From Clostridia bacterium (lineage in GTDB: Bacteria > Bacillota > Clostridia > Christensenellales > Aristaeellaceae), in the NCBI GenBank assembly GCA_017552615.1, contig JAFZPI010000035.1, positions 22,077-86,076 on the forward strand: a stretch of 64,000 nt of DNA. The letters run 5' to 3'. The first letter of the stretch is position 1; each line of letters starts with the position of its first letter. Below the pieces are notes generated by a model. That model was not told where the DNA came from and made no database searches. It saw only the letters and a list, made by a program, of their open reading frames with translations. The position numbers were made by a program, and so were the translations under genes. Shown here in pieces: positions 1 through 64,000 of this stretch.

Positions 1-579
1 ACCATGAAAAAGGTCGGCACCGATGCCGAAGTCCTGTTCTGGCTGCAGGAATTCCGAGGCAGAGCGACAGACCCGGACACAGGAGCGAAGCGCATCGCCT
101 GGGACTTTCCGCCCCGGATGGTGGAACGCTACCCTGACCTGCTGCGCGCCGATGCCTGGCTGACCTCCGCGCCTTTTTCCGGGACAGACTCGCCGCGCAT
201 CTGGCAGGAAACCCGGGATGGGCTGGCTGAACTGCTGGGCCGGTTCGGCTACACCCGGGACGGCAGCATCTGGCGCTGCCCGGACAACCGGCGCGGGACG
301 ATCGTCTGCTTCTGCCACTTCGGCATTGCCATGACCATCTGCGCAGACCTGCTGGGCATGTCCCCCGTCGCGCTCTGGCAGGGGACCTGCATGCACCCGG
401 CCTCGGTCACGAGCCTCATGACGGAAGAGCGCGTCAAGGGCGAGGTCTGGTGGCGCTGCGATGCCCTGGGCGACATATCCCACCTCGCCGTGGCCGACCA
501 GGTGCCCTCCACCGCGGCCCTGTTCCCGGAAGTCTACACCGGCCGGGACACCACCGATCCCATCGACTGGGACGACTGA
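1..579 (+). CDS. histidine phosphatase family protein, 5' partial
   Basis: C-terminal part of a phosphoglycerate-mutase-like histidine phosphatase. The reading frame is open at the left edge, and the ATG at 4 is probably internal because the family's N-terminal RHG catalytic motif is absent and must lie outside the window. Visible are the second conserved segment with VCFCHFGIAM, which carries the second catalytic His, followed by the substrate-loop region. Members of this superfamily dephosphorylate small metabolites or proteins; the substrate here cannot be told. It ends about 50 bp before the promoter of the next gene, so the two are probably separate transcripts. Confidence 0.75.
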   Translation, partial: TMKKVGTDAEVLFWLQEFRGRATDPDTGAKRIAWDFPPRMVERYPDLLRADAWLTSAPFSGTDSPRIWQETRDGLAELLGRFGYTRDGSIWRCPDNRRGTIVCFCHFGIAMTICADLLGMSPVALWQGTCMHPASVTSLMTEERVKGEVWWRCDALGDISHLAVADQVPSTAALFPEVYTGRDTTDPIDWDD

Positions 580-626
580 AACAGCACACTGATTTTGTAA
601 GACTTGCAAACGTTTGCCGCGATCTC

Positions 627-655
627 TTGCCGGGGAAAGACGGGTCTGGTATAAT
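627..655 (+). promoter_or_regulatory. sigma-A-type promoter for the LRR gene
   Basis: TTGCCG (627-632), a 17-bp spacer and a perfect TATAAT (650-655). It lies 25 bp before the start codon of the LRR protein and just after the phosphatase stop. Confidence 0.75.
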
Positions 656-679
656 GCTGCGGGGAGGGGTGATGACCGA

Positions 680-1591
680 ATGAAACGGATCCTGTGGCTG
701 ATATTGGCTGTTGTCCTTTGTTTATGTTGTTTTTCTGTGATTGCCGAAGAATCTATTCCCGAAGAACCGGAAACCGGCACAGCAGAAGGTTTCACATGGA
801 AAGTCCTGGAGGACGGCACGGCGGAGATCACGGGCTATACGGGGGAAGAGACCGACATTGCTATCCCCGCGGAGGTGGACGGCCTGTCCGTGAGTCGGAT
901 CGGTTCCTGGGCCTTTGAAAAGAGCGCCGTGGCGCGCGTGGAAATCCCGGAAGGAATTACTGCGATCGGGCGGTACGCCTTTTCCGAATGCCAAGTTCTC
1001 TCAGAAATCATCCTGCCGGAGAGTCTCACCTCCCTCGGGGACTGCGCTTTTATGCTGTGCTCCTCCCTGAAATCGCTAACCCTTCCGGAAGCTCTGGCGG
1101 AGATCGGACAGAACCCCATCTGTTATTGTACCTCCCTGACGGAACTGTACGGTCTGGAAGAGCATCCTGCGTTCTTCCTGCTCGACGATGCCCTCTACGA
1201 GCGCGAAACCCGCCGGCTGATTGCCCGGCTTTGCGCATCCGAGGAGCGCATCTTCGAGGTCTGGGATGAATGCGAGATCATCGGCGATTACGCCTTTGCC
1301 GACAACAAACATCTGGTCAGCGTAGTGCTGCCGGAATCCGTGAAAACCGTGGAAGATCTCGTCTTCTTCCACTGCACGGGGCTGCAGACCGTCGAATTCC
1401 CGGACACGGTGGAGTTCATCGGGGACGCCGTTTTTGCGCAGTGCATCGCCGTCCGGGCGATTGCCCCGGAGGACTCTTTTGCCTACCGCTGGATGGAGAA
1501 CGCGGGGATCAGTGTCCTGGCCGCGGAACCGGAGGAAACGGACACCGTCGAAGCGCCTGATCCCAACGACGAATCGGAGGACGCGGGCTGA
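680..1591 (+). CDS. secreted leucine-rich repeat protein (BspA/LRR_5 type)
   Basis: 303-residue secreted protein. A signal peptide (MKRILWLILAVVLC, then a small-residue cleavage region near 20) is followed by tandem LRR_5 repeats of about 23 residues with the pattern IPxxVxxIGxxAFxxC, for example IPEGITAIGRYAFSEC and LPESVKTVEDLVFFHC. The C-terminus is acidic and low-complexity, with no visible wall anchor. The start at 680 was chosen over an upstream in-frame ATG at 614 because it follows GGGGAGGGGTGATG and begins a signal peptide. BspA-like LRR proteins usually bind host or microbial surface ligands; the role here is inferred. Confidence 0.85.
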   Translation: MKRILWLILAVVLCLCCFSVIAEESIPEEPETGTAEGFTWKVLEDGTAEITGYTGEETDIAIPAEVDGLSVSRIGSWAFEKSAVARVEIPEGITAIGRYAFSECQVLSEIILPESLTSLGDCAFMLCSSLKSLTLPEALAEIGQNPICYCTSLTELYGLEEHPAFFLLDDALYERETRRLIARLCASEERIFEVWDECEIIGDYAFADNKHLVSVVLPESVKTVEDLVFFHCTGLQTVEFPDTVEFIGDAVFAQCIAVRAIAPEDSFAYRWMENAGISVLAAEPEETDTVEAPDPNDESEDAG

Positions 1592-1626
1592 CCACACCGA
1601 TAGCTCTGAACTTCACAGAAGCAAAA

Positions 1627-1672
1627 CACACCCGGCACCGTGACGCAATCCGGTGCCGGGTGTGCCTGTTTT
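1627..1672. terminator. bidirectional rho-independent terminator
   Basis: Perfect 14-bp inverted repeat (1627-1640 and 1651-1664, CCCGGCACCG core) with a 10-nt loop, a T-rich run on the right and an A-run on the left. It separates the convergent LRR gene and the minus-strand secreted protein. Confidence 0.85.
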
Positions 1673-1676
1673 GGCA

Positions 1677-2147
1677 TCAGCCCTCAGAGAAATCCTCTTC
1701 TTCGATTTCGGGAAGCAGCTCGAAGCGCATTCCTTCGCCCGCGTTTTCCTTCTCGTCCGCCCAGATCAGGAATCCTTCCTCGTCCAGGTAGAACGTGGCT
1801 TCGCCGTCGTCATAGACAACCGTTGCGGAAACCAGATCGCCGTCCTCGCCGTAGACCATTTCCGTCCGGGTGCCGAAGGGCATGGAGACCAGCTTGTTCT
1901 CCTCTTCGTGGAAGTAGCAGCTGTATTCCCATTCCGTGCACTCCCAGGCGCTGCTGCCCCACTGGATCAGGATACGGTAGCCTTCCTCTTCCCAGTTGAT
2001 TGAGATGACGGCCCGGTCGCAGGCCCAGGTTCCGGAAAAGAGATCCGGATTCGGGGCCGGCTGGTCGATCGGTTCGTCCTCAGTGAGGGCGAAGCCCACA
2101 GTCATCATCAGGATCGCGGCAAGCAGGATGCTCAGCCATTTCTTCAT
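1677..2147 (-). CDS. secreted hypothetical protein
   Basis: 156-residue protein with a clear signal peptide (MKKWLSILLAAILMM, cleavage near VGFA) and a mature part rich in Trp, Tyr and Glu, predicted beta-strand. No domain is recognised with certainty; the WxC/YxC pattern and repeated SATVVYDDGEATF-like strands suggest a small beta-barrel or lipocalin-like fold, which is a guess. The start at 2147 is preferred because AGGAGG lies 9 nt upstream; an in-frame ATG two codons earlier (2153) is only 3 nt from it. Confidence 0.65.
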   Translation of the reverse strand: MKKWLSILLAAILMMTVGFALTEDEPIDQPAPNPDLFSGTWACDRAVISINWEEEGYRILIQWGSSAWECTEWEYSCYFHEEENKLVSMPFGTRTEMVYGEDGDLVSATVVYDDGEATFYLDEEGFLIWADEKENAGEGMRFELLPEIEEEDFSEG

Positions 2148-2218
2148 TGTCATTTACCTCCTCCGCTGTGCGGTTTCTTTATATACAAAGGATATTTGCA
2201 TCGTCTTGATTGATGGGC

Positions 2219-2464
2219 TCAATAGCTCCACCGGGTATAATTGCACTTCGTGCACTTCTCTTCATATTCCGTGTGGGTCCAGAAGATGAAATACGAAGTT
2301 TCCTGTGTTCTTCCAGTGCGAACAAAGTTGTGCTTGCACCCTTCCACGAGCCAGTACCCGCCACGGACCCGCTCCATCTCCGGCCCCGTCATTTCCCTGG
2401 CGGCCAGCACAGCCTGAACCTCAGGGCTCAGGCTCTCTGCCGCAACGTTCATGGTCATCGTCAT
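2219..2464 (-). CDS. small Cys-containing protein with double-glycine leader-like N-terminus
   Basis: 81 residues. The N-terminal part reads as a helical leader ending in EMERVRGG, like double-glycine leaders of bacteriocin/RiPP precursors. The C-terminal part has GCKH and CTKC, spaced like a degenerate zinc ribbon, with many aromatics (YFIFWTH, RWSY). AGGAG lies 9 nt before the first of three closely spaced in-frame ATGs. No peptidase-transporter or modification enzyme is adjacent, so the leader idea rests on the motif alone. Alternatively it is an ordinary small zinc-binding protein. Confidence 0.6.
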   Translation of the reverse strand: MTMTMNVAAESLSPEVQAVLAAREMTGPEMERVRGGYWLVEGCKHNFVRTGRTQETSYFIFWTHTEYEEKCTKCNYTRWSY

Positions 2465-2504
2465 AATCCTTTTCTCCTGCGCTTTCGGCGTTGTTTTTCT
2501 TTCC

Positions 2505-2527
2505 GCAAGGATTGTTTGTGTCCTTGC
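2505..2527. repeat. inverted repeat upstream of the small peptide gene
   Basis: GCAAGGA, 9-nt spacer, TCCTTGC. It lies about 40 bp upstream of the 2464 start, in the expected promoter/leader zone, so it may be an operator or leader hairpin. Confidence 0.4.
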
Positions 2528-2635
2528 ACTGGTGTATACGCAGGATGGAGAGGGGTGGCAGTTGAATGATGGGAAGCTTCCGAGCTCCTCTACCCAATAG
2601 CTACCCTTGACAAACTGGAAGCAGCCGCTCTGAAA

Positions 2636-3223
2636 TCATAATACTTTTCGCAATACTGCCTGCCCTTTTTCCCTGGCGACTTCTGCAAATCCCGCTTTTT
2701 GATAAAGGCAATAAGGGCCTTTGTAATCAAAAGCATTCCACTGGTCAGAGAGATTAGCGTATCCTTCAACAGCTACATATCCATTTGTTTTCGCATCATT
2801 GCAAACTCTGTCAATAAAAGCTGATGCTATACCCATTCTCCGATATCCGGGTGCAATTTCAAAGCAAACAATCGATATTGTTTTTCCGCAAGTAATTTTC
2901 CTCGCAAATGCCGGAACAAACCCGGTATAGCTCTCCATGTCTGCCGCATTGCACCATCCGATCGGCTGATCCCCGTCATAAGCCAGGTATCCATGAATCA
3001 TGTTCCTATACAGCATTTCTTCCGCATATCTGCGCAGCGTCTCTTTCACGCCATGTGTTTTGAACTCACCGACCATCTTTTGAATCTGCTCTTCGTCCTG
3101 ATTGGGAGAAGTACAATAGCACGGACCGTTTGGATTGCCATCTGTAAACGCGCGATGATCAAAAAAGTCAAGATAATCAGCATTTAGTTCAGAGGTCAGC
3201 GGCCGAATGACAATTGTTTTCAT
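2636..3223 (-). CDS. GNAT family N-acetyltransferase
   Basis: 195-residue acetyltransferase. The GNAT acetyl-CoA-binding motif is seen as APGYRRMGIASAFIDRVC, followed by the beta-strand/helix of motif B ending in YQKAGF. The N-terminal half has CYCTSPNQDE and resembles uncharacterised GNATs acting on small molecules. It is the last of three GNAT genes in tandem (14 bp after the previous stop), downstream of glpK. Its AT content is visibly higher than that of glpK, which suggests separate acquisition. Substrate unknown. Confidence 0.8.
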   Translation of the reverse strand: MKTIVIRPLTSELNADYLDFFDHRAFTDGNPNGPCYCTSPNQDEEQIQKMVGEFKTHGVKETLRRYAEEMLYRNMIHGYLAYDGDQPIGWCNAADMESYTGFVPAFARKITCGKTISIVCFEIAPGYRRMGIASAFIDRVCNDAKTNGYVAVEGYANLSDQWNAFDYKGPYCLYQKAGFAEVAREKGQAVLRKVL

Positions 3224-3237
3224 CAGGAATCCTCGAC

Positions 3238-3702
3238 TTATTTGCCTTCAACAAACAAATCTTCCACTTTCTTTACAAATGACACATGATCCACCAGTTC
3301 AATAAATCCTCTCTGCTTATAAAACCGATACGCGGGAACCGTTCTCTCGGTTTGCAGAAAGATCCGGAAAATCTTGTTTTCCGCCAGAAAAGCTTCAATG
3401 GCTTTCAGGAAGGCACTGCCGATCCCTTTTCCCTGAAAATGCCGATCAACACAAAGCTCATCGATGTAATACTCCGTCCCGGCATACCAGTGCTTAATAT
3501 GCCCCATGGAAAGGCCTATCATCTGGTCTTTGGCAAAATAGCCCAATGTCAGGGAAGTACTGTCCCCGATCAAATCCATGATATAGGCATTCAGCTGATC
3601 CGTGTCGCTCCAGTCGTCGTTCCACGGTTCGTTCGTGAATACATCAAGGAACAGGCGGGTGATGGCTTCCCTGTCCCCGATCGTCAGTCTCCTGAGTTCC
3701 AT
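3238..3702 (-). CDS. GNAT family N-acetyltransferase, AAC(6')-like
   Basis: 154 residues, a complete single-domain GNAT with the acetyl-CoA site FQGKGIGSAFLKAIE and the C-terminal YRFYKQRGF motif. The N-terminal pattern (LFLDVFTNEPWNDDWSD) is like that of aminoglycoside 6'-N-acetyltransferase relatives, but many such proteins do not modify drugs, so no resistance function is claimed. It overlaps the upstream GNAT by 19 nt, indicating translational coupling. Confidence 0.8.
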   Translation of the reverse strand: MELRRLTIGDREAITRLFLDVFTNEPWNDDWSDTDQLNAYIMDLIGDSTSLTLGYFAKDQMIGLSMGHIKHWYAGTEYYIDELCVDRHFQGKGIGSAFLKAIEAFLAENKIFRIFLQTERTVPAYRFYKQRGFIELVDHVSFVKKVEDLFVEGK

Positions 3703-4231
3703 GCTTTCCTCCGGAACGAATCCCTGTCGATTCGGTAGTATTTGAAATCCTTGTCCTCGCGGATGAATGTGAATCCAACCTTCTCCAAGACATGCTGGCT
3801 TCTCGTGTTTGGCTGTATCGAATCCGCATACAGGACGGGGATGTCCAGCTCGTCAAAGACATACTGAATGACCAGCCTCTCGGCCTGTGTGCCAATCCCG
3901 CGGTCTTTATATCGCGCATTCTTCAGGGAAAGGCCAAGTGTCGCGCACTGCCGGGGTTCAATGTTTTTGAGGATGATCTGGCCGACGATTTCATCGTCAT
4001 ATAGTATCGCAAGATGGATCCTCTTCAGATCTATCTGCCGCTGGATATACTGCTCAACCCTTCCCTCGCTGTAGACATAAGGCGTAAACTTCTCCTTATC
4101 CAGAAACAGATCGGGATCATTCTCGTATTCCTTGAAATACGCGTGATACATCTCCGTCGTCATCGGCATAAGTTTGACCTTCGCCGGGTCGATCCTCATT
4201 CCCCCACTGTGTTCTGCCAATCTGTCACTGT

Positions 4232-4235
<4 letters not shown>
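3684..4235 (-). CDS. GNAT family N-acetyltransferase, RimJ/RimL-like
   Basis: 183 residues, Acetyltransf_3-type. Motif A is [19 protein letters not shown] and the typical [10 protein letters not shown] follows. The ATG at 4235 forms an ATGA overlap with the glpK stop (4232-4234) and has AGGGTGG in front, so it was chosen over an in-frame GTG at 4244. The tight coupling to glpK is unusual and may only reflect insertion behind a strong promoter. Substrate unknown. Confidence 0.8.
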
Positions 4236-5722
<1,487 letters not shown>

Positions 5723-5760
5723 GGAAAACGCCTCCCCGTCAAACGATTTTGTCTGATCCC

Positions 5761-5789
5761 ATTGTAACACGAAACCACCCGCCGGTCAA
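5761..5789 (-). promoter_or_regulatory. promoter for glpK and the GNAT genes
   Basis: Reading leftward, TTGACC (5784-5789), 17-bp spacer, TACAAT (5761-5766). It lies 38 bp upstream of the glpK start and nearly abuts the divergent promoter at 5795-5824, so the two -35 boxes are 5 bp apart. Confidence 0.8.
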
Positions 5790-5794
5790 CGGCG

Positions 5795-5824
5795 TTGACA
5801 GGCCGCGGGGCAGCGTGGTATCAT
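5795..5824 (+). promoter_or_regulatory. promoter for the PHP phosphatase
   Basis: TTGACA (5795-5800), 18-bp spacer, TATCAT (5819-5824), 20 bp before the start codon. Back-to-back with the glpK promoter. Confidence 0.8.
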
Positions 5825-5847
5825 GGCGGACGACGGGAGGCGATATG

Positions 5848-6663
5848 ATGCTCAAGGCCAATTTCCACACCCATACAACCTTCTGTGACGGCAAGGATAC
5901 CCCGGAAGCCATGGCCGAAGCCGCCCTGGCGCTCGGGTTTGAACAGCTGGGTTTTTCCGGGCACATGGATCCGGACATCCACATGGACTGGCCCGCGTAC
6001 CTGCGGCATATCACCGCGCTCCGGGAACAGTACCGCGGCCGCCTGGACATCCTCTGCGGCGTCGAGCTGGACCGCGACCGGGCCGGAGAGCCCGTTACCG
6101 GCGCGGAGTATATCATCGGCTCAACCCACTTCCTGCCGGATGCCGACGGAAAACTGACAGCCCTGGATCATTCTTTTGCGTTGTCCGAAGCCCTCTGCCG
6201 CGGAACCTATGGCGGCGACTGGTACAAGCTCTGCAAAGCGTACTTCGCGTCTGAAGCCGAAGTCGTCGCCCGGACACACTGCGATATCGTCGGCCACTTC
6301 GACCTGATTGCCCGCTTCAACCACCAGTTCCCTCGCTTCGACGAAAACGACCCGCGCTACCTCCGCCCCGCCATGGAAGCCATGGAAGCCCTCGCGATAA
6401 CCGGCGCCGCGTTCGAACTGAACGCCGGCGCCTACAACCGCAATCGCCGCAACGATTTCTACCCCGCCCGCCCTCTGCTAAAGTTCTTGCACTCCCTGAA
6501 CGCACCCCTGTTCATCAACAGCGACGCCCACAGCAAAGAACTGTTACAGGGCGGTTTTAAGGAGGCGCTGGCTGCCGTGTCCGCGTGCGGATGGGATCAT
6601 GTGTGTGTGCTGACACATGATGAGAATGGGAAGGTTGTCAGGCGGGAAGTGCCGTTGGAGTAA
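5848..6663 (+). CDS. PHP-domain histidinol-phosphatase (HisJ family)
   Basis: 271-residue PHP-fold metallophosphoesterase. Metal-ligand motifs are FHTHTTFCDG near the N-terminus, GFSGHMD, the mid-protein GVELDRD and HCDIVGHFD, and the C-terminal INSDAH. The family includes HisJ/HisK histidinol-phosphate phosphatases, which act late in histidine synthesis, but no his genes are nearby and some members act on other substrates. The second of two adjacent ATGs was chosen because GGAGG is then 7 nt away; the first (5845) is only 4 nt away. Confidence 0.85.
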   Translation: MLKANFHTHTTFCDGKDTPEAMAEAALALGFEQLGFSGHMDPDIHMDWPAYLRHITALREQYRGRLDILCGVELDRDRAGEPVTGAEYIIGSTHFLPDADGKLTALDHSFALSEALCRGTYGGDWYKLCKAYFASEAEVVARTHCDIVGHFDLIARFNHQFPRFDENDPRYLRPAMEAMEALAITGAAFELNAGAYNRNRRNDFYPARPLLKFLHSLNAPLFINSDAHSKELLQGGFKEALAAVSACGWDHVCVLTHDENGKVVRREVPLE

Positions 6664-6682
6664 GGCATACTTTTCAGAGAAA

Positions 6683-6726
6683 CCTCTCCACCGCTGCGGC
6701 GGTCCCCCTCTCCTTTCAGGAGAGGT
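6683..6726. repeat. dispersed palindromic repeat, copy A
   Basis: Core CCTCTCC..CCGCTGCGGCGG..CTCCTTTCAGGAG. It is the inverse-orientation form of copies at 6805 and 9015 and close to the copy at 51924. It forms stem-loops between genes; see the repeat-family finding. Confidence 0.7.
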
Positions 6727-6804
6727 TAAGGGGCTTCGCCTGTAAAGGCGCCGTAACTGCGCCTGCCATCCCCTCATCTGCGCATAAACCCGCACAAACT
6801 CTGG

Positions 6805-6846
6805 TCTCCCTTGAAAGGGGAGATGTCGCCGCAGCGACAGAGAGGT
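6805..6846. repeat. dispersed palindromic repeat, copy B
   Basis: TCTCCCTTGAAAGGGGAGA followed by TGTCGCCGCAGCGACAGAGAGG. Nearly identical to the copy at 9015-9061, including the preceding CGCATAAA. Opposite in orientation to copy A 80 bp upstream. The rest of 6664-6937 holds nothing else recognised except a -10-like TATGAT at 6905-6910. Confidence 0.7.
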
Positions 6847-6937
6847 CCCCTCGAAAAGCCACCATAAGAACAACCCCGCCCTTCCATCTTCCTCCAACTT
6901 GTGTTATGATAGCCCCGTCCGAGAGGAGGTTTTTTCC

Positions 6938-7738
6938 ATGAAATCCATTCGTCGAATGCTGGCGATTCTGCTGGTTATTGTTTCCCTGTGCCCCGCGGGA
7001 CTTGCAGCTTCCAAGAAGACCACGCCGACGCCCGATCCCGTCCCCGTGACCACGGACGTGGTGCAAGACGTGCCGGAAACCATCCAGGCGCTGCTGGATC
7101 TGGCGTACAGCGAATGGGAAGAGCTGAACGGCAAGGCGCTCAAGCGCAGCAACAAATATACCAAATGGCGCAACAACTATGAGTGGGGCTGGTGCGGCGG
7201 CTTCCTCACCTGGCTGATGATCCAGCTGGAAGTGCCCCAGGAACGCTGGACCGACATTGAAGAAGGCGACGTGGAGGGCATCGTGCACGTCCACGAGGCC
7301 GGCGTCGGCAAGCTCCTGACCGGCTTTCTCCGGATGCACCGGGTGACGAACGTGCCCCAGAAGGGCTTCTATGTCGTGTACGGCAAGGCCGGCTCCGGCG
7401 GGACCTACCATATCGGCCTGGTCTGGGACGTGGAGAAGCTCGGTGACGGCAAATACCGCCTGACCACGATCGAGGGTAACATGTCCAACACCGTGCGCAT
7501 GTACATCCATGATTACGACATGAACGCCGAGAAGAAGACGAAGAACCTCACAGCCATCCCCACGGAAGAGCGCACAAAGGAAGAGACAAAATCCTTCTCC
7601 TATAAACTCCAGGACAAGAACTGGTACATCAACTGCTTCCTGATGCCCTGGAACCCGAACGAGTATGATTACGCGGAACCGGTCGAAGACATCGTGGACC
7701 TGGACGAACTCCCCCCGGTCGAAACGCCGGAACCGTAA
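6938..7738 (+). CDS. secreted CHAP-domain-like cysteine amidase/peptidase
   Basis: 266 residues: signal peptide (1-24, ending LAAS), a Thr/Pro spacer, then a CHAP-like domain with the catalytic Cys in EWGWCGGFLTWL, the His in TYHIGLVWD and the downstream IEGN motif. CHAP enzymes cleave peptidoglycan stem peptides or cross-bridges. The C-terminal tail is acidic and proline-rich. AGGAGG lies 8 nt before the ATG. It is 18 bp from asnA and may be co-transcribed. Catalytic activity is inferred from the motif order; the substrate is unknown. Confidence 0.75.
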   Translation: MKSIRRMLAILLVIVSLCPAGLAASKKTTPTPDPVPVTTDVVQDVPETIQALLDLAYSEWEELNGKALKRSNKYTKWRNNYEWGWCGGFLTWLMIQLEVPQERWTDIEEGDVEGIVHVHEAGVGKLLTGFLRMHRVTNVPQKGFYVVYGKAGSGGTYHIGLVWDVEKLGDGKYRLTTIEGNMSNTVRMYIHDYDMNAEKKTKNLTAIPTEERTKEETKSFSYKLQDKNWYINCFLMPWNPNEYDYAEPVEDIVDLDELPPVETPEP

Positions 7739-7756
7739 GAGTAAGGAGCGATTGCC

Positions 7757-8761
7757 ATGCACCTCATTATCCCTGAAAACTACAATCCCGTCCTCGACCT
7801 CCGCGACACCGAGATCGCCATCAAGCTGGTCAAGGACTTCTTCGAGACCGAGCTGGCCCGCGCGCTGAACCTGACCCGCGTGTCCGCGCCAATCATGGTG
7901 ACGCCGGAGAGCGGTCTGAACGACAACCTGAACGGCGTCGAACGGCCGGTTTCCTTTGACATCCTCGAAACTGGGCGTCAGGCCGAGATCGTGCACTCGC
8001 TGGCCAAGTGGAAGCGTCAGGCGCTGAAGACCTACGGTTTCCACCCGGGTGAGGGTCTCTACACCGACATGAACGCCATCCGCCGCGACGAGGAGACCGA
8101 CAACATCCACTCGATCTTCGTCGACCAGTGGGACTGGGAGCGGATCATCACCCGCGAGGAGCGGAACATCGACTTCCTGAAAATGATCGTCCGGAAGATC
8201 TACCTGACCCTCCGCAAGACCGAGGGTTATGTATGCGCCCACTATCCGCACATCAAGCCCGAGCTCCCGGACGAGATCACCTTCGTCACGACCCAGGAGC
8301 TAGAGGACCGCTGGCCGGAGAAAACCAGCCGCGAGCGCGAGTATGCCGCCGCCCGGGAGTGGGGCGCGGTATTCCTGATGGGCATCGGCGGCAAGCTGAA
8401 GTCCGGGAAGATCCACGACGGCCGCGCGCCCGACTATGACGACTGGGCGCTGAACGGCGACATCCTGCTGTACTCCCGCCTGCTGGACATCTCCCTCGAG
8501 GTCTCGAGCATGGGCATCCGCGTGGACGAGGAGAGCCTCCGCCGCCAGCTCAAGGAGCGCGGCTGCGAGGAACGCGCCGAGCTGCCCTTCCAGAAGGCCC
8601 TGCTGAACGGCGAACTGCCCCTGACCATCGGCGGCGGCATCGGACAGAGCCGCATGTGCGTCTACTTCCTCCGCAAAGCCCACGTCGGCGAAGTTCAGGC
8701 CTCTCTCTGGCCGGACGACGTGACCGAAGCGTGCCGGAAAGCGAATATTCAGTTGCTGTAA
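7757..8761 (+). CDS. asnA: aspartate--ammonia ligase (asparagine synthetase A)
   Basis: 334 residues, full length for AsnA, a class II aminoacyl-tRNA-synthetase-like enzyme that makes asparagine from aspartate, ATP and free ammonia. Seen: the N-terminal VSAPIMV segment, GLNDNLNGVERPV, TDMNAIRRDE, VDQWDWE, and the C-terminal GGGIGQSR motif 3. AAGGAG lies 8 nt upstream. Use of ammonia rather than glutamine matches the ammonia-based route suggested for the glm operon at 49.7-52.9 kb. Confidence 0.97.
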   Translation: MHLIIPENYNPVLDLRDTEIAIKLVKDFFETELARALNLTRVSAPIMVTPESGLNDNLNGVERPVSFDILETGRQAEIVHSLAKWKRQALKTYGFHPGEGLYTDMNAIRRDEETDNIHSIFVDQWDWERIITREERNIDFLKMIVRKIYLTLRKTEGYVCAHYPHIKPELPDEITFVTTQELEDRWPEKTSREREYAAAREWGAVFLMGIGGKLKSGKIHDGRAPDYDDWALNGDILLYSRLLDISLEVSSMGIRVDEESLRRQLKERGCEERAELPFQKALLNGELPLTIGGGIGQSRMCVYFLRKAHVGEVQASLWPDDVTEACRKANIQLL

Positions 8762-8789
8762 TCTATGAAGAATCGATTTGAAGTGATGA

Positions 8790-8993
8790 GGCGCAGCAAG
8801 TGGCGCCCCTACATGACATACCACCGTAGGGGCGACCCTGTGTGGTCGCCCCAAAGAGGTTGAATGACCTCATATCCGTAGATGTTCGATGTGTAGGAGC
8901 GCCGCTTGCTGCGCCCATGACGGACGACATGGAACGGACAATTCCGAAACGGACAATTCCGGGATCGGGCGACCACACAGGGCCGCCCCTACG
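8790..8993. repeat. nested inverted-repeat element
   Basis: Two interlocked imperfect inverted repeats: GCGCAGCAAGTGGCGCCCCTAC (8791-8812) with its reverse complement at 8893-8916, and the GTAGGGGCGACCCTGTGTGG type (8826-8852) with its complement at 8967-8992. Between them is a 15-bp tandem duplication of ACGGACAATTCCG (8934-8946, 8949-8961). No ORF of note. It resembles dispersed noncoding repeats common in Clostridia rather than an insertion sequence. Confidence 0.65.
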
Positions 8994-9014
8994 TCCAAAC
9001 CCGCATAAAACCTT

Positions 9015-9061
9015 ATCTCCCTTGAAAGGGGAGATGTCGCCCGCAGGCGACAGAGAGGTTT
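9015..9061. repeat. dispersed palindromic repeat, copy C
   Basis: TCTCCCTTGAAAGGGGAGA, then TGTCGCCCGCAGGCGACAGA. Same family and orientation as 6805-6846, also preceded by CGCATAAA. With the element at 8790 it fills the gap between asnA and the SGNH gene. Confidence 0.7.
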
Positions 9062-9094
9062 GCCTGCCAGCAATCAATGAGGAATCAGCCACCA

Positions 9095-9835
9095 ATGAAA
9101 CGACTCCTGATCATCCTGTTTTGCATCCTGCTGCTCTTTTCATCTGGATGGGCAGAGGACATGCCCGTCAAAGAAAGACTGTCGGACGAAATCTTATATA
9201 CGTACTATGATAACTGCCTGCTTGTCGGGGATTCGCTGGTTGTCGGGTTCCGCCTTTTTGTGCGATCGGAACAAGCGAACAATCCGGGCTTCTTCTCCGG
9301 CCTGAAGATTTACGCAGTCGACAGCTACCTGCTTCACTCGGCGAGCACAGAAGCCATAAGCGGCGTCGGACCTCAGCTCCGGTACAACGGAAACGATGTC
9401 ACCCTTGCGTGGCTCATGGGAAAACTCCAGCCGCGCCGCGTCTTCATCCTCGCCGGCCTGAACGACGACGTTCACATCCACATGGACCGTGCGGAACGCT
9501 ATATCGACCGGATCATGGCCCTGCGCGACAAGTACGCGCCATACACAGAAATCTGTTTCCTGTCCCTGGCGCCGGTCACAAAGAAGATCGGCCCCAAACG
9601 CCAGCAAGGCCACGATGAATACAACGCCTGGCTCGAAGAAAAATGCGCGGCGATCGGCGCCGTCTACGTCGATATCGCGACAGGACTGAAGGGCGAGGAC
9701 GGCTTCCTGCCCAACGAAATCTGCAGGGACGGAGAATACCACCCCAATGCCGCCGGCTACGCTGCTTGGGCACAGGAAATGCTTGACTTTGCCCAGAGCC
9801 GGTACGAAGCCGGCCTGTGGGTTCCAGCGGACTGA
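9095..9835 (+). CDS. secreted SGNH/GDSL hydrolase
   Basis: 246 residues. Signal peptide (MKRLLIILFCILLLF, cleavage near WAED) followed by an SGNH fold: block I LLVGDSLVVGF with the nucleophile Ser, block III GLND, and block V DGEYHPNAAGY with the Asp/His pair. Such enzymes are esterases or O-acyl transferases, often acting on polysaccharide or peptidoglycan acetyl groups. The start at 9095 was chosen over 9077 because GAGGAA lies 10 nt in front and the signal peptide starts here. It lies 39 bp before the LytTR regulator. Confidence 0.8.
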   Translation: MKRLLIILFCILLLFSSGWAEDMPVKERLSDEILYTYYDNCLLVGDSLVVGFRLFVRSEQANNPGFFSGLKIYAVDSYLLHSASTEAISGVGPQLRYNGNDVTLAWLMGKLQPRRVFILAGLNDDVHIHMDRAERYIDRIMALRDKYAPYTEICFLSLAPVTKKIGPKRQQGHDEYNAWLEEKCAAIGAVYVDIATGLKGEDGFLPNEICRDGEYHPNAAGYAAWAQEMLDFAQSRYEAGLWVPAD

Positions 9836-9874
9836 ACACGGCAAACGCAAGGTTACGGAACGGAGGAGAACGCC

Positions 9875-10609
9875 ATGGATTCCATTCGCGTGGTCATCGC
9901 GGACGATAACGAGGGCATGCGGCTCATTGAGGCCAAGCTGATTGCGCTGGCCGAAGGTTTTGATTTGGCCGGGGAAGCGGCGGACGGGCCTTCCCTGCTG
10001 CGAGAAGTCGAAGCCAAGAAGCCCCAGGTGGTCTTCCTTGACGTGGACATGCCCGGTCTGAGCGGAGTCGAGTGCGCCAAGCGCATCCGGGAAACCGATC
10101 CCGACACAGTGCTGATTTTTGCCACCGCGCATGAGGGCTACATGGGCGATGCCTTTGAAGTCTACGCCTTCGACTACCTGGTCAAACCTTTCCGTACCGA
10201 GCGTGTGCTGGAGACCCTGCGCCGCGTCCGCGCCCGTTTCATGGAAGAAGAAGCCGCGGCCAAGCGCCCCGTCACCCTGAACGCCGGCGGCCGGATCACG
10301 ATCCGCCACCGGGACGGCGTGGCCTTCGTGCCGATGGACGAGATTCTCCTCGTGCAGCGCGAGGAGCGCCAGACCGTGCTGGTTTGCACGGACAACCGTC
10401 GCTTCATCACCGGCGAAAACCTCTCAGAGGTCGAGGCCCGCCTTGATCCCGCCGTTTTCTGCCGCTGCCACAAGAGCTACATCATTAACCTGAACCACAT
10501 CGCCGCCGTCGAACCCTACGGCCGCTGGACCAGCATCGTGAAACTGAACGGAACCAAAGAGACTGCGCTGATTACGAAAGAAAAACTGGAAGAACTGATG
10601 GTTGAGTAA
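9875..10609 (+). CDS. LytTR-family response regulator
   Basis: 244 residues: receiver domain (1-120) with the acidic pair DD at 10-11, phospho-acceptor D56 in FLDVDMPG and the conserved Lys in VKPF, then a LytTR DNA-binding domain (about 137-240) with FCRCHKSYIINLNHI. Strong GGAGG before the ATG. There is no histidine kinase in the window, so it is an orphan or its partner is elsewhere. LytTR regulators usually control cell-surface, bacteriocin or quorum functions; the target is unknown. Confidence 0.9.
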   Translation: MDSIRVVIADDNEGMRLIEAKLIALAEGFDLAGEAADGPSLLREVEAKKPQVVFLDVDMPGLSGVECAKRIRETDPDTVLIFATAHEGYMGDAFEVYAFDYLVKPFRTERVLETLRRVRARFMEEEAAAKRPVTLNAGGRITIRHRDGVAFVPMDEILLVQREERQTVLVCTDNRRFITGENLSEVEARLDPAVFCRCHKSYIINLNHIAAVEPYGRWTSIVKLNGTKETALITKEKLEELMVE

Positions 10610-10648
10610 CCCAATATTTATACATTCAGAGATAAGGAGGAAGCTATC

Positions 10649-11395
10649 ATGTTCGATCGTATAGGCCAGAAAATCATGGGCTTAGCAAAATCGCTTTTCA
10701 TCATTGAGTCCATCTTGTTTGTCGGCGGCGGAATTGTAATGTTTTTTTCTCGTTTGACAGCACTAATTGTTTCTGGGATTGTTCTTATTATTCTCGGCCC
10801 AATACTTGCATGGTTAAGTAGCTGGCTACTCTATGCCTTTGGACAAATAGCAGATGATTTGCATGAACTTCGTAATACTCATAACAAATCAAACAAGAAT
10901 AATGGGGTCCGTGATGGAAAAAACTCCCAGAAACAATTGAAAAAAGAAGATAAAACAAATCAGTCAGCTATAACTACAGAGCAAAATGATGATACCAGAG
11001 AACTTACAAAGGAAGAGCAATATCAAAGAGGAATAGGTTTCGAGAAACAGGAGCAATATCAGGAAGCGCTCGACCATTATGAAGAAATTGCTGGTTACAA
11101 GGATACCAATAACAGAATCAAAGCTTGCTACTACGCTATTGCTCAATCGTTCATGAGCGAGCAGAAATACGAAGATGCCGCTATATCGTTTGAGCTTTCA
11201 GATGGTTATAGAGATGCTGAATCATTACGAAAAGAAGCACTATATCTACAAGCAAAAATCTTCATTGGACAGAAACGATGGACTCCAGCTGCAGACATTC
11301 TATACAGCATCCGCTCCTATCGTGATGTGCATAAGCTTATTGAAGAATACCCTGCCTTGCAAAACGCAATGAATAAAATAAACTACAAACTGTGA
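10649..11395 (+). CDS. membrane protein with two TM segments and TPR-like repeats
   Basis: 248 residues: two hydrophobic helices (about 14-34 and 38-66), a charged Asn/Lys-rich linker, then degenerate tetratricopeptide-like helical pairs (YQRGIGFEKQEQYQEALDHY, AQSFMSEQKYEDAAISFEL). The second half probably sits in the cytoplasm and binds a partner. Much richer in AAA/AAT codons than its neighbours, suggesting foreign origin. It follows the LytTR gene by 39 bp and may be in the same transcript. Confidence 0.7.
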   Translation: MFDRIGQKIMGLAKSLFIIESILFVGGGIVMFFSRLTALIVSGIVLIILGPILAWLSSWLLYAFGQIADDLHELRNTHNKSNKNNGVRDGKNSQKQLKKEDKTNQSAITTEQNDDTRELTKEEQYQRGIGFEKQEQYQEALDHYEEIAGYKDTNNRIKACYYAIAQSFMSEQKYEDAAISFELSDGYRDAESLRKEALYLQAKIFIGQKRWTPAADILYSIRSYRDVHKLIEEYPALQNAMNKINYKL

Positions 11396-11402
11396 GAGTG
11401 AT

Positions 11403-11431
11403 TTGACAAATTAACCCATCTATGATATCAT
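11403..11431 (+). promoter_or_regulatory. promoter of the ABC-F gene
   Basis: TTGACA (11403-11408), 17-bp spacer, TATCAT (11426-11431). The start codon of the ABC-F gene is 180 bp downstream, leaving a long leader. Confidence 0.85.
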
Positions 11432-11454
11432 CGCTCTATCACCACACCGAAAGG

Positions 11455-11600
11455 GGCGGGAGGATGCGCAAATGACCGGATTTTGATGAACGAAATGCCG
11501 CGTGAGCGGTCTGTTTTCGGGCGTCAAAAACCGGAGCGCATGAAACCGGCCTTTTTGCGTGGTTTTGATTGTTTCGGAATGACGCCCTCCCACCGGAGGT
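11455..11600 (+). promoter_or_regulatory. attenuator-like leader with a four-codon ORF
   Basis: GGGAGG (11458-11463) is followed 8 nt later by ATG ACC GGA TTT TGA (11472-11486, encoding MTGF). Downstream, CAAAAACCGG (11525-11534), an 11-nt loop and CCGGCCTTTTTG (11546-11557) can form a terminator-like hairpin. The uORF region CCGGATTTTG (11476-11485) is 9/10 complementary to the 5' arm of that hairpin, giving mutually exclusive folds. GGGCGTC (11519-11525) can also pair with GACGCCC (11581-11587). Drug-induced ribosome stalling on a leader peptide is the known control mode of many ABC-F genes; here it is inferred. Confidence 0.55.
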
Positions 11601-11610
11601 GATTCCATTC

Positions 11611-13140
11611 ATGCTGTCTGTACAAAATCTATCCATCACAAACATCGCGGACCAGCGTCCGCTGCTAAAGAACTGCTCCTTTACCCTCGCGGGAACCGAG
11701 CGTCTCGCCGTCATCGGCGAGGAGGGCGACGGCAAGTCCGCCCTCCTGAAGGCCATCTGCGACCCGGATTCCCTCGACGACTGGGCAGAAGTTACGGGGC
11801 GGGTATCCCTGTCCGGGGAGCGGATCGGTTATCTCCCCCAAGAGGCCCCGACCAACTGGGGTGACCTGTCCGTCGACCAGCTCTTCCGGAAAGACAAGGC
11901 GTTTTCCGCCACCAATCCTGCAACTCTCTCTGCCCTGTGCCGCCGCCTGCAGCTGGACCCCGAGCTCTGCCGACGGGGGACTCCGTTTGGTCTTCTCTCC
12001 GGCGGGGAGCGCGTGCGGCTTCGCCTGCTGCTGCTCCTGTGCCGGGAACCAACACTGCTCATCCTCGATGAACCCGGCAACGACCTGGACCTAGACGCCC
12101 TGGAAACGCTTGAACACTTCCTGCTGTCCTGTAATCTTCCCGTGCTCTATGTCAGTCACGATGAAACCCTGCTTAGCCGCACCGCGACACAGGTCCTGCA
12201 TTTGGAGTCCATTCATGGCCGTGTGGAACCCCGCTGGACATGGACGAAAGTGCCTTATGCGGACTATGTGTCGAACCGACGGAATGCCCTTGACCGGCAG
12301 GAGGACCAGTGGCAGCAGGAGCGCCGCGAAAAGCGAGCCCGTGACGAGCGCTTCCGGAAGATCGAGGACGCCGTTGCACGTGCCCAGGCGAATATCAGCC
12401 GCCAGGATCCCCACGGCGGCCGCCTGCTGAAGAAGAAGATGAAGGCCGTCAAGAGCCTCGAACACCGCTTTGCGCGGGAGGATTCCGAGGGCACGGAGCG
12501 CCCCTGGGAGGAGTTCCCGATGTTCGCGGTCTTCCACGATATCCAGCCGATCCCGGCAGGCAAAGGTGTCATCGACCTGAACCTGCCAGTTCTTGAAGTC
12601 GATGGGCGCACCCTGGCGCAGGACGTTCAGCTGCGCGTTCGAGGGCCCGAAAAGGTCTTGATTGTCGGTCCCAACGGCTGCGGCAAGACCACGCTCCTGC
12701 GGGAAATCGAGCGGCGCCTGCAGAATGAACGCAGTCTCCGCACCGCCCTGATGCCCCAGCGCTACGAGGAACTCCTGGACAACGAAAAAACACCGGTGGA
12801 ACTCCTGCACACCGATGGCACCAAGGAACAGCTGACCTATATCCGCACCGCCCTCGGGGCGATGAAACTGACCCAGGACGAGATCCAGCACCCAATCCGC
12901 GGGCTTTCCGGCGGGCAAAAGGCCAAGGTCCTGCTCCTCCGGCTGATGCTGGCAAAGCCGGACGTCCTGCTCGCCGACGAGCCCACCCGGAACCTCTCGC
13001 CCCTCTCCGCACCAGTCATGCGGGAGCTCCTGACCACCTTCCCCGGCGCGGTCATCTGCGTCACCCACGACCGGGTCCTGATGGAAGACTGGCCGGGCAG
13101 GGTGCTGCGGCTGACGGAAAACGGGCTGGTGAGGGTGTGA
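11611..13140 (+). CDS. ABC-F family ATP-binding protein
   Basis: 509 residues with two ABC domains and no membrane segment, as in ribosome-associated ABC-F proteins. Domain 1: Walker A GEEGDGKS (36-43), LSGGE signature, Walker B LLILDEPGNDLD. A charged helical interdomain linker (about 235-300) follows. Domain 2: Walker A GPNGCGKTT, LSGGQKAK, Walker B VLLADEPTRNLSP. ABC-F proteins either protect the ribosome from antibiotics or help translation; the short linker and solitary leader-controlled gene fit the protection or VmlR/Lsa-like type, but no drug can be named. The start at 11611 is preferred over 11569 because CCGGAGGTGAT precedes it. Confidence 0.9.
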   Translation: MLSVQNLSITNIADQRPLLKNCSFTLAGTERLAVIGEEGDGKSALLKAICDPDSLDDWAEVTGRVSLSGERIGYLPQEAPTNWGDLSVDQLFRKDKAFSATNPATLSALCRRLQLDPELCRRGTPFGLLSGGERVRLRLLLLLCREPTLLILDEPGNDLDLDALETLEHFLLSCNLPVLYVSHDETLLSRTATQVLHLESIHGRVEPRWTWTKVPYADYVSNRRNALDRQEDQWQQERREKRARDERFRKIEDAVARAQANISRQDPHGGRLLKKKMKAVKSLEHRFAREDSEGTERPWEEFPMFAVFHDIQPIPAGKGVIDLNLPVLEVDGRTLAQDVQLRVRGPEKVLIVGPNGCGKTTLLREIERRLQNERSLRTALMPQRYEELLDNEKTPVELLHTDGTKEQLTYIRTALGAMKLTQDEIQHPIRGLSGGQKAKVLLLRLMLAKPDVLLADEPTRNLSPLSAPVMRELLTTFPGAVICVTHDRVLMEDWPGRVLRLTENGLVRV

Positions 13141-13169
13141 ACTCACACCTTGATCTATATCTTCGTTTC

Positions 13170-13198
13170 TTGACATCGATCCCCGATTTCGATACAAT
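13170..13198 (+). promoter_or_regulatory. promoter of the structured RNA
   Basis: TTGACA (13170-13175), 17-bp spacer, TACAAT (13193-13198). Transcription should start near 13205, only 13 nt before the first arm of the outer helix. Confidence 0.85.
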
Positions 13199-13204
13199 GT
13201 CCCT

Positions 13205-13455
13205 GCCCGTAAGGGCCGAAGAGTGAACAACAAACGCGCTGGCGGTTGCTCCATCCTCTGCAAGGGGGGTGATGCGTATGCGAATAACTTTCCATATCGG
13301 ACCGTTTACGGTATCGATCATTGTGAGACGCACACGCAAAAAGACAGCCGCCACTCCGCGAAAGTGACAGCTGACTGCGTGGCATAAGCCACAAGGCTCT
13401 GTGTAACCTTTGAGGAGCAACCGTTTGCGTGGTTCACTCTTCGTTTTTATTGTAA
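13205..13455 (+). ncRNA. novel structured RNA element enclosing a 29-codon ORF
   Basis: Three nested long-range helices are seen: GAAGAGTGAAC (13218-13228) with GTTCACTCTTC (13432-13442), CAAACG (13231-13236) with CGTTTG (13422-13427), and GGTTGCTCC (13244-13252) with GGAGCAACC (13414-13422, sharing one base). Inside are the small ORF at 13278 and a hairpin GTGGC-ATAA-GCCAC (13379-13392). A T-rich stretch follows the closing arm, as for a terminator. The RNA is about 250 nt with its own promoter. The family is not recognised; it could be a type I toxin mRNA, a regulatory RNA, or an Rfam motif I cannot name. Confidence 0.7.
13278..13367 (+). CDS. 29-residue basic peptide inside the structured RNA
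   Basis: Begins MRITFHIGPFTVSIIVRR and ends in a Lys/Arg/Thr-rich tail (RTRKKTAATPRK). It has AAGGGGGG 8 nt before this ATG, one of the strongest ribosome sites nearby; an in-frame ATG two codons earlier is too close to it. A short amphipathic/hydrophobic segment followed by a cationic tail is the layout of membrane-active or type I toxin peptides, but it is shorter and less hydrophobic than known ones. Function unknown. Confidence 0.6.
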   Translation: MRITFHIGPFTVSIIVRRTRKKTAATPRK

Positions 13456-13488
13456 TGATTTTGATCGGAATGTCAAGAGGTGCTTTCG

Positions 13489-14133
13489 TCATTCGATCAT
13501 CACTTCTGTCGTCGCGGCAGACACATCCGGGAGCGACTGCCAGGCAATGATCGCAGCGGCAAGAAGGATGATGACCGTCAGAATCAGCAGGAAGCGCTTG
13601 TCATTTGCCTGCTGAGGTTTCAGGCGAAGCGCCTGCTTGACGTGCTTGAGCACCAAGGTCGCCGCAACACCCGTCAGCGCACCGCAAGCAATGCCCGCGC
13701 CGGACAGGGGAATCATGTAATAAAGCAGTCCGGGCGTCTTCAGGATCATCATGGCGGCCAGAACCTGGCCGACGTTGTGCATCACACCGCCCGCCATGGA
13801 GACCGCCACGACCGGAAGCTTCCGGATGCGGGAGAGCAGGCTCATCGCCAGCATGGACAGGACACCGCCGGCGAACGCGTACATCATCGCGCTGAGATTT
13901 CCGAACAGGAAGCCGGAAAGCGTCACCTTCAGCGCCATCAGAATCCAGGCGGCGGGGAGATCCAGCATGTAGACCGCGAAGATCAGCACGCTGTTGGACA
14001 GCCCCAGCTTGACGCCCGGCAGCGTGAAAGAAGGCAGGGCATGCTCGACCGCGCCTAACACCAGCATGACGCCGAGCAGGATCCCCGAAAGCGTCAGCCG
14101 CTGCACCCGGTCCCGGTTGTCCCGCTGGCCCAT
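13489..14133 (-). CDS. Gx transporter family membrane protein (heptaprenyl diphosphate synthase component I-like)
   Basis: 214 residues with five to six hydrophobic helices, including GVKLGLSNSVLIFAVYMLDLPAAW and GGVMHNVGQVLAAM, typical of the Hpre_diP_synt_I/Gx family. These proteins resemble S-components of ECF transporters; in Clostridia they often sit beside NusG-II/FMN-binding proteins or polyprenyl synthases, none of which is adjacent here. The start at 14133 is preferred because AAAGGAGG precedes it; a GTG at 14154 would put that site inside the gene. Confidence 0.8.
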   Translation of the reverse strand: MGQRDNRDRVQRLTLSGILLGVMLVLGAVEHALPSFTLPGVKLGLSNSVLIFAVYMLDLPAAWILMALKVTLSGFLFGNLSAMMYAFAGGVLSMLAMSLLSRIRKLPVVAVSMAGGVMHNVGQVLAAMMILKTPGLLYYMIPLSGAGIACGALTGVAATLVLKHVKQALRLKPQQANDKRFLLILTVIILLAAAIIAWQSLPDVSAATTEVMIE

Positions 14134-14164
14134 GCCCGATCCGCCTCCTTTCACAAGATGTCAC

Positions 14165-14193
14165 ATTATACCATGTCCGGTTTGGATTGAAAA
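14165..14193 (-). promoter_or_regulatory. promoter of the Gx transporter gene
   Basis: Reading leftward, TTTTCA (14188-14193), 17-bp spacer, perfect TATAAT (14165-14170). The -35 is weak. Confidence 0.6.
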
Positions 14194-14202
14194 GCCCCCG
14201 CC

Positions 14203-14231
14203 TTGACACCGATGGCCTGTGCCTTTATAAT
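14203..14231 (+). promoter_or_regulatory. promoter of prfC
   Basis: TTGACA (14203-14208), 17-bp spacer, TATAAT (14226-14231): a perfect consensus promoter, back to back with that of the Gx gene. Confidence 0.9.
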
Positions 14232-14264
14232 CCCCATTGAAATCAACCCACAGGAGGCCTGACC

Positions 14265-14285
14265 ATGCCCCATACGCCCACCTGA
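14265..14285 (+). CDS. six-codon upstream ORF in the prfC leader
   Basis: ATG CCC CAT ACG CCC ACC TGA, encoding MPHTPT. GGAGG (14253-14257) lies 7 nt before the ATG, so translation is likely. The stop is UGA followed by C, a poor termination context, and the ORF is Pro-rich. The main gene encodes a termination factor, which makes a sensing role plausible though unproven. Confidence 0.55.
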   Translation: MPHTPT

Positions 14286-14337
14286 CGGACTCCCTAGCGC
14301 CGATACCCAAGAAAAAGCTCGCAAGGAGGAAACCGTC

Positions 14338-15963
14338 ATGCTGCCCCCCGTCAACACTCCCGAATACACCGCCCTCATCCACGAACAGGTGGAGAAGCGG
14401 CGGACATTTGCGATTATTTCCCACCCCGACGCCGGCAAGACGACCCTGACCGAAAAGCTCCTGCTCTACGGTGGAGCCATTCGCTCGGCCGGCAGCGTCA
14501 AAGCCCGCAAGACCGACAAGCACGCCACCTCCGACTGGATGGAGATCGAGAAGCAGCGCGGCATCTCCGTGACCTCGTCCGCCATGCAGTTCGAGTTCGA
14601 TGGCTACCATATCAATATCCTTGATACCCCCGGCCACCAGGACTTCTCCGAGGACACCTACCGCGTGCTCGTTGCCGCGGACGCGGCGGTCATGCTGATC
14701 GACGCGGCCAAGGGTGTCGAGGCTCAGACGATCAAGCTCTTCAAGGTCTGCCGGATGCGGAACATCCCGATCTTCACCTTTGTGAACAAGATGGACCGCG
14801 CCGCCAAGGACCCCTTCAGCCTGATGCAGGAGCTGGAAGAAGTGCTCGGCATCCGCTCCTGCCCCGTCAACTGGCCCATCGGTGTGGACGGCGACTTCCA
14901 GGGCGTGTGCCACTTGGACACGCATGAGGTCGAGCTCTACACCGGCGGCGACCACGGCAAGCGCCAGGTTGAAAAGACCGTCCTCTTCCTGGACGATCCG
15001 GAACTGAAAAATGTCCTGGCCGAGGGCTACCGCACCCGCCTCTCCGACGAGATGGAGCTCCTCGAGGCCGGCGAACCCTTTGACCTCGAGGCCGTCCGCG
15101 CCGGACAGCTGACGCCGATGTTCTTTGGCTCAGCCGTAACGAACTTCGGCGTGGAGCCCTTCCTGACCCGCTTTTTGCAGTACACGCCCCCGCCCCTGCC
15201 CAGGCAGAGCGACCAAGGCATGATCGGACCCGAGTCGCCGTTCTTCTCCGGTTTTGTCTTCAAGATCCAGGCCAACATGAACCCGGCGCACCGGGACCGC
15301 CTGGCCTTTATGCGGATCGTCTCCGGCGCCTTCGAAAAGGGCATGGAAGTCTGGCACTCCGGCACCAACAAGCCTGTGGTCCTCAAACAGCCGCAGCAGT
15401 TCATGGCGGACGAGCGCGAAGCTGTCGAGGAAGCCTACGCCGGCGACATCATCGGCCTCTTCGACCCCGGCATCTACCAGCTAGGCGACACACTCTCCAC
15501 CGGTCCGAAGCTGCACTATGAAAACATCCCGGTCTTCGCGCCGGAGTTCTTCAACCGCGTGCGCCCCCGGGACTCCCTGAAGCGTAAGCAGTTCCAGAAG
15601 GGCATCACCCAGCTCGCGGAGGAAGGCGCGATCCAGACCTTCCTGCGCACGGAGACCGGCCGCGAGGAATTCATGGTCGGCGTCGTGGGCGTCCTGCAGT
15701 TCGAGGTGCTGGAACACCGCCTCCGCACAGAGTATCAGGCGGAGCTCGTCATGGAGCCCATGTCCTTCCGCCATGTCCGCTGGGTCACGAAGACCCCGAA
15801 GCCCATTGAGGACCTGAAGCTGACCTCCACCTCCGGCCGGGCCAAGGACAGCCGCGACCGCGACGTCCTGCTCTTTGAAAACGAATGGTCGATCCGCCTC
15901 GCCTGCGAGAACAATCCCGGGCTGGAGCTGGCGGAGACAGCGAGCAGGAAGACGGAAGAATAA
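14338..15963 (+). CDS. prfC: peptide chain release factor 3
   Basis: 541-residue translational GTPase that removes RF1/RF2 from the ribosome after termination. G1 is HPDAGKTT, G2 is in RGISVTSSAM, G3 DTPGHQDFSED, G4 NKMD. The family-specific C-terminal segment EFMVGVVGVLQFEVLEHRL is present. Length (about 530) is normal. AAGGAGG lies 8 nt before the ATG. The leader of about 100 nt contains the uORF at 14265. RF3 is not universal in Firmicutes. Confidence 0.95.
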   Translation: MLPPVNTPEYTALIHEQVEKRRTFAIISHPDAGKTTLTEKLLLYGGAIRSAGSVKARKTDKHATSDWMEIEKQRGISVTSSAMQFEFDGYHINILDTPGHQDFSEDTYRVLVAADAAVMLIDAAKGVEAQTIKLFKVCRMRNIPIFTFVNKMDRAAKDPFSLMQELEEVLGIRSCPVNWPIGVDGDFQGVCHLDTHEVELYTGGDHGKRQVEKTVLFLDDPELKNVLAEGYRTRLSDEMELLEAGEPFDLEAVRAGQLTPMFFGSAVTNFGVEPFLTRFLQYTPPPLPRQSDQGMIGPESPFFSGFVFKIQANMNPAHRDRLAFMRIVSGAFEKGMEVWHSGTNKPVVLKQPQQFMADEREAVEEAYAGDIIGLFDPGIYQLGDTLSTGPKLHYENIPVFAPEFFNRVRPRDSLKRKQFQKGITQLAEEGAIQTFLRTETGREEFMVGVVGVLQFEVLEHRLRTEYQAELVMEPMSFRHVRWVTKTPKPIEDLKLTSTSGRAKDSRDRDVLLFENEWSIRLACENNPGLELAETASRKTEE

Positions 15964-15980
15964 GGCAGAGGGCATTGAAA

Positions 15981-16007
15981 AGTGAGTAGTGAGTAAAGAG
16001 TAGAGAG
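15981..16007. repeat. AGTGAGTAGTGA short repeat, copy 1
   Basis: AGTGAGTAGTGAGTAAAGAG. A similar stretch (GAGTGAGTAGTGAATAGTGA) occurs at 60861-60893, also just outside a gene end. Confidence 0.45.
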
Positions 16008-16015
16008 CAGTGAAT

Positions 16016-16654
16016 GTGGTTGAAGTGAAGAAAACACGGGTTGGTTTGGTTCTCGCTGTTAACCTGCTGATCTTCGGATTGGTTGTGTATGCGTGGTTTG
16101 TCATGATGTTCCGGATGGGCGACGGTACGCTGTCCGGGACAGGGCTGAGCAGCCTGCGGTACTACACCGTCCTGTCCAATCTTCTCGAAGGCCTTGCCGC
16201 GCTGATCACCGTGGTCTTTACGGTGCTGATCCTCGCCGGAAAGGCAAGCGAGCTGCCCCGATGGGTAACGCTCCTGTGCTATGCGGGGACTACTAGTGTG
16301 AGCCTGACCTTCGTTACCGTGATGGTTTATCTGGGGCCGGTCTTTGGCTTCAACATCATGTTCAACGACGCCAATCTCTATTTCCACCTGCTTATTCCGC
16401 TTTTCGCCATCATGGAAGCACTTTTCCTCTCAAAGGAAAAACTGCGCTTCAAAGACAGCTTTGTCGCCACCCTCCCGACCCTCCTGTACGGCGTTTGGTA
16501 CATCATCAATAACCTGGCCAACGGCCGGGAAGGCAATGACATCTACTACCTGTTCTACTTCGGCCCGGCGGCCTCTGTCCTCTTCTTCATCGGCTTTATG
16601 GCGGTCGCTTGGGGGATTGCGCTGCTGTTAAGGCTGCCGAGGAAAGCACCATAA
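16016..16654 (+). CDS. Pr6Pr family integral membrane protein
   Basis: About 212 residues with six predicted membrane helices (LVLAVNLLIFGLVVYAWFVMM first, LFFIGFMAVAWGIALLL last) and the conserved LRYYTVLSNLLEG and HLLIPLFAIMEALF motifs seen in Pr6Pr/FAR-17a-like proteins. Function unknown; some relatives of this fold are lipid-fatty-acid ester hydrolases in eukaryotes. No ATG is in frame; GTG at 16016 is chosen because AGAGAG lies 8 nt upstream, with GTG at 16010 possible. Confidence 0.75.
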   Translation: MVEVKKTRVGLVLAVNLLIFGLVVYAWFVMMFRMGDGTLSGTGLSSLRYYTVLSNLLEGLAALITVVFTVLILAGKASELPRWVTLLCYAGTTSVSLTFVTVMVYLGPVFGFNIMFNDANLYFHLLIPLFAIMEALFLSKEKLRFKDSFVATLPTLLYGVWYIINNLANGREGNDIYYLFYFGPAASVLFFIGFMAVAWGIALLLRLPRKAP

Positions 16655-16662
16655 CTGCATAA

Positions 16663-16708
16663 AGAAAACCACCCACCACGCGAAATATATGTGGCAGGTG
16701 GTTTTTCT
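16663..16708. terminator. bidirectional terminator
   Basis: AGAAAACCACC (16663-16673) pairs with GGTGGTTTTTCT (16697-16708); T-run at the right and A-run at the left. It serves the convergent Pr6Pr and SGNH genes. Confidence 0.85.
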
Positions 16709-16736
16709 GTCGGGTGTAGCAAACTCCCACGAAGCA

Positions 16737-17990
16737 TTACGGCACCAGCGAAATGCAGGTGATTGTAAACAGCTTCCGCTCATCACCCTCAGCCATGCGG
16801 ATCTCGACGGTGTGCTCCGCGGGCTCCCAGGAGACATAAGGCATGCTCACCACCGACTGACCCCAGGCATCGCTGGTTCCGGTCAGGGTGACTTTTTTCA
16901 CGCCGTCCACCCAGACTTCCGCGGAACCGTAGGCTTCATCCGCCACATTGCGCCAGGCGATCAGGAGCCTTGTAAAGGTCGCGGTGAAGGTCATAGCCTT
17001 GTCGCCGTCGAGGATGTTGTGGTGGAAATTCTTTCCGCAGACCCGGCCAACGGGTGTGTTGCGGAAGGAATTGCTGTCGTCGTGGGCGAAGCCGCCCCGG
17101 TCGAAGACAAGATTCGAGACATCGGAATCCCCGAAGATATTGCGCATGCCCATGAAGGTCGTGCCATAGGCGGGAGCTACCGTGAGATCAATGTCCGTCT
17201 CGCTGGGTGCCTGGGCTGCTGACGTCTGGATCGCGGCCAGGATGCAGTCGGCCATGATCCCGTGGCCCAGGGATGTCGGATGATCTCCGTCGGCGAAGTA
17301 TTCTTCCGCCGTCCACTCCTTGCCCAGATGAGGGGCGATGCTGTTCTTCATGGAGATCATCATCAGATCGTAACGCTCGCCGATCGGTGCCAGGTCGTCC
17401 TGGAGGGTGAAACCACTGTTGAAGAACGCGAACAGCAGGATCACCACGGGCTCGTTGGGCTGCTCGAGGATGGATTTGACCATGGACTCATAGGCCCGGT
17501 GTGTGGTGACCTCGGCATAATCGTTGACCGCGAACTCAATGACGACGATGTCCGGTAGGCCGTCGTCATCCTCCACACGGTTCACGACATCGCGCTCATA
17601 GCGCATCCAGCCGAAAGGTGAAGGCGTGCCTGCCACACCGGCGTTGACAAAGGCCACGTTGCTTCCGTCCCCGGCACCGTAGAGCGCCCGGAAACCGTCG
17701 GCAAACCGGCAGGCCCAGCAGTCGGGATAGCTCGAAGCCCCGCCGCCTTCGGTGATCGAGCCGCCGATGGTCGCGATGGTGATCTTCTCGCCTGCCTTCG
17801 CACGCTCAATGACCTTCAGCAGGCGGTAGTTGTTGCCGAGGGACATCTGCGAGTCCTGCAGGATTTCCTGATACCAGTCGGCGTCGCCGTCGGGGGTGTA
17901 CCAGGTAAACTCCGCTCCCGCGAGGGGCATGCCCGCGCAGAGGATCGCCAGGGTCATGGTCAGCAACCGGGAAAAGCGTTTCTTGCTCAT
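16737..17990 (-). CDS. secreted two-domain SGNH hydrolase
   Basis: 417 residues: signal peptide (1-26, ending LAGA), an SGNH esterase domain with block I IATIGGSITEGGGAS, block III VIEFAVNDYAE and block V DGDHPTSLGHG, then a C-terminal beta-sandwich of about 130 residues (FTATFTRLLIAWRNV...) that probably binds carbohydrate. Likely removes acyl groups from a polysaccharide outside the cell. It lies 25 bp after thiI on the same strand, so it may be read from the long operon, though the functions are unrelated. Confidence 0.8.
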   Translation of the reverse strand: MSKKRFSRLLTMTLAILCAGMPLAGAEFTWYTPDGDADWYQEILQDSQMSLGNNYRLLKVIERAKAGEKITIATIGGSITEGGGASSYPDCWACRFADGFRALYGAGDGSNVAFVNAGVAGTPSPFGWMRYERDVVNRVEDDDGLPDIVVIEFAVNDYAEVTTHRAYESMVKSILEQPNEPVVILLFAFFNSGFTLQDDLAPIGERYDLMMISMKNSIAPHLGKEWTAEEYFADGDHPTSLGHGIMADCILAAIQTSAAQAPSETDIDLTVAPAYGTTFMGMRNIFGDSDVSNLVFDRGGFAHDDSNSFRNTPVGRVCGKNFHHNILDGDKAMTFTATFTRLLIAWRNVADEAYGSAEVWVDGVKKVTLTGTSDAWGQSVVSMPYVSWEPAEHTVEIRMAEGDERKLFTITCISLVP

Positions 17991-18015
17991 ATCTTCCGCC
18001 TCCGTTATAAGTTGA

Positions 18016-19164
18016 TCAGACGATTACGGTTTCGGTGCCGTCGATGGCTTCCTGGATCAGGGCATCGCTGTCCAGTTTTTCCTCACCCTCCAGAGTCTTC
18101 TCCATCTTGGGATGGGTAGCGGGATGCTTCGGAGTGAAGACCGTGCAGCAGTCCTCATAGGGCAATTCGGAGGTCTCAAGCGTGCCGATCTTCCGGGCAA
18201 GGTCGATGATTTCGCTCTTGTCAAAGCCGATCACCGGGCGGAATACCGGCAGGGAGACCACGGAATCCGTGACGCCGAGGGCTTCCATCGTCTGGCTGGC
18301 CACCTGACCGACCGATTCGCCGGTGATCAGCGCCTGCGCGCCGTTCTTTTTCCCGATGCGCTCCGCGATGCGCATCATGTAGCGGCGCATGATGAGGGTT
18401 GTGTAGTCCTCCGGGCACTTCTCGTGGATCTCCATCTGGATGTGCGTAAAGGGTACGACAAAAACCTTCATCCCGCCGCAGTAGGCGCCGACGATCCGCG
18501 CCAGTTCGAGGACCTTCTCCTTTGCGCGGTCGGAAGTGTAGGGATAGGAGTGGAAGTGCACGCCCATGACCTGGACGCCACGCTTGGCCAGCATCCATCC
18601 CGCAACGGGAGAGTCGATGCCGCCAGAGAGCAGCAGGGCTGCCCGGCCGCCGGTGCCCGTGGGCATGCCACCCACCGCAGGGATTACCCGGACATAGAGA
18701 TACGCGCTGTCGCGGATCTCGACATTCAGCACATGGTCGGGATGGTGCAGGTCAACCTTCAGATCCGGACAGGCCGCGAGAATGCGCCCGCCAATCTCCG
18801 CGTTGATCTGCGGGGAGTCCATCGGATAACGTTTGTCCGAGCGCCGGGCCGCGACCTTGAATGTGCCCTTGAGTCCCCTGCACATCTCCGCCGCGCGGTC
18901 CGCGATGGCATTGAAATTCTCTTTCTCCATCTCCACCGCCGGACAGACGCTGTGCACGCCGAAGACCCGGCTGGCGCGCTCCGCACAGGCCTCAATGTCC
19001 GAAAATCCCGCGATCAGGATCCGCCCGTCGTGCAGCCAGACATCGGCTCCGTCCTGCGCCACAGCCTTCTTGACATTCTTGACCAGTGCCCGCATGAAAT
19101 AGGGCCGGTTGAGGCCCTTCAGAAACACTTCGCCGTACCGGACGAGGATCAATTCGCGCTCCAT
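18016..19164 (-). CDS. thiI: tRNA 4-thiouridine synthase ThiI
   Basis: 382 residues: N-terminal ferredoxin-like domain, THUMP domain (to about 165) and PP-loop AANH domain with SGGIDSPV, which adenylates U8 of tRNA before sulfur transfer. The C-terminal rhodanese domain of the E. coli enzyme is absent, as in Bacillus, where a dedicated cysteine desulfurase supplies sulfur; one lies upstream at 20030. Start chosen at MERELILVRYGE, which aligns with the family and follows GGTGG by 7 nt; 23 codons of upstream open frame are ignored. Confidence 0.95.
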   Translation of the reverse strand: MERELILVRYGEVFLKGLNRPYFMRALVKNVKKAVAQDGADVWLHDGRILIAGFSDIEACAERASRVFGVHSVCPAVEMEKENFNAIADRAAEMCRGLKGTFKVAARRSDKRYPMDSPQINAEIGGRILAACPDLKVDLHHPDHVLNVEIRDSAYLYVRVIPAVGGMPTGTGGRAALLLSGGIDSPVAGWMLAKRGVQVMGVHFHSYPYTSDRAKEKVLELARIVGAYCGGMKVFVVPFTHIQMEIHEKCPEDYTTLIMRRYMMRIAERIGKKNGAQALITGESVGQVASQTMEALGVTDSVVSLPVFRPVIGFDKSEIIDLARKIGTLETSELPYEDCCTVFTPKHPATHPKMEKTLEGEEKLDSDALIQEAIDGTETVIV

Positions 19165-19273
19165 GGGTATTCCACCATACCTTTCAGGTTTCTTCATCCA
19201 TTTTGTCAGTTTCTTGATGTTGCATGAAGGCATTTTCGGTAATGTGTCAAGTTCTGCAGTGGAGATTTTGGAC

Positions 19274-19435
19274 TCACCGCGTCCAAAGTCTTTGAACGAG
19301 CTTCCCCATCAGCCAGTTTCGTTGAACCAATGCTCTGTTGACCTCATAATATGCTTGTTGCTGCGCAGCATCAATAATGCTGCGGGTGTCTCGGAGAAGA
19401 TCATCCGTATGAATATATGAGATCAATTGATTCAT
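19274..19435 (-). pseudogene. truncated DUF1016/YhcG N-terminal fragment
   Basis: About 53 codons starting MNQLISYIHTDDLLRDTR and containing YYEVNRALVQRNWLMGKLV, the start of the DUF1016 N-terminal domain of PDDEXK-type YhcG proteins. The frame then ends (RLWTR stop) and no nuclease domain follows. It looks like a remnant of an accessory gene caught between thiI and the GNAT gene. Confidence 0.55.
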
Positions 19436-19484
19436 GCTGTCGTCTTCCCTTCCGAGAATCACACTGATTTCAATAAATGACTGC

Positions 19485-20027
19485 TCAGTCGGCGCTTGTT
19501 CCCGTTACGACTGTTTTGACCAGTACATGCCGCATCAGTCCGCCGTACTTCTCCTTGGTCAGGACTACTTGAAAGCCCGCTTTCAGGGCGCTCCGTAGGC
19601 TGGGCGGATTGTCCGGTGAGACCGTCATGGCCATCGTATGGATCTCCGTGCCCCGGAGTTGTTCCTCCGCAAAGGCAAACATCCGGTGCTCCAGTCCATG
19701 CCCCCGGTGTTCCGGCAGCACCGCCGCACACTCGAGATTGCAGACATGGCGGTATTCTTCCGGCGGATAGCCGAGGTCAAAGCTTAGGTTCTCTTCGTCG
19801 TCGCCGTAGCAGCAGACCATCAGCATCCCGATCAATTCGCCGTCCGGCGTTCTTGCTGCAATCCCAAAGCTGCCGTTCTCCGAAAGCCGTTCCCGGATCC
19901 ATCCCGCGTCCAAGTCGTCAACGGCGAAGAGATCCTTGTTCTCCATTGCTTCCCAGACGCCGTGCATCAGGCGGTAGAAGGCTCCCGATTCTTCGCGTCC
20001 CACGCGGGTAAGCTCATAGTCCTGAAT
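19485..20027 (-). CDS. GNAT family N-acetyltransferase with a non-canonical start
   Basis: About 180 residues; GNAT motif A is LPEHRGHGLEHRMFAFAEE and substrate-side residues ECAAV precede it. The frame enters from inside the cysteine desulfurase gene, but no ATG, GTG or TTG lies where the family N-terminus should be. An ATT at 20027 sits 8 nt after the AGG of the desulfurase's last codons and directly after its TAA, which suggests an ATT start or termination-reinitiation. The next usable codon is GTG at 20003. Substrate unknown. Confidence 0.7.
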   Translation of the reverse strand: MQDYELTRVGREESGAFYRLMHGVWEAMENKDLFAVDDLDAGWIRERLSENGSFGIAARTPDGELIGMLMVCCYGDDEENLSFDLGYPPEEYRHVCNLECAAVLPEHRGHGLEHRMFAFAEEQLRGTEIHTMAMTVSPDNPPSLRSALKAGFQVVLTKEKYGGLMRHVLVKTVVTGTSAD

Positions 20028-20029
20028 AC

Positions 20030-21181
20030 TTATCGCCTCACATATTTCGATAAAAGCGCGTAGTGCTTCGCCGCACAGGCAACAGCCCAGTCGATTTCCT
20101 CTTCCGTGGTGTAAGGGCACAGACTGAACCGCAAGGCGCAGTCCGCGCGCTTTGCGTCGATGTTCATGGCCAAGAGCACCAGGGAGAGCCGCTGCTTGTG
20201 GCTCGCGCAGGCTGATCCCGCGCTGACATAGATCCCGTCACCCTCGAGCGCGAAGAGCATGGTCTGCGAGCGCACCGGCTGTAGGCTCATGTTGAGAATA
20301 TGCGGCGCGCTCTCCGGACTGTCGATCATCGGACCGTTGATCAGCGCACCGGGGATGGACATCGAGATGCCTTCCCACAGCCTCTTCTTCAATGCCGCCA
20401 TGCGAGGGACGGCATCCGCCGGGAAGGCTTCGATCGCTGCACCGAGCATCGCGATGCCCACTGTGTTCTCCGTACCCGAGCGTAGGCCATCCTCCTGCCC
20501 GCCGCCGAAAACCAGCGGGTTCAGCCGGATGTTCTTGCGGACAATCAGGGCCCCGATGCCCTTGCACGCGTGGATCTTATGTCCGCTGAGGGCGTAGGAC
20601 TGTATGCCCAGTTTATTGAATTGCAGCGGGACTCGCAGAAACCCCTGCACGCCGTCCACATGCAGCCAGGCGCCCGGACAATACCGGTCCCGCAAAGCGG
20701 CAATCTCAGCTAAAGGCTGGATCGCGCCGACTTCGTTGTTCACCTGCATGACAGCAATCAGGGCGACGTCTTCCCCAAACATGGCTTCCAGGCGTTGCAG
20801 ATCGCAAACACTCGTCCGCATGACAGGGATCATCTCGACTTTATGTCCCATGCGCATCAGTTCCGCCTCGCAGGCGGAGACAGCTGGGTGCTCCGTCCGG
20901 AGGATCAGTACACGGCCGGACCGGTGGGCTGCCCGCATAGCCCCGAGGATTGCCAGGTTGTCGGCTTCGGTGCCGCTGCCGGTAAAGATCACCTTTTGAC
21001 CTTCCGCTCCGGCAGCCCGCAGGCAGGCTTCACGCACGGTGTTCACACGTTTCTGCGCTTCCAGGGCTGGGCGGTAGAGCGCCGAAGGGTTGTGCCAGCC
21101 CTCGCGCAGGGCAGACTCCGCCGCGCGGATCGCCGCCTCACAGGGGCGCGTAGTCGCGCTGTTGTCCAGATATGCTTCCAT
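20030..21181 (-). CDS. cysteine desulfurase (NifS/IscS type)
   Basis: 383-residue class V PLP enzyme that takes sulfur from cysteine. Seen: N-terminal LDNSATTRP, the His in TEHPAV, HVDGVQG, the PLP lysine in LSGHKIHACKG and the active Cys in SAGSACASHK. The short active-site loop matches the NifZ/YrvO-like desulfurases that pair with ThiI or MnmA. It lies upstream of thiI in the same run, so it probably supplies sulfur for tRNA 4-thiouridine. Confidence 0.93.
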   Translation of the reverse strand: MEAYLDNSATTRPCEAAIRAAESALREGWHNPSALYRPALEAQKRVNTVREACLRAAGAEGQKVIFTGSGTEADNLAILGAMRAAHRSGRVLILRTEHPAVSACEAELMRMGHKVEMIPVMRTSVCDLQRLEAMFGEDVALIAVMQVNNEVGAIQPLAEIAALRDRYCPGAWLHVDGVQGFLRVPLQFNKLGIQSYALSGHKIHACKGIGALIVRKNIRLNPLVFGGGQEDGLRSGTENTVGIAMLGAAIEAFPADAVPRMAALKKRLWEGISMSIPGALINGPMIDSPESAPHILNMSLQPVRSQTMLFALEGDGIYVSAGSACASHKQRLSLVLLAMNIDAKRADCALRFSLCPYTTEEEIDWAVACAAKHYALLSKYVRR

Positions 21182-21189
21182 GCGCCGTC

Positions 21190-21729
21190 TTACTCCTGAT
21201 ACACGCCGTGCGGGAGGAAATGGCGAATCGCTTCGATCAGTTCGTCACTGGGCTCGAGGACGATCATGCGCTTGTTGCCCGCCTTCTGGAAATAGAAGTA
21301 ATGGAGATTGGCTTCCCGGTTCAGGAACCAGCGGTCGATGCGGATCCCCTGCATGGAGGCATAGCGCTTGAACGCCGAACCGTTCACCGGCCCGAAGGCC
21401 TCGACCGTGCGCACGTTCAGCGAGCCCAGGGACTTGCGGCGCTTGTTGTTGAACACCCGCGCGTAATCCAGCGAGCCGTTCGTGAAGGTATATTCGTATT
21501 CCATGCGGAGCTGGTCGTGATAGAAATAGACCCACACCGCCATGGCACCGGCCAGGACGGCGGGGATCAGTGCCAGCCAGTCTCCGTTGGCGATGATCCG
21601 AGTCAGGCTGGAAAACACCATCACGGCGTACAGGCCGCATACGGCGATCACGATCCAGGAGAAGTAATAAATCACTTCGTCCAGGGTGCGTTTCTTCTTG
21701 ACGACAGCTTCTTCGATAAAGAAATCCAT
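21190..21729 (-). CDS. two-TM membrane protein, DUF6106-like
   Basis: 179 residues. Two membrane helices (about 19-41 and 50-69) are followed by a beta-rich cytoplasmic domain (YEYTFTNGSLDYARVFN..), a layout like PH-domain-containing membrane proteins of Firmicutes. GGGAGG precedes the ATG. It lies between ispA and the desulfurase, where many Firmicutes have dxs. Function unknown. Confidence 0.65.
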   Translation of the reverse strand: MDFFIEEAVVKKKRTLDEVIYYFSWIVIAVCGLYAVMVFSSLTRIIANGDWLALIPAVLAGAMAVWVYFYHDQLRMEYEYTFTNGSLDYARVFNNKRRKSLGSLNVRTVEAFGPVNGSAFKRYASMQGIRIDRWFLNREANLHYFYFQKAGNKRMIVLEPSDELIEAIRHFLPHGVYQE

Positions 21730-21751
21730 GGGCTCGGTTCCTCCCGTCTCG

Positions 21752-22627
21752 TCAGTTTTTCCGGGTCAGCAGGCCTTCCGCAAGGTCTGTGAAAAAGCGC
21801 ATGTCCCGCGGAACACGGCGGATCACCTCCACCGCCCCGGTGATTGCCCGGGCCGCATCATCCCGTGTCCCTTCGGTACCGCGCAGCGCCACCCAGGTGA
21901 GCTTCCCGAGCGCCGCGTCCACGCCGGTCTTTTTGCCGAGGGCCGCTTCGCTGCCCTCCACGTCCAGCAGGTCGTCCACCATCTGGAAAGCCAGGCCGAG
22001 GTTCTGCCCGTAAGTCACGGCCGCCTCGATGTATTCCGGCTTCGCGCAGGCCAGATGGAAGCCCGCCTCCATCGGTGCCGTCAGCAGGTCGGCTGTCTTG
22101 TGGAGATGGATATAGCGGACTTTTTCCTCCGTAGGTTCCGTGCCCTCTTCGGTCACATCGACCGTCTGTCCGGCCACCATGCCGCTGATGCCGCAGCGCC
22201 GTGCGATGCAATGGGCCGCCCGGACACCCCGCAGGGAATCCATCTCCCCCGCCGCCCGGAGCATCAGCTCCATCGCCGCGCTGAGCAGGCCGTCCCCCGC
22301 CAGAATCGCGACCGCCTCGCCGAAGGCTTTGTGGTTCGTGGGCCGTCCCCGGCGCAGGTCGTCGTTGTCCATCGCAGGCAGGTCGTCGTGGATCAGGCTG
22401 TAGGTGTGGATCATCTCGAGCGCACAGGCAAAGGGCAGGGCTTCTTCAAGGTTCCCGCCCATGCATTCGCAGGCCGCCAGCAGCAGCACCGGCCGCAGCC
22501 GCTTGCCTCCGGCCTCCAGCGAATACGCCATGGCCTCCCGCAGTTTCAGGGGGATCGGGCCGAGGCTTTCCAGCGCGGGAACCAATGCGGACTCCACCAG
22601 TGCCTGGTATTCGGCATAGCTTCTCAT
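21752..22627 (-). CDS. ispA: farnesyl (or geranylgeranyl) diphosphate synthase
   Basis: 291 residues, short-chain trans-prenyltransferase making the C15 precursor of undecaprenyl phosphate. First Asp-rich motif DDLPAMDNDDLRRG, second motif QMVDDLLDVEG, plus GGKRLRP. Its ATG overlaps the xseB stop (ATGA). No dxs follows. Confidence 0.95.
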   Translation of the reverse strand: MRSYAEYQALVESALVPALESLGPIPLKLREAMAYSLEAGGKRLRPVLLLAACECMGGNLEEALPFACALEMIHTYSLIHDDLPAMDNDDLRRGRPTNHKAFGEAVAILAGDGLLSAAMELMLRAAGEMDSLRGVRAAHCIARRCGISGMVAGQTVDVTEEGTEPTEEKVRYIHLHKTADLLTAPMEAGFHLACAKPEYIEAAVTYGQNLGLAFQMVDDLLDVEGSEAALGKKTGVDAALGKLTWVALRGTEGTRDDAARAITGAVEVIRRVPRDMRFFTDLAEGLLTRKN

Positions 22628-22863
22628 AGCCCGGCCTCCAGAGGTTCCTCGGCTTCCGTTCCATCCGCCTGTGCGCGCAGGATCGTCAGTCGCTGCGTGG
22701 CCTCGCCGAGTTCTTTCTCGATGGCATCCAGGGCTTTGATGCCCGCCTCGTAGCGATTCAGCGCTTCCGCAAGAGGCAGATTCCCCTCCTCCAGTTCACC
22801 GATCAGGGTCTCGACCTGCGCGAGGCGCTCCTCGAAGCCGGGTTCTTTCTTCTTTGCCGTCAT
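22624..22863 (-). CDS. xseB: exodeoxyribonuclease VII small subunit
   Basis: 79 residues with the typical FEERLAQVETLIGELEEGNLPL coiled-coil and GIKALDAIEKEL. Partner of XseA in degrading single-stranded DNA to oligonucleotides. ATGA overlaps with both xseA and ispA. Confidence 0.95.
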   Translation of the reverse strand: MTAKKKEPGFEERLAQVETLIGELEEGNLPLAEALNRYEAGIKALDAIEKELGEATQRLTILRAQADGTEAEEPLEAGL

Positions 22864-24059
22864 GTCTTCTCCTCCCGCCGCACGGCTACGCTGCCGTCGG
22901 CAAAGCGCAGGTTCATCCGCTCCGGGGCGTCCGCCGCGCGGGTCACGGGGCGGTTCCCGTCAAACACCAAGGCATAGCCCCGTCGCAGCACGCCGGCCGG
23001 GTTCATGGCTTCCAGCCGCGCCCGCTGGCGTTCCGCCTGACGGATATAATCGGTCAGCATCTGGTCCATGGCCCGGTCCAGAGCAAGCGCGGTCTCCCGC
23101 ACGCGGGTCTTCTGCCGCAGCAACCCTGTTTCCGGGGAGCAAAGCGCCAGCCGCCGCCTCAGCTCTGCCAGCGCCAGCCTCTTTTCGGAGAACAGGTGCA
23201 GAACGGCCCGGCTCAGCCGCTCGCGAATCATTTTCAGGCCTTCAAGGGCGTCCGCCCGATCCTGCACGGCAATCTCCGCCGCGTTGGAGGGCGTGGACGC
23301 CCGTCGGTCCGCCACGAAGTCCGCGATCGTGAAATCCGTCTCGTGCCCGACCGCGGAGATCACCGGAACCGGACAGGCCGCGATGGCCCTCGCCACGCTT
23401 TCATCGTTGAAACACCACAGGTCCTGCATCGAACCGCCGCCGCGGCCAACGATCAGGAGATCCACCTCCGGCAGCGCCGCCGCGCGGGGAATGGCCGCCG
23501 CGATCTCCGGGGCTGCCAGTTCACCCTGCACATGCACCGGCACCAGCACCAGCGCCACGCCCGAATCCCGGGCCGCGCAGATCTTGCGGATGTCGTGCCA
23601 CACAGCGCCTTCCGCGCTGGTCACGACGGCGATGCGCCGGGGACGCAGGGGCAACGGGCGCTTGCGCGATTCATCGAAGAGCCCTTCCGCCCGGAGTTTT
23701 TCCTTCAGTCGCTCGTAGCGCTCCCACAGGAGTCCCGTGCCCTCAGGCCGCATCATGTCCGCGATGAACTGGTACTGGCCGTTCTTCTCGTACAGGCCGA
23801 CCGAGCCGTGCAGGATCACCTGCTGTCCGTTCTCGGGCACAAAGCTTGTCCGGCGGGTCACATCCCGCCACATGACGCAGGCGATCTTCGCATCCGTGTC
23901 CTTCAGGTCGAAATACCAGCCCGAGGGATAGGGCTTGAAGCCGCTGATCTCCCCGCGGATCGTCACGCTCCGCAGGATGGGGTCTGCGCTGAGGCTCCGG
24001 CTGACATAGCGGTTCAGGGCCGCGATGGATAGCACCTCATGCTCATAGCGCTGGCTCAT
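22860..24059 (-). CDS. xseA: exodeoxyribonuclease VII large subunit
   Basis: 399 residues: N-terminal OB fold (SISALNRYV-like start, WYFDLKD), then the nuclease core with VVTSAEGAVWHDI, GRGGGSMQDLWCFND and SAVGHETDFTIADFVADRRASTPS, then a long coiled-coil. The ATG at 24059 makes an ATGA overlap with the folD stop, so it is preferred over a GTG at 24068. Confidence 0.96.
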   Translation of the reverse strand: MSQRYEHEVLSIAALNRYVSRSLSADPILRSVTIRGEISGFKPYPSGWYFDLKDTDAKIACVMWRDVTRRTSFVPENGQQVILHGSVGLYEKNGQYQFIADMMRPEGTGLLWERYERLKEKLRAEGLFDESRKRPLPLRPRRIAVVTSAEGAVWHDIRKICAARDSGVALVLVPVHVQGELAAPEIAAAIPRAAALPEVDLLIVGRGGGSMQDLWCFNDESVARAIAACPVPVISAVGHETDFTIADFVADRRASTPSNAAEIAVQDRADALEGLKMIRERLSRAVLHLFSEKRLALAELRRRLALCSPETGLLRQKTRVRETALALDRAMDQMLTDYIRQAERQRARLEAMNPAGVLRRGYALVFDGNRPVTRAADAPERMNLRFADGSVAVRREEKT

Positions 24060-24898
24060 GCACGGCACTCCGCCGCTTCGACGGCGTTCTCCAGGAGCAT
24101 CGCGATCGTCATCGGGCCGACGCCGCCGGGTACGGGCGTCAGAGCGCCCGCGACCTCCGCGACCTCCGGGGCCACGTCGCCGCAGACCTTGCCGTCCACA
24201 CGGCTGATGCCCACGTCGATGACCGCCGCGCCGGGTTTGACCATGTCCGGGGTGACAAAACCGGCCTTCCCCACCGAAGAAACCAGGATGTCCGCCCTGC
24301 GGGTATGGGCTTTCAGATCACGGGTCCTGGTGTGGCAGACCGTGACCGTGCAGTTGGCCTGGGTCAGGAGCAGGGCCATAGGCTTGCCCACGATATTGGA
24401 GCGTCCGATGACCACGGCTTCCTTGCCCTCGGTCTCAATCCCCGCCTCCGCCAGCAGGCGCATGCAGCCCTTCGGCGTACAGGGGACGACGGTCTTCTCG
24501 CCTGCCAGAAGTTTCCCGGCGTTGACGGGATGGAAGCCATCCACGTCCTTCTCCGGCAGGATCGCGTTCAGCGCGCGCCGCTCGTCGAGATGCTTCGGCA
24601 GGGGCAGCTGCACGAGGATGCCGTCGATGCCGCCGTCCGCGTTCGATCGGGCGATCTCGCTCTCCAGAGCCTCCTGCGTCGTGTCCTCCGGCAGGCGGAT
24701 AATCTCCGAGCGCATCCCGGCCTTCTCGCAGGCGATGCCCTTGTTGCGGACATAGATCTCGCTGGCGGGGTCATTGCCGACCAGGATCACGGCCAGACCG
24801 GGTGTAACGCCCTTTTCCTTCAGGGCTTCCACGCGGGCGGCAATCTCTTCCCGAATGGACAGGGCAATGGCTTTGCCGTCGATTTTCATGCAAGTCAT
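24056..24898 (-). CDS. folD: bifunctional methylenetetrahydrofolate dehydrogenase/cyclohydrolase
   Basis: 280 residues; interconverts 5,10-methylene- and 10-formyl-tetrahydrofolate. Signatures: YVRNKGIACEKAGM with the catalytic Lys, GILVQLPLPKHL, and the Rossmann GRSNIVGKPM and TPVPGGVGPMT. AGGAGG 7 nt before the ATG. Second half of the nusB-folD-xse block. Confidence 0.97.
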   Translation of the reverse strand: MTCMKIDGKAIALSIREEIAARVEALKEKGVTPGLAVILVGNDPASEIYVRNKGIACEKAGMRSEIIRLPEDTTQEALESEIARSNADGGIDGILVQLPLPKHLDERRALNAILPEKDVDGFHPVNAGKLLAGEKTVVPCTPKGCMRLLAEAGIETEGKEAVVIGRSNIVGKPMALLLTQANCTVTVCHTRTRDLKAHTRRADILVSSVGKAGFVTPDMVKPGAAVIDVGISRVDGKVCGDVAPEVAEVAGALTPVPGGVGPMTIAMLLENAVEAAECRA

Positions 24899-24916
24899 GG
24901 GGAGTCCTCCTAACGA

Positions 24917-24968
24917 ACCTCATCCGTCAGCGCTTTGCGCTGACACCTTCCCCTGAAGGGGAAGGCTG
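24917..24968. repeat. dispersed palindromic repeat, copy E, overlapping a gene end
   Basis: CCTCATCCGTCAGCGCTTTG, a CAGCG/CGCTG hairpin, then CTTCCCCTGAAGGGGAAG. The right part lies inside the TsaD-like reading frame and supplies its last dozen codons and stop. Confidence 0.7.
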
Positions 24969-25916
24969 TATTTGACTCAGCTTTTCCGCGCCGATGAGGG
25001 CGGCGCCTACGGCGTTGTCGCCGGAATACTCGGGTTTTCCGAAACAGACGTGAAGGTCGGAGTGTTGTTTCTGGATACGGGCAGTGAGCAATTCACGGAA
25101 CAGAGACGACGATGCGACACCGCCCGCGATTAGCACCTGGGAAATCCCCGTTTTTTCCGCTGCACCGCAGACGAGGCGGGAGACTGTCCGCGCCATGAAA
25201 TCATAGATTTCTCTAGCAATGTCCTCTCTCGGCATTTCGCCCGCTTTGATCCATCGCTGGACCTGGGTTTCTGCGCCGGAGAGATGGGCTTGCAGCGTGT
25301 CTTTCTCTAAACTCACGGGGAGTTTCGCGGCGCTGGTGCCTTGCAGGGCGAGTTCTTCCAAATGGGGGCCTGACGGGAACGGAAGGCCCATGGCCACCCC
25401 CGCGCGGTCGACCAACTGGCCCGCATGGAGGTCGGCTGTGCCACCGAGGAGAGTCAACGCTTCCCCGCACAGGCTCAGGACTTCCGTGGTGCCGCCGGAA
25501 AGGTGAACCGCCAGCAGGTCACCCGGGGCGATGCCGCTGTCCACGCGGGCGGCGTAGATGTGGCCGCGCTGGTGCGTAGACGCAAAGCAGGGGACGCCGA
25601 GCACCGCGGCCAGCGACCGGGCCTGGGCATCCCCCACCTGAAAGACCGGCATGTACGAATCCTCGGCGTCCCGGGGCGTCCGGGAGGCGCAGACCGCAGC
25701 GATCTCCATCCCGCGGAGCTTCTCGCCGAGCTGCTCCATCAGCGCCGGGAGCTGCCGGATGTGCGCAAAAACCGCCTCGCTCTGGCGCAGGCCGCGCTCC
25801 CCCGCCTTCACCGGCAGGAGTTTCCGGCAGGAGGCGATCACTTCGCCCTCTGTGGTCACCGCCGCGCAGGAAGTGGTGTAGCAGCTGGTATCCAGCCCGA
25901 TGACCGCGCGGGTCAT
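24927..25916 (-). CDS. Kae1/TsaD-like paralog
   Basis: 329 residues of the ASKHA-fold Kae1/TsaD superfamily, in the branch often named O-sialoglycoprotein endopeptidase in Clostridia. Seen: GLDTSCYTTS, the metal-binding THQRGH, SGGTTEVL, and IAGGVASSS. The universal t6A enzyme TsaD is usually longer and encoded elsewhere, so this is probably the paralog of unknown role. The last residues (IQPSPSGEGVSAKR) come from a repeat and are not family sequence. ATGA overlap with nusB. Confidence 0.8.
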   Translation of the reverse strand: MTRAVIGLDTSCYTTSCAAVTTEGEVIASCRKLLPVKAGERGLRQSEAVFAHIRQLPALMEQLGEKLRGMEIAAVCASRTPRDAEDSYMPVFQVGDAQARSLAAVLGVPCFASTHQRGHIYAARVDSGIAPGDLLAVHLSGGTTEVLSLCGEALTLLGGTADLHAGQLVDRAGVAMGLPFPSGPHLEELALQGTSAAKLPVSLEKDTLQAHLSGAETQVQRWIKAGEMPREDIAREIYDFMARTVSRLVCGAAEKTGISQVLIAGGVASSSLFRELLTARIQKQHSDLHVCFGKPEYSGDNAVGAALIGAEKLSQIQPSPSGEGVSAKR

Positions 25917-26353
25917 TGGCCCGCTTCCTTCTTCCGCAGGATCGTGCCGAGGATCCCGTTGATGAAGCGGCCGCTGCCCTCGCCGGAATAACGGTTGGCC
26001 AGCTCGACGGCCTCGTTGATCACCACCGGGCCGGGAACATCGTCCTCATGGAGGATCTCCCAGACCGCCATGCGCATGATCGCAAGGTCCACCCGCGCCA
26101 TGCGGTCCACGGACCAGTTCTGGCTGGCCGCGCCGATCCGGGCGTCCAGGTCGTCCAGTTCACCCACCACGCCGGCGACGATCTTCGCGATCCATTCGCG
26201 CTCGGAAAGGGTGGGCTCCCCGTCCTTCAGGGGGCGCTGCTCCTCGCGCAGTTCGTCATACACCATGGAGAGGGTGTCTTCGCCGCCCTCCCCGCCCGCG
26301 CAGGTCTCGTAAATCATCTGCATGGCCGCCACACGGGCCGTTGCTCTCGACAT
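25913..26353 (-). CDS. nusB: transcription antitermination factor NusB
   Basis: 146-residue all-helical RNA-binding protein used with NusE in rRNA antitermination. Seen: SRATARVAAMQMIYE at the start, and RVDLAIMRMAVWEIL and NEAVELANRYSGEGSGRFINGIL towards the end. Length normal. Confidence 0.95.
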   Translation of the reverse strand: MSRATARVAAMQMIYETCAGGEGGEDTLSMVYDELREEQRPLKDGEPTLSEREWIAKIVAGVVGELDDLDARIGAASQNWSVDRMARVDLAIMRMAVWEILHEDDVPGPVVINEAVELANRYSGEGSGRFINGILGTILRKKEAGQ

Positions 26354-26374
26354 GTCCTTGCCTCCTGCCGCGGG

Positions 26375-26692
26375 TCACTTGCGGCCCGGGAAAACCCGGT
26401 TGATCAGCCGCTTGACACTCTGCATCTTGTTGTCTACGCCGAAGAGATAGGCACCCAGCCCGGCCATCGCGAGGATGAACAGCGTCTTCCAGAAGCCCAG
26501 CCACATGAACATGCACGCCGCCAGCACACCGATCGCCGCGCCCAGCAGGTGCCGACGGTACTTGCGCAGCAAAACCAGCAGCCAACTGACCTTGGGCTCC
26601 TTCGGTTTCTCCTGCTCCTGCGGCTCTGTCGCCACGAGGGCAGTCTCCCCGGTTTCGTCAGCCACTTCGATGATTTCTTCCGTGTCCGTCAT
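26375..26692 (-). CDS. DUF2273-like small membrane protein
   Basis: 105 residues: acidic N-terminus, then two close helices (LLGAAIGVLAACMFMWLGFWKTLFILAMAGLGAYLFG, quoted in part in the family as FWKTLFI) and a basic end. DUF2273 proteins accompany Asp23 and AmaP in envelope-stress loci. Start at 26692 follows GGAGG; an upstream in-frame ATG at 26731 lacks such a site. Confidence 0.75.
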   Translation of the reverse strand: MTDTEEIIEVADETGETALVATEPQEQEKPKEPKVSWLLVLLRKYRRHLLGAAIGVLAACMFMWLGFWKTLFILAMAGLGAYLFGVDNKMQSVKRLINRVFPGRK

Positions 26693-26740
26693 CTGTGCTT
26701 GCCTCCATCTCTCGGAATCCATACAGCCCATGAACAGCGC

Positions 26741-27070
26741 TTACGCTTCAAACCGCAGGGTGACCTCGCCGACATTCAGGCCCGTGCCCTCGGCAATGCG
26801 GCGGCGGATCTCGCGCTGGATCTCCTCCACCGGCGGCGCGGAGTCCGGGCTGCGCCGTTTGCACACGACCTCCACCCACACCCATCCGCCGTCCCCTTCC
26901 ATGGTGACAGCCGCGGTTTCGAGCTCCGGATGTTCCCCGATGCATTGAACCGCCAGGCCCTCGATCACACCGCGGGAAACGCAGACCTCGTCCCCGCTGA
27001 GACGCTGAACCAGGAAGTCCCGTTCCCGGCGCTTCCGCCGCCGGGGGAGCAGTCGATCCAGAAAGCGCAT
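26741..27070 (-). CDS. Asp23/AmaP-like small protein lacking membrane helices
   Basis: 109 residues. A very basic start (MRFLDRLLPRRRKRRERDF) is followed by a small alpha-beta domain resembling the Asp23 fold (GVIEGLAVQCIGEHPELETA.. and IRRRIAEGTGLNVGEVTLRF). AmaP normally has two N-terminal membrane helices; here they are absent, so it may use the Arg-rich end to bind membrane or nucleic acid. Between the Asp23 and DUF2273 genes. Confidence 0.6.
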   Translation of the reverse strand: MRFLDRLLPRRRKRRERDFLVQRLSGDEVCVSRGVIEGLAVQCIGEHPELETAAVTMEGDGGWVWVEVVCKRRSPDSAPPVEEIQREIRRRIAEGTGLNVGEVTLRFEA

Positions 27071-27086
27071 GCTCCGTCTTCTCCCG

Positions 27087-27554
27087 TCAGGCTTCGTCCT
27101 CGGTCTTTTCCGCAGGCTTCTCCGCCGTCTCACCGGTCAGGCGGGCGTTCTGCGCGCCGGCGGTGAGAGCGCTGTTCTCCTTCTCGAAGCTGACGCCCTG
27201 GACGTGCACGTCCACGCGCACCACATGCAGCCCGGTCATGGTCTCCAGGCTCCGGCGCACATTCTCCTGCACCTCCACGGCCACCTTCTGGATCGGACGG
27301 CCATACTCGATCAGCACATAAATCTCGCAGCTGACCTCTTCCGGGCCAACCTCGACCTTGATGCCCTTGGTCACATTCTTATTCTTGCCGCCGATCTTGG
27401 CGCCGGGGTTGGGGACCATCCCCGCAATGCCTTCCACGTCCGCCACCGCCATCCCGGCGATGGTGGCGATCACTTCGTTCGCATAGGTAATGGTGGAGAC
27501 GCTCTCGTTGGTCTCTTCCACCGTCTTCAGCTGATTGTCTTTCTTGGCCGCCAT
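27087..27554 (-). CDS. Asp23/Gls24 family envelope stress response protein
   Basis: 155 residues with the Asp23 core: ITYANEVIATIAGMAVADVEGIAGM, then GIKVEVGPEEVSCEIYVLIEYG and the end of the domain at VRVDVHVQGVSF. The tail is charged and disordered. First gene of the long minus-strand operon. ATG at 27554 follows GGGAGG by 8 nt. Confidence 0.92.
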   Translation of the reverse strand: MAAKKDNQLKTVEETNESVSTITYANEVIATIAGMAVADVEGIAGMVPNPGAKIGGKNKNVTKGIKVEVGPEEVSCEIYVLIEYGRPIQKVAVEVQENVRRSLETMTGLHVVRVDVHVQGVSFEKENSALTAGAQNARLTGETAEKPAEKTEDEA

Positions 27555-27615
27555 CACAGGCACCTCCCGATTTCAATCCAACCATGAACAAACCCGTTTT
27601 TCCGGGTCAGAGTAC

Positions 27616-27644
27616 AGTATAACAGATTTCACGCGGTTTCGCAA
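27616..27644 (-). promoter_or_regulatory. promoter of the Asp23-nusB-folD-xse operon
   Basis: Reading leftward, TTGCGA (27639-27644), 17-bp spacer, TATACT (27616-27621), about 60 bp before the Asp23 start. Confidence 0.75.
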
Positions 27645-27674
27645 CGGTGCGGGGAAATTTGTTGACCGGAGGGC

Positions 27675-27703
27675 TTTATCTTTCGGCGAAAATCGGTTAT
27701 AAT
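27675..27703 (+). promoter_or_regulatory. promoter of the rubrerythrin gene
   Basis: Perfect TATAAT (27698-27703) with a weak TTTATC at -35 (27675-27680, 17-bp spacing). Confidence 0.6.
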
Positions 27704-27751
27704 AGGCGCAGAGGCCGGGGAACCGGCGAAAACAGAAGGAGGAACACGTAT

Positions 27752-28294
27752 ATGAAGTGGGTTTGCAGTGTATGCGGTTACGTATGGGAAGGCGAGCAGC
27801 CGCCGGAAAGGTGCCCCCAGTGCAAGGCGCCGGCCAGCAAGTTTATCAAGCAGGAATCTGAGATGACCTGGGCTTCCGAGCATGTGGTGGGCGTGGCCCA
27901 GGGCGCGCCGGAGGACATCATTGCCGATCTGCGCGCCAATTTCAACGGCGAGTGCAGCGAAGTCGGCATGTACCTGGCGATGAGCCGCGTGGCCTATCGC
28001 GAGGGCTATCCGGAAATCGGCGAATACTGGAAGACCGCGGCCTTTGAAGAGGCCGAGCACGCCGCGAAGTTTGCGGAGCTCCTGGGCGAAGTCCTGACCG
28101 ATTCCACCAAGAAGAATCTCGAGATGCGGGTCGAAGCCGAGAACGGCGCCACCGCCGGCAAGACCGACCTGGCCAAGCGCGCCAAGGCCCTAAACTTGGA
28201 CGCTATTCATGACACTGTGCATGAAATGGCTCGCGATGAAGCCAGACATGGCAAGGCGTTTGCGGGGCTGCTGAAGAGGTATTTCGGGAAGTAA
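27752..28294 (+). CDS. reverse rubrerythrin (N-terminal rubredoxin domain)
   Basis: 180 residues. The rubredoxin iron site comes first (C5-x2-C8 and C21-x2-C24), followed by a ferritin-like di-iron domain with [19 protein letters not shown] and [11 protein letters not shown]. This domain order is that of reverse rubrerythrins, which act as NAD(P)H-linked hydrogen-peroxide and oxygen reductases in Clostridia. AAGGAGG lies 9 nt before the ATG. Supports a strict anaerobe. Confidence 0.93.
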
Positions 28295-28314
28295 TCTGCG
28301 TTTTCAAGGCCTTT

Positions 28315-28349
28315 GGGGGGTGATTTCTATGAGAATCGCCCCCTGTTTT
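28315..28349 (+). terminator. rubrerythrin terminator
   Basis: GGGGGGTGATTT and AGAATCGCCCCC pair around a short loop, followed by TGTTTTG. Confidence 0.75.
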
Positions 28350-28369
28350 GCCAAACGGGCAGGAAGCAA

Positions 28370-28500
28370 ACTTGTACCCTTCTTGTACATCAGGAGCTTT
28401 ACAATCTCACCTCCTTTCCGCCCGACTTTTGAACATCTCTTTCTGCATCTTTGTACCTATATTGTACCCCACAGCATCTCTCCATCTGTTGGTACACCTT
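28370..28500. other. intergenic stretch with repeated TGTAC motifs
   Basis: Five TGTAC/GTACA-type sites (near 28373, 28385, 28453, 28465 and 28491) in about 125 bp, in two pairs with spacings of about 12 bp. On the minus strand AAAGGAGGTGAG is present but no long frame follows. Possibly a regulatory region or an eroded gene. Confidence 0.35.
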
Positions 28501-28564
28501 TTGCAGCTTCATGATAGCACAAACAAGGCATCATTTCCAGTCAAACGAAGTAGGAGGAATGTTC

Positions 28565-29005
28565 GTGCGCAACAAGTATTTTGCCTATATGGGCTTATGC
28601 ACTGGGATCTTGGCCATCATATTTGCCATCATTCTTTTCGCTGGTGGCGATAGCAGTGTGACGGGCATGGATACCGGAACTCAAACATCATACGAATACT
28701 ATGGTGGCGATGCTTACACTGGCATCCAGCAAGCCGCGGCTGATACAGCCCGCAATGTCCAGGCATTAGCCAAGATCGTCAAAACCGGTTTCGAGGGAAC
28801 GACCGGATCCGGCAACGCCATGGGATACCTTCTCCTGGTGATCGGTCTCTGGCTGATTGCGCATTCACTCCACATCCTCAACGAAATGAAAGTACGAAGT
28901 GATTTTGAAGCGCAGGTTCTCTCTTTGCTGCAACACTCCAATCTAAACATCAAGCAATCAGAACCGGCAGAAGTATCTAAGCCAACGTTAGAGCAGCGCT
29001 GGTGA
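28565..29005 (+). CDS. small membrane protein with two TM segments
   Basis: 146 residues: TM1 (FAYMGLCTGILAIIFAIILFAGG), an external Gly/Thr/Tyr-rich and helical stretch of about 60 residues, TM2 (MGYLLLVIGLWLIAHSLHIL), and a cytoplasmic tail that may form a coiled coil. AGGAGG is 1 nt from an ATG at 28559 but 7 nt from GTG at 28565, so GTG is preferred. Unrecognised; lower GC than neighbours. Confidence 0.6.
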   Translation: MRNKYFAYMGLCTGILAIIFAIILFAGGDSSVTGMDTGTQTSYEYYGGDAYTGIQQAAADTARNVQALAKIVKTGFEGTTGSGNAMGYLLLVIGLWLIAHSLHILNEMKVRSDFEAQVLSLLQHSNLNIKQSEPAEVSKPTLEQRW

Positions 29006-29129
29006 TTTTCCTTCAAAGCAAGCATCTCTTGTGAAAGCATGGGCACTCATTCATCAAGATGAACTCCGCGCAAATTGGGACCTTGCAATGCAGGATGAAA
29101 CACTGTATAAAATTGAACCGCTTAAATAA
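28992..29129 (+). pseudogene. remnant of a DUF4160-family gene (3' end)
   Basis: Frame reading FPSKQASLVKAWALIHQD, then ELRANWDLAMQ, ending KIEPLK and TAA at 29127. It matches the C-terminal half of DUF4160 proteins, which pair with DUF2442 in front of a toxin-antitoxin-like unit. The N-terminal half is missing, with a stop at 28989-28991 and overlap with the previous gene. Confidence 0.6.
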
Positions 29130-29139
29130 GGTGATCGTC

Positions 29140-29424
29140 ATGCGCACTCTTCCGCCAGACGCTGTTTCTGTGACTGTCATAGACAATCATACCTTGCACA
29201 TCATCTTCTCCAACGGAGAACAGCGCTTGTTCGACATCAAGCCTCTGCTGACAAGAAAATGTTATGCACAGTTGAATAACAAAGCATTTCTCGCACAAGC
29301 ATTCGTAGAAAACGGCTGTGTAACCTGGCCGGGTGGTATCGATATTGACCCGGACTGGCTATACGATGACAGCGTTTCTGTGCAAGCATTATCATGCAGA
29401 AAAGCACTAGAATGCGAGGCATGA
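29140..29424 (+). CDS. DUF2442 domain-containing protein
   Basis: 94 residues with the DUF2442 pattern: a short strand pair, NGEQRLFDIKPLL, then VTWPGGIDIDPDWLYDDS. DUF2442 proteins are commonly partners of DUF4160 proteins in putative toxin-antitoxin pairs; here the partner is reduced to a fragment immediately upstream. AAGGTGAT precedes the ATG. Confidence 0.75.
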   Translation: MRTLPPDAVSVTVIDNHTLHIIFSNGEQRLFDIKPLLTRKCYAQLNNKAFLAQAFVENGCVTWPGGIDIDPDWLYDDSVSVQALSCRKALECEA

Positions 29425-29530
29425 CCTTCATCTTTGCAGGGCAACTGATGCGTTTCGAAGAGCAACCATAACAATTGGGAAACCAGATTTGATTCTTTTT
29501 TCCCAGAACCATTGCTTGGGGGTGCTTGAT

Positions 29531-29950
29531 GTGGGATTGCCAAATCAACCAATCAAACCCGTTGAACATGAATCAATGGCTAACGGAAGAGATAAGCAGG
29601 CATCATCTCGTGCAAACATTGATAACATAATAGTTCAATTGGCTATAGCACATGATCCGAAGAGTATCTATCTCACAGACGGTTCGTTTCATCCAGATGT
29701 GAAAACAGCTATCCAACGTATTCTTCCCTTATATGATGGGATAATGCGTTTGCCTTTTGCGCTATTGATAAATTCTCCCGAAGATATAAAGCGAAATATC
29801 ACATCAGCTGATATGGATACCTTGTTGCTGTTTTTCAAATGCCTAGGTGTTGAAGCAAGTAAAATAAGCGACAAATCCACCCTTAGTATTCTTGGAACCA
29901 TACAGAACTATATCCTTTCCGTGCTACGGGCACGTATGTCAGCAAAATAG
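29531..29950 (+). CDS. hypothetical protein, low-GC
   Basis: About 139 residues, soluble, mostly helical, with no domain recognised. GTG at 29531 is chosen because GGGGGTG lies about 6 nt upstream; ATG at 29576 (MANGRDKQ) is an alternative. Codon use (many ATA, AAT, TTA) differs sharply from the GC-rich genes around it, in keeping with an acquired segment from about 28.3 to 30.0 kb. Confidence 0.5.
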   Translation: MGLPNQPIKPVEHESMANGRDKQASSRANIDNIIVQLAIAHDPKSIYLTDGSFHPDVKTAIQRILPLYDGIMRLPFALLINSPEDIKRNITSADMDTLLLFFKCLGVEASKISDKSTLSILGTIQNYILSVLRARMSAK

Positions 29951-30036
29951 TTATCAAACCTTTTCATAATAGGTTCGTCACTAGAACCTGTGGGTGTGAT
30001 TGCGCGACAAATATGCGAAAAAAGGAGTGTACCCCT

Positions 30037-30276
30037 ATGCTGTATCATCTTGCGGTTTCCCTGGCCATCGGCGCCCTGTGCGGATTCGCCGCCAACAAGA
30101 TCATGAAGGGCGATTCCAGCAGTATCCTCAAGAACATGATCCTTGGCGTCGTCGGCGGTCTCGTCGGCGGATTCCTGGGCCACCTGATCGGCTTTGGCGG
30201 CGGTTGGATCTCCAGCATCATCCTCGCGATCGTGGGATCCTGCCTGGTTGTGTGGCTCGTCCGGAAGTTTTTCTGA
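30037..30276 (+). CDS. GlsB/YeaQ/YmgE family membrane protein
   Basis: 79 residues with three hydrophobic helices and the Gly-rich motif NMILGVVGGLVGGFLGHLIG. Members are small stress-associated inner-membrane proteins of unknown mechanism. AAAGGAG lies 9 nt before the ATG; an in-frame ATG at 30013 has no site. Confidence 0.85.
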   Translation: MLYHLAVSLAIGALCGFAANKIMKGDSSSILKNMILGVVGGLVGGFLGHLIGFGGGWISSIILAIVGSCLVVWLVRKFF

Positions 30277-30323
30277 TCATGGGTGTTGAATCCCGTAAGG
30301 GAACACCCGCAACCGCCCGTTGC

Positions 30324-30352
30324 TTGCCTTTCCCCTGGCGGCGTGCTATGAT
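30324..30352 (+). promoter_or_regulatory. promoter of the XRE regulator
   Basis: TTGCCT (30324-30329), 17-bp spacer, TATGAT (30347-30352), 20 bp before the ATG. Confidence 0.65.
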
Positions 30353-30371
30353 GACCGCGAGGTGATCAGAT

Positions 30372-30815
30372 ATGGAATCCAAAGAAGTGATTCTCTCCCT
30401 GCGCGAAAAGAACGGCCTCTCCCAGGAGGAGCTGGCACAGCGCGTGTTTGTGACCCGCCAGGCCGTGTCTCGCTGGGAAACCGGCGAAACCGTGCCCAAC
30501 ACCGAAACCCTGAAACTCCTGTCCCGGCTCTTCGACGTATCGATCAATACCCTCCTCGGCAGTCCGCGGAAACTCTTCTGCCAGTGCTGCGGCATGCCCC
30601 TGGAGGACGGACAGCTCAGCCGGGAGCCGGACGGGACGCTGAATGAAGATTACTGCCAGTGGTGCTACACCGATGGGAAATTCACCTACCCGACGATGGA
30701 CGCCCTGGTTGACTTCATGGTCAAACACTTCTCCAGCGATGCCTTCCCGCCGGAGCAGGCCCGCAGCTATTATGCGAGCCAGCTGAAAGAGCTGAAGCAC
30801 TGGAAGGAAGCCTGA
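30372..30815 (+). CDS. XRE-family HTH protein with C-terminal zinc ribbon
   Basis: 147 residues: an N-terminal Cro/C1-type helix-turn-helix (LSQEELAQRVFVTRQAVSRWETGETVPN) and a putative zinc-ribbon domain with FCQCCGMPL and YCQWCYTDG, as in PF12674-type proteins. Such fusions are common in Clostridia and thought to be sensors or regulators. Monocistronic. Confidence 0.85.
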   Translation: MESKEVILSLREKNGLSQEELAQRVFVTRQAVSRWETGETVPNTETLKLLSRLFDVSINTLLGSPRKLFCQCCGMPLEDGQLSREPDGTLNEDYCQWCYTDGKFTYPTMDALVDFMVKHFSSDAFPPEQARSYYASQLKELKHWKEA

Positions 30816-30901
30816 CGGGGCTATCGCACCATTCCCGCCGTCTGGTCACAGGCAGCGGGTTTTCGGTTCCAAAAATAGCAGGAATCTCTAGTATTTTCCA
30901 G

Positions 30902-30930
30902 TTGACGAAGTATCTCGTTTTGATTACAAT
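30902..30930 (+). promoter_or_regulatory. promoter of birA-acpS-pectinesterase
   Basis: TTGACG (30902-30907), 17-bp spacer, TACAAT (30925-30930). AAAGGAGG follows before birA. Confidence 0.8.
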
Positions 30931-30991
30931 ATTTGCGTAAACCAAATCCAAAACGTCGTTTTCATATTCATCGCGGAAAGGAGGTCAGCCT

Positions 30992-31957
30992 ATGGAACCC
31001 ATCCTGCAATTGCTGGCGTGCGGGGAATTTGTCTCCGGCGAACGGATGAGCGAAAAACTCGGGATCACGCGGGCGGCCGTCTGGAAGCGCATCAAGATCC
31101 TGCAGGAAGCGGGCTGGCCTATCGAGAGCGGCGGCAAGCGCGGCTATCACCTCGGGGAGCATGACCGCCTCGAGCCCGAGACCTGGCAGCACCTGCTCTC
31201 CACGCATACCGTGGGACGCGGGGAAATCCATTATGAATACACCCTGGCCTCCACCAACGCCACCGCGAAGAAACTGTACTCATCCGGGGCGGCCCCCGGG
31301 ACCGTCTGCCTGTGCGAACAGCAGACGGCAGGCCGCGGACGGCTGGGCCGCGTCTGGGAATCCGCACCGGGCGTCGGCCTGTGGGTCTCGGTGCTGATGA
31401 AGCCCTCGATCCCGCCCTCCAACGCACACCTGATGACCTTCTGCGCCGCGCTGGCCATGTCCGACGCGGTGCACGACACCTGCGGCTTCCAGCCGGGGAT
31501 CAAATGGCCCAACGACCTGGTCTTCAAGGGAAAGAAGATCTGCGGCATCCTTCTCGAAGTGTCCACCGATATGGACCGCATCAACTCCGTCACCGTCGGC
31601 ACCGGGCTGAACGTATGGCCGGGCGCGGTGCCGGAAGCGCTCCGGGCACAGGCCGGCTGCGTGGCGGACTTTGGGACGCCGCCCAACCGCCGGACCATCC
31701 TTGTTCGTTATTTAGAAGCCTTCGAGAAGTGGACCGATGTCCTGGAAAAAGACGGTCCGCCCGCTATCATCAGCGCCGTGTCCGAGCGCTGCGTCACCAT
31801 CGGCCAGCAGGTCGCCGTCAGCGGCGCCCTGTCCATGACCGGCCTGGCCGTCGGCCTGGACGACAGCGGGGTCCTGCTGGTGCGGGACCTGAACGGCAAG
31901 ACCCGCATGGTGCTTTCGGGAGACGTTTCGGTTCGGGGGATCATGGGATATGCCTGA
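30992..31957 (+). CDS. birA: bifunctional biotin--protein ligase/biotin operon repressor
   Basis: 321 residues: N-terminal winged HTH (about 1-60, MSEKLGITRAAVWKRIKIL), central ligase domain with GRGRLGR and KWPNDLVFKGKKICGIL, and a C-terminal SH3-like domain. Attaches biotin to carboxylase carrier proteins and, with the HTH, can repress biotin genes; none is in the window. Ends 8 nt inside acpS. Confidence 0.95.
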   Translation: MEPILQLLACGEFVSGERMSEKLGITRAAVWKRIKILQEAGWPIESGGKRGYHLGEHDRLEPETWQHLLSTHTVGRGEIHYEYTLASTNATAKKLYSSGAAPGTVCLCEQQTAGRGRLGRVWESAPGVGLWVSVLMKPSIPPSNAHLMTFCAALAMSDAVHDTCGFQPGIKWPNDLVFKGKKICGILLEVSTDMDRINSVTVGTGLNVWPGAVPEALRAQAGCVADFGTPPNRRTILVRYLEAFEKWTDVLEKDGPPAIISAVSERCVTIGQQVAVSGALSMTGLAVGLDDSGVLLVRDLNGKTRMVLSGDVSVRGIMGYA

Positions 31958-32333
31958 GATCAGGACGGGGCTGGACCTGTGCAGGATCAGCCGGATGGAA
32001 AAAAGCTCGCAGAAAGAGCACTTCTGCGCCAGGGTTTTCACGCCCGAGGAGCTGGCCTACGCCGCCTCGCGCGGTGTGATGCGCGCAGCGAGCCTCGCGG
32101 GGATGTGGGCTGCGAAAGAAGCGCTGTTCAAGGCGCTGGGCACGGGGATCATTACAGAAATGACAGAGGTCGAGGTCACCCACGACGCCAACGGCGCGCC
32201 GGAATACCGGCTGCACGGCAAGGCGGCGGAACGCTGCGGCGGCGCACTGCTCTCCCTGTCCATCACCCACGAAGACGACATGGCCGCGGCGGTCTGCACC
32301 CTGCTGCGGCTGGATCAGGAGAAAGCACAATGA
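31950..32333 (+). CDS. acpS: holo-[acyl-carrier-protein] synthase
   Basis: 127 residues, transfers 4'-phosphopantetheine to ACP. The start has TGLDLCRISRM, with the Mg-binding Asp, and WAAKEALFKALG is the second signature. Overlaps birA by 8 nt and the pectinesterase by 4 nt. Length normal. Confidence 0.93.
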   Translation: MPEIRTGLDLCRISRMEKSSQKEHFCARVFTPEELAYAASRGVMRAASLAGMWAAKEALFKALGTGIITEMTEVEVTHDANGAPEYRLHGKAAERCGGALLSLSITHEDDMAAAVCTLLRLDQEKAQ

Positions 32334-33277
32334 CCCACACGGTTTTCGCCCGGCCCGGGGAACTCCAGGCCGCGCTTGACGCCCTTCCCACGGACGGACA
32401 GGAAGCTATCGTCCGTTTGGCGGAGGGCGTTTATCGTGAGAAGATCGTCCTCGCCCGCCCCCGCACAACGCTGGAAGGCCAAGGCGCGGGCCGGACAAAA
32501 ATCGTCTGGAACGACGCGGCCAGAACCATCCTTGAGGACGGGCTAAAACGCGGGACCTTCCGCACCGCGACACTCCGGACGGACGGTGAAGGCATCACCC
32601 TGAGCGGCCTCACGGTCGAGAACAGCGCCGGCCCCGTGGAAGAAGCCGGGCAGGCCATCGCCCTCTACGCCGACGGCGACGGCTTACGCTGCGAGGACTG
32701 TGCGCTCATCGGGCGGCAGGACACGCTCTTCACCGCGCCCCTGCCGGACAAGGAATTCGAGCTCGGCGGCTTCCGCGGGCCGAAAGAAAACGCGCCCCGA
32801 ATCCCGCAGCGCCAGCATTACTTGCGCTGCCGGATCGAGGGGTACGTGGATTTTGTCTTCGGCGGGGCCGCCGCTTTATTCGAGGACTGTGAGATCGCCG
32901 CCGTGGACGGACGCGCGGACCGCAGCACCCCGCCCACGCTCTGGGTTGCCGCCCCTTCGACACCCATCAGCCAAACCATCGGTTATGTCTTTTACCATTG
33001 CCGCTTTACGGACGCCCCGGACCTTCCACCCGGTTGCGTCTTCATCGCCCGCCCCTGGCGCACCGGTGCGCGCCTGACCTTGATCGACTGTGACCTCGAC
33101 CCTGCGTTCCGTCCCGCGCGCTTCGACTCCTGGGGCGACCGGACGGGGATTTGGTCGATGACCGGTTCCGGATCGGTATCCGACGGGGTTCATGCGCTCA
33201 GCCCGGACCAGGCAACCGCAGAACTCTCTTTGCTTCAGGCCTTCTTCCGGACCGGAACCCAAATTGCGCTGCGGTAG
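32330..33277 (+). CDS. pectinesterase family protein (CE8-like), no signal peptide
   Basis: 315 residues forming a right-handed beta-helix of the CE8 family, which removes methyl esters from pectin. Motifs: GRQDTLF, EGYVDFVFGGAAALFEDC with the catalytic Asp, and RPWR. There is no signal peptide, so it would act inside the cell, perhaps on imported oligogalacturonides. The ATG lies in an ATGA overlap with acpS. The 3' end overlaps the convergent AraC gene by 43 nt. Confidence 0.88.
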   Translation: MTHTVFARPGELQAALDALPTDGQEAIVRLAEGVYREKIVLARPRTTLEGQGAGRTKIVWNDAARTILEDGLKRGTFRTATLRTDGEGITLSGLTVENSAGPVEEAGQAIALYADGDGLRCEDCALIGRQDTLFTAPLPDKEFELGGFRGPKENAPRIPQRQHYLRCRIEGYVDFVFGGAAALFEDCEIAAVDGRADRSTPPTLWVAAPSTPISQTIGYVFYHCRFTDAPDLPPGCVFIARPWRTGARLTLIDCDLDPAFRPARFDSWGDRTGIWSMTGSGSVSDGVHALSPDQATAELSLLQAFFRTGTQIALR

Positions 33278-34104
33278 TCCGCGTCCGTCTTTTCGCCGTT
33301 CACGCAGTCATACCACTCGACATTGGCGCTTCCGCAGAGCTCATACTCCGGGTTGCCGGGGAGCCAGTCCAAGAAAATGCGTGAGTTCATGCTCTGGAGT
33401 GCTTCCGGGATCGGCCCGACGCAGTCGAACACGGCCCAGTCGCTCCTCGGAAACTCATAGATGACCATGCCATCCGGCACGTCGCCGCCTGTGTACTTTC
33501 CGGCAACCAGATACCGGAACTTCCCGCCGCCGATATCGTCGATGCAGACGCCGTACTCGCCGATGCAGTTGTCGACAATCGCTTTTTCCGAGGGATTCGC
33601 AGGTGCGTTTCCGGCATACACATTGGCGGCATACTTTTCGCAGATCTCATCCCAGAACTTCGGGATTTCTTCATACGCAGTCTCGTTATCAAAGACCTTC
33701 TGGAAGCCGATCACTTTAAAGGGGAACATCGGTGCGATTCTGTAGTCCATTTCACTGCCTCCATGAATCGAGATTTTGATCGTCAAGGGCAGGAAAGCTT
33801 TGACCGGCGCGCCGGCTCTCGCCTGGGACGGCGTCACGCCGTGGAAGCGTGAGAACGCCTTGGTAAAGCTCTCCGGCGTCTCATAGCCATAGCGTAGGGC
33901 GATGTCGATCACCTTGTCGTCCGTCTTCTGCAGGTCCAACGCCGCCCGGTACAGCCTGCGGTTCCGGATGTACTCCCCGATGCCGTAGCCCGTCATCAGC
34001 GAAAAACCCCGCTGGAGGAAGAACGGGGAGAGATACACCCGGTCCGCCACATCCTGCGCACTGATGTCATCTTCCAGGTGACTCTCCATATAGTTGATCG
34101 CCAT
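33235..34104 (-). CDS. AraC/GyrI-type regulator with a nonsense codon at the expected start
   Basis: 289 residues from the first usable ATG: two AraC helix-turn-helix units (about 1-100, ISAQDVADRVYLSPFFLQRGF, DIALRYGYETPESFTKAFSRF) and a GyrI-like effector-binding domain (about 120-289). The family usually begins MEWLxxIRxAINYxE; here the upstream frame has ATG GAG TGA CTG from 34128, where the Trp codon is TGA (34120-34122), with a good GAGGCGG site before that ATG. Translation may restart at 34104, or the gene is a recent pseudogene. Confidence 0.75.
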   Translation of the reverse strand: MAINYMESHLEDDISAQDVADRVYLSPFFLQRGFSLMTGYGIGEYIRNRRLYRAALDLQKTDDKVIDIALRYGYETPESFTKAFSRFHGVTPSQARAGAPVKAFLPLTIKISIHGGSEMDYRIAPMFPFKVIGFQKVFDNETAYEEIPKFWDEICEKYAANVYAGNAPANPSEKAIVDNCIGEYGVCIDDIGGGKFRYLVAGKYTGGDVPDGMVIYEFPRSDWAVFDCVGPIPEALQSMNSRIFLDWLPGNPEYELCGSANVEWYDCVNGEKTDADYRSAIWVPVRKKA

Positions 34105-34187
34105 CCGAATACTGGTCAGTCACTCCATGACAGCCGCCTCATTTCCCTGATGGGATCATGATACCCAACGGAGGCCGTTTTGTCTTG

Positions 34188-34925
34188 TCATTTTTTGCTC
34201 CGTTTTGTCAGGTGGAAGAGACGGCGGGTCTCGGCCTTTTCCCCCGGCCAGGCAAAATACTCCAGCTGTTCGACCTCAAAGTACGGCGCAAAGAACTCCG
34301 CCCACGCTTCATCGCACCGGGAAACAAGCCGCAGCACGCCGTCCACATACAGTCGCTTCCCGTCCGCGAGTTCCATCCCCCTCGCGGCAGCCATTTCCGG
34401 CGAGAGATAGTAATTCAGCCCGATCATGACCTTGGCGTCCGGTGTCACGACGCGGCTCGCTTCCCGGAGAATGGCTTCCGCCGTTTCCGTCGGCACCACA
34501 TCCAGCACATTGGAGCAGATGAACCCGTCAAAGGTCTCTGCTGGGACGCTTTCCAGCCAGTCGGGCGTAATATGGAGAACGTGCAGCCGCTCCTCCACTC
34601 CGAACAGCGCCGCATAAAATGCCGCCGCGTCCGTACCTCCCTTTGCCACATCCACCGCGGTGACATCCGGGCATCCACTCTTCGCCGCAATGATTGCGGC
34701 CCACGCGCTGCCGCAGCCGTAATCCAGTACCTTTTTCCGCTGCCCTAGGGCCTTTGCCGCCTCAAACAGCTTCTCCGAGGGTGCCATCTCTTTCCAGCTT
34801 TCCGGGTCGGATTGCCGGATTTCATTCTTGTTTTCATCGGAAAGGGTCAGTGCCTTGTCCCAGAAATCGATCAGGGTTTGGTTGTCTTTATCTGCTTTTT
34901 CGCTCATACAATCCTTCTTTTTCAT
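34188..34925 (-). CDS. class I SAM-dependent methyltransferase
   Basis: 245 residues with the SAM-binding VLDYGCGSAWAAIIAAK, acidic TAVDVAKG and motif DGFICSNVLDVV. Substrate unknown. The ATG at 34925 overlaps the stop of the CAT-like gene (ATGA), so it was chosen over 69 upstream open codons; ATG at 34907 is also possible. Confidence 0.85.
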   Translation of the reverse strand: MKKKDCMSEKADKDNQTLIDFWDKALTLSDENKNEIRQSDPESWKEMAPSEKLFEAAKALGQRKKVLDYGCGSAWAAIIAAKSGCPDVTAVDVAKGGTDAAAFYAALFGVEERLHVLHITPDWLESVPAETFDGFICSNVLDVVPTETAEAILREASRVVTPDAKVMIGLNYYLSPEMAAARGMELADGKRLYVDGVLRLVSRCDEAWAEFFAPYFEVEQLEYFAWPGEKAETRRLFHLTKRSKK

Positions 34926-35575
34926 TTCACGCAAAACGCCGCAATCTCTTTCTCCAGCAGCCGATACACGTTCGCGAGCAGGTATCCGTCCGCGACGGCG
35001 TGATTCAGGCGGACGCTGACTGGCATCGTCAGGCGGCCGTTTTCCTCCCGGTATTTCCCCCAGTTCACGATCGGGATGTAATACAGGTATCCGTCTGGCA
35101 GCTCGATGTTCATGGAATCGTAGGAGACCCAAGGAATGTATGACGCGTCAAACCAGTTGGGATGGTTCGTCGCGTCCAGGCCGTACTCCCGCGTTTGCTT
35201 TGCGCGCTCGAGGTCTTCCAGCGCCCCGCGGTAGAACGTCTCATAATCCTCGGAATACTTCGTGTAGACGGGTGTGCAGGTCTCGGTGTCGTCATGAAAG
35301 ACATATTGCGTCGGGTGGATGACGTCGTAGCAGATCAGTTCATCTGTCTGCCAGATGTAACCCATCCGGTAATCGTCCCGTGAATTCAGGACTTTTGAGA
35401 GGATGTACAAAAAGTTGAGATAAAAGCGCGTTCCCGTCTCTTTCGATTGCGTGACCAGGTCCGTGACATCGACCCGCGCGGTCATCGAAGTCGAGCACTT
35501 GCAGTCTTTCGTAAAGTGGCAGTACACACCTTTGCGGTAATATGTTTCCTTGTTGATCACGCGATAGTTATCCAT
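34922..35575 (-). CDS. chloramphenicol acetyltransferase-like (CatA family)
   Basis: 217 residues, full length for CatA-type trimers. The catalytic motif is NHAVADG: the essential His (H-x3-DG) is kept, while the neighbouring first His of the usual HHxxxDG is Asn. YIPWVSYDSMN and FHDDTETCTPVY are typical strands. Many such genes in gut Clostridia are not proven resistance genes. Overlaps the kinase-like gene by 8 nt. Confidence 0.85.
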   Translation of the reverse strand: MDNYRVINKETYYRKGVYCHFTKDCKCSTSMTARVDVTDLVTQSKETGTRFYLNFLYILSKVLNSRDDYRMGYIWQTDELICYDVIHPTQYVFHDDTETCTPVYTKYSEDYETFYRGALEDLERAKQTREYGLDATNHPNWFDASYIPWVSYDSMNIELPDGYLYYIPIVNWGKYREENGRLTMPVSVRLNHAVADGYLLANVYRLLEKEIAAFCVK

Positions 35576-36137
35576 GGCTGACATCGCCTCCCTGCGGTTC
35601 GCCCGCATGCTGTTTCAGGTATGCCTCGAAAGCCGGGGTGCGGGACCAGTATTGGATTCCCCAGTTTTCGAAGTTCCATTCGTCCATATAGTCGTTGCAT
35701 TCATAGTCCACGTACCAGATCAGGCCGCCGCAAACCACGAAATTGGTCGGGAAGTAATCAATGTTGAGTCCGGCAGCTTTGGCCTTCGCCGCCATTTCCC
35801 GCACCTGGTCCAGATACGGATCGACGGACCGTCCATCCTTCACAAGATCAAACACCGTCGGCCCTTCGATATACTCCTTGACGATCCTCTCGGTTTCCTC
35901 ATCGATGGCGATCATCTCCGGGATCCGGATCCCGGCACTGCAAAGTCTCTCATAATCCCGGCGCTCCGCTTCGATCTTGTTGCCGAAGGTGTAGTAATCG
36001 CAAGGCTCGTGGTGGATCTGCTTGAGGACATATGAACAGCCGTCCGCTTCCGCAAGATAGGAATGCCCACCTTTACCGTGTCCCAGCAAGCGGAGAATCT
36101 GATAGGTCTTTCCACTGAGGGTAACTTGCTGATCCAT
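35568..36137 (-). CDS. small protein-kinase-like phosphotransferase
   Basis: About 189 residues with a minimal kinase fold: GHGKGGHSYLAEADGCSYVLKQI as Gly-loop and Lys, a short hinge (VKEYIEGPTVF), and NIDYFPTNFVVCGGLIWYVDYE in place of the catalytic and DFG loops (D-x4-N and D). It belongs with APH/Kdo-kinase-like enzymes; the substrate is unknown. The start at 36137 places the GAGG at 8 nt. Confidence 0.65.
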   Translation of the reverse strand: MDQQVTLSGKTYQILRLLGHGKGGHSYLAEADGCSYVLKQIHHEPCDYYTFGNKIEAERRDYERLCSAGIRIPEMIAIDEETERIVKEYIEGPTVFDLVKDGRSVDPYLDQVREMAAKAKAAGLNIDYFPTNFVVCGGLIWYVDYECNDYMDEWNFENWGIQYWSRTPAFEAYLKQHAGEPQGGDVSHG

Positions 36138-36158
36138 CCTCATCGCCTCACTGCTTTT

Positions 36159-36788
36159 TCAATGACTGAGCTGCCCCGGCAGCACCAGTTTTTCTTTCGG
36201 CGGAAAAGTCGCGTCGTAAGTCTCGAAATCCTCCGGGTTCTTTTCGGCGGCAAAGTAACCCTCCGGCGGCGCGTAAACACCGGTAATGCCATCCAGGTAG
36301 CCGGGGATCAGTTCCCGGCAGAGGAAGAAAGACTGGTCCGCGCCTTCCGGCAGATCGTGATAGCGGATGCCGTATTCGCTGGCATAGGTAAAGCCGCTCT
36401 TGCCGTAGAAGTTGATATTGCCCTCAAAGCAGAGCGCGCCGCAGCCCAGAGCCGCAGCCTGTTCGACCGAGTAATCCAGCAGCATTTTTCCGTAGCCATG
36501 CCGCTTCAGTTCCTGCGCGACACAGATCGGACCCATCGTCATGACCGGGATGATCCGCCCGTCGTCCGCCCGAATGCAGGCGCGCATGAACATGTTTTGC
36601 CCGATCAGCCGACCGTCTTCCTCCATCACGATATCCAGTTCCGGCACGAACGCCGGATCCTTGCGCAGGCAGCGCAGCACGTAGTGCTCCACACAGCCCG
36701 GATGGTATACATTCCAGAAGGATTCCCGGACCATGGCCTCAACGGCGCGGTAGTCCTTTTCCTCTTCTCTCCGAAAAGTAACGGACAT
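36159..36788 (-). CDS. GNAT family N-acetyltransferase
   Basis: 209 residues with GNAT motif A ELKRHGYGKMLLDYSVEQA and motif B INFYGKSGFTYASEYG, plus a C-terminal extension, as in YhbS-like proteins. AAGGAG before the ATG. Overlaps nothing; 25 bp after the flavodoxin gene. Substrate unknown. Confidence 0.85.
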   Translation of the reverse strand: MSVTFRREEEKDYRAVEAMVRESFWNVYHPGCVEHYVLRCLRKDPAFVPELDIVMEEDGRLIGQNMFMRACIRADDGRIIPVMTMGPICVAQELKRHGYGKMLLDYSVEQAAALGCGALCFEGNINFYGKSGFTYASEYGIRYHDLPEGADQSFFLCRELIPGYLDGITGVYAPPEGYFAAEKNPEDFETYDATFPPKEKLVLPGQLSH

Positions 36789-36813
36789 GAATTTCTTCTC
36801 CTTTGGACAATGA

Positions 36814-37509
36814 TCAGGCTTTCGAAGACACCGTTCCATTCACGATCTGCGCGTAGATATCTTCAGGGATCATCGGCGAGGTAATCTGCGCCAGCAGACT
36901 GTCTTCGATTGCGCCGGTTTCGGCGTACTGCCGGCCGGCCTGCCGCACCAGCGCAAGGCGCGGCTCCGTGACGGAAACGGCCTCGGGTGCGTTGAACATC
37001 GGGCTTTCCGGAATCGTGACGATCGTGCGGTTGCCGGGGAAGCACAGCTTGAATTGCTCGACGGCAGGCTCGAAGTTGTGCCGGCTGTTCGGGAATCCGC
37101 ATCCGCAGATCATCAGGTAGCGCAGATGGGAATAGTCCGCCTGGCCGACGTGCTCGTAGCGGTCGCCGGTCTTCTGCATGGCCATGGAAGACAAGGGCAG
37201 GGTGCGGTCCAGGATCGCCTTCAGCGGGGCAGGCATGCCATAGCAGTACAGCGGAAAGCTGAACACCAGCAGGTCGCTGGCCAGGATGTCCTCCAGGATC
37301 CCGCGCATATCGTCGCGGTGGATGCAGGTGCCGCCGTTGTGCATGCAGGCGAAACAGCCGGAACAGTATTCGACATGCCGGTCAACCGCATGGATCACCT
37401 GCACATCCTGCTCCCCCGCCTCGCGCATGCCGTCCAGAAAGGCGTTTGTGATCTGCATGGTATCGCTTTTCTCGCGTTTGGGGCTGCCGTTCAGAACCAG
37501 GATCTTCAT
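36814..37509 (-). CDS. flavodoxin-fold NAD(P)H-dependent oxidoreductase
   Basis: 231 residues: FMN-binding LNGSPKREKSDTMQI at the start, GCFACMHNGGTCIHRDDM, and FSFPLYCYGMPAPLKAILDR. Belongs to the iron-sulfur flavoprotein/NADPH-dependent FMN reductase group; the CxxC-x-C-like cluster could hold an Fe-S centre or redox thiols. Probably detoxifies or reduces small molecules. Confidence 0.88.
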   Translation of the reverse strand: MKILVLNGSPKREKSDTMQITNAFLDGMREAGEQDVQVIHAVDRHVEYCSGCFACMHNGGTCIHRDDMRGILEDILASDLLVFSFPLYCYGMPAPLKAILDRTLPLSSMAMQKTGDRYEHVGQADYSHLRYLMICGCGFPNSRHNFEPAVEQFKLCFPGNRTIVTIPESPMFNAPEAVSVTEPRLALVRQAGRQYAETGAIEDSLLAQITSPMIPEDIYAQIVNGTVSSKA

Positions 37510-37530
37510 ATCGGATCTCCTCTTTTCAGC

Positions 37531-38061
37531 TTATTCTTCCGGGGACGGGTTCCATTCACCGCGGGTCAGTTCCAGCTCCAGGCAGGGCCAGTCTTCACCC
37601 ATGATGTGATAGGCTTCGGGCTCGCCCTCCGTCACATCCCGGAAGCCTACGGATTTGTAGCAATAGTACGCCGGCAGGTTGTTCGCGAACGCGCCCATCG
37701 TGATCTTCCCAACCTTCAGGATGTCAAAGGCATACCGAACGGCCAGCCGCAGCATGGCCTTCCCGTAGCCCTTCCCGCGCTTCCGGCTGTCCACGATCAC
37801 AAAGCCAAACCGCAGGACCGTCTTTGCCTCATCGGTAAACCGCAGGATCAGGTGTCCCCCCGCTCCCGTCTCGTCAAAAGCCGTCATCTCGTAGAAACTG
37901 TCCGAATCCGCGAGTGAATCGTAGTGCCGGTTCAGGTCCTCCGCCGTGATCGGATAGGACGGAAACCGGTCCGCGCACCATTTCCGGAAGGCGATCTCAT
38001 CGCCGATCCAGGAGACGATCGCCGCGGCATCACAAGCTTTATAGGGTCTCAATCGCAGCAT
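37531..38061 (-). CDS. GNAT family N-acetyltransferase
   Basis: 176 residues, with motif A SRKRGKGYGKAMLRLAVRYAF and YYCYKSVGF. GGAGG lies 5 nt before the ATG at 38061. It follows the next upstream GNAT by 13 bp in the same cluster. Resembles RimJ-like acetyltransferases; substrate unknown. Confidence 0.85.
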   Translation of the reverse strand: MLRLRPYKACDAAAIVSWIGDEIAFRKWCADRFPSYPITAEDLNRHYDSLADSDSFYEMTAFDETGAGGHLILRFTDEAKTVLRFGFVIVDSRKRGKGYGKAMLRLAVRYAFDILKVGKITMGAFANNLPAYYCYKSVGFRDVTEGEPEAYHIMGEDWPCLELELTRGEWNPSPEE

Positions 38062-38074
38062 AGGTGCCTCCGTA

Positions 38075-38527
38075 TCATTCACTTTGGTCTTCCCCGACCG
38101 TAAACTCCGTCCATTCGATGTGATTGTATTGCATGACATCCTCCGACTTCTTCATGCCGAGCTTTTCATAGAACGGTACAGCTTTCTCGTTGGCAATCAG
38201 GTAGACGGCGATGTCCTTCTCGCCCCCGGCCAATTCGAGCGCTGCCCGCATCAGCCGTCTGCCGATGCCCTGCCGCTCATAGTTCCGGTCCACTCCCAGG
38301 TCAGTCACGTACAGCCAGTATGCGAAGTCTGTCAGCCCGAGCAGCACGCCAACCACGCGCTCCTCCGCATCCCGCGCCACCAAGCTGACGGACACGTTCC
38401 GCAGCAGCCTCCCGATCCGCTCCTCAAACCGCTCCTTGGGGTACTGCGATCCCAGATCGGTGCGCTTGAGGAAATCAATGTATTCTTCCGGCGTCAGCCG
38501 TTCGCTCCGGATTTCTGCAGTCTGCAT
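38075..38527 (-). CDS. GNAT family N-acetyltransferase
   Basis: 150 residues, GNAT motif A RNYERQGIGRRLMRAALELAG and VPFYEKLGM. First gene of the minus-strand accessory cluster, about 75 bp below a consensus promoter. GGAGG 7 nt before the ATG. Substrate unknown. Confidence 0.85.
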   Translation of the reverse strand: MQTAEIRSERLTPEEYIDFLKRTDLGSQYPKERFEERIGRLLRNVSVSLVARDAEERVVGVLLGLTDFAYWLYVTDLGVDRNYERQGIGRRLMRAALELAGGEKDIAVYLIANEKAVPFYEKLGMKKSEDVMQYNHIEWTEFTVGEDQSE

Positions 38528-38600
38528 GAGCCTTCCTCCGTCTAAAGCCTTCCAACACACTTTGAAGTCATTGCGCAATTATCATTATGCAACACATGTT

Positions 38601-38629
38601 ATTATATTCTTCTGCACAAGGTCTGTCAA
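38601..38629 (-). promoter_or_regulatory. consensus promoter of the 33.2-38.5 kb accessory cluster
   Basis: Reading leftward, TTGACA (38624-38629), 17-bp spacer, TATAAT (38601-38606): a perfect match in both boxes, in a local AT-rich stretch. Confidence 0.9.
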
Positions 38630-38773
38630 GCCGGAAAAGAAGCAGACCCGCTTTTTCATTTGCAAATTTCGGTTTCTTTTTAATTGAATTCCCTCCCGGC
38701 GCTTCCCAAAACGGCTTCACCATGATATAGTGAATACAGACGATGCCATAAAGCCCGAGGAGGCGGATTTTCC

Positions 38774-39577
38774 ATGAAGAAACGGATCTTTGAGATCATT
38801 TCGAAGGCAGACGAAGGCGACAGAGCGAGCAAAATCTTTGACGGGTTTATCATGACGCTGATCGCGCTGTCTGTCCTGTCCATTGTGCTCGAGTCTTTTG
38901 CGTCGTTGGCTCTCAAATACAGACAGGTTTTTCGGATCTTTGAATATTTCTCCGTCGCAGTCTTCTCGATCGAATACATTCTCCGCATCTGGACTGCCGA
39001 CCTACTGTATCCTAACGAAAAGCATCCCAGACTGCGCTATTTCCGGTCGTTCATGGCCATCGTGGACCTTGTGGCAGTGCTTCCCTCTTTCTTCCCGTTC
39101 ATTTCGATCGACCTGCGTTACTTCCGCATGATCCGCCTGATCCGCGTATTCCGCATCCTGCGCGTGCTGAAACTCGGGCGATATTTCGACGCGCTGACCA
39201 TTGTCGTGAAAGTCATCAAAAAGTCGGCATCCCAGCTGATTGTTTCCATTGTCCTCTGCTGCTTTGTCATGCTGTTCTCCGCCATCATCATGTACTCCGT
39301 GGAAAACCCGGTGCAGCCGGAAAAATTCCCCAACGTGATCCGCAGCCTCTGGTGGGCCATCAACGCCCTGACAACCGTCGGCTACGGCGATATATACCCG
39401 ATCACGCCCGTTGGCCGCTTCTTTGCCTCGATCATCAGCCTTGTCGGTATCGGGATCATCGCGATCCCGACCGGCATCATCGCCGCCGGTTTCACCAGCG
39501 TGATCAACGAGAAATTTGATGAAACCAAAGAAGACGAAAAAAGATTCTGCCCCTTCTGCGGGCATAAACTGGACTGA
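38774..39577 (+). CDS. voltage-gated potassium-channel-like ion transporter
   Basis: 267 residues with six membrane helices. S4 has regularly spaced arginines (RYFRMIRLIRVFRILRVLK), the selectivity filter is TTVGYGD, and the pore helix is LWWAINAL. The C-terminus has CPFCGHKLD, a one-CxxC zinc-ribbon-like knuckle of about 10 residues after a charged linker, which is unusual for a Kv channel. GAGGAGG before the ATG. Confidence 0.9.
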   Translation: MKKRIFEIISKADEGDRASKIFDGFIMTLIALSVLSIVLESFASLALKYRQVFRIFEYFSVAVFSIEYILRIWTADLLYPNEKHPRLRYFRSFMAIVDLVAVLPSFFPFISIDLRYFRMIRLIRVFRILRVLKLGRYFDALTIVVKVIKKSASQLIVSIVLCCFVMLFSAIIMYSVENPVQPEKFPNVIRSLWWAINALTTVGYGDIYPITPVGRFFASIISLVGIGIIAIPTGIIAAGFTSVINEKFDETKEDEKRFCPFCGHKLD

Positions 39578-39622
39578 ATCACAACGCGGCTGCCAAATGC
39601 AGCTGGATAAGGAGGCCTCCCG

Positions 39623-40756
39623 ATGAAACGCTGTTTTCTGATCCTGTTTGTTCTCTCCCTTTCTCTTCTTCCGGCCGCTGTCCTTGCGGAAAAGACAGTC
39701 GGCACCGACGTCGCCGACGAAGACATCACAGATTTCTATTTCACCTGTTCCACCTCGACCTATCCGCCCGAATACCAGCGGTATCGCTTTTACGTCGAGG
39801 ACGGGAAAAAGCTCTTCTTTCACGAAGCCCGCGAGGGCGGCGGCTGGCCGCAGGCGGAAGAGGACATCACCCTTTCCGGCACGGTGGAACTGTCGGAAGA
39901 GGACTGGGCAGCCTTCTGCGCCTGTCTCCGCGGAGGCACAGTGCGGCCGCGTTCCGATGAGGTCCTCGACGGGGATTCCGGCCCGTGGACCTATCTGTAC
40001 TGGACAGGAGACGGAGGGATTGACCAGGAGTTTTCGTTCGCTTCCTATGCAAAAGCAAAAGAGTTTGAAGAACTATGCTTTTCCCTTGCACAGAACCACG
40101 TCCTGACCCGGTTCTATTTCTACCACGGTGGCTACATGGTGCCTGAGTTTTACGAGATCATTCTTCGGAACGGGAACTATTATATGATTGAAAACGAGGA
40201 TGAAACCAGGCCGTTCGACCTCGCATATGAAAAAGAAATCGAAACTGTTATCGAAACATACAATATCCTGTCCTGGGACGGTTTTGACAAGAGCAATCCC
40301 TATGTGCTGGACGGGGAAAGCTTCACCCTGGAACTCAGATACGCCGACGGCACATCCGTCCGCGCCTACGGCGACAATTCCTTCCCGGAGAATTACAATG
40401 ACGCCATGGACAGCATCGAAGCCATTCTCGAAAAAGAAAAGATGTCCCGGATGGCCGGCACCTACCGCTACGAAGGCGAAGGCATCGGCGGTGACTTCAC
40501 GATCACGCTGAATGCGGACGGAACCTACACATTTTACGAAGGCTACCTGAGCAGCTACATGGGCGGCGGAACGTGGAGCATCTTCAGCGGCGCTGTATAC
40601 CTCACGGAACAGAACGGTTACGACCTGGAATTCATGTTTGGATATGAAGACGGCACGCTGATCTATATCGCCGATGGATCGGATGCTTTCATCTATGTGA
40701 AAGTTGGGGACGGGGAAAGGTTTGTACGGGTGGACGATAAGGGAGTAATAAACTGA
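39623..40756 (+). CDS. secreted hypothetical protein
   Basis: 377 residues: signal peptide (MKRCFLILFVLSLSLLP, cleavage after VLAEK), two beta-rich domains and a lipocalin-like C-terminal part (AGTYRYEGEGIGGDFTITLN.., GTWSIFSG..). The last 100 residues share the GTYxF/GTWxxxxG pattern seen in copper-resistance/lipocalin-like beta-barrels. Not recognised. It follows the channel gene by 45 bp with its own AAGGAGG. Confidence 0.65.
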   Translation: MKRCFLILFVLSLSLLPAAVLAEKTVGTDVADEDITDFYFTCSTSTYPPEYQRYRFYVEDGKKLFFHEAREGGGWPQAEEDITLSGTVELSEEDWAAFCACLRGGTVRPRSDEVLDGDSGPWTYLYWTGDGGIDQEFSFASYAKAKEFEELCFSLAQNHVLTRFYFYHGGYMVPEFYEIILRNGNYYMIENEDETRPFDLAYEKEIETVIETYNILSWDGFDKSNPYVLDGESFTLELRYADGTSVRAYGDNSFPENYNDAMDSIEAILEKEKMSRMAGTYRYEGEGIGGDFTITLNADGTYTFYEGYLSSYMGGGTWSIFSGAVYLTEQNGYDLEFMFGYEDGTLIYIADGSDAFIYVKVGDGERFVRVDDKGVIN

Positions 40757-40796
40757 AACCTTATTTCGTCTCAGTCCTGCAGTTCACGTAGGGGTA

Positions 40797-41022
40797 CCCC
40801 TCTGGCCTGCGGGCCACCTCCCCACTGCGGTGGGGAGGCTAAGGGCTTTGCAGGTACCTTCTAGGCTCCCCATCGCAATGGGGAGCTCCCGCGAAGCGGG
40901 TGAGGGGTTCCCCTCTGGCCTGCGGGCCACCTCCCCACTGCGTTGGGGAGGCTAAGAGCTTTGCAGGTACCTTCCAGGCTCCCCATCGCAATGGGGAGCT
41001 CCCGCGAAGCGGGTGAGGGGCT
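40797..41022. repeat. 113-bp tandem duplication of a palindromic repeat
   Basis: Two units (40797-40909 and 40910-41022) differ at only a few positions. Each holds CTGGCCTGCGGGCCA, CCTCCCCA..TGGGGAGG and CTCCCCAT-CGCA-ATGGGGAG hairpins and ends with GCGGGTGAGGGG. Same hairpin style as the other dispersed repeats. With flanks it fills 40757-41076; nothing else is seen there. Confidence 0.85.
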
Positions 41023-41076
41023 CCCCATGCGGATCCATGACAATCAGATATATTTCAATGATACAGGAGCCATTCA

Positions 41077-41823
41077 ATGACCGCCATTCAGCCCTCCGCT
41101 TTATCCGCACTAAGGCTAATCATCGCTCACACCCGGAGGCTAGTCTTCTTCGGGGGCGCCGGGGTGTCCACCGCGAGCGGCATCCCGGACTTCCGGTCTT
41201 CCACAGGGCTGTATGCAGAAAGCGCGAACAGTCTCAGCGCCGAGATGATCCTCAGCAAAAGCTTCCTGCACCTGCAGCCCGAAGCCTTCTTCGCGTATTA
41301 TCGGAGCCACCTGCTTTTTCCCGACGCGAAACCAAACGCCGCGCACCGATATCTCTGGGAGCTGGAGAAAAAAGACATCCTGCGGGGGATCGTCACACAG
41401 AATGTCGACGGCCTGCACCGGCTCGCGGGAAACCGGCGCGTCTATGAACTGCACGGAAGCGTTTACGAAAATGCCTGCATGGAGTGCAACGCCTCCTATC
41501 CGATGGAAGCCATCCTGCACTCGGAGGGGATCCCGCGCTGTTCCTGCGGTGGGGTGATCCGGCCGGGGATCGTGCTCTACGGCGAGCCGCTCGAACCCTT
41601 TGTGCTGATTGGCGCGCGGAGGGAGATTGCTTCTGCCAATACCATGATCGTCGCCGGGACGTCGCTGGCCGTGGAACCCGCGGCGTCGCTGATCGACGGC
41701 TTCAGCGGAAAGGACTTGGTTGTCATCAACAATGAACAGACCCCGGCCGATGCGCGGGCAACCTTGGTGATTCGCGGAGATGTCTCGGAGGTATTCGAAA
41801 AGCTGATGAACGGATCACCCTGA
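41077..41823 (+). CDS. cobB: Sir2-family NAD-dependent protein deacylase
   Basis: 248 residues. NAD site GAGVSTASGIPDFRS, catalytic TQNVDGLHRLAG and ELHGS, zinc site CMEC and CSCGG, then GTSLAVEPAA. Removes acetyl or other acyl groups from lysines. AGGAG 7 nt before the ATG. The many GNATs in this window are not evidence of a specific link. Confidence 0.93.
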   Translation: MTAIQPSALSALRLIIAHTRRLVFFGGAGVSTASGIPDFRSSTGLYAESANSLSAEMILSKSFLHLQPEAFFAYYRSHLLFPDAKPNAAHRYLWELEKKDILRGIVTQNVDGLHRLAGNRRVYELHGSVYENACMECNASYPMEAILHSEGIPRCSCGGVIRPGIVLYGEPLEPFVLIGARREIASANTMIVAGTSLAVEPAASLIDGFSGKDLVVINNEQTPADARATLVIRGDVSEVFEKLMNGSP

Positions 41824-41867
41824 CGCGATCCTTCACCATAAAGAACAAGCCAAACGGGAGGAAGACC

Positions 41868-42194
41868 ATGGCCATTACAGTGAATCTGCGTTATACCGGC
41901 GAAAACGGCAATGCCCGGAAGTTTGTCCAGGAAATGACAGCCAGCGGCACGGTTGCTTCCATCAGAGCCGAGGCCGGGAATCTGCGATATGAGTACTATC
42001 AGTCATTTGACGATCCCGAGACCGTCCTGCTGATCGACAGCTGGGAGAATCAGGCCGCCATTGATGCGCATCACGCCTCCCCGATGATGGCGACAATTGC
42101 CGCGCTGCGGGAGAAGTATGATCTGCACATGACGGTAGAGCGATTCATGAGCATAGAAGAAAACGAAGAAGACAGGAAGTTCATTCGGAAATGA
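41868..42194 (+). CDS. antibiotic biosynthesis monooxygenase (ABM) domain protein
   Basis: 108 residues with the dimeric ferredoxin-like ABM fold: AEAGNLRYEYYQSFDDPETVLLIDSWENQAAIDAHH. Relatives are cofactor-free oxygenases or LsrG-like isomerases; the role here is unknown. GGGAGG before the ATG; 44 bp after cobB. Confidence 0.85.
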   Translation: MAITVNLRYTGENGNARKFVQEMTASGTVASIRAEAGNLRYEYYQSFDDPETVLLIDSWENQAAIDAHHASPMMATIAALREKYDLHMTVERFMSIEENEEDRKFIRK

Positions 42195-42242
42195 GCAAGA
42201 ACGGTGTCAGCAAAGTAAGAAAAGGCGAATAGGGTTCACTGC

Positions 42243-42320
42243 TTGGCCATATATGTGACCATCACGAGTTCCATAGTTTTTGCACTGATTCCCGGTTCTG
42301 CCTGCGTTTCGGTTCCGTAT
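42243..42320 (+). pseudogene. fragment homologous to the signal peptide of the DltD-like gene
   Basis: In one frame it reads TSSIVFALIPGSACVS, close to MSSVLFLIPGFACAS of the protein at 44064. GATTCCCGGTTCTGCCTGCG (about 42286) differs by one base from the intact gene. No further homology follows. A duplicated or deleted copy is likely. Confidence 0.45.
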
Positions 42321-42322
42321 CA

Positions 42323-43411
42323 TCAATTCTCATCCCGAACCATTATCACCGTAAACGGATCGGAAAAGTCTCTGCGAATCTGTATCTGAAAGGTGAAACT
42401 GTCCCCCTGGATGGCCTCCGGCGGCAAGATCCCCTCCATCACGCCGGTTTGACTGTTGACATCATAAGTCGTCCCGAACCAAAGCTTTGAGTCAGCCATC
42501 TTGCCATCGCTTTTCAGGAAGGCAGGCATGACTCGCACCCCTTCTCTGGCCGTCTCTGCTGCATACGCAAACGGTATGCGCAGATAAGTTGCCACCGGTG
42601 TCCGTGTCGCTTCGATCCGATCAATCGTGACGCCCAGCGCCTCGATCGGTTCTTCGAGATGCGCCGTCAGTTTCTCATGCCGGTCATCCGCTGTCAGATG
42701 CAGGGTAATGGTGTCCTCCCGGGGCATTCCGCCGCCCTGTACCTTGAAATGCAAGCTGACATCCAGCGTTTCCTGCGTCTCATGCAAAGGTGAACTGGAA
42801 AGCAGAAAATGGATCAGCCCATCGCTGTCCAGATACGCGTATCGATTCAGATTTAAGGGCCCACTTTCAGGCAGTGTTGTATCCCCGGTAATCTGAACGA
42901 TGCGCAACCGATCAATCCCAATAGAAGCAGCGTATTCCCGGATCGTCATCCGCGAATCTACAATGCCGAGATTTCCAACCCACTGGTCGAATAATGTTTC
43001 AGAGAAATACGGCAACACCCAAACCCCGTCCTGCGTCGGCGTAGCGCGGATATCCGCAATCAGGCTGATGCCGTCGAAGAGGTATTCATCAACGGTAAAC
43101 ACGACCATGTCCGTGACCGCCGAAATCTCTTCTGCTTTCTCGGGGGCCGGAGTCACCACAAGGCTGTCCGCCGATTCAGGGAGTCCCATCCGCAAGACCA
43201 GGCCGGACCCAACGGTCACAGCCACGGCTACCGAGAGCACAAGCGCGCTGATAACCGCCGCAGTCATGGCCAGGGTCCACCGCCGCCGACCCGGGCGAGA
43301 TGAGGCTGATCTCTCCGGCAGACCAGTCAATGTATCATGAATCCGTTCCTCCAACTCATGCGGCGGATCGCCGTAAACGGATTGGAGGTTTTCTTCTGTC
43401 AGCTGTTTCAT
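42323..43411 (-). CDS. membrane-bound anti-sigma-like protein (DUF4179 type)
   Basis: 362 residues: cytoplasmic N-terminus of about 45 residues (sigma-binding candidate), one membrane helix (TLAMTAAVISALVLSVAVAVTVG) and a large external beta-rich domain with repeated strands. It starts in an ATGA overlap with the sigma factor, the usual arrangement of an ECF sigma and its membrane anti-sigma. The signal sensed outside is unknown. Confidence 0.7.
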   Translation of the reverse strand: MKQLTEENLQSVYGDPPHELEERIHDTLTGLPERSASSRPGRRRWTLAMTAAVISALVLSVAVAVTVGSGLVLRMGLPESADSLVVTPAPEKAEEISAVTDMVVFTVDEYLFDGISLIADIRATPTQDGVWVLPYFSETLFDQWVGNLGIVDSRMTIREYAASIGIDRLRIVQITGDTTLPESGPLNLNRYAYLDSDGLIHFLLSSSPLHETQETLDVSLHFKVQGGGMPREDTITLHLTADDRHEKLTAHLEEPIEALGVTIDRIEATRTPVATYLRIPFAYAAETAREGVRVMPAFLKSDGKMADSKLWFGTTYDVNSQTGVMEGILPPEAIQGDSFTFQIQIRRDFSDPFTVIMVRDEN

Positions 43412-43872
43412 AGCGCATCCTCCTCTTTCAGGGCAGTCGCAAGCATGGCCCGCCCGCGCCGGAGTCGTGATTTCACGGCATAGCCCGTGATGTGCAGGGC
43501 AGCGGCGATGTCCCGCTCGCTCCAGCCTTCCATGTATTTGAGCAACAGGGGCAGCCGCAGTTTTTCAGGCAGCATGTCGAGGGCTTCCCGGATCGTATCA
43601 TTCGGCGACTCCTCCGCGCGATCTGGGAAATCGGCAGTCGGAACGACCCGCATCCATTGCCGCTGGATGTTGCGGCACTCGTGGATCAGGATCCGCATGA
43701 TATAGGCCTTCTCGGACCCGGCACGCAGTCTGTCCACTGCCTGCCATGCGTTGACCGCGGCCTGCTGCACGGCATCCTGCGCGTCCGCGTCGCTGTGCAG
43801 GATGCTGCGCGCCAACCGGTACAGGCCGGGAAGCAGCGTAAGATACAGCTGCTCAAAAGTCGTCTTGTCCAT
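43408..43872 (-). CDS. ECF-type RNA polymerase sigma factor
   Basis: 154 residues: region 2 (LYLTLLPGLYRLARSILHSDADAQDAVQQAAVNAWQ, -10 recognition) and region 4 (LPEKLRLPLLLKYMEGWSERDIAAALHITGYAVKSRLRRGR, -35 recognition). GGGAGG 5 nt before the ATG. Coupled to the anti-sigma gene by ATGA. The promoter lies before 43912 and has a TATAAT, so it may be read by the housekeeping sigma. Confidence 0.9.
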   Translation of the reverse strand: MDKTTFEQLYLTLLPGLYRLARSILHSDADAQDAVQQAAVNAWQAVDRLRAGSEKAYIMRILIHECRNIQRQWMRVVPTADFPDRAEESPNDTIREALDMLPEKLRLPLLLKYMEGWSERDIAAALHITGYAVKSRLRRGRAMLATALKEEDAL

Positions 43873-43994
43873 AAGGACCTCCCTGTGAAGATCTTCATCC
43901 ATTATACGGTTTTCATGGCGAAAAAGTGTCATGGAATGAAAATGTTTGTTTCTTTCTCTCTGAAGAAAAGCCAGAATATGATGCAAATCACCTG

Positions 43995-44029
43995 TTGGGT
44001 CTACCCAAAATCGAATATTGATGTATAAT
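43995..44029 (+). promoter_or_regulatory. promoter region with palindrome upstream of the DltD-like gene
   Basis: TATAAT (44024-44029) preceded by the palindrome TTGGGT-CT-ACCCAA (43995-44008), which covers the -35 zone. The -35 hexamer itself is poor, so activation or repression at the palindrome is possible. Confidence 0.5.
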
Positions 44030-44063
44030 AGAGCCACAGAGGAAACGAAAGGGGCTCATCAGC

Positions 44064-45143
44064 ATGGTTTTCAATTCCCATAAACTTCAGTCCGGATTCC
44101 GGAAGCGGACAGCCTGCGTTATCATGGTCATGATGATCATGAGTTCCGTTCTTTTCCTGATTCCCGGTTTTGCCTGCGCCTCCAACAGCATGCAAAACTA
44201 TTACCTCCAACCCCAGGACAGCGTGGACGTCCTCGTGATGGGCTCCAGTCCCACGCGCTCAGGCATCAACACCAACGTGCTGTGGGAGGAATTCGGCATC
44301 GCGTCCTACAGCCTGAACGGCCCCGAGGAGCCCTACTGGATCACTTACTATAAGCTGAAGGAAGCCCTGAAAACCCAGACGCCCATGCTGATCATCCTGG
44401 ACGCCAAAGCCGCCATCTATCCCGACGATTACTGCTCGCAGATCCGCATCGTCGCGAACACCTTTGACATCCTCTCCGAGGAAAACAGGGTCGAAGCCAT
44501 CCGTGTCAGCTTGGAGAACCAAGATGAACTGCAGGGCTATCTGGACGCGGCGGCGGAATACCAGCGCACCGGCAAGGTCAAAGGCGGCTGGACGCACCCG
44601 GACGGCGACCGCGCGCCTTGCTGGAAAGGGTATATCGAAGTGGACAAAATCGACGAGCACAAGCGCCCGTCCTTCAGCTGGAACTACGAGACGACACCCA
44701 TCAACGCGCGGGAAGAGGAATATGTCCGCAAGATCATTGAACTGGTGAAGGAAACGGGCATCCCCATGGTCTTTGTCGCGACGCCCAATCCCGATTATGC
44801 CTACGACCACAAGTATTTCAACTACCTGTGGGGCATCGCGTATGAATACGGCATCAGCTGGATCAATTACAACGATCCCGACATGCACTATGGCCTTCGC
44901 TACATGACCGATTTTGCCGACTGGCAGCATCTGAACGTCAGGGGCGGCATCATCTTCACCCGCCAGCTTGGCAAAGACCTGAAGACCTACTTTGACCTCC
45001 CCGACCGCCGCGGCGACCCGAAATACGCTTCCTACGATGAATGTGCCTGGCTCTGGTATGAGAAATATCCGACTTTTATGTCTTCGGATCCCGAAAAGCA
45101 GCCGCTGACATGGTTTGACGATCAGGGAACAGCACAGCAATAG
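44064..45143 (+). CDS. secreted SGNH/DltD-like protein
   Basis: 359 residues: N-terminal anchor/signal helix (about 18-40), then an SGNH-like core with VLVMGSSPTRSGIN (nucleophile block) and DFADWQHLNVRGG (Asp and His block), the arrangement of DltD and of AlgX/J-like acyltransferases. No dlt or MBOAT gene lies nearby. Probably transfers or removes acyl groups on a surface polymer. A fragment of a homologous gene is at 42243. Confidence 0.7.
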   Translation: MVFNSHKLQSGFRKRTACVIMVMMIMSSVLFLIPGFACASNSMQNYYLQPQDSVDVLVMGSSPTRSGINTNVLWEEFGIASYSLNGPEEPYWITYYKLKEALKTQTPMLIILDAKAAIYPDDYCSQIRIVANTFDILSEENRVEAIRVSLENQDELQGYLDAAAEYQRTGKVKGGWTHPDGDRAPCWKGYIEVDKIDEHKRPSFSWNYETTPINAREEEYVRKIIELVKETGIPMVFVATPNPDYAYDHKYFNYLWGIAYEYGISWINYNDPDMHYGLRYMTDFADWQHLNVRGGIIFTRQLGKDLKTYFDLPDRRGDPKYASYDECAWLWYEKYPTFMSSDPEKQPLTWFDDQGTAQQ

Positions 45144-45172
45144 GTTTGCCCCAAAAAGAACAGAAGTAAAAC

Positions 45173-45201
45173 GTGACAGCCGTGGGGCAGCGTGCTATCA
45201 T
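45173..45201 (+). promoter_or_regulatory. promoter of aroA
   Basis: GTGACA (45173-45178), 17-bp spacer, TATCAT (45196-45201). The spacer GCCGTGGGGCAGCGTGC is strikingly like that of the PHP-gene promoter at 5795. Confidence 0.7.
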
Positions 45202-45233
45202 GACGATGAAGCTATCGAAAAGAGGCTGATCGC

Positions 45234-46505
45234 ATGGATACACACTTCTGCCCCGGATCCCTGCGGGGAACGGCCGCAGCCCCCGCTTCCAAATCGGAAG
45301 CCCATCGCCGCCTGATCTGCGCGGGACTCACGGACGGCACCACAGAACTGACCCGTTTCACCGACTCGGGGGATCTCCTGGCCACGGCCCGCTGCCTGGC
45401 CGCGCTCGGCGCGCGGGTTGAACGCGCAGGCGACACGGTCCGTATCACCGGCAAGGCCGAAAAACCGGCGTTACTCCCCATGTACGACTGCGGCGAGAGC
45501 GGCTCCACTCTCCGCTTCTTTGTCCCCATCGCCCTGGTGCTGACCCACGGCGGAATTTTCCGTATGGGCGGAAGGCTCGGCAAGCGCCCGATGGACGTGT
45601 ATAAAGACCTACTGGTCCCGGGCGGCGTCACCTGGGCCATGCGGGAAGGCGTGGACGGCACGGCGGAGCTTCGCGTGACCGGAAGCATGATGCCCGGGCA
45701 CTATGAACTCCCCGGCAACGTCTCGAGCCAGTTTGTCTCCGGCCTTCTCTTTGCCCTTCCGCTGCTGGAGAGCGCCTCTGTCCTGACCGTCATCCCGCCG
45801 GTGGAATCGGCTTCCTATATCCGCATGACCCTGCTGGCCCTGGCCGAGAGCGGCATCCGCATCGAGGAAGAGGCGGAAGGCCGCTGGCGGATCCCCGGGA
45901 GGCAGCAGTACGTCGCCCGGAGCGGCGCGCTCCACGGTGACTGGAGCCAGGCCGCGGTCCTGCTGACAGCCGGCGCGATCAACGGCGATGTGTCGGTCAC
46001 AGGTCTCAATGACAAGGACGGTCAGGGCGACCGGGCGATCCTGGATTGCCTGAAAGCCCTCGGCGCAAAGGTCACCGCAACCAAAACCAAGGTCCGCGTC
46101 CAGGCCGCCCCGCTGAAGGGCGTTCACCTGGACATGCGCGACATGCCTGATATCGCACCGATCGTCGCGCTGGCCTGCGCCGCCGCGGAGGGAGACAGTC
46201 TCCTGACCGGCTGCGGCCGTCTCCGCCTGAAGGAGAGTGACCGCTTTGCCTCGACGATTCAGATCCTGCAGCACCTCGGCGTTGATATCACCGCCGAGGA
46301 CGACAGCCTGCATATCCGGGGCGGACATCCGCTAAAAGGCAACACCGTCGTCGACGGAATGCACGACCACCGCATGATCATGCTGGCCTCCGCCGCGGCG
46401 CTCATCGCCGACGGCCCGGTCACCGTCACCGGCACCGAAGCCCTGGCCAAGTCCTGGCCCGACTACCTGGAAGTCTACCGCTCCCTGGGCGGTCAGGCGA
46501 AATAA
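45234..46505 (+). CDS. aroA: 3-phosphoshikimate 1-carboxyvinyltransferase (EPSP synthase)
   Basis: 423 residues. Joins shikimate-3-phosphate and PEP in aromatic amino acid synthesis. Seen: ASKSEAHRRL at the shikimate site, ESGSTLRFF, LPGNVSSQF, KESDR and HDHRMIM. Stands alone with its own promoter and terminator; no other aro gene is near. Confidence 0.96.
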   Translation: MDTHFCPGSLRGTAAAPASKSEAHRRLICAGLTDGTTELTRFTDSGDLLATARCLAALGARVERAGDTVRITGKAEKPALLPMYDCGESGSTLRFFVPIALVLTHGGIFRMGGRLGKRPMDVYKDLLVPGGVTWAMREGVDGTAELRVTGSMMPGHYELPGNVSSQFVSGLLFALPLLESASVLTVIPPVESASYIRMTLLALAESGIRIEEEAEGRWRIPGRQQYVARSGALHGDWSQAAVLLTAGAINGDVSVTGLNDKDGQGDRAILDCLKALGAKVTATKTKVRVQAAPLKGVHLDMRDMPDIAPIVALACAAAEGDSLLTGCGRLRLKESDRFASTIQILQHLGVDITAEDDSLHIRGGHPLKGNTVVDGMHDHRMIMLASAAALIADGPVTVTGTEALAKSWPDYLEVYRSLGGQAK

Positions 46506-46515
46506 CTCGCATCAT

Positions 46516-46551
46516 AAAAGGCCTTCGGCAAATTGCCCGAGGCCTTTTCTT
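46516..46551. terminator. aroA terminator
   Basis: AAAAGGCCTTCGGC and CCCGAGGCCTTTT pair with one bulge; T-run after, A-run before, so it may also serve the AraC gene on the minus strand. Confidence 0.85.
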
Positions 46552-46589
46552 AGTTGTGCCTTATTCCTTATGCCCTATGCCTTTGTGTA

Positions 46590-47489
46590 TCAAACATCCC
46601 GTTTCCGGATCGTCGCGTCCGGTTTCATGGTCTGCTTCATATAGGCCGATGGATTGATCCCCACGATGTTCTTGAACTGTTTGCTGAAATGGTATGGATC
46701 CTGCATGCCCACCGCGGCTCCGACCGCGCGCACGGAGTTCCCGGGTTCCCGCAGCAGTTCCTTGGCGCGCTCCATTTTACAATACAACAGATAGCTCAGC
46801 GGCGGCATGCCCACCTCGCTGACAAACCGCTTGCGGAAGGTCTCCGGCGGCATGCGGCTCACCGCCGCCATCTCCAGGAGAGATGGATTGCTCTTGTACT
46901 GGTCCGCCCGCAGCCAGTCCACGACCTTGCCGATCTCATGGGAAAGCATGGCGTCCATGGCCACCGGCTGGCCTAAGTGACTCGCGATCATCCCGTACAT
47001 GAGCTGCTGCAGCTGGTAGGTTGCGTTAGCCGTGCCGGAATGCCGGACCATGACCTGCACGATCTCCTCCGCAAGCAGCATCTGGCTCGGCAGCGCCGCC
47101 TGCCGCAGCGGCATGTGCAGGAGGATGCCCAGTTTGCGCACCGCCATGGCCGCCAGCGGACCCGCCAGCGCCATCCACAGCACCCGGGCCGCATCCGTGT
47201 CCACCTGCAGGCTGGCCTCCTGCGAAGCCGCCGGCAGCACACAGGTGTCATTCACGCCGAGAGTCAGGCTGTCAGTCGGGCGGTTCAGCGTCACGCTGCC
47301 CTCTGCCACGGCCAGCCATACAAACATATGATGCCCCTCGATGGCATGGGGACCCGCGTTCAGCACGGCGTTGCCCGCCGCGTGGATCCAGACCCCGCTG
47401 CAAAGCGTCAGGCTCCCGGGCTTATGCCAGCCCTCCACCGAGATCTCATTCGGGCTCAGCCCCGATTCCCCAAACAACCAGGATTCCAT
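46590..47489 (-). CDS. AraC-family transcriptional regulator
   Basis: 299 residues: N-terminal cupin-like sensing domain (about 20-140) and a C-terminal double helix-turn-helix (LLEMAAVSRMPPETFRKRFVSEVGMPPLSYL, VRAVGAAVGMQDPYHFSKQFKNIVGINPSAY). Probably a sugar-responsive regulator. GGGAGG 8 nt before the ATG. A palindrome in its own promoter suggests autoregulation. Confidence 0.9.
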   Translation of the reverse strand: MESWLFGESGLSPNEISVEGWHKPGSLTLCSGVWIHAAGNAVLNAGPHAIEGHHMFVWLAVAEGSVTLNRPTDSLTLGVNDTCVLPAASQEASLQVDTDAARVLWMALAGPLAAMAVRKLGILLHMPLRQAALPSQMLLAEEIVQVMVRHSGTANATYQLQQLMYGMIASHLGQPVAMDAMLSHEIGKVVDWLRADQYKSNPSLLEMAAVSRMPPETFRKRFVSEVGMPPLSYLLYCKMERAKELLREPGNSVRAVGAAVGMQDPYHFSKQFKNIVGINPSAYMKQTMKPDATIRKRDV

Positions 47490-47527
47490 CCCTCATGCCT
47501 CCCAAGCCGAACATGGCGCTTTTGTCC

Positions 47528-47560
47528 ATTATAACGCCCATTTTTTGCATTGTCAATGCA
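47528..47560 (-). promoter_or_regulatory. promoter of the AraC gene with overlapping palindrome
   Basis: Reading leftward, TTGACA (47551-47556), 17-bp spacer, TATAAT (47528-47533), both perfect. TGCATTG-T-CAATGCA (47546-47560) is a perfect 7+7 palindrome over the -35, so a bound protein would block RNA polymerase. Confidence 0.85.
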
Positions 47561-47643
47561 CTGATTCTGAAATGTCCGTTTTACTTTCAAAATCAAGAAC
47601 GTAGGACATTGCAGGAAATTGTATTTCATTGTAATGCATTGTA

Positions 47644-47672
47644 TTGACAATTGCCATGTTTTGTCGTATTCT
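47644..47672 (+). promoter_or_regulatory. promoter of the RelB-YafQ pair
   Basis: TTGACA (47644-47649), 17-bp spacer, TATTCT (47667-47672). ATTG-rich short repeats lie just upstream (47600-47643), as expected for antitoxin operators. Confidence 0.75.
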
Positions 47673-47695
47673 GTGTCTGAAAAGGAGATGAGCCC

Positions 47696-47977
47696 ATGAC
47701 CATGGTCAATATCAGTGTCCGCGTGGATCCCGCGCTGAAAAAGCAGGCGGATGCCCTGTTTTCCGATTTGGGATTGAATATGTCCACGGCTGTCAATATG
47801 TTCCTGAAAACCGCTGTCAGTCATAACGGGATTCCGTTTGAAGTGCGACGCCCCACACCGAATGCTGAAACCCGGGCTGCATTGGCCGAGTACAAGGAAA
47901 TGAAGCGGAATCCCGCAGCGTATAAGCGCTACGATACCTTCGAGGACCTGATGGGTGAGGTACTCGATGATGCTTAA
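47696..47977 (+). CDS. RelB/DinJ family antitoxin
   Basis: 93 residues: N-terminal ribbon-helix-helix (VNISVRVDPALKKQADALFSDLGLNMSTAVNMFLKTAV) that binds operator DNA, and a C-terminal arm that would wrap the toxin. AAGGAG 8 nt before the ATG. It overlaps the toxin start by 11 nt. The toxin is interrupted, so the antitoxin may persist only as a regulator. Confidence 0.9.
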   Translation: MTMVNISVRVDPALKKQADALFSDLGLNMSTAVNMFLKTAVSHNGIPFEVRRPTPNAETRAALAEYKEMKRNPAAYKRYDTFEDLMGEVLDDA

Positions 47978-48242
47978 GATCGTTCCCTCCAACCGCTTCA
48001 ATCGCGACCTGAAACTGGCACACAAGTGCGGCCTGGATTTACGTCTTCTCCAAACCGTGATCCATACGCTGGCCGAAGAAAAACCGCTGGACAGGAAATA
48101 CCGCGACCATGATCTGGCAGGGAATTATGCCGGTTTCCGGGAATGTCATATTCAACCCGACTGACTGTTGATCTACCGGATCGAACGGGACGAACTGGAA
48201 CTCTTTCTATTCCGAACAGGAACACATTCTGATCTGTTCTGA
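47967..48242 (+). pseudogene. YafQ/RelE-type mRNA interferase interrupted by one TGA
   Basis: 91-residue frame, full family length, broken only at codon 66 (TGA, 48162-48164) where the family has Trp (PDWLLIYRI). Before it: MLKIVPSNRFNRDLKLAHKCG, RDHDLAGNY and RECHIQPD, with the catalytic His and Asp; after it: LLIYRIERDELELFLFRTGTHSDLF with the last His, ending TGA at 48240. Either inactivated by TGG to TGA or made at low level by read-through. Confidence 0.8.
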
Positions 48243-48264
48243 ACAAAAACCAGATGAACAAAAG

Positions 48265-48311
48265 AAAAGACGAGTGATACATCCTCTCTCGGGGATCTCA
48301 CCCGTCTTTTT
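48265..48311. terminator. bidirectional terminator
   Basis: AAAAGACGAGTGA (48265-48277) and TCACCCGTCTTTT (48298-48310) with an inner ATCC/GGAT stem; runs of A and T on the two sides. Serves the toxin-antitoxin pair and the convergent anti-sigma gene. Confidence 0.85.
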
Positions 48312-48326
48312 CAATCTATCCATTGT

Positions 48327-48992
48327 TTAGAAAATCGGACGTACCAAACTTGCAATTTGAATTGCATCTTCAACTGTACCCGGTGTAAGGAGGGTCAGCA
48401 TACAGCCATCCACTTCCCACATGAGCATGGTACCTGAATCCAACGACCAGTACAGGCCCTCATGATCGCCTACCTGAACTGAAACCAATGTATCCGTGTC
48501 AAATGATTCCGGATAACTTACACTCGGATGACCGGTCCAGTTTTCACCAAACCATATAATATCACCTTTACTGTTATCCAGTCGAACAACGCTACTCGTT
48601 CGGCTGCTGAAGATCTCCGCTACTTTGTATCCTTCCGGGACTTTTTCAAACCAATAACAGCCAAGCCAGTCCCCAGGCGCATCTTTCAGAATACTTTGGT
48701 TGCCGCTCGCGTGAATGTGAATTTTGTCGTCCTTCTGTATCAAAAGCCCGCCAACCTGAGCGCGCAGTTCAGCGGAAGCGGCCAAGACCGTTCCAAAGCC
48801 GAGCGCGGCGACTGAAACGACGACTGCTGCCACAAGGCATACCCGCCGCATCACGTTTGCAAAGTGCGGCGATCGTCTTTCCGGTAGTGGCGAAAAATTC
48901 GTCACAGGAATACAGTCAGATACATCCAATGCAATTGCCTGGCGGATGCTTGTGTCAAGATTGTTTTCAATTTCCTTTCCAGTACTCGTCAA
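48327..48992 (-). CDS. membrane anti-sigma-like protein with DUF4367-like domain
   Basis: 221 residues: short cytoplasmic part, one membrane helix (VCLVAAVVVSVAALGFGTVLAA) and an external DUF4367-like domain (WFEKVPEGYKVAEIF..). It overlaps the sigma gene by 26 nt. No ATG is present at the start; TTG at 48992 is chosen because AAGGAGG ends about 9 nt upstream. Likely partner of the sigma at 48967. Confidence 0.7.
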   Translation of the reverse strand: MTSTGKEIENNLDTSIRQAIALDVSDCIPVTNFSPLPERRSPHFANVMRRVCLVAAVVVSVAALGFGTVLAASAELRAQVGGLLIQKDDKIHIHASGNQSILKDAPGDWLGCYWFEKVPEGYKVAEIFSSRTSSVVRLDNSKGDIIWFGENWTGHPSVSYPESFDTDTLVSVQVGDHEGLYWSLDSGTMLMWEVDGCMLTLLTPGTVEDAIQIASLVRPIF

Positions 48993-49551
48993 ACCACGGA
49001 TCCTCCTTCAAAACTCTTTTCAGCCGGCTGCGCGCCCGGCCTGTCATTGTACGAACGGACTCCGGAACGCAATGAAGAAATTCTGCAATCTCTGCATTTT
49101 CCAGATGTTCAAAGTATTTCCATTGGAGTAAAAGGTAATCTTTCCGAGATAATTGATGCATTGCAATCCGAATTCGTTCTGCTCCGATGGCAGCAAACGC
49201 TTCATCAGGCGGTTCGTTCACAGCAGGCAGCTCAACGACTTCTTCATCAGAAAACAGTTCCGGATGCCGCTCGCGAATGATGCTTACCGCTGTATGGCGA
49301 GAAGCAATGACGACATAACGACGCTGCTCATCTTCTGTCATTTTTGCGAGTTCATCTGTATGCTTCACCAATTTGAGCATCGTCTGCTGACATGCGTCTT
49401 CCGTATCTTGCACATGCAGCAAAACCAAGTACGCAGCTCGATACATGGCCGTCCCAAATTTGCCCCATATGGATTCGAGAACATTGCGTTGTTGTTTGCT
49501 GATTCTTGAAAGCCCATGGTCATGTGTTTTCCGATGAGGAAGTCTCTTCAC
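48967..49551 (-). CDS. ECF-type RNA polymerase sigma factor
   Basis: 194 residues with region 2 (MYRAAYLVLLHVQDTEDACQQTMLKLVKH) and region 4 (LSRKDYLLLQWKYFEHLENAEIAEFLHCVPESVRTMTGRARSRLK). GTG at 49551 follows GGGGGGG by 6 nt; longer upstream frame lacks a site. In its leader on the minus strand are CACCGCG-AATA-CGCGGTG and GGCAT-CTCG-ATGCC hairpins (49580-49640). Second sigma/anti-sigma pair in 6 kb. Confidence 0.85.
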   Translation of the reverse strand: MKRLPHRKTHDHGLSRISKQQRNVLESIWGKFGTAMYRAAYLVLLHVQDTEDACQQTMLKLVKHTDELAKMTEDEQRRYVVIASRHTAVSIIRERHPELFSDEEVVELPAVNEPPDEAFAAIGAERIRIAMHQLSRKDYLLLQWKYFEHLENAEIAEFLHCVPESVRTMTGRARSRLKRVLKEDPWFDEYWKGN

Positions 49552-49690
49552 GTTTCGCCCCCCCTTTCTCAATATAAACTCACCGCGAATACGCGGTGGC
49601 CAACCTCTGGCCGGAGGCATCTCGATGCCTGTCAGGATCCTTCACTAATATAAACGCAAATACAATAAAATCCGCAACAGTTATATCACA

Positions 49691-49728
49691 GAAAAAACCA
49701 GGAATCGTTCTGATTCCCGGCTTTTTTG
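49691..49728. terminator. bidirectional terminator of the glm operon
   Basis: AAAAAACCAGGAATC and GATTCCCGGCTTTTTT pair with small mismatches. Ends the glmM transcript. Confidence 0.85.
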
Positions 49729-49739
49729 AATTGGATGAT

Positions 49740-51089
49740 TTATTCCGCAATATGCCCCTTCGCCTTGATGACCTCGATCACGCTGTCCACATATTTCTCG
49801 CAGATCTCGTTGGTCTCGGCCTCGACCATCACGCGGATGACGGGTTCGGTGCCGGATTCGCGGACAAGAATGCGGCCAGTATCGCCAAGCTCGTCGGCAA
49901 CCTTCTTCACTGCGGCCTGGACGTCCGGATCGTTCTGGGCATCGGGCTTGGACTTCACGCGGACGTTCTTCAGCACCTGCGGATAGAAGACCACGGGAGC
50001 TGCCAGCTCGCTCATGGGCTTTTCTTTCGCGAGCATGACCTCCATCAGCTTCAGGGCCGTGACGATGCCGTCGCCGGTGGTCTCGTACTTGGAGAAGATG
50101 ATGTGGCCGGACTGCTCGCCGCCGATGCGGTTGCCGGTCTGCACCATGTTCTCATAGACGTATTTGTCGCCAACCTTGGTCTTGTCGTACTCGATGCCGA
50201 CCTTGTCCAGCGCCTTGTAGAGCCCGAAGTTGGACATGACCGTCGTGACGACCTTGTTATTCAGGAGCTTGCCGCGCTCTTTCATATACAGGCCGTAGAT
50301 GTAGAGGGTATGGTCACCGGTGACCACATTGCCCTTCTCGTCCACGCAGATGCAGCGGTCCGCATCGCCGTCGAAAGCGAAGCCGATGTCGAGCTGGTTC
50401 CCGACCACGAACTTCTGCAGGTGCTCGATGTGGGTGGAGCCGCAGTCCGTGTTGATGTTGTAGCCGTCGGGATTGTCGTTCATGACATAAGTCTTGGCGC
50501 CCAACGCCTCAAACACCGCACGGGCAATCTGCCACGCAGCACCGTTGGCCACGTCCAGGCCGACCTTCACACCCTTGAAAGAGTACTTTGACAGGGAGAT
50601 CAGGTGGCCGATGTAGCGGTTGCGGCCCGCGACATAGTCCACGGTCTTGCCAATCTTGTCGCGCAGCGCCATGGGAACCTCGCCGATGCCATCAATGTAG
50701 TCCTCAATCTTGTTGAGGACTTCTTCCTCCATCTTCTCGCCGTTCCCGTTCAGTACCTTGATGCCATTGTCGTAGAAGGGATTGTGGGAAGCCGAAATCA
50801 TGATACCGCAGTCGAAGTCGTCCACACGGGCGATGAAGCTGACGGAGGGCGTCGTGGTGACATGCATGATGTAGGCGTCCGCGCCGGAAGCCACGAGGCC
50901 CGTGCAGAGCGCATACTCAAACATATAGGAGGAGCGGCGGGTGTCCTTGCCGATGACGACCTTGGCCTTGCGGTTCAGACGGGCGCCATAGTACCAGCCC
51001 AGGTACCGGCCAATCTTGATCGCGTGTTCAAAGGTCAGGTTTTTGTTGGCCTCGCCGCGGAAGCCGTCGGTTCCGAAATACTTGCCCAT
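49740..51089 (-). CDS. glmM: phosphoglucosamine mutase
   Basis: 449 residues; converts glucosamine-6-phosphate to glucosamine-1-phosphate. N-terminal GTDGFRGEAN, phospho-serine loop GIMISASHNPFYDNGIK, metal loop DGDADRCI, sugar loop GGEQSGHI and C-terminal RESGTEPVIRV. The ATG shares one base with the nagB stop (TGATG), so the two are coupled. Second step of the route made by this operon. Confidence 0.96.
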   Translation of the reverse strand: MGKYFGTDGFRGEANKNLTFEHAIKIGRYLGWYYGARLNRKAKVVIGKDTRRSSYMFEYALCTGLVASGADAYIMHVTTTPSVSFIARVDDFDCGIMISASHNPFYDNGIKVLNGNGEKMEEEVLNKIEDYIDGIGEVPMALRDKIGKTVDYVAGRNRYIGHLISLSKYSFKGVKVGLDVANGAAWQIARAVFEALGAKTYVMNDNPDGYNINTDCGSTHIEHLQKFVVGNQLDIGFAFDGDADRCICVDEKGNVVTGDHTLYIYGLYMKERGKLLNNKVVTTVMSNFGLYKALDKVGIEYDKTKVGDKYVYENMVQTGNRIGGEQSGHIIFSKYETTGDGIVTALKLMEVMLAKEKPMSELAAPVVFYPQVLKNVRVKSKPDAQNDPDVQAAVKKVADELGDTGRILVRESGTEPVIRVMVEAETNEICEKYVDSVIEVIKAKGHIAE

Positions 51090-51880
51090 CACAGACGCTC
51101 CTTCCGTTCGATGTCGAGGAAGTACTTGTAGGTGTCCACGGTCAGCTCACCGCAGGCAGCCTCGTCACAGGCAATGATCGCACCGTTGTGCATCTGCAGG
51201 GCAGAGCAGGTCCACTTGTGGCTGACGTTCCCCTCGACCGTTGCGGCCAGGGCCCGGGCCTTGTTGTGGCCGTTGATCAGGATCAGGACTTCCTTGGAAT
51301 CCGTAACGGTGCCCACGCCCACAGAGAGCGCCTGGGACGGCACCTTCTCCGGATCGTTGCCGAAGAAGCGGCTGTTGACGATGCGGGTATCGGTGGTCAG
51401 GTTCCGCACGCCAGTGCGAGAAGCGAGAGAGGTAAAGGGCTCGTTGAAAGCGATGTGGCCGTCCACGCCGATGCCGCCCATGAACAGGTCGATGCCGCCG
51501 TAGGAGGCGATCTTGGCTTCGTAGCGCGCACACTCACCCTCGGGATCATCGGTCATGCCGTTGAGGATGTTGATGTTCTCGGGCTTCATGTCCACCAGAT
51601 GGTCAAAGAAGTTATCGTGCATGAAGTACCAGTAGCTCTGGTCATGCTCGTGGGGCAGGCCGAGGTATTCGTCCATGTTGAACGTCACCACATTGGCGAA
51701 GGAGAGCTCTCCAGCCTGGTTCTGCCGGGCCAGTTCCTTATAGACACCGATGGGGGAAGAACCCGTGGGGAGGCCCAGCACAAACGGCCGGTCTTCCTTG
51801 TGATTGCGGATCTTGTTGGCGATATAATCCGCAGCCCACTTGCACATTTTCTCGTAATTGTCCTGGATGACTACACGCAT
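51089..51880 (-). CDS. nagB: glucosamine-6-phosphate deaminase (NagB), probably biosynthetic here
   Basis: 263 residues. Catalytic residues are kept in NMDEYLGL and in GIGVDGHIAFNEP (Asp, His and Glu), with the phosphate loop GLPTGSSPIGVY. NagB reversibly interconverts glucosamine-6-phosphate and fructose-6-phosphate plus ammonia and is normally catabolic, next to nagA. Here it lies between an acetyltransferase and glmM behind a glmS-type ribozyme, with no nagA or PTS gene, so synthesis of glucosamine-6-phosphate from ammonia is inferred. Start at 51880 follows AAAGGAG. Confidence 0.95.
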   Translation of the reverse strand: MRVVIQDNYEKMCKWAADYIANKIRNHKEDRPFVLGLPTGSSPIGVYKELARQNQAGELSFANVVTFNMDEYLGLPHEHDQSYWYFMHDNFFDHLVDMKPENINILNGMTDDPEGECARYEAKIASYGGIDLFMGGIGVDGHIAFNEPFTSLASRTGVRNLTTDTRIVNSRFFGNDPEKVPSQALSVGVGTVTDSKEVLILINGHNKARALAATVEGNVSHKWTCSALQMHNGAIIACDEAACGELTVDTYKYFLDIERKERL

Positions 51881-51923
51881 GGAAATCAAGCTCCTTTGTT
51901 TGATTGTTTTATTGTGCTTTGAA

Positions 51924-51992
51924 ACCTCATCCACCGCTGCGGCGGTCCCCCTTCCCCTTTCAGGGGAAGGCTTCTGCCGGGGGGTGAGGTTT
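51924..51992. repeat. dispersed palindromic repeat, copy F
   Basis: AACCTCATCCACCGCTGCGG, then CTTCCCCTTTCAGGGGAAG, then GGGGGGTGAGGTTT; the outer AAACCTCA and TGAGGTTT also pair. It lies between the acetyltransferase and nagB, so it could lower nagB-glmM expression or be an RNA-processing site. Confidence 0.7.
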
Positions 51993-51994
51993 GA

Positions 51995-52654
51995 TTACTC
52001 GTGCTTCGTTACGATAACTCCGTTGTCCTTCCAGATGCTGTTGGGCGGGATGACGCCGCGGACGCAGCTGGTGGGATAGACGTTGGAATGGCGGCCGATG
52101 ACCGTGCCGGGGTTCAGGACGCTGTTGCAGCCCACTTCCACATAGTCGCCGATCATGGCGCCGAACTTCTTCAGGCCGGTCTCGATCTGCTCCGTGCCGT
52201 TGTGGACCACGACAAGCTTCTTGTCGCTCTTCACATTGGACGTGATGGAGCCTGCGCCGGTGTGCGAATAATAGCCCAGGATAGAGTCGCCCACATAGTT
52301 GTAGTGCGGCGTCTGGACGTGGTCGAAAAGGATCACGTTCTTCAGCTCGCAGGAATTGCCCACCACGCAGTCTGCACCCACCAGGGCGGAGCCGCGGATG
52401 AACGCGCAGTGCCGGACTTCGGTGTTCGGGCCGATAATGCAGGGCGCGCCGAGATAAGCGGACGGGAAGACCTTCGCGGTCTTGTGAACCCATACATGCT
52501 CGGAGACTTCGTTATAGTCCTCACCGAGGGTCGGGCCGAGCTGCAGGATGAAATCCTTGATGCCCTTCAGCGCTTCCCAGGGATAGGTGAACTGCGCAAG
52601 ATAGTCCTTGGCCAGGGTGTGTTCCAGGTCATACAGATCCAGAATTGTCAGCAT
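51995..52654 (-). CDS. left-handed beta-helix acetyltransferase (GlmU C-terminal-like)
   Basis: 219 residues. After about 60 residues it has hexapeptide repeats (VGADCVVGNSCELKNVILFD..) and the GlmU-type active region YVGDSILGYYSHTGAGSITSN. The uridylyltransferase half of GlmU is absent. The likely reaction is acetylation of glucosamine-1-phosphate to GlcNAc-1-phosphate; the UTP step would need another gene. GAGG lies 8 nt before the ATG. First gene after the ribozyme. Confidence 0.8.
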   Translation of the reverse strand: MLTILDLYDLEHTLAKDYLAQFTYPWEALKGIKDFILQLGPTLGEDYNEVSEHVWVHKTAKVFPSAYLGAPCIIGPNTEVRHCAFIRGSALVGADCVVGNSCELKNVILFDHVQTPHYNYVGDSILGYYSHTGAGSITSNVKSDKKLVVVHNGTEQIETGLKKFGAMIGDYVEVGCNSVLNPGTVIGRHSNVYPTSCVRGVIPPNSIWKDNGVIVTKHE

Positions 52655-52694
52655 ACACTTTTCCTCACATTCAGATTTGACCGGTGTCGCCGCG

Positions 52695-52822
52695 GGCTCT
52701 GTTGCGGTGTTGATTCCGCTTTTTAACCCCCGTCTACGGCTCACCGGGAGCCGTGGCAGCATCCGCCGAGTCTTTCGACCACTGCCATCCTCGTCAACCT
52801 TTTCAGGTCCTGGCGCTAACAA
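52695..52822 (-). ncRNA. glmS-class self-cleaving ribozyme/riboswitch
   Basis: Reading leftward: TTAGCGCCAGGACCTG (cleavage expected before the G at 52816), AGGTTGACGAGGATGG (52785-52800 region), TCGAAA, TCGGCGGATGC (52759-52769). Helices: TGGCAG/CTGCCA (52782-52787 with 52754-52759) and CGGCTC/GAGCCG (52737-52753). These are the conserved core segments and order of the glmS ribozyme, which uses glucosamine-6-phosphate as cofactor and destroys its mRNA. It sits about 40 nt upstream of the acetyltransferase start. The 3' limit is approximate. Confidence 0.85.
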
Positions 52823-52844
52823 GTCTTCGCGTCCTCCTTGCCGC

Positions 52845-52885
52845 AAAAAACCGTTTTACGGCACATAGAGTACCATAAAACGGTT
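52845..52885 (-). terminator. terminator of the MATE-ATPase gene
   Basis: AACCGTTTTA and TAAAACGGTT arms (52849-52858 and 52876-52885) followed on the minus strand by TTTT. The glm promoter lies across the same hairpin. Confidence 0.8.
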
Positions 52886-52895
52886 GATATGGCAA
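52867..52895 (-). promoter_or_regulatory. promoter of the ribozyme-nagB-glmM operon
   Basis: Reading leftward, TTGCCA (52890-52895), 17-bp spacer, TACTCT (52867-52872). The -10 lies in the loop of the preceding terminator. Confidence 0.55.
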
Positions 52896-52922
52896 GCCTT
52901 CATTAAGCAGTTTTCTTTCCCG

Positions 52923-54713
52923 TCAGATCCGCACCGTCAGGACATTCAGCCCCAGCAGGTTCTGGTAGCGAACTTCTTTCGCAATCTTGAACACCAACCG
53001 GATGCCGATGTTTTTGACGGGATCATCCGGGGTCAGCATCTGAGCGCGGTCAGAAGGATTGAACGGAACACAGTCGTCCCGGATGCGGAGAAGGATTCCG
53101 TCCTCCATGTGCACCACACGGATATCCGCCGAGTGATGCTTCTTGTTGTCCTTGACAAAGCCGTGGCTGACCACATTGGTTGCGAGCTCTTCGAGGGCAA
53201 GGCCGACATAGTTCGACCGGGTCGGATCAATGCCCCGCTCACGGCAGAACGCGATGACCCGGCGCGAGACATCCAGCACTTCCGGCATCTCGCGTACGGT
53301 GATGTCGAGCCGCTGGTCATCATCGGCGCCAAAGTCATCCGGGATGGCCAGAAGGCCCTCCATGTCTTTCGGTACACGCTTGCGCTCGATCCAGGCGTAG
53401 ACAAAGATCAGGGCAAAACAGATAAATCCGTTGAGGATGTTGGCCAGGTACAGGCCGTTCATGGTCGGCGCCATGGCCGGGATCAGGAACAGGCTGCACA
53501 GCACCACGCCCGCGAAGCCGTCCGTGACCGGGAGCAGAATGGAGAGGAGCTTCTTCCGCGCCGCCTGGGCATAGCAGGCAAAGTTCAGGCTGATGACAGC
53601 CAGCGGCATGCACAGAGGCAGGAGGCGGAAGCCCATCACCGTCAGTTCATAGACCCGGTCGGCCGAATTCTGATAGAAGAGCTGCGTCAGCGGTTCTGCC
53701 AGCGCCACCAGCAGGGCGGAAACAATGCACATCAGCGGGACGCCGTACCGGAAGACGACGCGCATCGTATCCGCAAGGGAGCGCCGGTCCTCCTCCCCGA
53801 TATAGATACTGAAGAGCATCCGGGCAACCGCCACCATGCCGAACGGCAGTGACCAGATGATTGCTAAGAACGAATTGGATGCAGCAAAGGCCGAAAGGCC
53901 GACGCTCCCGACATACTTGAGCACCAGGATGTTCACAATAATGCATCTGAACATCTCCACAAAGCGGGAGATCGCGCCGGAATAGCCGAGTTTGACAATA
54001 TTGAAGGCTTCTTTCCGGCGGCAGGCCCTGAAGGAAAACTTCAGTTCCGACTTTCCGGAGAGGAACCAGTGCGCCTGTACGCCGAAGAAGACCCAAAGCC
54101 CCGCAGAGGAGCCCAGCCCGAGGCCGAGGGTCTTCATATCCAGCAGGACGACAAAAACGTAATTCATCGCCACGTTGGACAGGAAGCAGGACAGGCTGGC
54201 GATCATGGTCCGTTTTGTGCGGTTTTCCAGGGAGAGGAAGGCAAAGAGCTGCTGCCCAAGCACCAGGGCCGGGATGCCGACCGACTGGCCGAAGATATAC
54301 TGCTTCAGCAAGTCATGCTCTGCGGGATCCGACACAAGGACCCGGGTCAGGTTCGTCGCAGCGGCAAGAACCAGGATCAGGGATGTCAGGACAGAAAGGC
54401 AGGCCGAGAACACCAGGTCCACGGAGAATACGCCCCTGATCTTTTCCGGCTCCTTGCCCAGATACCGGCCGTACAGAAGCTGTGAACCGCTGACGAGCAT
54501 GATGCTGGCGGCATAGAGGAAATGGTTCAGCGGAGAATACAGACCGATGGCGCTCATGGCCTTCTCCCCCAGTTCCGCACTGCCCATCCCGTTGCTCGCA
54601 TACAGGCTGTCCACGATCCCGTTGATTGCGGTGATTACGATCAGCAGCATCTGATAGGGCAACAGGCGGAAAAACACGCCGGCAAGAAGTTTATGGTCGG
54701 AAGATGGTTTCAT
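52923..54713 (-). CDS. MATE-type transporter fused to a GHKL ATPase domain
   Basis: 596 residues. The first 450 or so carry 12 membrane helices in a MATE/MOP pattern (FRLLPYQMLLIVITAINGIVDSLYAS at the start). The last 135 are a HATPase_c_2 domain like anti-sigma kinase RsbW: YVGLALEELATNVVSHGF (N box), RIRDDCVPFNPSDR (G1 box) and NIGIRLVFKIAKEV. The ATPase would lie in the cytoplasm. GGAGG before the ATG at 54713. The fused domain may link transport or lipid flipping to a partner-switch system, none of which is nearby. Confidence 0.88.
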   Translation of the reverse strand: MKPSSDHKLLAGVFFRLLPYQMLLIVITAINGIVDSLYASNGMGSAELGEKAMSAIGLYSPLNHFLYAASIMLVSGSQLLYGRYLGKEPEKIRGVFSVDLVFSACLSVLTSLILVLAAATNLTRVLVSDPAEHDLLKQYIFGQSVGIPALVLGQQLFAFLSLENRTKRTMIASLSCFLSNVAMNYVFVVLLDMKTLGLGLGSSAGLWVFFGVQAHWFLSGKSELKFSFRACRRKEAFNIVKLGYSGAISRFVEMFRCIIVNILVLKYVGSVGLSAFAASNSFLAIIWSLPFGMVAVARMLFSIYIGEEDRRSLADTMRVVFRYGVPLMCIVSALLVALAEPLTQLFYQNSADRVYELTVMGFRLLPLCMPLAVISLNFACYAQAARKKLLSILLPVTDGFAGVVLCSLFLIPAMAPTMNGLYLANILNGFICFALIFVYAWIERKRVPKDMEGLLAIPDDFGADDDQRLDITVREMPEVLDVSRRVIAFCRERGIDPTRSNYVGLALEELATNVVSHGFVKDNKKHHSADIRVVHMEDGILLRIRDDCVPFNPSDRAQMLTPDDPVKNIGIRLVFKIAKEVRYQNLLGLNVLTVRI

Positions 54714-54754
54714 CCCGCACCTCCGCGATGAAGAGTCATTGCCAATTTCGTTCA

Positions 54755-54783
54755 ATCTTAGCATAATATGTAGGAATTGACAA
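54755..54783 (-). promoter_or_regulatory. promoter of the MATE-ATPase gene
   Basis: Reading leftward, TTGTCA (54778-54783), 17-bp spacer, TAAGAT (54755-54760). The divergent DUF368 promoter has the same TAAGAT -10. Confidence 0.75.
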
Positions 54784-54847
54784 CCGTCGTCTCAAAACCC
54801 TACAAAACACCTGAAATGTCCGAAAAATGAAACCCATTCGATTTACA

Positions 54848-54882
54848 TTCTGTCACGGAAGTGTTCGCCTTCTGTAACGAAT
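54848..54882. repeat. direct repeat between divergent promoters
   Basis: TTCTGTCACGGAA (54848-54860) and TTCTGTAACGAAT (54870-54882), 22 bp apart centre to centre, i.e. two helical turns. Candidate operator for one or both genes. Confidence 0.4.
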
Positions 54883-54897
54883 CTTTCATCTGTGCGA

Positions 54898-54926
54898 TTG
54901 AAACGGTAACAGAGCGGTGCTAAGAT
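54898..54926 (+). promoter_or_regulatory. promoter of the DUF368 gene
   Basis: TTGAAA (54898-54903), 17-bp spacer, TAAGAT (54921-54926). Confidence 0.75.
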
Positions 54927-54972
54927 GATATCTGGACAACCGCCCCATTCAAGAACCGAAAGGAAGCATTCC

Positions 54973-55911
54973 GTGAAACTTCTGATCGACATCCTGCGCG
55001 GGGCTGTCATCGGCCTGGCCAATGTCATCCCCGGTGTGTCCGGCGGCACCATGATGGTGTCGATGGGCATCTATGACACCATTATCGACTGCATCAACAA
55101 CCTCTTCAAGCACTTCAAGGCCTGCATCAAAGTCCTCTGGCCCTACCTTCTGGGCATGGCGCTCGCGGTTCTCGCGGGTTCCCTGGTCCTGAAGAAAGCC
55201 TTCGAAGAGTACCCGCTGCCCACCAACGCTCTGTTTATCGGCCTGATCCTCGGGAGCCTCCCGATCATCTGGAAACAGGTCAAAGACGAGAAGCTCAACC
55301 CCCTGCACGTGTTCATCTTCCTCCTCTTCGCGGCCGCGGTCATCGTGCCGAAGATCATCGCAAACCAGGGAGACGGCATCAAGCAGGAAGCCGCCACCGA
55401 CCCGCTCCACCTGCTCCTGTATGTCGGTCTCGGCATCATTGCATCAGCTTCGATGGTCATCCCGGGGATTTCCGGCTCCATGATGCTGAAGATCTTCGGA
55501 TACTACGAGACCGTGGTGACCGATACCCTCGGCGGGACCGTAAAGGATATCTTGGCAGGTAACTTCGCCAATATCGGACACGCGCTCCTGGTGCTGGTCC
55601 CCTTCGCGATCGGCATCGTGATCGGTATCTTCGGGGTCGCGAAGCTCATCGGCTGGCTGCTGAAGCGCTGGAAAGGCTATACTTACGCCGCGATTCTCGG
55701 CATGGTCGTGGCCTCCCCGGTGGTCATCCTCTTTGACAAGGGCAACTGGCTGAAAGAGGAAATCGTGGACGGAGTCGTGACCGGAAACCTCGTTGCGCGC
55801 TACGACGCCTTCCCAGTCGGCATCGTCATCGCATCCGTCATTCTCCTGGCTGTCGGCTTCTTCGTCGCCCTGAAGCTCAGCGGCGATCCGGAAGAGCCCG
55901 CAAAACCGTAA
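54973..55911 (+). CDS. DUF368 polyprenyl-phosphate transporter family protein
   Basis: 312 residues, about eight to ten membrane helices, with paired GVSGGT and GISGSM motifs (NVIPGVSGGTMMVSMGIYD, MVIPGISGSMMLKIFGYY) typical of DUF368. Members have been shown to move undecaprenyl phosphate across the membrane for reuse in wall synthesis (PopT). GTG at 54973 with AAAGGA 8 nt upstream is chosen; the longer frame from 54925 overlaps the promoter. Confidence 0.9.
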   Translation: MKLLIDILRGAVIGLANVIPGVSGGTMMVSMGIYDTIIDCINNLFKHFKACIKVLWPYLLGMALAVLAGSLVLKKAFEEYPLPTNALFIGLILGSLPIIWKQVKDEKLNPLHVFIFLLFAAAVIVPKIIANQGDGIKQEAATDPLHLLLYVGLGIIASASMVIPGISGSMMLKIFGYYETVVTDTLGGTVKDILAGNFANIGHALLVLVPFAIGIVIGIFGVAKLIGWLLKRWKGYTYAAILGMVVASPVVILFDKGNWLKEEIVDGVVTGNLVARYDAFPVGIVIASVILLAVGFFVALKLSGDPEEPAKP

Positions 55912-55964
55912 CCCTTCGCTTCAAGGCGAATCAATATACTTTCACTATTCGGGAGGGAATATCC

Positions 55965-56708
55965 ATGAAGAAGCTGTTTACCACCCTGGTTTGCGCTCTG
56001 CTGCTCCTGAGCCTCGTCGTCTCCGCTTCTGCCGCCAGCATGCTGCAGAAGGGTGACCGCGGACCCGCGGTCAAGGCCCTGCAGGAAGCCCTCGTCAACG
56101 GCGGCTGGGCTGACCTGGTCTGCGACGGCGTCTTCGGCGCCAAGACCGAAGCCGCGGTGAAGTACTACCAGCAGCAGAACGGCCTGAAGGCTACCGGCCG
56201 CGCCGGCTCCTCCATGCTCAGCACCCTGCTGGGCACGCCGGAAGTCGACCTGAACACAGAAGGCAACAACAGCCCCACCTCCGGTTCCTCCGGCCCCGAG
56301 GTCTACAAGATCCAGAGCCGCCTGAAGGAACTGGGCTACAATTGCGGCCCGCTGGACGGCAAGTTCGGCAAGAAGACCCTGGCTGCCGTGCGCTCCTTCC
56401 AGCAGCTCAACGGCCTGCCGGTGGACGGCAAGGTTGGCCCCAAGACCTCCGCGGTTCTCTTCAGCGAGAGCGCTGTGGCCTACCACAAGACGGTGACTTA
56501 CACCAAGCTCCGCCGCGGCGATTCCGGCGCGCAGGTGAAGAAGCTCCAGCAGGCCCTGGCCGCTGAGGGTCTCTATACGGGTGAGATCACAGGTTACTTC
56601 AACTATGCCACCTACACCGCCGTCTGCGATTTCCAGAACATCCACGGCCTGAAAGTGGACGGCATCGCGGGTCAGCAGACCCTGTCCACCCTCTACGGAA
56701 CGCCGTAA
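55965..56708 (+). CDS. secreted protein with three peptidoglycan-binding domains
   Basis: 247 residues: signal peptide (1-23) and three PG_binding_1 three-helix domains, at about 26-90 (LQKGDRGPAVKALQEAL), 106-166 (VYKIQSRLKELGY) and 180-245 (LRRGDSGAQVKKLQQAL). No catalytic domain, so it probably coats or targets the wall. Gly/Ser linkers between domains. Own GGGAGG. Confidence 0.92.
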   Translation: MKKLFTTLVCALLLLSLVVSASAASMLQKGDRGPAVKALQEALVNGGWADLVCDGVFGAKTEAAVKYYQQQNGLKATGRAGSSMLSTLLGTPEVDLNTEGNNSPTSGSSGPEVYKIQSRLKELGYNCGPLDGKFGKKTLAAVRSFQQLNGLPVDGKVGPKTSAVLFSESAVAYHKTVTYTKLRRGDSGAQVKKLQQALAAEGLYTGEITGYFNYATYTAVCDFQNIHGLKVDGIAGQQTLSTLYGTP

Positions 56709-56724
56709 TCCATTCAGCTTTTGC

Positions 56725-56755
56725 AAAACGGCAGCTCCCGTCGGGCTGCCGTTTT
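56725..56755 (+). terminator. terminator after the peptidoglycan-binding gene
   Basis: AAAACGGCAGC and GCTGCCGTTTT, perfect 11-bp stem with a 9-nt loop. Confidence 0.9.
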
Positions 56756-56795
56756 GACGCGAGCCCCTGACGCGGATGATTTTCCGATCCTCCCC

Positions 56796-56824
56796 TTGCA
56801 CCTGTGCCATTTGTATGGTAAAGT
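56796..56824 (+). promoter_or_regulatory. promoter of the MATE gene
   Basis: TTGCAC (56796-56801), 17-bp spacer, TAAAGT (56819-56824). Confidence 0.65.
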
Positions 56825-56846
56825 GGACGCAGAGGGGGGGATTTAT

Positions 56847-58295
56847 ATGGTCAGAATAAGAAGCTCCAGTAGCCGATTCAAAACACTGTTCGGTGTCCAG
56901 GATATGACCGAAGGCAAACCGATGAAAAAGCTGATGATGTTCTCGATCCCGCTCCTGATCGGGAACTTTGCCCAGCAAATGTACAATACCGTGGACGCCA
57001 TCGTCGTCGGGCAGAAGCTCGGGGACAACGCCCTCTCCGCCGTCGGCACTTCCATCCCGATCATCAACCTGATGCTGGTGCTCTTTATGGGCATCTCGGC
57101 CGGCGCGGGCATCCTGTCGGCGCAGTACTTCGGCGCCAAAGACAAAGAGACCCTCAGCAAAGTCGTGGGCACCACCATCACCCTGACCGTGGCCAGCAGC
57201 CTGATCGTCATGGTTGTCGGGTACTTCCTCTCCCCGCTGCTCATTGGCCTGATGACCCCCGGGGAGAATTCGGGTGAAACCTACACGGTCTTCATTGAGG
57301 AAATCGGCCCGGACGCCACCCGATACCTGCAGATCATCTTCCTGGGCATCCTGGGCGGCGGCGCCTACAACATCCTCGGCGGCGTCCTCCGCGGCATCGG
57401 CGACAGCGTCAGCCCGCTGATCTACCTGGTAATCGCGAGCGTCCTGAATGTGATCCTCGACATCCTGTTCATCAACTGGATGAACAATGTCTCGGCCGTG
57501 GCGTGGGCCACCATCATTGCCCAGTTTGTCTCCGGCGGCCTGTGCCTGTGGCGTTTGCTCCACATGAAAGAACTCATAACCATCAACGCGCAGACGCTGA
57601 AGCCGGACAAAACCCTTTCCAAGAAACTGGCGGGGCTGGGCCTGCCCTCCAGCATCACCACCGGCCTGTTCTCCATGTCGGCCATGATGGTGCAAAGCCT
57701 CACCAACTCCCTCGGCGCAGCCGTGATTGCCGCCAATGTCGCCATCATGCGCGTGGACGGTTTCGCCATGATGCCCAACTTCACCTACGGCACTTCAGCC
57801 ACCACCTATGTCGGCCAGAACCTGGGCGCAGGCCGGATGGACCGGATCCGCCCCGGTGTGCGGGACGTATTGAAACTGGCCCTGATCACCGCCGGCATCC
57901 TTGTGGCCGCCATCCTTCTCTTCGGGCACAACCTGATCCGCCTCTTCACGGATACGGACACCACCATCGAGATCGGTGTGAACGGCCTGCGGTGGCTGGC
58001 GGCAGGGTACATCGCCTTCGCGGTAACCAGCTGCCTCCACGGCGCGATGCGCGGTCTTGGCGAAACAAAGATCCCCATGTGGATTTCCATCATCTCGACC
58101 ATTATCATCCGCATGCCTCTCGCGTATCTGATGGCGGCGCTGACCAAGTCGGCGGAGTGGCCGAACGGCAGCCCGGTCGCCATTTACGGTTCGCTGCTGA
58201 TCTCTTGGCTCATGAGCATGGGCATGACGATCTTCGTCTACCTGAAAGGCAAATGGCGCAGGCACCTCGATATCGACGCCCTGAAACAGCCTTGA
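56847..58295 (+). CDS. MATE family efflux transporter
   Basis: 482 residues with 12 membrane helices. Typical MATE segments: FSIPLLIGNFAQQMYNTVDAIVVG, AQYFGAKD, GGVLRGIGDSVSPLIYLV, and GQNLGAGRMDRIR in the second half. Exports cationic drugs or metabolites using a Na or H gradient; substrate unknown. ATG at 56847 with GAGGGGGGG is preferred over upstream frame. Unlike the MATE at 52923 it has no ATPase domain. Confidence 0.92.
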   Translation: MVRIRSSSSRFKTLFGVQDMTEGKPMKKLMMFSIPLLIGNFAQQMYNTVDAIVVGQKLGDNALSAVGTSIPIINLMLVLFMGISAGAGILSAQYFGAKDKETLSKVVGTTITLTVASSLIVMVVGYFLSPLLIGLMTPGENSGETYTVFIEEIGPDATRYLQIIFLGILGGGAYNILGGVLRGIGDSVSPLIYLVIASVLNVILDILFINWMNNVSAVAWATIIAQFVSGGLCLWRLLHMKELITINAQTLKPDKTLSKKLAGLGLPSSITTGLFSMSAMMVQSLTNSLGAAVIAANVAIMRVDGFAMMPNFTYGTSATTYVGQNLGAGRMDRIRPGVRDVLKLALITAGILVAAILLFGHNLIRLFTDTDTTIEIGVNGLRWLAAGYIAFAVTSCLHGAMRGLGETKIPMWISIISTIIIRMPLAYLMAALTKSAEWPNGSPVAIYGSLLISWLMSMGMTIFVYLKGKWRRHLDIDALKQP

Positions 58296-58307
58296 TCCTT
58301 TTCACCC

Positions 58308-58334
58308 GGCAGCCGCATTCCGGCTGCCTTTTTT
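58308..58334 (+). terminator. MATE gene terminator
   Basis: GGCAGCCG and CGGCTGCC with a 5-nt loop, then TTTTTT. Confidence 0.9.
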
Positions 58335-58456
58335 CGTGTATTCATTGATTCATTTTCACAAAACGATGAATATTTCATAAATGTTTCGATCTGTTAAACT
58401 TTTTCGGAACGGCAGAAAATCGCACAACGACGGGCTTTAATCATTGTCCCTCAAGG

Positions 58457-58485
58457 TTGACGAATCCCCGGAAAAATCATAAAAT
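58457..58485 (+). promoter_or_regulatory. promoter of the 58521-59500 gene pair
   Basis: TTGACG (58457-58462), 17-bp spacer, TAAAAT (58480-58485). The rest of 58335-58456 is AT-rich with no gene. Confidence 0.75.
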
Positions 58486-58520
58486 ATGGGATGATTGCTG
58501 ACGTTCGGGGGTGAGGTGCG

Positions 58521-59051
58521 GTGCGCAGGAACATCGTTCGGGCTGTGTTTTGCTATGCCTATGAGCCCGGACATATGCGCGACGGCGGCTTTACGGTCAA
58601 TGTGTTCAGCAACGACATGCTTTCTTTCTCCACGTTCGGCCCCAATCACCGGCTGCTCCGGGAGTATCATTTTGTGCTCCCGCCGGGAACCGCCATGCAC
58701 CTGGTCGAGCTCATTGAAGACGCAGACGGCTGGCTCTGGAACTTCCCGCCCCGGATGTGCTTCAAAGAAAAGCCGGATCACATTTCCACAATCGGCCTGG
58801 ACGGCTATCCTCTCTTCCGCCTGGAAGATTTCCAGGAGATGGCCACCGTCAACGAATTCCGCTCTATCCGCGGGCATTACGCGCGGGAGATGATGAACCT
58901 GATCGAGGAGGTCGCAGCCCTGCTGGCAAGCTGCGGCTTCCAGATGACCCCCCGCAGCTTCGTCTGGCCGGATACCGTCCGCCCCCTGCCCGAAACCAAG
59001 CCCGTCCAGCCCGAACTCCCCGAAGAGGAGCGCCGCGTCCGCATCGGCTGA
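58521..59051 (+). CDS. hypothetical protein
   Basis: 176 residues, soluble, not recognised. The N-terminal half is predicted beta (FTVNVFSNDMLSFSTFGPN, YHFVLPPGTAMHLVELIED), the second half helical, and the end proline-rich. The start is GTG at 58521, after GGGGGTGAGG. It is 17 bp before the YbjN-like gene and probably translated with it. Confidence 0.6.
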   Translation: MRRNIVRAVFCYAYEPGHMRDGGFTVNVFSNDMLSFSTFGPNHRLLREYHFVLPPGTAMHLVELIEDADGWLWNFPPRMCFKEKPDHISTIGLDGYPLFRLEDFQEMATVNEFRSIRGHYAREMMNLIEEVAALLASCGFQMTPRSFVWPDTVRPLPETKPVQPELPEEERRVRIG

Positions 59052-59068
59052 CAGCGAAAGGAGACCCT

Positions 59069-59500
59069 ATGATTCACGAGGCAACCCAGGAGATCAGCAA
59101 TTACTTCACCATGCGGGACCTGAAGCACCGCATTGACGATACCGACACACTCTCTTTTGTGGAACTGGGCTTTAACGGCAAGGTGGTCAAAGGCGTCGTG
59201 ATGCGCTACTTTTCCTCCACCGAGACCAACGACATCGCCGTGCGCGTCGAGAACTTCGGCGGCGGCACGGTTCCGGACGACAAGCGCACAGACGTGATGG
59301 AAGTGCTGAATCACCTCAACACCCGTTTCCGCTTTGCCCGCTTCTACATCACCGCCGCAGGCACGATTTCCATCGCCTACGACCTCGCCCAGTCCACCCC
59401 CACGGACGCCTTGGGCGAAATGTGCCGCGAGATCTTCATCCGCTTCAGCCAGATCTGCGACGAGGCTTACCCGGAGGTCATGAAGGCGCTCTGGGGTTAA
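59069..59500 (+). CDS. YbjN-like domain protein
   Basis: 143 residues with a YbjN/type III-chaperone-like alpha-beta fold (VELGFNGKVVKGVVMRYFSSTETNDIAVRVENF..., and FRFARFYITAAGTISIAYDL). Proteins of this fold often act as chaperones or sensors. GAAAGGAG 5 nt before the ATG. Function unknown. Confidence 0.65.
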   Translation: MIHEATQEISNYFTMRDLKHRIDDTDTLSFVELGFNGKVVKGVVMRYFSSTETNDIAVRVENFGGGTVPDDKRTDVMEVLNHLNTRFRFARFYITAAGTISIAYDLAQSTPTDALGEMCREIFIRFSQICDEAYPEVMKALWG

Positions 59501-59514
59501 TCTGAAACGCACTG

Positions 59515-59545
59515 AAAAAGCTGGCCGGCATTCGGTCAGCTTTTT
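59515..59545. terminator. bidirectional terminator
   Basis: AAAAAGCTGGCCG and CGGTCAGCTTTTT; serves the YbjN-like gene and the convergent sulfhydrylase gene. Confidence 0.85.
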
Positions 59546-59557
59546 GCATACACGGAA

Positions 59558-60841
59558 TCACACGGTTTCCAACGCCTGCTTCAGATCCGCGATCAGGTCC
59601 GCGGCATCTTCCAGGCCGCAGCTCATGCGGATCATACCGGCGGGGATGCCAGCCTTAGCCAGTTGTTCGTCCGTCATCTGGCGGTGGGTGCTGCTCGCGG
59701 GATTCAGGCAGCAGGTGCGTGCGTCGGCCACGTGGGTCTCGATCGCGGCCAGTTTCAGGGCCTTCATCATCGCGCTGGCGGCTTCGCGTCCGCCGGCCAG
59801 CTCAAAGCTCACGACGCCGCAGGAGCCGTTCGGGAGGTACTTTAAGGCGCGCTCATGATAGCGGTCCCCGGGCAGGCCGCAGTAGGTGACATGGCTGACC
59901 TTCGGATGCGACTGCAGGAATTCCGCGACTGCCTGGCCGTTCTCGCAGTGGCGCTTCATACGTACATGGAGGCTCTCCAGGCCGAGGTTCAGGTAGAAGG
60001 CATGCTGCGGGGACTGGATCGCGCCGAAATCGCGCATCAGCTGCGCCGTGCACTTGGTGATAAACGCGCCGCCCATGCCGAACTTCTCGGCGTAGACGAT
60101 GCCGTGGTAGCTGTCATCGGGCGTGCAAAGGCCCGGGAACTTGTCCGCGTGGGCCATCCAGTCGAATTTCCCGCCGTCGACGATCGCGCCGCCGACCGCC
60201 ACGCCGTGGCCGTCCATATACTTGGTGGTAGAATGCGTAACAATGTCCGCGCCCCACTCGATCGGACGGCAGTTCACCGGAGTCGCAAACGTATTGTCGA
60301 TGACCAGCGGAACGCCGTGCGCGTGGGCTGCCTTGGCAAACTGCTCAATATCGAGCACCGTCAGCGCCGGGTTCGCGATCGTCTCGCCGAAAACCGCCTT
60401 CGTGTTCGGGCGGAAGGCCGCGTTGAGCTCCTCGTCCGTGCAGTCCGGGGAGACAAAAGTCGTCTCGATGCCCATTTTCTTCATCGTCACAGAGATCAGA
60501 TTGAACGTCCCGCCGTAGATCGAAGAAGACACCACTAGGTGGTCCCCGCAGGAAGCGAGGTTGAACAAGGCAAAGAAGTTTGCAGCCTGTCCGGAGGAGG
60601 TCAGCATGCCCGCTGTGCCGCCCTCAAGTTCGGCGATCTTCGCCGCCACGTAATCGTTGGTCGGGTTCTGGAGACGCGTGTAGAAATAGCCACTGGCCTC
60701 CAGGTCAAAGAGCTTGCCCATGTCCTCGCTGGTCGCATACTTGAAGGTCGTGGACTGGACAATCGGGATCTGACGGGGTTCGCCGTTGCCGGGGGTGTAG
60801 CCGCCCTGGACGCAGATGGTGCCGAGACCTTGGTTGGGCAT
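59558..60841 (-). CDS. metY: O-acetylhomoserine aminocarboxypropyltransferase/cysteine synthase family
   Basis: 427-residue Cys/Met-metabolism PLP enzyme. Makes homocysteine from O-acetylhomoserine and sulfide. Seen: ALxSSGQAAN-type PLP site (TSSGQAANFFAL), VIDNTFATP, PLP lysine in HSTTKYMDGHG, and long insert regions typical of MetY rather than MetB (427 versus about 390 residues). No met genes adjoin. Confidence 0.92.
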   Translation of the reverse strand: MPNQGLGTICVQGGYTPGNGEPRQIPIVQSTTFKYATSEDMGKLFDLEASGYFYTRLQNPTNDYVAAKIAELEGGTAGMLTSSGQAANFFALFNLASCGDHLVVSSSIYGGTFNLISVTMKKMGIETTFVSPDCTDEELNAAFRPNTKAVFGETIANPALTVLDIEQFAKAAHAHGVPLVIDNTFATPVNCRPIEWGADIVTHSTTKYMDGHGVAVGGAIVDGGKFDWMAHADKFPGLCTPDDSYHGIVYAEKFGMGGAFITKCTAQLMRDFGAIQSPQHAFYLNLGLESLHVRMKRHCENGQAVAEFLQSHPKVSHVTYCGLPGDRYHERALKYLPNGSCGVVSFELAGGREAASAMMKALKLAAIETHVADARTCCLNPASSTHRQMTDEQLAKAGIPAGMIRMSCGLEDAADLIADLKQALETV

Positions 60842-60860
60842 GAGAAATCCGTCCTTTCAG

Positions 60861-60957
60861 GAGTGAGTAGTGAATAGTGAGTGGTGAGTAGTGGACACTT
60901 CAGTTCCCCGTCTCCCCAGCTTGCTGGGGAGATGTCGCCGCAGCGACAGAGGGGTTT
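60861..60957. repeat. AGTGAGTAGTGA repeat (copy 2) and palindromic repeat, copy D
   Basis: 60861-60893 holds GAGTGAGTAGTGAATAGTGA-like repeats matching 15981. 60904-60957 holds CTCCCCAGCTTGCTGGGGAG followed by ATGTCGCCGCAGCGACAGAG, a member of the family at 6805 and 9015. Confidence 0.65.
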
Positions 60958-60979
60958 GACAGTAAGTCGTGATGAGTGT

Positions 60980-63766
60980 TTACTCCAAAGCGATGCCGTA
61001 GATATAGCTGGTGCCCTTGCCCTGGGTGCCGATGACCAGCGTCGAATTGTAGACAGCGGGAGAACCGTTGATCGTGCCCTCGACCTGCATGGACTGAATC
61101 AGACTGCCGGAGCGGCCGTCGAGCAGGGAGATCGTGCCGTCGGAAGCCGCCTGGACGATCCAGCCGTTGCCCTCTGCGTCATAGACCGCCACGGGGCTGG
61201 AATAGCTGTAGCTTGACAGCTTGTAGGCCCAGCGGATGCGGCCCGTCGCCTTTTCGACGCAGATCAGCGCACCGGAGACAGCTTCCTTCTGGCCGAAGAC
61301 CGTGTCGCCGCCGGTGGCGCTCAGGCCCGATACGGTATAGTAGACATAGTCGGCAAGGCTGTTCTGCCCGATGACGGGCGAGGCTATAAAGCCCGGAGTG
61401 TAGCCCTTGTTCTTCGGGATCGTGACGTTGACTGCCAGTGTCCACATCTCCTCGCCGGTCTCCGCGTTGTAACGGCGGATCGAGGCGTCGCCTTTTGTCC
61501 GGTTCTGGAGGGTGTTCGCGGTGTAGAGCCAGAGGTTTTCATCCTCATCCAGGTCCAGCGCCACGGCAGATTCCACCGCGTCGCCAGTCGCGACTGCCCA
61601 CTGCACCGTCATCGTGTTAACATCCACACAGCGCAAGTAACCGCCCATGTCTGCGTAGAACGCATAGCCCTGGTAGGCTGCAAGGTCGCTCTGTACGGCG
61701 GTCTTGGCGGTGGCTTCCTTCGTAGCCTGGGTCGCCATGACCATATAGGATACCTCTGTCGAGTACTCGGCTTTGGACGCGTTGAGGATGTTCTTCTGCT
61801 TCGCTACATAGAGCATGCCGTTGCCGCCCGCGAAGATGACACTGTCCGAGTTCTTGTCATACAGCGCGCTCGTGTCAAAGTTGCCGACTGTCGAGTAAGG
61901 TCGTTTGGTGTTCTTGTAGTCGGTATCCAGGCCGTTGAAGAAGGTAATCTCTTTGCTGTTCAGGAGATTGTAGCCGCGCATGCCGATCTGGCGCTTGGTG
62001 TTCGGGATCTTGCGGGCATATTGTCCCAGCAGCATAAACGGATAGCCCTTGACACTCAGGCTCGGGGTGGCGCGCATCGGGTAACCCAGGTTGATGGCCT
62101 TGCGCGTAGGCTCGCCGTCCTCGAGATCAAAGAAGTAGATTTTTCCGTCTTCACCGGCGATGATGACCTCCCGGAGGGCCGACTTGTTTTTCTTTTCCTC
62201 CGTAAGATTGGACATCTCGCGGACCGTTATGGACCACTGGATGATCACCGGCTGGCTTCCCACGCCGATGCCGTAGTACATCTTCTTGTTGTCATCCTTG
62301 ACGCTGGAGGCTTCCTGCCGCCAGATCACCCGCATGGACGTGGGATTGCTCACTGTGCCGGAGGCGGCGTTCTGGCGGAAACTGCTGCCGCGGAAGGTGA
62401 ACACGCCCATCTCCCGGACCAGGTAGTTCTCCGCGTCAGGCATGTCCACGGTATCGGCGGAAGCGCGCAGGTAATCCGTGATCTTCTTCTTGCCCTCGTA
62501 GACCTTCACGTTCTTGATCAGGCCGGGGTCCGCGCCTTCTGCGGCAACGGGGGCCATGCGGCGGGCCGGAATCTTTTCTTCAACGGGTTCCGGTGTCGGG
62601 GTCGGCGTGGGTTCTTCCGTGGGCTCGGGCGTGGGCGTCTCCACGGTCACTTCCGCCACCACCACCGCAGCGGGTGTCGGCGTGCCGAGTTCCACCGGCG
62701 CCTGGGTCACGATCGGCGGTGTTTCGGCAGAAACAGCAGCGATAACAGCCGCTTCTGTTTCCAGTGTCTCCGCCTCCAGTTCATCCTCCGGCTCGGTCTC
62801 GTCGGGTTCCAGACTGCGGACTTCCTCGGAAATCAGGTCCGAATCCTCGGGATCCGAATCATCATTCAGCAGAGCGACTTCCGTCACACCGGCTGTGTCT
62901 TCGGTTTCCTGGACAGATGCTATAGTCTCGGGCACGGGAGTCGGTGTCGCGTCCGGCGAGCGCATGGCGAGCGTCAGCGGCTCTGTCTGCCCCACCAGGG
63001 TATCGTTTGCGTTGTAGGCAAACGCCTGTACGATTCCGTCATAAGGCTGCTTGAATTCATAACTCAGGGACCAGTTGCGGGAATTGCCCGATTCGGCGTA
63101 TTCTTTCAGTTCCTGCAGGGGATCGCTGTTGCTGTCCACGAGCAGGATCCGTTCCGCGCTTTGTCCTGTGGTAACCGTGAAGGTCACCGTAAAGGGCACC
63201 ATGCCCTCTGTAGCGGAAGCGTTCAGGGGGATCGTCGGCGTGGTCACCATGACCGGGGCTGTCGTCGCGGCCGCGTCTTTCGTTCCGCCGAAGGGCGGCC
63301 AGCCCTTCCACAGGATCAGCCCAAGGAAGGCCAGTGCCAGCACCAGGAGCACGATCACCGCGATCAGCAGTCCCCTGCCGCGCCTGCGGGTCGGAGCAGG
63401 CTGTTCAGCGGGACGCGTCTGTCGTGAAGCCGGAACCTGCACAGCCGCGCGTTTGGCGGTCCGCAGGGGTTCGACCTCCCGGTATCCCGGCGCCTGGACT
63501 GGGCGGTGGTATTCACCGTCCCCGCCGTAAGCCACCCGTGCCCTGGATGTCAGGGGCTGGTTTTCCCGCGTGGGGTTCTCGTCAGAGGCGGCGCGCACGA
63601 CACCCGAGACGCGGGAAAAAGGCGCGGTGCTGCGGAAAGGCGGCTCGGCGTCTGCGATCCGGGTCGTATTCGTGCCGGCCTGGGATCCGCTGCGGCGATG
63701 CCTCGCATCCACGGCAGGCGCGTTCTGGGTGTCCTGTGGGAACTCCCTGTGCTTAAACTCACTCAT
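60980..63766 (-). CDS. membrane-anchored PQQ-type beta-propeller protein
   Basis: 928 residues. Residues 1-128 are cytoplasmic, Arg/Pro/Gln-rich and disordered; one membrane helix follows (about 129-152, LLIAVIVLLVLALAFLGLIL), then an Ig-like domain (about 180-270), an acidic Pro/Thr/Glu linker (275-420), and a beta-propeller with repeats such as GGYLRCVDVNTMTVQWAV and DGTISLLDGRSGSLIQSM. No PQQ enzyme residues are identifiable, so it is likely a binding or assembly scaffold outside the cell. Confidence 0.8.
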   Translation of the reverse strand: MSEFKHREFPQDTQNAPAVDARHRRSGSQAGTNTTRIADAEPPFRSTAPFSRVSGVVRAASDENPTRENQPLTSRARVAYGGDGEYHRPVQAPGYREVEPLRTAKRAAVQVPASRQTRPAEQPAPTRRRGRGLLIAVIVLLVLALAFLGLILWKGWPPFGGTKDAAATTAPVMVTTPTIPLNASATEGMVPFTVTFTVTTGQSAERILLVDSNSDPLQELKEYAESGNSRNWSLSYEFKQPYDGIVQAFAYNANDTLVGQTEPLTLAMRSPDATPTPVPETIASVQETEDTAGVTEVALLNDDSDPEDSDLISEEVRSLEPDETEPEDELEAETLETEAAVIAAVSAETPPIVTQAPVELGTPTPAAVVVAEVTVETPTPEPTEEPTPTPTPEPVEEKIPARRMAPVAAEGADPGLIKNVKVYEGKKKITDYLRASADTVDMPDAENYLVREMGVFTFRGSSFRQNAASGTVSNPTSMRVIWRQEASSVKDDNKKMYYGIGVGSQPVIIQWSITVREMSNLTEEKKNKSALREVIIAGEDGKIYFFDLEDGEPTRKAINLGYPMRATPSLSVKGYPFMLLGQYARKIPNTKRQIGMRGYNLLNSKEITFFNGLDTDYKNTKRPYSTVGNFDTSALYDKNSDSVIFAGGNGMLYVAKQKNILNASKAEYSTEVSYMVMATQATKEATAKTAVQSDLAAYQGYAFYADMGGYLRCVDVNTMTVQWAVATGDAVESAVALDLDEDENLWLYTANTLQNRTKGDASIRRYNAETGEEMWTLAVNVTIPKNKGYTPGFIASPVIGQNSLADYVYYTVSGLSATGGDTVFGQKEAVSGALICVEKATGRIRWAYKLSSYSYSSPVAVYDAEGNGWIVQAASDGTISLLDGRSGSLIQSMQVEGTINGSPAVYNSTLVIGTQGKGTSYIYGIALE

Positions 63767-63812
63767 GGATCGGTCACTCCCTCAAACCGGAATGTCGGTT
63801 TCAACAGATGTC

Positions 63813-63841
63813 ATTATACAACAAAGCCTGCTTCCGGGCAA
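63813..63841 (-). promoter_or_regulatory. promoter of the beta-propeller gene
   Basis: Reading leftward, TTGCCC (63836-63841), 17-bp spacer, TATAAT (63813-63818). Confidence 0.8.
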
Positions 63842-64000
63842 GATATGCCCTGTAAAACTTCACGGCTTACGCATGAATAGAAAGAATAACATGAGCGAGA
63901 TATTCATCATCATACGCACAGTGCCTGCGGCGTCTGGCAACGGACATGTTGTCTTTCATACTTTTCAACACAGAGAGCGCAAAGTGACGAATGACTGCGA
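63842..64000. other. right edge, no supported gene
   Basis: A frame from ATG 63873 (MNRKNNMSEIFIII) stays open to the edge, but it has no ribosome site or recognisable sequence. Confidence 0.3.

Follow-up and report, generated by a model that had tools for sequence, protein, structure and literature searches.

Within the window, the 64,000-nucleotide stretch of DNA that was analysed, an RNA element of the glmS ribozyme class is followed on the same strand by act, nagB and glmM, and then by a terminator (Table 1). The earlier note had placed a glmS ribozyme core at 52695-52822 and proposed a cmscan of the region. This search returned a significant match to RF00234 (61.6 bits, E 9.1e-12, gathering score 37) that covers the full model (positions 1-167 of 167), encloses the claimed core and is the sole RF00234 match in the 2.03 Mb genome. 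By homology with the family, cleavage is expected at A52817/G52816. The core motifs GCGCC, GACGAGG and CGGCGG, which make up the core around the cleaved bond and the GlcN6P-binding pocket, are present in the window ribozyme and in its relatives, in the 38 named loci described below by construction, as they served as the search motif. A pattern scan of 49550-53000 found no sigma-70-like promoter.

Table 1. Features of the ribozyme-led operon, and AsnA, in the window
Feature	Position	Strand	Basis
glmS-class ribozyme RF00234	52681..52828	-	cmscan, full-length match
act, left-handed beta-helix acetyltransferase	51995..52654	-	TIGR03992, 139.7 bits (cut-off 292.1); PF00132
nagB, glucosamine-6-phosphate deaminase/isomerase, long class, 263 aa	51089..51880	-	TIGR00502
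glmM, phosphoglucosamine mutase	49740..51089	-	TIGR01455
Intrinsic terminator after glmM	49690..49722	-	10-bp hairpin then UUUUUU
AsnA	7757..8761	+	TIGR00669, 341.1 bits (cut-off 292.8)

The act product (219 aa, with its ATG starting 27 nt after the last ribozyme base) has TIGR03992 as its best NCBIfam match, below cut-off, and aligns only with model positions 213-393, so that the nucleotidyltransferase half is absent. Its best PDB relatives are 5z09 and 2ggo (E about 1e-21), and from these matches it is likely a glucosamine-1-phosphate N-acetyltransferase of the stand-alone GlmU C-terminal type. NagB matches the TIGR00502 equivalog at 379.3 bits (cut-off 236.9) and PDB chain 1cd5 (E. coli NagB) at E 2.2e-94. 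The nagB stop codon is overlapped by the start codon of glmM (537.2 bits, cut-off 447.55), and no other glmM in this genome is over cut-off. The terminator hairpin has a dG of -15.4 kcal/mol (z -4.14); a separate pattern scan gave it on the plus strand only. The profile matches, together with the hairpin and U tract, bear out the acetyltransferase-nagB-glmM order and terminator given in the earlier note, as well as its operon without glmS and its AsnA in the same window.

Counting the window's own, at least 14 genomes of the order have the ribozyme ahead of nagB (9 from the family sample and 5 more from the order sample); strict filters in the in-genome searches of both samples lose weak matches, making the counts lower bounds. 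In G158 nagB was placed by a separate nagB search, and in G203 a contig break separates ribozyme and nagB, so that their link is inferred. G102 and L092, which end at a contig edge, were left out of the nagB counts. A motif search covering fetched locus DNA found the ribozyme core upstream of nagB in 38 of 80 named relatives, on the same strand every time, and all 20 of the 38 loci re-tested by cmscan were over the gathering score. None of six tested nagB loci without the core motif passed that score, six others (L078, L079, L080, L081, L082 and L087) gave no ribozyme match at E up to 10, and the remaining nagB loci without the core were judged by motif alone. These results support a recurrent and specific link between the ribozyme and nagB. 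Two weak matches, in L103 (26.5 bits) and L104 (25.4 bits), lack an adjacent matching gene and were read as chance; L249 to L252 lay outside the comparison. The carriers belong to a group known mostly from ruminant guts.

In two loci a single ribozyme heads both nagB and glmS, as ribozyme-act-nagB-glmM-glmS (L194) and ribozyme-glmM-nagB-glmS (L204). The same genes also occur without the ribozyme, as nagB-act-glmM-glmS (L192) and glmS-act-nagB-glmM (G016/L078). A genome of the same family (G020) encodes ribozyme-glmS-act-glmM, sharing ribozyme, act and glmM with the window, which has nagB in the place of glmS. The glmM and act of the operon look like housekeeping copies. Exactly one glmM over cut-off, that of the ribozyme operon, is present in 12 of the 14 carriers (the exceptions are G131, whose operon glmM is divided between two contigs into pieces that each fall under cut-off, and G281, with an additional glmM), and bifunctional GlmU was over cut-off in one of 22 genomes searched, G281 only.

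The recurrence of the ribozyme at nagB, the loci shared by nagB and glmS, and the housekeeping-like glmM and act are as predicted by feedback on a GlcN6P-making NagB. In such a model, NagB would act in the aminating direction, converting fructose-6-phosphate and ammonia to glucosamine-6-phosphate (GlcN6P), and GlmM and the acetyltransferase would carry this to GlcNAc-1-phosphate. A rise in GlcN6P would lead the ribozyme to cleave the 5' end and so lower operon expression, a negative feedback in which the GlcN6P-making enzyme under control is NagB and not GlmS. Most carriers would thereby possess a second, ammonia-dependent entry to amino-sugar synthesis beside the glutamine-dependent GlmS; for a few, NagB may be the only entry. 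The operon context suggests the aminating direction, and the NagB route may bring an advantage in its use of ammonia. We consider ribozyme feedback on a GlcN6P-making, ammonia-using NagB operon, mostly as a second route beside GlmS, to be the probable explanation. The anabolic, feedback-controlled NagB of the earlier note is supported by the ribozyme-nagB linkage and by L194 and L204; its substitution for GlmS is not supported.

Several observations sit against this explanation. Most carriers have one nagB only (single over cut-off in 37 of 42 genomes, with G203 and G550 among these cut at contig ends), and 11 of the 14 carry nagA over cut-off. In 22 loci, compared to 50 rows with the ribozyme core, nagB lies beside glmM without it (15 also with act), and long-class NagB is not complementary to glmS. 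One ribozyme has neither nagB nor glmS in its cluster (G017, ribozyme-act-glmM) and another, after glmM, has no recognised target (G005). Two of the 14 ribozymes score under the gathering score (G203, 36.3 bits; G281, 24.1 bits), and the changed allosteric residues described below are common to all long-class NagB rows.

A stronger proposal is that NagB is the sole GlcN6P source in the window's organism and that GlmS has been lost, as the substitution claimed in the earlier note would imply. The whole-genome search for glmS proposed there indeed found none over cut-off in the window's genome (the highest score being 110 bits, over the first 221 positions), but this genome is 72.8% complete and pyrG is missing from it too. 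Nor was glmS over cut-off in G116 (89% complete), G064 (96%) or G158 (98%; L183, RGIG2640). Random incompleteness predicts 1.04 glmS absences among the 14 carriers, and four or more has a P of 0.014, in keeping with replacement. However, glmS adjoins pyrG in two sister species (G099 and G074), and neither gene is over cut-off in the window's genome, G158 or G064 (where pyrG gives a 23.7-bit partial match only), which a missing segment would explain; G116 is the only one of the four glmS-less carriers with pyrG. A missing segment is therefore likely in the window's genome, and its lack of glmS is probably an assembly gap. Moreover, 10 of the 14 carriers of the order and 30 of the 38 named ribozyme-nagB genomes have glmS over cut-off, which does not support substitution as a general claim and makes full replacement unlikely in the window's organism. 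Ruminococcaceae bacterium P7 (L148) has two glmS over cut-off and one nagB. In the 10 carriers of the order the search found one ribozyme per genome, and glmS is not located next to it. The earlier note would have counted a normal glmS under a ribozyme of its own as a refutation; relatives show the first half of this, the glmS, and not the second. Phyletic complementarity was considered in 150 family genomes, with long-class NagB taken as 361 bits or more (a cut set by the analyst), and rejected: among genomes that encode long NagB, 21 of 36 have glmS over cut-off, compared to 61 of 114 among the rest, and 53 of the 150 have neither glmS over cut-off nor long NagB.

Another alternative keeps NagB as a deaminase, catabolic or acting as a relief valve, with the ribozyme effect inverted or tuned such that GlcN6P-dependent cleavage does not lower nagB expression. 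An excerpt of PMC4281351 describes NagB as a catabolic deaminase in most organisms, and one of PMC3306399 describes GlmS and NagB as oppositely regulated in S. mutans. The presence of nagA in 11 of 14 carriers means that NagB may also serve GlcNAc breakdown, and a single nagB in most genomes fits the same alternative. Yet three carriers (G243, G357 and G203) have ribozyme-nagB without nagA over cut-off, and in G116 the nagB adjacent to nagA is a separate, short one, the long one being under the ribozyme. The placement of nagB together with glmS in the ribozyme-led L194 and L204 likewise speaks against deamination, as does the turnover of glmS mRNA triggered by ribozyme cleavage (reported in an excerpt of PMC11602151). 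On balance we regard deamination as quite unlikely, and favour the aminating NagB under feedback.

The allosteric site of NagB was also compared. The segment bearing the GlcNAc6P site reads SRTRIKT in three PDB chains and SRTGVRN in the window NagB. Arg158 and Thr161 are presumably residues of this site in the allosteric E. coli NagB. Lys160 is another, according to an excerpt of PMC4008608. All 106 long-class NagB rows carry G at the first and R at the third of the variable places (the rows exclude L102 as well as L099, whose truncated locus yielded no nagB). Loss of allosteric residues was rejected as a mark of ribozyme-controlled NagB, being common to all these rows with or without the ribozyme.

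That glmM and act are the true target and nagB a passenger is hard to credit: although act and glmM lie beside nagB in most loci (each in 38 of 50 ribozyme rows, which include two second copies from the same genomes and some rows cut by contig ends) and G017 has the ribozyme before act-glmM, the first gene after the ribozyme in the 38 named loci is nagB in 31, act in 6 and glmM in 1, and in six loci (L161, L163, L165, L182, L185 and L187) the fetched DNA around ribozyme-nagB contains neither act nor glmM. Of these six, L182 encodes ribozyme-nagB-yvcK/glmR (TIGR01826 268.2 bits, cut-off 196).

Conservation of the ribozyme structure was assessed with 47 of 48 distinct sequences (L168 was not matched by the P4 motif). 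P3.1 has on average 6.55 bp paired, compared to 5.45 +/- 0.11 when partners were swapped between sequences, and none of 500 swaps was as high as observed. The P4 motif constrains two of the four P4 pairs, which were left out as evidence. One other pair is split between G-C (24 sequences) and A-U (23), and 39 of the 47 have a standard outer pair. Both helices are kept by compensatory change. Four relatives have an enlarged P1 region of 59-92 nt. Ribozymes before nagB have lower scores (38 to 73 bits where the gathering score is exceeded, with G203 and G281 beneath it) than those before glmS (82 to 103 bits, ten loci), as might be expected of a decayed relic without function, but the retained core motifs and the covariation of P3.1 and one P4 pair render this highly improbable. 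The window element is confirmed as a genuine, structurally conserved glmS ribozyme, and we infer that it is active and responds to GlcN6P in vivo.

The glmS ribozyme is a textbook one-gene regulator. In 2011 McCown et al. reportedly found all but two of 463 representatives in glmS mRNAs; the exceptions there and in McCown et al. 2012 could be ribozyme-nagB cases. Judged by titles and abstract openings, no published report of a glmS ribozyme before nagB was found. Compared to the element before glmS in, for example, Bacillus subtilis, the RNA family and core motifs are the same and the position is likewise 5' of a GlcN6P-metabolism gene, whereas here nagB with act and glmM lies downstream instead of glmS. 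Catabolic nagAB operons contain the same nagB family and are induced by amino sugars, while here nagB adjoins glmM and act (in some relatives glmS) behind a ribozyme class activated by GlcN6P. The Giardia NagB, of the same enzyme family, makes GlcN6P from Fru6P and ammonia, as reported in an excerpt of PMC4281351, the direction shown there being the one we propose here. Giardia is a eukaryote with a mostly monomeric NagB, and that excerpt reports no ribozyme, whereas the window NagB is of the long class near E. coli NagB.

A large natural ribozyme-nagB set would show one sensor re-used on an unrelated enzyme, and the known sign of the ribozyme is used here to predict the direction of NagB in vivo. 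If confirmed, NagB would be anabolic in many gut bacteria, where amino-sugar synthesis would draw directly on ammonia and the annotation of nagB as a catabolic marker would be wrong. The ammonia-rich rumen may be the reason for the NagB route. We advance only tentatively, and with some doubt, the further idea that these mostly ruminant-gut bacteria make their cell-wall GlcN6P de novo mainly, and some species exclusively, with an ammonia-fed NagB, and that a compact ribozyme-nagB-act-glmM cassette moves between families. If so, one RNA switch class would govern GlmS and NagB, unrelated enzymes making the same metabolite from different nitrogen donors. On the NagB tree the ribozyme label changes 16 times and at least 4 of the changes are forced, so that one origin for the link was rejected, and horizontal spread of the link is likely, with taxon labels taken from record titles.

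A complete glmS ribozyme was recovered in the window by Infernal, the single match in the whole 2.03 Mb genome, and it is followed by an acetyltransferase gene (act), nagB, glmM and a terminator. The earlier note had read the region in this way from the sequence, and had also placed asnA within the same window, where it was found. The final ribozyme base lies 27 nt from the act ATG, and the nagB stop and glmM start codons share a single base, the final one of the stop codon. Act is similar to archaeal-type GlmU over that protein's C-terminal half (TIGR03992; PDB 5z09 and 2ggo, E about 1e-21). A promoter scan around the operon detected no sigma-70-like promoter in the region. The palindromic insert between act and nagB (z -2.2; 5 of 200 shuffles equally good) could influence how strongly nagB is expressed or how stable the mRNA is. 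The window has a single copy of the insert's 27-base core, and an exact search of 252 fetched loci found that core nowhere else except in two copies of the same place. The MATE transporter fusion 5′ of the operon seems unusual.

Features of the ribozyme operon and its surroundings in the window
Feature	Position	Strand	Evidence
glmS ribozyme, complete	52681-52828	-	Infernal 61.6 bits (gathering score 37), E 9.1e-12
act, left-handed beta-helix acetyltransferase	51995-52654	-	TIGR03992 139.7 bits, below cut-off
nagB	51089-51880	-	passes NCBIfam cut-off
glmM	49740-51089	-	passes NCBIfam cut-off
Strong terminator, 3′ of glmM	49690-49722		
asnA	7757-8761		
Weak terminator-like hairpin, immediately 5′ of ribozyme	52850-52862	-	5 pairs, then T run
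GC-rich palindromic insert between act and nagB	51925-51998		two hairpins, dG -32 kcal/mol
MATE transporter with C-terminal histidine-kinase-like ATPase domain, 5′ of operon	52923-54764	-	PF01554 + PF13581
Undecaprenyl/polyprenyl-phosphate translocase-like, another cell-wall gene	54925-55911	+	PF04018
RelB antitoxin-like protein	47696-47977	+	PF04221

The arrangement recurred in sampled relatives (G numbers denote genomes, L numbers fetched loci). Within the GTDB family, 16 of 150 genomes carried the ribozyme. It preceded nagB and glmM in nine (the window, G054, G099, G116, G009, G013, G084, G064, G131), all but G013 also with act; glmS in four (G040, G052, G140, G020); and neither nagB nor glmS in three (G017, G005, G102), the G102 match reaching a contig end. 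The G017 locus (L029) reads ribozyme-act-glmM only, while in G005 (L034) the ribozyme follows glmM with no recognised target; neither genome (97% and 100% complete, respectively) has a glmS over the cut-off. Across the order, 19 of 396 genomes had matches, five already in the family set. Of the 14 new matches, five were linked to nagB (G158, G243, G357, G281, G203), six to glmS, one lay at a contig edge and two were chance matches; G281 (24.1 bits) and G203 (36.3 bits) fall below the RF00234 gathering score, and in G203 the ribozyme lies at the end of one contig and nagB and glmM at the start of a second. Ribozyme and nagB thus co-occur in 14 genomes, from four families by the search tool's labels.

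Among named genomes with NagB, the best 80 loci of a longer list were inspected. The ribozyme core motif was present in 38, in every case 5′ of nagB and in the same orientation, with no further copy in these loci; cmscan confirmed 20 of 20 tested, and 0 of 6 tested loci lacking the motif. The next gene was nagB in 31, act in six and glmM in one. Six loci with DNA past nagB had neither act nor glmM in the fetched stretch. Identical core sequences and match places showed L183, L176 and L184 to be G158, G357 and G009; provided these are the sole overlaps, the two sets comprise 49 distinct genomes. By hand count, 57 of these 80 titles bear a RUG code, which we take to mean rumen genomes, or an RGIG code, whose titles state ruminant gut sites; the title Ruminococcaceae bacterium P7 (L148) reads like that of a cultured strain. 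L182 reads ribozyme-nagB-yvcK; YvcK (GlmR) is described as important in B. subtilis to divert carbon into peptidoglycan (PMC6171935).

Sequence comparison indicates that the nagB-linked ribozymes are under structural selection. The P4 motif was found in 47 of 48 distinct examples; its one freely varying pair (G-C in 24, A-U in 23) was paired in all 47 and its outer pair was standard in 39, the other two pairs being constrained by the search motif. P3.1 averaged 6.55 bp, compared to 5.45 when 3′ strands were swapped between sequences (sd 0.11, maximum 5.81 in 500). The P1 stretch is expanded to 59-92 nt in L038, L040, L041 and L105, which can hide the true 5′ end from the Rfam model (observed in L040 and L041). 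Taken together, the data indicate that many ruminant-gut bacteria and relatives have put a true glmS-class ribozyme to new use on nagB. No report of a glmS ribozyme before nagB was found among the open-licence papers searched, mostly by title and abstract.

The proposal that the window's organism lacks GlmS was not borne out. Full-length glmS exceeded the cut-off in 10 of the 14 order carriers, as did glmS in 30 of the 38 named carriers, some as pieces at contig ends, with four inside the fetched locus (L167, L179, L194, L204). A finding that by the earlier note would refute its reading, a normal glmS elsewhere with its own ribozyme, was seen in part in relatives: glmS is present in those 10 order carriers but away from the one ribozyme found per genome (named carriers' ribozymes were read at fetched loci). 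Among the genomes of the window's genus that were examined for pyrG, G099 and G074 carry it next to glmS; the sample includes three further members of that genus. Neither gene passes the cut-off in the window's own genome, which is 72.8% complete, and the simple explanation there is a missing segment. G158 and G064 likewise have neither (G064 has a 23.7-bit partial pyrG match), and G054 carries them on different contigs, so linkage is not universal. The four absences among 14 carriers exceed the 1.04 expected from random incompleteness (P 0.014), and G116, with pyrG and 89% completeness, is the best candidate for true absence. In the family sample, 68 of 150 genomes had no glmS over the cut-off, and 53 had neither glmS nor long-class NagB (score of at least 361 bits), several being >95% complete.

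Most probably the ribozyme provides feedback on a glucosamine-6-phosphate (GlcN6P) synthase that depends on ammonia and acts beside GlmS. Rising GlcN6P would trigger ribozyme-dependent mRNA turnover and lower the amount of GlcN6P-making NagB. A catabolic deaminase would fit the presence of nagA over the cut-off in 11 of 14 carriers and of one nagB over the cut-off in 37 of 42. The ribozyme is described as responding to GlcN6P by triggering turnover of its mRNA (PMC11602151), so a deaminase would be shut off by its own substrate, the wrong sign, whereas the sign is right for a producer. The strongest context for a GlcN6P-making NagB is operons shared with glmS: ribozyme-act-nagB-glmM-glmS in L194 (38.0 bits, barely above the gathering score) and ribozyme-glmM-nagB-glmS in L204 (55.6 bits). 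These differ from S. mutans, where GlmS and NagB are reported to be regulated in opposite directions (PMC3306399). In L192 and G016, nagB and glmS share an operon without a ribozyme. In G116 a short-class nagB adjoins nagA and the long nagB lies separately under the ribozyme; no nagA passes the cut-off in three other ribozyme-nagB genomes, G243, G357 and G203. In 12 of 14 carriers the operon's glmM, and no other, passes the cut-off, and only 1 of the 22 genomes examined for it has bifunctional GlmU at that level, so this operon seems to be the principal path to GlcNAc-1-phosphate. An anabolic NagB is documented in Giardia, with a Km for NH4Cl of 19 to 23 mM and no effect of GlcNAc6P (PMC4281351).

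Whether or not a ribozyme is present, each of the 106 long-class NagB rows contains SRTG[VIL]R where the compared PDB chains have SRTRIK. Positions 158 and 161 of E. coli NagB are usually counted with the GlcNAc6P site. Lys160 is described as lying on that site (PMC4008608). The substitution may point to changed allostery throughout the long class, not specifically in the ribozyme group. The link of ribozyme to nagB appears to have been repeatedly gained or lost, the label requiring 16 changes on the NagB tree, at least 4 of them forced. NagB 79-87% identical to the window's is encoded at L191, L193 and L199, in MAGs whose labels are Spirochaetales and Flexilinea (Chloroflexota); two of the three loci have glmM nearby. 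Either horizontal transfer or mislabelling of the MAGs would account for this.
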